From: Halieaceae bacterium
Lineage (GTDB): Bacteria; Pseudomonadota; Gammaproteobacteria; Pseudomonadales; Halieaceae
Length of the DNA stretch: 16,211 nt
Assembly: GCA_011523115.1 (NCBI GenBank)
Contig: WTHO01000270.1
Coordinates: forward strand, 1 to 16,211
Reading direction: 5' to 3'
Positions within the stretch are counted from its first letter, which is position 1; each line of letters opens with the position of its first letter. The translations under genes were made by a program, and so were the position numbers. The notes beneath the pieces were generated by a model. The model searched no databases, was not told the DNA's origin, and worked only from the letters and a program-made list of their open reading frames with translations. Shown piece after piece: positions 1 to 16,211 of the stretch.

Positions 1-268
1 ATTAGACAATACGCTCGGCAACTACGACGAAGGCTGCCTGTCGGTTCCGGGTTTCTATGAGACCGTACAGCGTCCACAGGTGGTTGAGGTATCGGCCCTC
101 GACCGAGAGGGAAAACCATTTACCGAAACACTGGACGGCCTGATGGGGATCTGCCTGCAACATGAAATAGATCATCTTGAAGGCAAACTCTTCGTCGATT
201 ATTTGACTCCGCTCAAACGGCAGCGCATACGCGGCAAGCTGGTAAAAGAGCAAAAACGCCGCGCCTGA
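1..268 (+). CDS. def: Peptide deformylase, C-terminal part (5' end outside window)
   Basis: Removes the N-formyl group from the initiator methionine of new proteins, as a cytosolic metallo-hydrolase using Fe2+ or Zn2+. The visible 88 residues are read from base 2 and end at TGA 266-268. They contain two of the three family motifs: EGCLSVPG, whose Cys is a metal ligand, and QHEIDHL, which supplies two His ligands and the catalytic Glu. The first motif (GxGxAAxQ) would lie upstream of the window. The tail is lysine/arginine-rich (KEQKRRA), as in proteobacterial enzymes. About half of a usual 165-170 residue protein is present, and no frameshift is seen. It sits 3 bases ahead of fmt, which makes the opposite modification, so the two are surely co-transcribed. 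Identification rests on motifs and on the def-fmt pairing. Confidence 0.96.
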
Positions 269-271
269 TCC

Positions 272-1234
272 ATGCCAACCCCTTTGAGACTGGCCTTTGC
301 TGGCACCCCTGATTTTGCGGCGCGGCACCTCGACCGCCTGATGAGCGGCCCACACCGCCTCGCGGCGGTATTGACGCAACCGGATCGGCCTGCGGGTCGA
401 GGAAAACGGCTACAGCCGTCGCCGGTAAAAAGCCTTGCGATGGAGGCTAATCTCCCCGTCTGGCAACCCGACACCCTCAAAACCAGTGAAGCCGAGCAGG
501 TGCTGGCCGAATTTGAACTGGACTTATTAATCGTGGTCGCCTACGGGTTGATTCTGCCGGCGAATGTTCTCGCCATACCCGCACTGGGCTGTCTCAACGT
601 ACACGCGTCTTTGCTCCCGCGCTGGCGCGGTGCGGCACCTGTGCAACGTGCCATCGAAGCCGGCGATACCGAAACCGGCGTGAGTATCATGGCGATGGAA
701 GCCGGGCTGGATACCGGGCCTGTTCTGATGTCGCGACGCCTCGACATTCGCAGCGACCACACCAGCGGCCAGCTCCTCTCGGAGCTCGCAACAGTCGGCG
801 CTGAAGCATTGGCTGATAGCCTCGATCAAATCGAAACACTGATCGCCAAGGCCGCACCGCAGCAGGATGACTGTGCAACCTACGCTCACAAAATCGACAA
901 AACTGAAGGCGACCTGAATTGGTATGCCAGTGCCGAGGAGCTGGCACGTCGCATTCGAGCATTTCAGCCTCAACCCGGGTGCTACACCCATCTCGATGAT
1001 GAGCGCATCAAGATCCTGGCAGCTAGCGCCGAGACTGGCGGCGCCGGTCAGCCCTCTGGACAGATACTGTCGGCGGATGAAAACGGCCTGCGCGTGAGTT
1101 GCGGCGAGGGGGTATTGGTGATTACCGAGGCGCAACTACCAGGCGCAAAAGGCCAACCCATTGCCGCATTGATCAACGGGCATCGCGACTTATTGCGAGC
1201 GGGTCGGCAAATGACTTCGCTGGCCCGGAGTTAA
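272..1234 (+). CDS. fmt: Methionyl-tRNA formyltransferase
   Basis: Transfers a formyl group from 10-formyltetrahydrofolate to Met-tRNAfMet, making the bacterial initiator tRNA. The 320 residues compare with about 315 in E. coli. The N-terminal Rossmann-like formyltransferase domain begins FAGTPDFA. The catalytic region shows Asn109 and His111 (in NVHASLLPRWRGAAP) and Asp147 (in MEAGLDTGP), matching the known Asn-His-Asp triad. The C-terminal third (from about residue 210) is the OB-like tRNA-binding domain. The ATG at 272 follows the def stop by 3 bases, with no clear Shine-Dalgarno site of its own, so translational coupling to def is likely. The gene ends TAA at 1232-1234, two bases before rsmB. 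Nothing is truncated. Confidence 0.97.
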   Translation: MPTPLRLAFAGTPDFAARHLDRLMSGPHRLAAVLTQPDRPAGRGKRLQPSPVKSLAMEANLPVWQPDTLKTSEAEQVLAEFELDLLIVVAYGLILPANVLAIPALGCLNVHASLLPRWRGAAPVQRAIEAGDTETGVSIMAMEAGLDTGPVLMSRRLDIRSDHTSGQLLSELATVGAEALADSLDQIETLIAKAAPQQDDCATYAHKIDKTEGDLNWYASAEELARRIRAFQPQPGCYTHLDDERIKILAASAETGGAGQPSGQILSADENGLRVSCGEGVLVITEAQLPGAKGQPIAALINGHRDLLRAGRQMTSLARS

Positions 1235-1236
1235 CA

Positions 1237-2526
1237 ATGCCCTCGCCCAGAGCAAAAGCCGCCGCTGTTATCCACCGGGTTTTGCAAGGAGAATCTCTTA
1301 ATCAGCTACTACCGCACAGTTTCGAATCGCTGGAATTAGGCCAGCGCGCGCTCTGTCAGGAGCTGGTCTATGGAACGCTGAGAGAGTGGCCGCTCTATCA
1401 GGCCACGTGCCAGAAATTTTTGCGAAAGGCGTTGAGACGAAAAGACCACGACCTACTCTCGCTCATTTGCGTGGGTCTCTATGAGCTGGACAACCTCCGA
1501 ACACCACCGCACGCAACGATTTCCGAAGCGGTCAACGGCGCGCGCGACCTCAAGAAGTCTTGGGCGGCCGGAATGGTCAATGCTGTGCTCAGATCGTATC
1601 AACGGGAGCAAGCAGGTCTTAGGGAAACGCTAACCCCCGCGGCACAATCCGCCCTCCCCGACTGGCTATTTGAAATACTCACAACCGAGTATGGGGAGTG
1701 TTTTGAACAGATCGCCGAGGCGGCGCGAGGAAGGCCGCCCCTATTTTTGCGCGTGAATCAACGGCACCTGAGCCGAGCCCAGTATCTCCAGTTATTGAAC
1801 GAGGCTGGCATCGCAGCCGCCCCCGCGCCGCTGAGTCCAGAAGCAGTGTTAATCGAAAAGCCTGTGGATGTCTCGCTATTGCCCGGTTTTGACAAAGGGT
1901 GGGTGAGTGTTCAAGACGTTTCAGCGCAGCTGGTGGCGGGCTTGCTGGCAGCAAAACCAGGGGAGCGAGTGCTCGATGCCTGTGCCGCGCCTGGCGGCAA
2001 GGCGTGCCATATTCTTGAGCAGCAACCTGCACTAGCAGAGCTGACGGCAATGGATATCAGTGAGCAGCGGTTACAGCGGGTAAGAGAGAATAGTGAACGC
2101 CTCGGGCTCGCCATGACAACGGTGACCGCGGACGCAAGCAAACTGCAAGAGTCGATCCGCGGAAAGCAATTTGATGCGATCCTGGCTGACGTACCCTGCT
2201 CGGCAACGGGGGTCATTCGTCGCAACCCCGATGTGAAAATTCTCCGACAACTCGGCGATATCGCCTCATTTGGCGCGCAGCAGCTCGCGATTCTCAAAGG
2301 CCTCTGGCCGGCACTCAAGCCGGGTGGCCGACTCCTGTACGTCACCTGCTCACTTTTGAAGGCGGAAAACGACAGCATTATTGCTGCCTTCACTAACGAC
2401 AAAGAATCAATTATTCATCCTCTATCTTTAGGACAAGGGCGGCCAACACAGTTTGGCTGGCAGACTCTGCCCCACCCTTCGGGAGGCGACGGCTTGTTTT
2501 TCTCCTTGCTGGAAAAGCCCGGCTGA
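1237..2526 (+). CDS. rsmB: 16S rRNA m5C967 methyltransferase RsmB
   Basis: Makes 5-methylcytosine at position 967 of 16S rRNA (E. coli numbering), with S-adenosylmethionine as donor. The protein is 429 residues, the same as the E. coli enzyme. Residues 1-140 are the NusB-like RNA-binding domain. The methyltransferase domain carries the SAM motif DACAAPGGK (about 247-255), motif IV DVPCSATG with Cys321, and motif VI VTCS with Cys371. The last Cys is the expected nucleophile and Cys321 is the one that releases product. The reading frame is open upstream to 1099, inside fmt, but the start at ATG 1237 is preferred. GGAG at 1227-1230 lies 6 bases ahead, the protein then matches the family length, and the start is 2 bases after the fmt stop. 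Confidence 0.96.
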   Translation: MPSPRAKAAAVIHRVLQGESLNQLLPHSFESLELGQRALCQELVYGTLREWPLYQATCQKFLRKALRRKDHDLLSLICVGLYELDNLRTPPHATISEAVNGARDLKKSWAAGMVNAVLRSYQREQAGLRETLTPAAQSALPDWLFEILTTEYGECFEQIAEAARGRPPLFLRVNQRHLSRAQYLQLLNEAGIAAAPAPLSPEAVLIEKPVDVSLLPGFDKGWVSVQDVSAQLVAGLLAAKPGERVLDACAAPGGKACHILEQQPALAELTAMDISEQRLQRVRENSERLGLAMTTVTADASKLQESIRGKQFDAILADVPCSATGVIRRNPDVKILRQLGDIASFGAQQLAILKGLWPALKPGGRLLYVTCSLLKAENDSIIAAFTNDKESIIHPLSLGQGRPTQFGWQTLPHPSGGDGLFFSLLEKPG

Positions 2527-2628
2527 GCCGAGCGCTTACCTTGCCAAGCATCGTGACTAATCCACATGGCGTGGGCGCTTTGAGTTGGTTTAAGGTGATG
2601 GCGGCGTGGTCGAGGAATCCATAATCCG
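2527..2628. other. rsmB-trkA spacer (102 bp)
   Basis: No gene or convincing promoter was found in this spacer. GAGGAA at 2612-2617 is the likely ribosome-binding site for trkA, 11 bases ahead of its GTG. A small CGGC-TGA-GCCG inverted repeat spans the rsmB stop (about 2520-2530), but it has only 4 base pairs and no T-run, so it is not called a terminator. TTGCCA near 2540 and TTGAGT near 2580 have no acceptable -10 partner. Read-through from rsmB into trkA is the simplest reading. Confidence 0.5.
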
Positions 2629-4005
2629 GTGAAAATCATTATCCTCGGTGCGGGACAGGTCGGCGGTACCCTCGCTGAACATCTCGCCGACGAAAAAAAC
2701 GACATCACGGTCGTAGATGAGCAGGCCACTACGCTAAAGCGCCTACAGGAGCGATTGGATATTCGCACGGTGCTGGGCAATGGGGCTCATCCCGTGACGC
2801 TGATGAATGCGGGTGCCGAGGACGCTGACATGCTCATCGCTGTGACTGACAGCGACGAAATCAACATGCTTGCCTGTTCGGTTGCCTTCACGCTTTACCG
2901 CACCCCCACAAAAATCAGCCGGATACGCTCCGCCAATTACCTTTCGGAGCACCAAGCCCTTTTTGAATCAGGGGCGATACCCGTCGACGTCATCATCGGC
3001 CCCGAGCAACTGGTGACGCGCAATATCGAGCAACTCATTGCTAACCCGGGCTCTTTGCAGGTGCTTGATTTTGCCGAAGGGCGCATTCGACTTGTCGCTG
3101 TCAAAGCAGTGGCGGGCGGGCCCATTGTCGGGCGAGAGCTTCAGGAAATCAGGGAGCATATGCCGAGAGTCGACACACGGGTTGCGGCGATTTTCCGCGC
3201 CGGGGGCGACCCCATCATTCCCGAAGGTTCAACGGTCGTGGAGCCCAATGACGAGGTGTTTTTCATTGCCGCTAAAGAGCATATACGGGACGTCACGTCA
3301 GAACTCCGTGAGGTCGACAAACCCTATCACCGCATCATGATTGTTGGCGGCGGCAACATCGGCGCCACGCTGGCCAAGCAACTGGAGTCCGCCTATCAGG
3401 TGAAAGTGATAGAACGCTCTTATGATCGGTGTCGAACGCTGTCGGACATGTTGGAAAACACCATCGTGTTGCACGGCAGTGGCAATGAGCCCTTGCTGTT
3501 AAAGCAAGAAAACATCGAGAACACCGATGTTTTCTGCGCGCTCACCGACAATGATGAATCCAACATCATGATGTCGATGTTGGCCAAAAGGCTCGGTGCC
3601 AAAAAAGTCATTACCTTGATCACCAACGCAGCCTACGCGGACTTGATCGGCGACGATATCGACATTGCCATTTCCCCTCAGCAGATCACGATAAGCAGTC
3701 TGCTCATGCACGTGCGGCGCGGCGACATCAGCGCCGTGCACTCTCTTCGACGGGGTGCAGCAGAGGCCATCGAGCTGACCGCTCATGGTGATGCGGGCTC
3801 TTCGAAGGTGGTAGGCCGTCGTTTGGATGAGTTGAACTTACCCTCAAGCGTTACGGTGGGGGCAATCCTCCGCGGTGATGAGGTGCTGATTGCCCACGGC
3901 CACATGGTGGTGGAACCCAACGACCACGTGATTTTATTCCTCACCGACAGGACGCAAATCTCGGCTGTCGAGAAGTTGTTCGCAGTGGGATTCGGCTTTA
4001 TCTAA
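2629..4005 (+). CDS. trkA: Trk potassium uptake regulatory subunit TrkA
   Basis: Cytosolic NAD(H)-binding regulator that gates the TrkH/TrkG potassium channel in the inner membrane. The 458 residues equal the E. coli length. The protein is two tandem RCK units, each an RCK_N Rossmann domain plus an RCK_C domain. The first dinucleotide-binding GxGxxG is at residues 7-12 (GAGQVG), followed by an acidic residue at the end of strand 2 (VVDE). The second is at 240-245 (GGGNIG), followed by VIERS. RCK_C regions lie at about 145-225 and 370-455. The start is GTG 2629, chosen because MKIIILGAGQVGGTLAE aligns from residue 1 with known TrkA. Its stop TAA shares one base with the trkH ATG, so channel and regulator are translated together. 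The trkA-rsmB linkage is also found in E. coli. Confidence 0.97.
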   Translation: MKIIILGAGQVGGTLAEHLADEKNDITVVDEQATTLKRLQERLDIRTVLGNGAHPVTLMNAGAEDADMLIAVTDSDEINMLACSVAFTLYRTPTKISRIRSANYLSEHQALFESGAIPVDVIIGPEQLVTRNIEQLIANPGSLQVLDFAEGRIRLVAVKAVAGGPIVGRELQEIREHMPRVDTRVAAIFRAGGDPIIPEGSTVVEPNDEVFFIAAKEHIRDVTSELREVDKPYHRIMIVGGGNIGATLAKQLESAYQVKVIERSYDRCRTLSDMLENTIVLHGSGNEPLLLKQENIENTDVFCALTDNDESNIMMSMLAKRLGAKKVITLITNAAYADLIGDDIDIAISPQQITISSLLMHVRRGDISAVHSLRRGAAEAIELTAHGDAGSSKVVGRRLDELNLPSSVTVGAILRGDEVLIAHGHMVVEPNDHVILFLTDRTQISAVEKLFAVGFGFI

Positions 4006-5453
4006 TGCAGTTCGCCATGGCGTTCAAAATTATTGGCGTCCTGCTGATTTTATTCAGCACCACCATGCTGCCATCGCTTTTCCTGGGGCTCGTAGCAAAC
4101 GACGGTAGCGAATCTGCTTTTGCGACGGGATTTGCCGCGACGCTGCTGGCCGGGGTCACCCTGTGGTTGCCATCAAGGCATATGAGCCGCGACTTGAATA
4201 TCAGGGATGGGTTCATGGTGACAGCACTCTTCTGGCTGGTGCTTGGTTTATTCGGCGCCATTCCGCTCTGGCTGGCACCCGAACTTTCTCTCACCCCTGC
4301 GGAGGCGATTTTCGAATCGATCTCGGGACTGACAACGACTGGCGCCACGGTCATCACAGGCCTCGATCATCTGCCTCGCTCACTGCTTTTGTACCGACAA
4401 CTGCTGCAATGGCTCGGAGGTATCGGAATTATTGTACTCGCGGTCGCTGTTTTACCGATGCTGGGCATCGGCGGCATGCAGCTCTACCGCGCTGAGAGTG
4501 CGGGCCCCTCCAAAGATCGGAAATTAACGCCGCGCATCACCAGCACAGCCAAAGCGCTGTTCGGTATCTACTTTTTGCTCACAATGGCGTGCTCGGCAAG
4601 CTATGTGGCCGCTGGCATGCCCCCGTTTGACGCGCTGTGCCACGCCTTTTCTACCGTGGCGATCGGCGGATTTTCAACACACGACGCCAGTCTGGGACAC
4701 TACGAACAAAACTCGGTGCTACTGGTGAGTTCGGTCTTTATGGTGCTGTCTGCCATCAACTTCGGGCTACATTTCCTCGCCCTGCAGCGACGTAATATCC
4801 GGGTATACAGCCACGACTCGGAAACCGCTTTCTTTATCACGGTGATTGCCCTCGCCAGCATCGTTGTCTGCTGCCTGCTACTCGCGACAGAGACCTTAGA
4901 TCTGGAGGACAGTCTCATCCATGGGCTGTTTCAAACCATCTCTATTGCGACGACGACGGGGTTCACAACACAGGACTTTTCGGTCTGGCCGCTGTTCTTG
5001 CCTGTATTGCTGCTGATGCTGAGCTTCATGGGCGGCTGTGTTGGCTCCACAGGCGGTGGAATGAAGGCAATGAGAATTTTGCTGATATTCAGACAAGGCA
5101 TGCGAGAACTTAGACAGCTTTTGCACCCCAACGCTGTGATCCCGCTCAAGCTGGACGCCCGTCGAGTGCAAACAGAAGTCATCAGCGCCGTATGGAGCTT
5201 CTTCGCGGTGTATATGTTTTGCTTCGTGCTGATTTGGCTGGCACTGCTGGCAACCGGCCTGGATTTTATCTCTGCTTTTTCCGCAGTGGTGGCGACCATG
5301 AACAACCTGGGGCCTGGGCTGGGTGACGTTGCCGCTCACTACGCAGCGGTTAGCGAGTCTGGCAAGCTGATCCTCTGCCTTGCCATGCTCATGGGGCGAC
5401 TGGAAGTCTTCACGCTGCTGGTGCTGCTAACCCCCGCTTTCTGGCGACACTAA
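4005..5453 (+). CDS. trkH: Trk potassium channel subunit TrkH
   Basis: Inner-membrane K+ translocating subunit of the Trk system, working with the TrkA ring. The 482 residues match the usual 483. The protein is hydrophobic throughout, with four repeated membrane-pore-membrane units. The four filter loops are visible: TTTGATV (Gly113), AIGGFS (about Gly221), TTTGFTT (Gly319) and NNLGPG (Gly436). A glycine-rich stretch GGCVGSTGGG at 343-352 fits the intramembrane gating loop of the third unit. The ATG at 4005 overlaps the trkA stop by one base (TAATG). A second in-frame ATG at 4017 (MAFKIIG) is a possible but less likely start. It ends 23 bp from the convergent djlA. Confidence 0.97.
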   Translation: MQFAMAFKIIGVLLILFSTTMLPSLFLGLVANDGSESAFATGFAATLLAGVTLWLPSRHMSRDLNIRDGFMVTALFWLVLGLFGAIPLWLAPELSLTPAEAIFESISGLTTTGATVITGLDHLPRSLLLYRQLLQWLGGIGIIVLAVAVLPMLGIGGMQLYRAESAGPSKDRKLTPRITSTAKALFGIYFLLTMACSASYVAAGMPPFDALCHAFSTVAIGGFSTHDASLGHYEQNSVLLVSSVFMVLSAINFGLHFLALQRRNIRVYSHDSETAFFITVIALASIVVCCLLLATETLDLEDSLIHGLFQTISIATTTGFTTQDFSVWPLFLPVLLLMLSFMGGCVGSTGGGMKAMRILLIFRQGMRELRQLLHPNAVIPLKLDARRVQTEVISAVWSFFAVYMFCFVLIWLALLATGLDFISAFSAVVATMNNLGPGLGDVAAHYAAVSESGKLILCLAMLMGRLEVFTLLVLLTPAFWRH

Positions 5454-5476
5454 AATCAGGGTCCACTTTTGTAGCG

Positions 5477-6304
5477 TTATTTGATGCCACGCGCCTGCTG
5501 AATCACCTCATAGGCAGCCGTGATCTCTTGCGCCCGCTCAGTAGCAACCCGGAGGAGTTCATCGGGCACCCCCTCGGCGATCAACTTGTCAGGATGGTGC
5601 TCGCTCATAAGCTTTCGATAGCGTCGCTTGACCTCGGCATCGGTAGCCTTTGCTTCGAGGCCAAGCGCTTCATAAGCCGTTTCCAGCTCTGAGGCGCTGC
5701 GACTTGCAGCTCCGTAATCCCCGCCCCCCGAGGAGCGCCTGTAGCCACCGTGCTGAAATTGTGACTGGGCGGTGACCATCGAAATCAGTTGCTCTACTTC
5801 CCGACGTGGGAGTCGAAGCAAGTCTGACAGCCGGAATATTGCCGTGCGCTCGGCGCTTGAAAAGTTACCGTCCGCCAACGCAATGCCGACCAGGAAAATC
5901 ATCAGCGTGTGCTGCGCCTGGCGCCGCGGACCGAGACAGTCGTTGAACTGCGTGACGGTGGGACCGGGGTCAAAGCCCGCGGTAGCGCCTTTTTTGAAGT
6001 GCTCAATAGCACTTTGCCGCTGCGCGGCATTGAGCCTGAGCTGGTTAAAAAGCGCCTCGGTTTGTGCGATTTCTGCCTCAGAAACGCGCCCGTCGGCCTT
6101 AGCGACGAAGCCCAGAAGCGTAAAGGTGGTCTCAAAGAACTGAGCCCGCATGATGGTCACGGCCTCGGGTCCCGACAATTGCAATGCTCGCCATAATCCC
6201 TTGTCGAAAGCGTGGCCAATCACCAGGCCGAACAGGAGTCCGGCGGGCCCAAAGGCGAGAAACCCAATCAGTCCGGCAACCAGTTTTCCTGTTGTGCGTT
6301 TCAT
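5477..6304 (-). CDS. djlA: Membrane-anchored J-domain co-chaperone DjlA
   Basis: DnaK co-chaperone bound to the inner membrane with its J-domain in the cytosol; in E. coli it affects envelope-stress signalling. From ATG 6304 the protein has 275 residues (E. coli 271). Residues 9-30 form one glycine-rich membrane segment (GLIGFLAFGPAGLLFGLVIG), typical of the dimerising DjlA helix. The middle is a TerB-like region with FVAKADGRVSEAEI (66-79) and IALADGNFSSAE (141-152). A Gly/Ser linker at 186-205 precedes the J-domain (about 209-275), whose HPD is at 237-239. An in-frame GTG at 6313 would add three residues. ATG 6304 is preferred because GGTGG sits ahead of it and no ribosome site precedes the GTG. 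It is transcribed towards trkH. Confidence 0.93.
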   Translation of the reverse strand: MKRTTGKLVAGLIGFLAFGPAGLLFGLVIGHAFDKGLWRALQLSGPEAVTIMRAQFFETTFTLLGFVAKADGRVSEAEIAQTEALFNQLRLNAAQRQSAIEHFKKGATAGFDPGPTVTQFNDCLGPRRQAQHTLMIFLVGIALADGNFSSAERTAIFRLSDLLRLPRREVEQLISMVTAQSQFQHGGYRRSSGGGDYGAASRSASELETAYEALGLEAKATDAEVKRRYRKLMSEHHPDKLIAEGVPDELLRVATERAQEITAAYEVIQQARGIK

Positions 6305-6317
6305 CGATACCACCGTA

Positions 6318-6467
6318 TCAGCACCAGAGGGGCAAGGCCTCTCGATCGCAACAGTTATTGCGCTCCACTGCCCCCGGGATGGTTTCCACGGGAGACTGAT
6401 CGATCGCGTTGCTGGCCAAGATCGCCCTGACGAACGGCTCCTTCCGCCGATAATCCATGCCGTTCAC
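6318..6467 (-). CDS. Possible small protein upstream of djlA, unrecognised
   Basis: A short open frame of 49 codons from GTG 6467, or 46 from ATG 6458, ends in TGA at 6318-6320, 13 bases before the djlA ATG and in the same direction. The product begins MDYRRKEPFVRAILASNAI and ends DREALPLWC, with a Cys-Cys pair near the middle. It has no membrane segment and matches no family I recognise. Base use by codon position looks gene-like: by hand count from the ATG, G+C is about 78% at third positions against about 57% at first and 48% at second. Against it: no clear ribosome-binding site, short length, and a longer plus-strand frame open across the same bases. It may be a real small gene in the djlA transcript or chance. 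Confidence 0.3.
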   Translation of the reverse strand: MNGMDYRRKEPFVRAILASNAIDQSPVETIPGAVERNNCCDREALPLWC

Positions 6468-6533
6468 GCAGGTTTAGGGAGTGGGTCATGTAAAAAGGTT
6501 GCTGCATCAGCGAGCGGTTCAGCGGGCGGAAAA

Positions 6534-6564
6534 TTGATTATGGCGCGGACAACGCAGTTATACT
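6534..6564 (+). promoter_or_regulatory. Probable sigma70 promoter for glyQS-rmuC
   Basis: TATACT at 6559-6564 is a good -10 (5 of 6). TTGATT at 6534-6539 is a reasonable -35 (TTGA conserved), but the spacer is 19 bp, longer than the ideal 17. Transcription would begin near 6571, leaving a leader of about 26 bases before the glyQ GTG. Position just ahead of the operon supports it; the long spacer lowers confidence. Confidence 0.5.
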
Positions 6565-6596
6565 AATCCTTTGCACCGGTTTTTAGGTTGTATCCC

Positions 6597-7541
6597 GTGA
6601 CCCCCGCGACATTTCAAGAGGTTATTCTCCGCCTGCAGGACTACTGGGCCCAATTGGGTTGCGTAGTCCTGCAACCACTGGATATGGAGGTGGGAGCGGG
6701 CACTTTTCACCCCGCCACTTTTCTGCGTGCACTGGGCCCGGAGAACTGGAATGCGGCCTATGTGCAGCCCAGTCGTCGGCCTGCAGACGGGCGCTACGGG
6801 GAAAATCCGAACCGGCTGCAGCACTACTACCAGTTTCAGGTGGTGATGAAGCCTTCTCCCGCGGATTTTCAGGACTTGTATCTCGGCAGCCTCTTTGCAC
6901 TGGGCGTGGACCCGCTGGTACATGACATCCGTTTTGTAGAGGACAATTGGGAGTCACCCACACTGGGTGCCTGGGGATTGGGCTGGGAGGTTTGGCTGAA
7001 TGGCATGGAGGTCAGCCAGTTTACTTATTTCCAGCAAGCTGGCGGACTCGAGTGCCATCCCGTAACGGGGGAGCTGACCTATGGGTTGGAGAGAATCGCC
7101 ATGTATTTGCAGGGAGTGGAGTCTGTCTATGATCTCGTCTGGGCCGACACCCCGTCCGGTCAGGTGACCTATGGCGATGTGTATCACCAGAACGAAGTTG
7201 AAATGTCGACGTTTAACTTTCAAGAGGCCGACGTCGACTATTTGTTTTCCCAGTTCGAGTTCTGTGAAAAAGAAGCGATGCGACTCGCACAGAATGAACT
7301 GCCCTTGCCCGCTTACGAACACGTCATGAAAGCGTCTCATACCTTTAATCTCCTCGACGCTCGGCACGCCATCGGCGTCACCGAAAGACAGCGCTACATC
7401 CTCCGCGTTCGCGCTTTGGCAAGGGCCGCCGCGGAGGCCTATGTCGCAGCGCGGGGAGCCCTGGGCTTTCCCCAGGCGGACCCGGATCTGGCCGAGGCTG
7501 CTCTGCAGCAACTCGCGAAGAGTCAGGGTGCTGAGGCATGA
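6597..7541 (+). CDS. glyQ: Glycyl-tRNA synthetase alpha subunit
   Basis: Catalytic subunit of the bacterial tetrameric (alpha2beta2) class II glycyl-tRNA synthetase, which charges tRNAGly. The protein has 314 residues from GTG 6597. The family-specific N-terminal blocks are clear: [20 protein letters not shown], then [16 protein letters not shown], then [19 protein letters not shown] and [10 protein letters not shown], which include class II motif 2. The track start TTG 6588 would add three residues. GTG 6597 is preferred because TAGG (6584-6587) is 9 bases ahead and the product then begins [10 protein letters not shown] like its relatives. The 3' end overlaps glyS by four bases (ATGA at 7538-7541), coupling the two subunits at translation. 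Confidence 0.96.
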
Positions 7542-9613
7542 GTACCACCGACCTCCTGTTCGAGCTGGGCACGGAAGAGCTGCCTGCAGGCGAAATCGAC
7601 AGCATGGTGACGGCCCTTTACGAGGGCATCCTGAATGGACTCAAAGACGAAGGTTTGCCCTTTGCTGAAGCGCAGTATTTCTCCACGCCGCGCCGCCTGG
7701 CGGTACTGGTTAGAGGGGTTGCGGTAAAAGGTCCCGACATTCAGCGAAGCGTGGTTGGGCCGCCACTGTCAGCTGCTCAAGACAGCGAGGGTAGATGGAC
7801 TAAAGCTGCAGAGGGATTCGCTCGAAAGCAGGGAGTGGGCCCCGATGCTCTGGCCATTGTCGAGGAGCAGGGTGTGGCGCGAATTGTTGCTCACGTGTCG
7901 CAGAATGGTGCCGACGCAGAGGCAGTGGTCCCTGATATTGTTGCCCGGTCTGTCATGGCCATCCCGGTTTCCAAGCGAATGCGCTGGGGCCGCTCCCGAC
8001 ATGAATTTTTAAGGCCCGTACAGTGGCTCGTCCTAATGCTGGGCGAGCAAACCCTTCCCCTCACGCTTTTCGGGTTATCGAGTAGCAATGAAAGTCGAGG
8101 GCACCGATTCCACCACAACTCAGCCGTGCAGATTTCTTCGCCCGCCGGCTATCAAGAAGCGTTAAGAGCTGCGCATGTGCTCTGTGACGCCGACGAGAGG
8201 CGCAATTTGATTGCCGAGCAAGTCTCCGCATTGGCCGGCCCGAGCGAGTCTGTTGCGCTGGCAGATGATCTCCTTGATGAAGTAGCGGGCCTGGTTGAAT
8301 GGCCCGTTGCTTTGCGCGGCAGTTTTGATGAGCGGTTTCTTGAGGTGCCCGCTCAGGCACTCATCTCAGCGATGAAAAGTCACCAGAAATATTTTCACCT
8401 GACCGACACCACTACAGGTGCGTTACTACCGGCCTTTGTCACCGTATCTAATATCGAGAGCCGGTCTCCCTCCGAGGTCATTTCGGGCAACGAGCGTGTG
8501 ATTCGGCCACGCCTGAGCGATGCCGCATTTTTCTTCAGCAACGACAAGAACACGCCGCTTGCATCGCGGCAGGAAAGATTGGGGAGCGTTGTGTTTCAAC
8601 ACAAGCTGGGGACCTTGCTGGACAAAACCCACCGTATCGCCAAGGTCGCATCTCGGCTGGCCGCACAAATGGACGCTGACGCAGAGCTGACACAGCGAGC
8701 GGCAGAACTTTGCAAGTGTGATCTCGTATCGGAAATGGTTTTGGAGTTTCCAGAGCTTCAGGGGATTGCAGGGTCGCTCTATGCCGCTCACGACGGCGAA
8801 CCTCAGGCAGTCGCGGAGGCGATCCAATCCCATTATCTGCCCCGATTTGCGGGTGATCAGCTGCCCTGCTCTGCCGAAGCCTCTGCCGTTGCGCTCGCCG
8901 ACCGTGTCGATACTCTGGTGGGGATTTTCGGCATTGGTGAACCCCCTACAGGGTCGAAGGACCCCTTTGCGTTACGCCGCGCCTCGCTCGGTGTCATTCG
9001 AATACTGATCGAACGTTCTCAACCGCTACCGCTGAACGAATTATTACGCTACGCGTTCGAGCAGCATACTGCTGAACTCGCGCCCGACACAGTCGAGACC
9101 GTGCTGCACTACATACTGGAGCGCTTGGGCAATTGGTACGACGATGCGGGGATCCATATTTCTGTGGTCAGAGCGGTACTCGCGACAGAGGGCACCGATC
9201 TATTTGACATTGACCTCCGCGTTAAGGCTTTGGCCGCCTTTGCGCAGACAGATACCGCGGAGCACCTTGCCGCGGCCAACAAACGCGTTGCCAATATCCT
9301 TGCCAAGGCCGACTCATTGGACGGCACTGGGGTTGATGCGGATTTGCTCACCGAAGCTGCAGAGACTGCGCTACTTCGGGCAATGACTGACCTGGATGCC
9401 ACGATAGGGCCTTTGTTGCTCGAACAGCAATACGAGTTGGCGCTGGGGCACCTGGCGCAACTCAGAGCGCCAGTGGACGACTTTTTTGAGTCGGTGATGG
9501 TAAATAGTGATGAACCTGCCATCAGACTGAACCGCTTGCGACTGCTCAGCACACTGAGAGGATTGTTTACAAGAGTGGCGGATTTGGCGTTGTTGAATCC
9601 GACCATGGAATGA
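7538..9613 (+). CDS. glyS: Glycyl-tRNA synthetase beta subunit
   Basis: Beta subunit of the alpha2beta2 glycyl-tRNA synthetase, which binds tRNAGly and holds the alpha dimer. The 691 residues compare with 689 in E. coli. It opens with the family signature [15 protein letters not shown]. The middle contains the HD-like stretch with [13 protein letters not shown] and [14 protein letters not shown], both hallmarks of GlyS. The C-terminal part (about 580-690) is the DALR-type anticodon-binding domain. The ATG at 7538 overlaps the glyQ stop as ATGA, with AGGG 9 bases upstream. The stop overlaps the next start in the same way at 9610-9613. It is intact. Confidence 0.97.
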
Positions 9614-10992
9614 CGGGATCTGCATTAGTCTGGTTGGGGGTCGCCGTCGCGGTGAGCACGGCCTTGGTGATGAGTCTCCTGCAGTTGCGCAGGCAGCGAG
9701 CAGAACTCGATGCGCGGCAGCAGGAAGCGGTTCATCACTTGACAGCCGCATCACTCGCCGATGAGAGATGCACAAAGCTTGAGTCCGAGCGCACCGCCCT
9801 TCAAGAACAGGTGTCGGATCTAAAGGCCCAGCTCAGCGCGCAAGCGGCCACGCTCTCAGAGCGTGAAAGCCATCATCAATCTCAGGTGAAGTGGGCCGAG
9901 GAGTCTCGGATGACGCTTCGAACCGAGCTGGAAGTCATCGGTCAAAAACTGCTGTCATCATCCGGTAAAGCTCTGGAGACGACGAACCAAAAGAGTCTGG
10001 ACAGCCTTTTAAAACCCCTCGCCGAGAAGATTGACCAGTTCCAATCCCGCGTCAATCAGGTTCACACCGACATGGTTCGCAACAGCGCTTCACTCTCGGA
10101 GCAAATCAAGCATCTGGAGTCCGTCGGCGTATCGATGTCCGGCGAGGCGCAGAACCTTACCCGCGCTTTGAAAGGCGATAAGAAACTCGTCGGCAACTGG
10201 GGCGAGGCGCAAGTAGAGAAAACTCTTGAGCTGGCGGGCCTGCGAAGGGGGGAACATTTCGATGCGCAGGTCGCTGTCAAGGACGAGCGGGGCGACCGGC
10301 ATCTGCCGGATTTCATAATCCGTCTGCCGGAGGGCAAGAATCTGGTGATCGACAGCAAGGTATCACTGGTCGATTACGAGAGAGCGGTCACGGCTGAATC
10401 CGACGCCGACCGGACAACTGCGCTCGACGCCCACGCCAAAGCGGTGAGACATCACATCGACGCGCTCTCAGCCAAGGATTACGCGAACCTGCCAGGGATG
10501 GACAGCCCAGATTTTGTGCTGATGTTCATGCCGGTCGAACCGGCCTATATCGAAGTGATGAGAAGCCACCGAGAGCTTTTCAATCACGGTTACCAAAAGA
10601 ATGTGATTTTGGTGTCACACACCACCCTCATGCCGATTCTTCGCACCGTCGCCAACCTGTGGATGATTGAGCACAGCAATCGTGAAGCGCGGGAAATCAG
10701 TGAGCGCGCCGGCGATATTTACAACACGGTATGCCTGCTTGGAGAGCGCCTGCTCTCGCTCGGCACGTCGATATCAACAACGGCAAACAAGTACAACGAC
10801 GCTGTCAAAGCCGTTCAGGGAAAACAGGGGCTGTTGGGAAAAGTCTCACGCTTTCAGTCCCTGTCGCAACGGGCCAACAAAAGCTTTCCGGATGCGCTTT
10901 CGCCCATTGAGCCCGAGGTGGAGGCGATTCGACTCGAGGACCAGTCAGAGTCACAGCCAGCTGTCAGCCACAAAGAGCACGACGAGCCCTAG
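9610..10992 (+). CDS. rmuC: RmuC-family DNA recombination protein
   Basis: RmuC limits inverted-repeat rearrangements in E. coli; its biochemical activity is not well established. The protein has 460 residues (E. coli about 475). One N-terminal membrane segment covers about residues 4-23, followed by a long charged coiled-coil region (about 25-170). The conserved RmuC domain follows: LVGNWGEAQVEKTLE (193-207), LPDFIIRLP (232-240) and LVIDSKVSLVDYERA (245-259), then MFMPVEPAYIEV and a region around 370-400. The PDF...IDSK arrangement fits the PD-(D/E)XK nuclease-like fold proposed for the family. The ATG at 9610 overlaps the glyS stop by four bases, so it is the third gene of the glyQS operon. 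It ends 62 bp from the convergent gyrB. The tail from 425 is low-complexity and poorly conserved. Confidence 0.93.
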   Translation: MTGSALVWLGVAVAVSTALVMSLLQLRRQRAELDARQQEAVHHLTAASLADERCTKLESERTALQEQVSDLKAQLSAQAATLSERESHHQSQVKWAEESRMTLRTELEVIGQKLLSSSGKALETTNQKSLDSLLKPLAEKIDQFQSRVNQVHTDMVRNSASLSEQIKHLESVGVSMSGEAQNLTRALKGDKKLVGNWGEAQVEKTLELAGLRRGEHFDAQVAVKDERGDRHLPDFIIRLPEGKNLVIDSKVSLVDYERAVTAESDADRTTALDAHAKAVRHHIDALSAKDYANLPGMDSPDFVLMFMPVEPAYIEVMRSHRELFNHGYQKNVILVSHTTLMPILRTVANLWMIEHSNREAREISERAGDIYNTVCLLGERLLSLGTSISTTANKYNDAVKAVQGKQGLLGKVSRFQSLSQRANKSFPDALSPIEPEVEAIRLEDQSESQPAVSHKEHDEP

Positions 10993-11018
10993 TCGGCAGT
11001 GCTTCTCCGCGAATTGAG

Positions 11019-11053
11019 GATTGCTCTCATCAAAACCTGCCGCATTAGCAATC
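11019..11053. other. Inverted repeat between convergent rmuC and gyrB
   Basis: GATTGCT at 11019-11025 is repeated inverted as AGCAATC at 11047-11053, a perfect 7-bp stem with a 21-base loop, in the 62-bp gap between the two convergent genes. The stem is weak and no T-run follows on either side, so it is at best a poor bidirectional terminator and may be chance. Confidence 0.25.
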
Positions 11054-11054
11054 A

Positions 11055-13620
<2,566 letters not shown>

Positions 13621-14697
13621 CTACTGGTGCAGCGCGACCCGGCCGTGTTCCACGTGGAACAAACTCAAAGGGCCCGCGTCCCAGGCCGCCTCAAGGGCCC
13701 CTCGATCTACGGCGGTCAATACGACCTGCCTATTCACGCCCAGCTCCGAGCAAACACTTGCACAGTGCACCGCATCGAGCTCGGCAGGCAAGTCATCCAC
13801 CAAATAAAGCGGCTGAGTCGGGCCGCTTTCCTCGATTAATCGGCCCTGAACCAGCTTCAGAGCCACCAGCAGCAACTTCATCTGCCCCCGGGATAATATG
13901 TCTGCAGCCAGTACATCGCCTACCATTACTCTCAGATCTGCGCGATGCGGCCCCACCTGGGTAAAACCCTGGGCTGCATCTCGCTGGCCATTTCGCTCCA
14001 GCGCCTCCGCCAAGCTGAGGCTACGGTCCCAGCCGCGCCTGAACTGCACCGATACGTCGGCTAAATCCGCAGACAGCGAGGCCGCCAAAACAGTCAGTCG
14101 GTCGGACAATTTCTCGGCCATCTGAGCCCGGTGCGCGGTTAACAGTTCGCCAGCCTCAGCCAGTTGATGTCGCCATGCGCTGTCAGCTTCTAGTATACCA
14201 CGGCGCAGTCCGCCATTTCGCTGCCTGACGGCATGGGCATAACGCCTCCATAACGTCAAAAACCCCTGTTCCACGTGGAACAATGTGCCGTCGAGCAGCC
14301 GCCTTCGGCCTTCGGGAGCCCCCGTCACTAGGCTCATACTATCGGTGTCGAGGAGCACTATTGGTAGCGCCTGAGCGAGCTCAGACAGAGAAGAGATATT
14401 TTCTCCCCCGATGCGGGCCCGCAGCCCGGCGTCCCGGTCTTTCTCTATACCAACAGACTGCGCTCGTGCGCCCTGGCGGATTCTCCCCACGACGCGGCAG
14501 GTTGCATGGCTGTGCTGAATGATCGATTTCGCATAGCGAGTCCTGAAGGATCGACCCATACCCAGAAGATGAATCGCCTCGAGGAAGCTGGTTTTGCCTG
14601 AACCATTGGCGCCAAAAAGTGCGGTTGCGCCCTCAGACAACTCTACATCGACGCGGGTCAGGTTCCTGACGCCAACGACCGAGACGTGCTCCAGCAT
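13621..14697 (-). CDS. recF: DNA replication and repair protein RecF
   Basis: SMC-like ATPase that helps RecOR load RecA at single-strand gaps. The protein has 358 residues (E. coli 357). Walker A GANGSGKT is at 29-36, the signature LSRGQMK at 268-274 and Walker B LYLVDD at 297-302, followed by LPAELD, typical of RecF. It begins 19 bp after the dnaN stop, so both are on one transcript. No clear Shine-Dalgarno site precedes ATG 14697. The gene contains two perfect parS palindromes, each coding Phe-His-Val-Glu in the same frame (starting Phe140 and Phe347). The second lies at the C-terminus, where the usual fold needs no such sequence, which suggests pressure at the DNA level. Confidence 0.97.
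   Translation of the reverse strand: MLEHVSVVGVRNLTRVDVELSEGATALFGANGSGKTSFLEAIHLLGMGRSFRTRYAKSIIQHSHATCRVVGRIRQGARAQSVGIEKDRDAGLRARIGGENISSLSELAQALPIVLLDTDSMSLVTGAPEGRRRLLDGTLFHVEQGFLTLWRRYAHAVRQRNGGLRRGILEADSAWRHQLAEAGELLTAHRAQMAEKLSDRLTVLAASLSADLADVSVQFRRGWDRSLSLAEALERNGQRDAAQGFTQVGPHRADLRVMVGDVLAADILSRGQMKLLLVALKLVQGRLIEESGPTQPLYLVDDLPAELDAVHCASVCSELGVNRQVVLTAVDRGALEAAWDAGPLSLFHVEHGRVALHQ
13646..13661. other. parS site (ParB-binding centromere), copy 1
   Basis: TGTTCCACGTGGAACA, a perfect 16-bp palindrome, matches the bacterial parS consensus (TGTTnCACGTGnAACA). It lies within the last part of recF. ParB binds such sites and spreads along DNA to form the origin partition complex. Identification is by sequence match to the known consensus; no ParB gene is in the window. 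Confidence 0.9.
14267..14282. other. parS site (ParB-binding centromere), copy 2
   Basis: A second exact copy of TGTTCCACGTGGAACA, 621 bp from the first and also inside recF. Two perfect 16-mers this close are far beyond chance. A pair of nearby parS sites next to the dnaA end of the chromosome fits the known origin-proximal placement in Pseudomonas and related bacteria. Confidence 0.9.
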
Positions 14698-14716
14698 CTA
14701 GCAGGTAGCGAGCATT

Positions 14717-15829
14717 TCAAAGCCGCATGGGCATGACAACATACAGCCGCTCGGGTTCCTGCTCGGCAGGGGGCTCCGCATGTTCCAGCAGGGCCGAACT
14801 GGCCTCATCAGATAGTGACAATCGCACCCGCGCTTGGTCTAAGACTGAAAGCACGTCCAGCAGGTAACTGACATTGAAACCGATCTCGAGTTCGGCGCCG
14901 CCATATTCCACTGCAACCACTTCTTCTGCCTGCTCCTGTTCGGGGTTATTTGCCGTGATATCCAGGCTGTCATCAGCCAGCTTCAGACGCACACCACGAT
15001 ATTTTTCGTTGGACAAAATCGCCGTGCGGGTAAATGCTTGCTTTAATTCGGCACGATCGCCGATGACGGACTTGTCGGCATTTTTCGGGATTACGCGCTC
15101 ATAATCGGGGAACTTGCCGTCAACTAGCTTAGAAGTGAAGGTGAATTGCTCGTTCGCGGCCCGCAGGTGGTTACTGCCAATCGCCAACTCCAGCGGGGCA
15201 TCACCATCGAGCAGTCGCGACAGCTCCAGCACTCCCTTTCGAGGGATAATCACACCCGTGTCAGCCGCCTCGACCCGGGCAGGCCCCGTTGCCAGCGCCA
15301 ATCGGTGGCCGTCTGTCGCCACCACGCGCAACCTGCCACCTAAAATCTCCAGATACAGCCCGTTGAGATAGTAGCGAACATCTTGCTGGGCCATCGCGAA
15401 CGCCGTGCCGTCAATCAGCTGCTTGACAAGTGCCTGCTCCAAAGACAGCGCCACCGAACCCTCGCCGGCCTCAACCGCAGGAAAATCAGCAGCCGGCAAT
15501 GTCGATAGCTTGAATCGGCTTCGCCCAGCCTTCACGGTCGCTTTGCCGGAATCCAGAGAAAATTCTATATTGGAACCCTCTGGAAGCGACTTACAGATGT
15601 CCACCAGCTTTCTGGCAGGCACGGTTATCTCGCCATCAACCCCTGCGGCGTCAAGTTCAACACGCCCCACCAATTCGACCTCGAGGTCGGTGCCCGTTAA
15701 TGAGAGGGTTTTGCCCTCGAGCACGACCAAGACATTGGACAAAATAGGCAAAGTTTGACGCCGCTCGACAACGCCGGCCACGAGATTCAGCGGCTTGATC
15801 AGCGCTTCACGGGAAATGGAAAACTTCAT
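14717..15829 (-). CDS. dnaN: DNA polymerase III beta sliding clamp
   Basis: Homodimeric ring that tethers DNA polymerase III and other partners to DNA. The protein has 370 residues (E. coli 366). It begins MKFSISREALIKPLNLVAGV and ends VMPMRL, both characteristic. The three repeated clamp domains are seen, including LPILSNVL in domain 1, DGHRLA near residue 180 and FPDYERVIP at the domain 2/3 boundary. The ATG at 15829 lies 63 bp from the dnaA stop. The ribosome-binding site is weak (AAAGCGAG about 10-17 bases upstream). Downstream, recF follows after 19 bp. Confidence 0.98.
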   Translation of the reverse strand: MKFSISREALIKPLNLVAGVVERRQTLPILSNVLVVLEGKTLSLTGTDLEVELVGRVELDAAGVDGEITVPARKLVDICKSLPEGSNIEFSLDSGKATVKAGRSRFKLSTLPAADFPAVEAGEGSVALSLEQALVKQLIDGTAFAMAQQDVRYYLNGLYLEILGGRLRVVATDGHRLALATGPARVEAADTGVIIPRKGVLELSRLLDGDAPLELAIGSNHLRAANEQFTFTSKLVDGKFPDYERVIPKNADKSVIGDRAELKQAFTRTAILSNEKYRGVRLKLADDSLDITANNPEQEQAEEVVAVEYGGAELEIGFNVSYLLDVLSVLDQARVRLSLSDEASSALLEHAEPPAEQEPERLYVVMPMRL

Positions 15830-15892
15830 GTGGTTAGGCTCGCTTTATCTAAACTGGTGAGCGGATGATCGCTCCGATGACAGTATAAACGC
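15830..15892. other. dnaA-dnaN spacer with small hairpin
   Basis: A 63-bp gap. GAGCG at 15859-15863 pairs with CGCTC at 15870-15874 around a 6-base loop. The stem extends by one pair if a T is bulged; there is no T-run, so it is at most an attenuator. On the minus strand TATACT (15882-15887) is a good -10 for dnaN, but the nearest TTGACG is only 11 bp upstream, too close for a -35. No DnaA box is found: the closest, TGTGGTTAG near 15829-15837, has two mismatches. Confidence 0.4.
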
Positions 15893-16211
15893 TCAGGTCG
15901 TCAACGCTCGGAGCAAATTTTGATAGTCCTCGCTGATATCAGAGCTGACGTCCCTCAACTCCCGTATTTTACGGCATGCGTGCAGGACTGTCGTGTGATC
16001 ACGGCCCCCAAAGGCATCGCCAATCTCAGGCAAACTATGTTGGGTCAGCTCCTTTGCCAGCGCCATCGCAACTTGCCGAGGCCTAGCCACAGATCGGTTG
16101 CGTCGTTTAGACATAAGGTCAGCCACTTTGATCTTGTAGTATTCCGCGACTTTACGTTTGATGTTATCCAGAGAGACCTGCTTGTCCTGCAGCGCAAGCA
16201 AGTCCTTCAGG
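15893..16211 (-). CDS. dnaA: Replication initiator DnaA, C-terminal part (5' end outside window)
   Basis: Initiates chromosome replication by binding DnaA boxes at oriC and melting DNA as an AAA+ filament. About 105 residues of the C-terminus are visible, starting [13 protein letters not shown] at the right edge and ending RALTT. They form domain IV, the DnaA-box-binding helix-turn-helix. The signature [20 protein letters not shown] and [19 protein letters not shown] are almost identical to E. coli. The frame continues past the window edge. The ATPase domain III and the N-terminal DnaB/DiaA-binding domains lie outside. It is the first gene of dnaA-dnaN-recF-gyrB on the minus strand. Confidence 0.98.

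Follow-up and report, generated by a model that had tools for sequence, protein, structure and literature searches.

In parABS systems, ParB that has bound parS closes with CTP and then slides outward; the resulting complex is moved by ParA and is the place where SMC is loaded. A layout with parS inside recF is already published for Pseudomonas aeruginosa (PMC3909081, PMC5521831; here and below, PMC-numbered papers are cited from excerpts), and it is a common one in related bacteria. The parS closest to oriC in that species lies ~4 kb away, in recF (PMC3909081), and parS1 and parS2 are both located within this gene (PMC5521831). Its origin-near parS cluster was tested by experiment: a single site out of parS1-4 suffices for segregation, the mutations made at in-gene sites left the protein unchanged, and ParB binding fell 2- to 10-fold at nearly all of the altered sites (PMC4368675).

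In Caulobacter crescentus, whose parABS system shares an origin-near ParB-parS arrangement with the locus described here, recF and gyrB fall in a hot spot for artificially inserted parS, but the native parS cluster lies apart from it (PMC5815017). Escherichia coli carries a homologous recF in a dnaA-dnaN-recF-gyrB cluster, and Enterobacteriaceae are described, in the excerpt of PMC3909081, as lacking par genes.

Here, we describe a 16,211-nucleotide window, the whole stretch of DNA analyzed, from a Halieaceae bacterium in which recF carries two perfect copies of the parS-like palindrome TGTTCCACGTGGAACA. We read these palindromes as the parS sites of a chromosomal parABS centromere carried by recF, with a probability of about 94%. 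A sequence-only reading of the same DNA had proposed that the recF segment is part of the chromosome partition centromere, a proposal now supported by the layout in relatives, by the codon freeze at the two sites and by the presence of ParB in relatives. As in P. aeruginosa, the sites lie in recF and match a known parS, parS2 being the identical 16-mer. P. aeruginosa differs in possessing ten putative sites, among them the high-affinity parS3 and parS4 outside recF and a parS1 with one mismatch (PMC4368675), whereas the recF pair here is perfect at both places and comprises the only sites within two mismatches in a draft genome that is 79% complete.

Two palindromes within recF

The window extends from fmt into the 3' portion of dnaA, with gyrB, recF, dnaN and the cut dnaA as its final genes. 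recF (13621..14697, minus strand, 358 aa) carries both palindromes and matches solved RecF structures, e.g., 2o5v. Its downstream neighbor is gyrB (11055..13490, minus strand) and its origin-side neighbor is dnaN (14717..15829, minus strand), both named from translation and gene order; the 3' end of dnaA follows (15893..16211, minus strand), the gene continuing past the window edge. The gene order of relatives, together with DnaA boxes upstream of dnaA, places oriC beyond dnaA in those genomes. With the dnaA end, dnaN, recF and gyrB all in the window, the sites cluster in the origin-near dnaA region. Elsewhere in the window, a 278-aa minus-strand open reading frame between trkH and glyQ (5477-6313) comprises a tellurite-resistance-like helical part followed by a terminal J-domain-like HPD stretch, and appears DjlA-like by eye.

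The two copies of TGTTCCACGTGGAACA, strandless by nature, occupy 13646..13661, near the 3' end of recF, and 14267..14282, mid-gene, with a spacing of 621 bases (207 codons). Read on the minus strand, the former encodes LFHVEH in the C-terminal tail (RecF residues 346-351 of 358) and the latter LFHVEQ in mid-protein (residues 139-144). Both are exact copies of the 16-bp palindrome TGTTYCACGTGRAACA, and both positions reported from the sequence alone, as the only two occurrences of the 16-mer, were reproduced. No third match to TGTTCCACGTGGAACA occurs in the window at up to three mismatches, and shuffled windows yield a mean of 0.07 matches, with one of 200 shuffles reaching two. CACGTG, a common core of the sites of DNA-binding proteins, is found six times in the window; as the sequence-only reading had observed, the cores outside the pair lack matching arms, which holds for all four of them (1404, 3709, 3925 and 7892).

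The draft genome to which the window belongs (2.08 Mb, 290 contigs, 79% complete) contains no match to TGTTCCACGTGGAACA besides the recF pair at up to two mismatches (reversed control, 0), and the genome scan suggested earlier thus returned no extra copies. Weaker sites may exist elsewhere in this genome too, because P. aeruginosa has some with two or more mismatches (PMC4368675).

Codon choice at the RecF words

Both palindromes sit in the same recF frame, xTG TTC CAC GTG GAA CAn, and could in principle be a by-product of codon bias on a conserved RecF peptide, FHVE, without any ParB function. The peptide is well kept, FHV(E/K) being present twice in 84 of 85 RecF proteins, and given the RecF peptide and the codon usage of the window, the chance of the exact 16-mer is ~0.024 per site. 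Among 20,000 synonymous resamplings of recF, at least one site appeared in 977 and two sites in 11; one site is fairly cheap from the peptide alone, and a chance pair is not expected. A chance origin of the sites is rejected by the shuffles, the resampling and the codon data, and conservation across relatives settles that the recF pair is not due to chance.

Codon conservation was measured on 99 recF frames, from which one with a stop (L042), that of E. coli (L116) and one with N letters (L101) were dropped; removal of 11 repeats from the remaining 96 left 85 distinct recF genes. Mean codon dominance is 0.96 at the eight codons for FHVE, compared with 0.52 at other conserved residues; of the 56 conserved columns, these eight take ranks 1-7 and 10. 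A probability computed from such ranks assumes independent, equally degenerate columns and is given no weight here. Some of these loci had been picked partly by the peptide LFHVEQGF, and the ranking was therefore repeated on 29 recF loci chosen without the motif, giving the same result (ranks 1-7 and 9 among 75 columns). At the two words, Val is encoded by GTG in 85/85 and 84/84 cases, Glu by GAA in 84/84 and 82/83, and His by CAC in 85/85 and 83/85. This choice runs against the preference of the window, where GAG outnumbers GAA (203 vs 124) and GTG accounts for less than half of Val codons (130/334). The FHVE codons are thus frozen beyond other conserved residues, and we therefore conclude that selection acts on the DNA over and above the protein; conservation at the DNA level is seen at both places.

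The flanks of the words vary while the palindrome is mostly kept. Across both words, the residue preceding F is L (68), V (68), M (32) or A (1), and the residue following E/K is Q (90), H (62), P (11), R (5) or L (1), the end of the palindrome being lost where P, R or L follows. E is replaced by K in the RecF word where the second arm reads AAA. Exact TGTTYCACGTGRAACA sites number two in 64 of the 85 recF genes and one in the other 21. Other RecF proteins read differently: E. coli K-12 RecF has FHNE at the first matching place and FTVE in its tail, MFTVEKGKITD, and the solved structures 2o5v and 5z67, from elsewhere, whose alignments extend across residues 3-327 at most, lack FHVE at the first place in the alignments inspected. 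Neither palindrome is present in E. coli K-12 recF, which stands alone in this among the named recF genes read. A peptide-only origin is contradicted by the codon data, and we consider the by-product explanation very improbable.

Slightly less probable still is that the palindromes bind another factor, such as a transcription or nucleoid factor recognizing CACGTG. The core alone, being common among DNA-binding proteins, would suit such a factor, but the position and number of the sites and the ParB partner all fit parS. The identity extends, moreover, over the full 16-mer to P. aeruginosa parS2 and parS3 (PMC4368675), in agreement with the earlier claim of a match to the ParB-binding consensus.

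Several relatives display unusual forms of the sites. One genome (G079, L124) carries TGTTCCACATGGAACA in both recF sites, changing Val to Met twice, and another (G204, L137) carries TGTTCCACGTAGAACA in both, a silent change. These paired identical changes look as if the sites were following one ParB preference or converting each other. When the ParB proteins of these two genomes were compared with sixteen others, G079 read GLSR, and G204 and nearly all others read GKSR or a close form. In a same-genus draft (G032:C3:167356-168316, L042), the recF match is broken in two and contains stops, yet the two 16-mers remain exact; their spacing of 608 bases is not a multiple of three.

Sites in close relatives

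Among 58 genomes, our own included, 52 have a recF match, and the same 52 carry a site. The CC/GG form of the 16-mer is present with at most one mismatch in 48; the ten genomes without it comprise six without a recF match and four (G042, G043, G050 and G053) with the TT/AA form, TGTTTCACGTGAAACA.

Fourteen relatives that are 94-100% complete were searched for TGTTYCACGTGRAACA at up to two mismatches. Thirteen possess exactly two sites with zero or one mismatch, both in the recF match, the exception being G050 with four sites, one of them in recF. Two-mismatch matches total 23 over the 14 genomes, compared with 48 reversed-control matches at up to two mismatches, and are no commoner than the latter. 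The sites are therefore few and not scattered, with two in the draft and two in 13 of the 14 near-complete relatives. Copies spread far from the origin, which the sequence-only reading had named as evidence against a centromere, are found nowhere in the draft at up to two mismatches, and those 13 relatives have only the recF pair at zero or one mismatch.

ParA, ParB and SMC

The draft encodes an SMC of full length that scores above the family cut-off. ParB (TIGR00180) was not found in this 79%-complete assembly, and a search of it with a relative's ParB returned only a stretch with E = 0.09. A 3,037-base contig, C129, has rsmG between the end of mnmG and the start of parA; 99 codons of parA are present, in a frame that is open to the contig end and 86% identical to parA of the relative L048. 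The contig breaks just before the place where parB follows in relatives. The search for parAB proposed earlier was thus successful for the start of parA and yielded no recognizable parB in the draft. An assembly gap best explains the missing parB, and we infer that the gene lies in an unassembled part of the draft; loss of parB was set aside in favor of this reading, C129 ending inside parA.

In L048, genes named from their translations are ordered parB-parA-rsmG-mnmG ... dnaA-dnaN-recF, with parB 11.4 kb from the nearer recF site and the sites 3.1-3.9 kb from the DnaA boxes upstream of dnaA. parAB thereby lies across oriC from the recF sites, as in P. aeruginosa. ParB is found in 51 of the 58 genomes, our own draft being among the seven misses, and in all 21 genomes from other families of the order. 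The least credible alternative is that parABS has been lost in this lineage and the sites persist as relics. It is prompted by a draft without parB and with a partial parA and by six other same-genus drafts also without a ParB match, but contradicted by a parA frame that stays open up to the contig end cutting it and is 86% identical to a relative's, by two sites that are still perfect and by ParB in 30 of 36 other same-genus genomes.

TIGR00180 also matches in the E. coli control genome, and we take this match as another ParB-like protein because Enterobacteriaceae reportedly lack par genes (excerpt of PMC3909081). In one relative (G011:C9:171036-171534, L049), ParB appears as two matches that overlap, of which the second contains two stops; a sequencing error may be responsible, the assembly being built from long reads.

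A candidate two-site centromere

With the palindromes read as parS, ParB dimers would be loaded at the two recF sites, form closed, CTP-dependent clamps and spread across the adjacent origin region. ParA would then move the ParB-parS complexes apart after the origin fires, and SMC would be loaded at the complex. ParB binding, spreading, SMC loading and segregation at these sites are proposed by analogy with the described systems. Each site would serve a dual purpose, encoding FHVE in RecF while its codon choice is held by ParB binding and not by the protein.

Given the published layout, two aspects appear modestly new: that codon use at the two words is frozen, and that the recF pair probably makes up the entire consensus centromere in this genus. 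In the literature searched, which did not extend to Livny et al. 2007 on parS distribution, neither a cross-family codon freeze at two words of RecF nor a centromere made up of the recF pair alone is mentioned, and Livny et al. 2007 may already note recF sites. We give even odds to a broader picture: the complete centromere of these bacteria may consist of two parS words in one gene, ~207 codons apart, in an arrangement old enough to be shared by many gammaproteobacterial families, with ParB rather than RecF dictating two stretches of RecF, and with lost sites persisting as a decayed translation, a fossil, in the FHNE and the tail MFTVEKG of E. coli.

The two RecF words appear to be set by ParB, a case of a segregation site shaping a protein sequence. 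Two sites in one gene also offer a simple natural case for asking the minimum number of parS per chromosome, and the centromere would probably be harmed if recF were recoded in bacteria of this kind. Apart from these points, the window reflects the ordinary chromosome biology of a marine bacterium.

Distribution across Gammaproteobacteria

A sample of 184 genomes, drawn evenly from the class and including our own, was searched for exact TGTTYCACGTGRAACA. The site is present in 120 genomes (reversed control, 1/184) and absent from 64. ParB matches in 175 genomes, the nine without a match including our own draft. With the latter excluded, a site occurs in 117 of 175 ParB-positive genomes, compared with two of eight ParB-negative genomes (Fisher p 0.02), the two being G170 and G171. 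The best match to E. coli RecF in the class sample is only 44% identical, so the sample holds no close kin of E. coli.

Among the sites listed (75, in 44 of the 120 genomes), 53 lie in a recF match or within 60 bases of one (34 of the 44 genomes) and 22 lie outside recF; recF intervals were set for 42 genomes, and sites on contigs without a recF interval were counted as outside. Eighteen of the genomes listed have more than one recF site, the first two listed being 612-633 bases apart in 17 and 669 bases apart in one. The recF of L139 keeps the second word only, and those of L123 and L135 have neither; the recF layout is widespread and not universal. Three class relatives (G146:C7:7132-7815, G226:C7:52630-53385 and G185:C1:223491-225939) have three or four exact sites, located within recF and shortly past it, from which we conclude that the cluster grew or shrank in some lineages.
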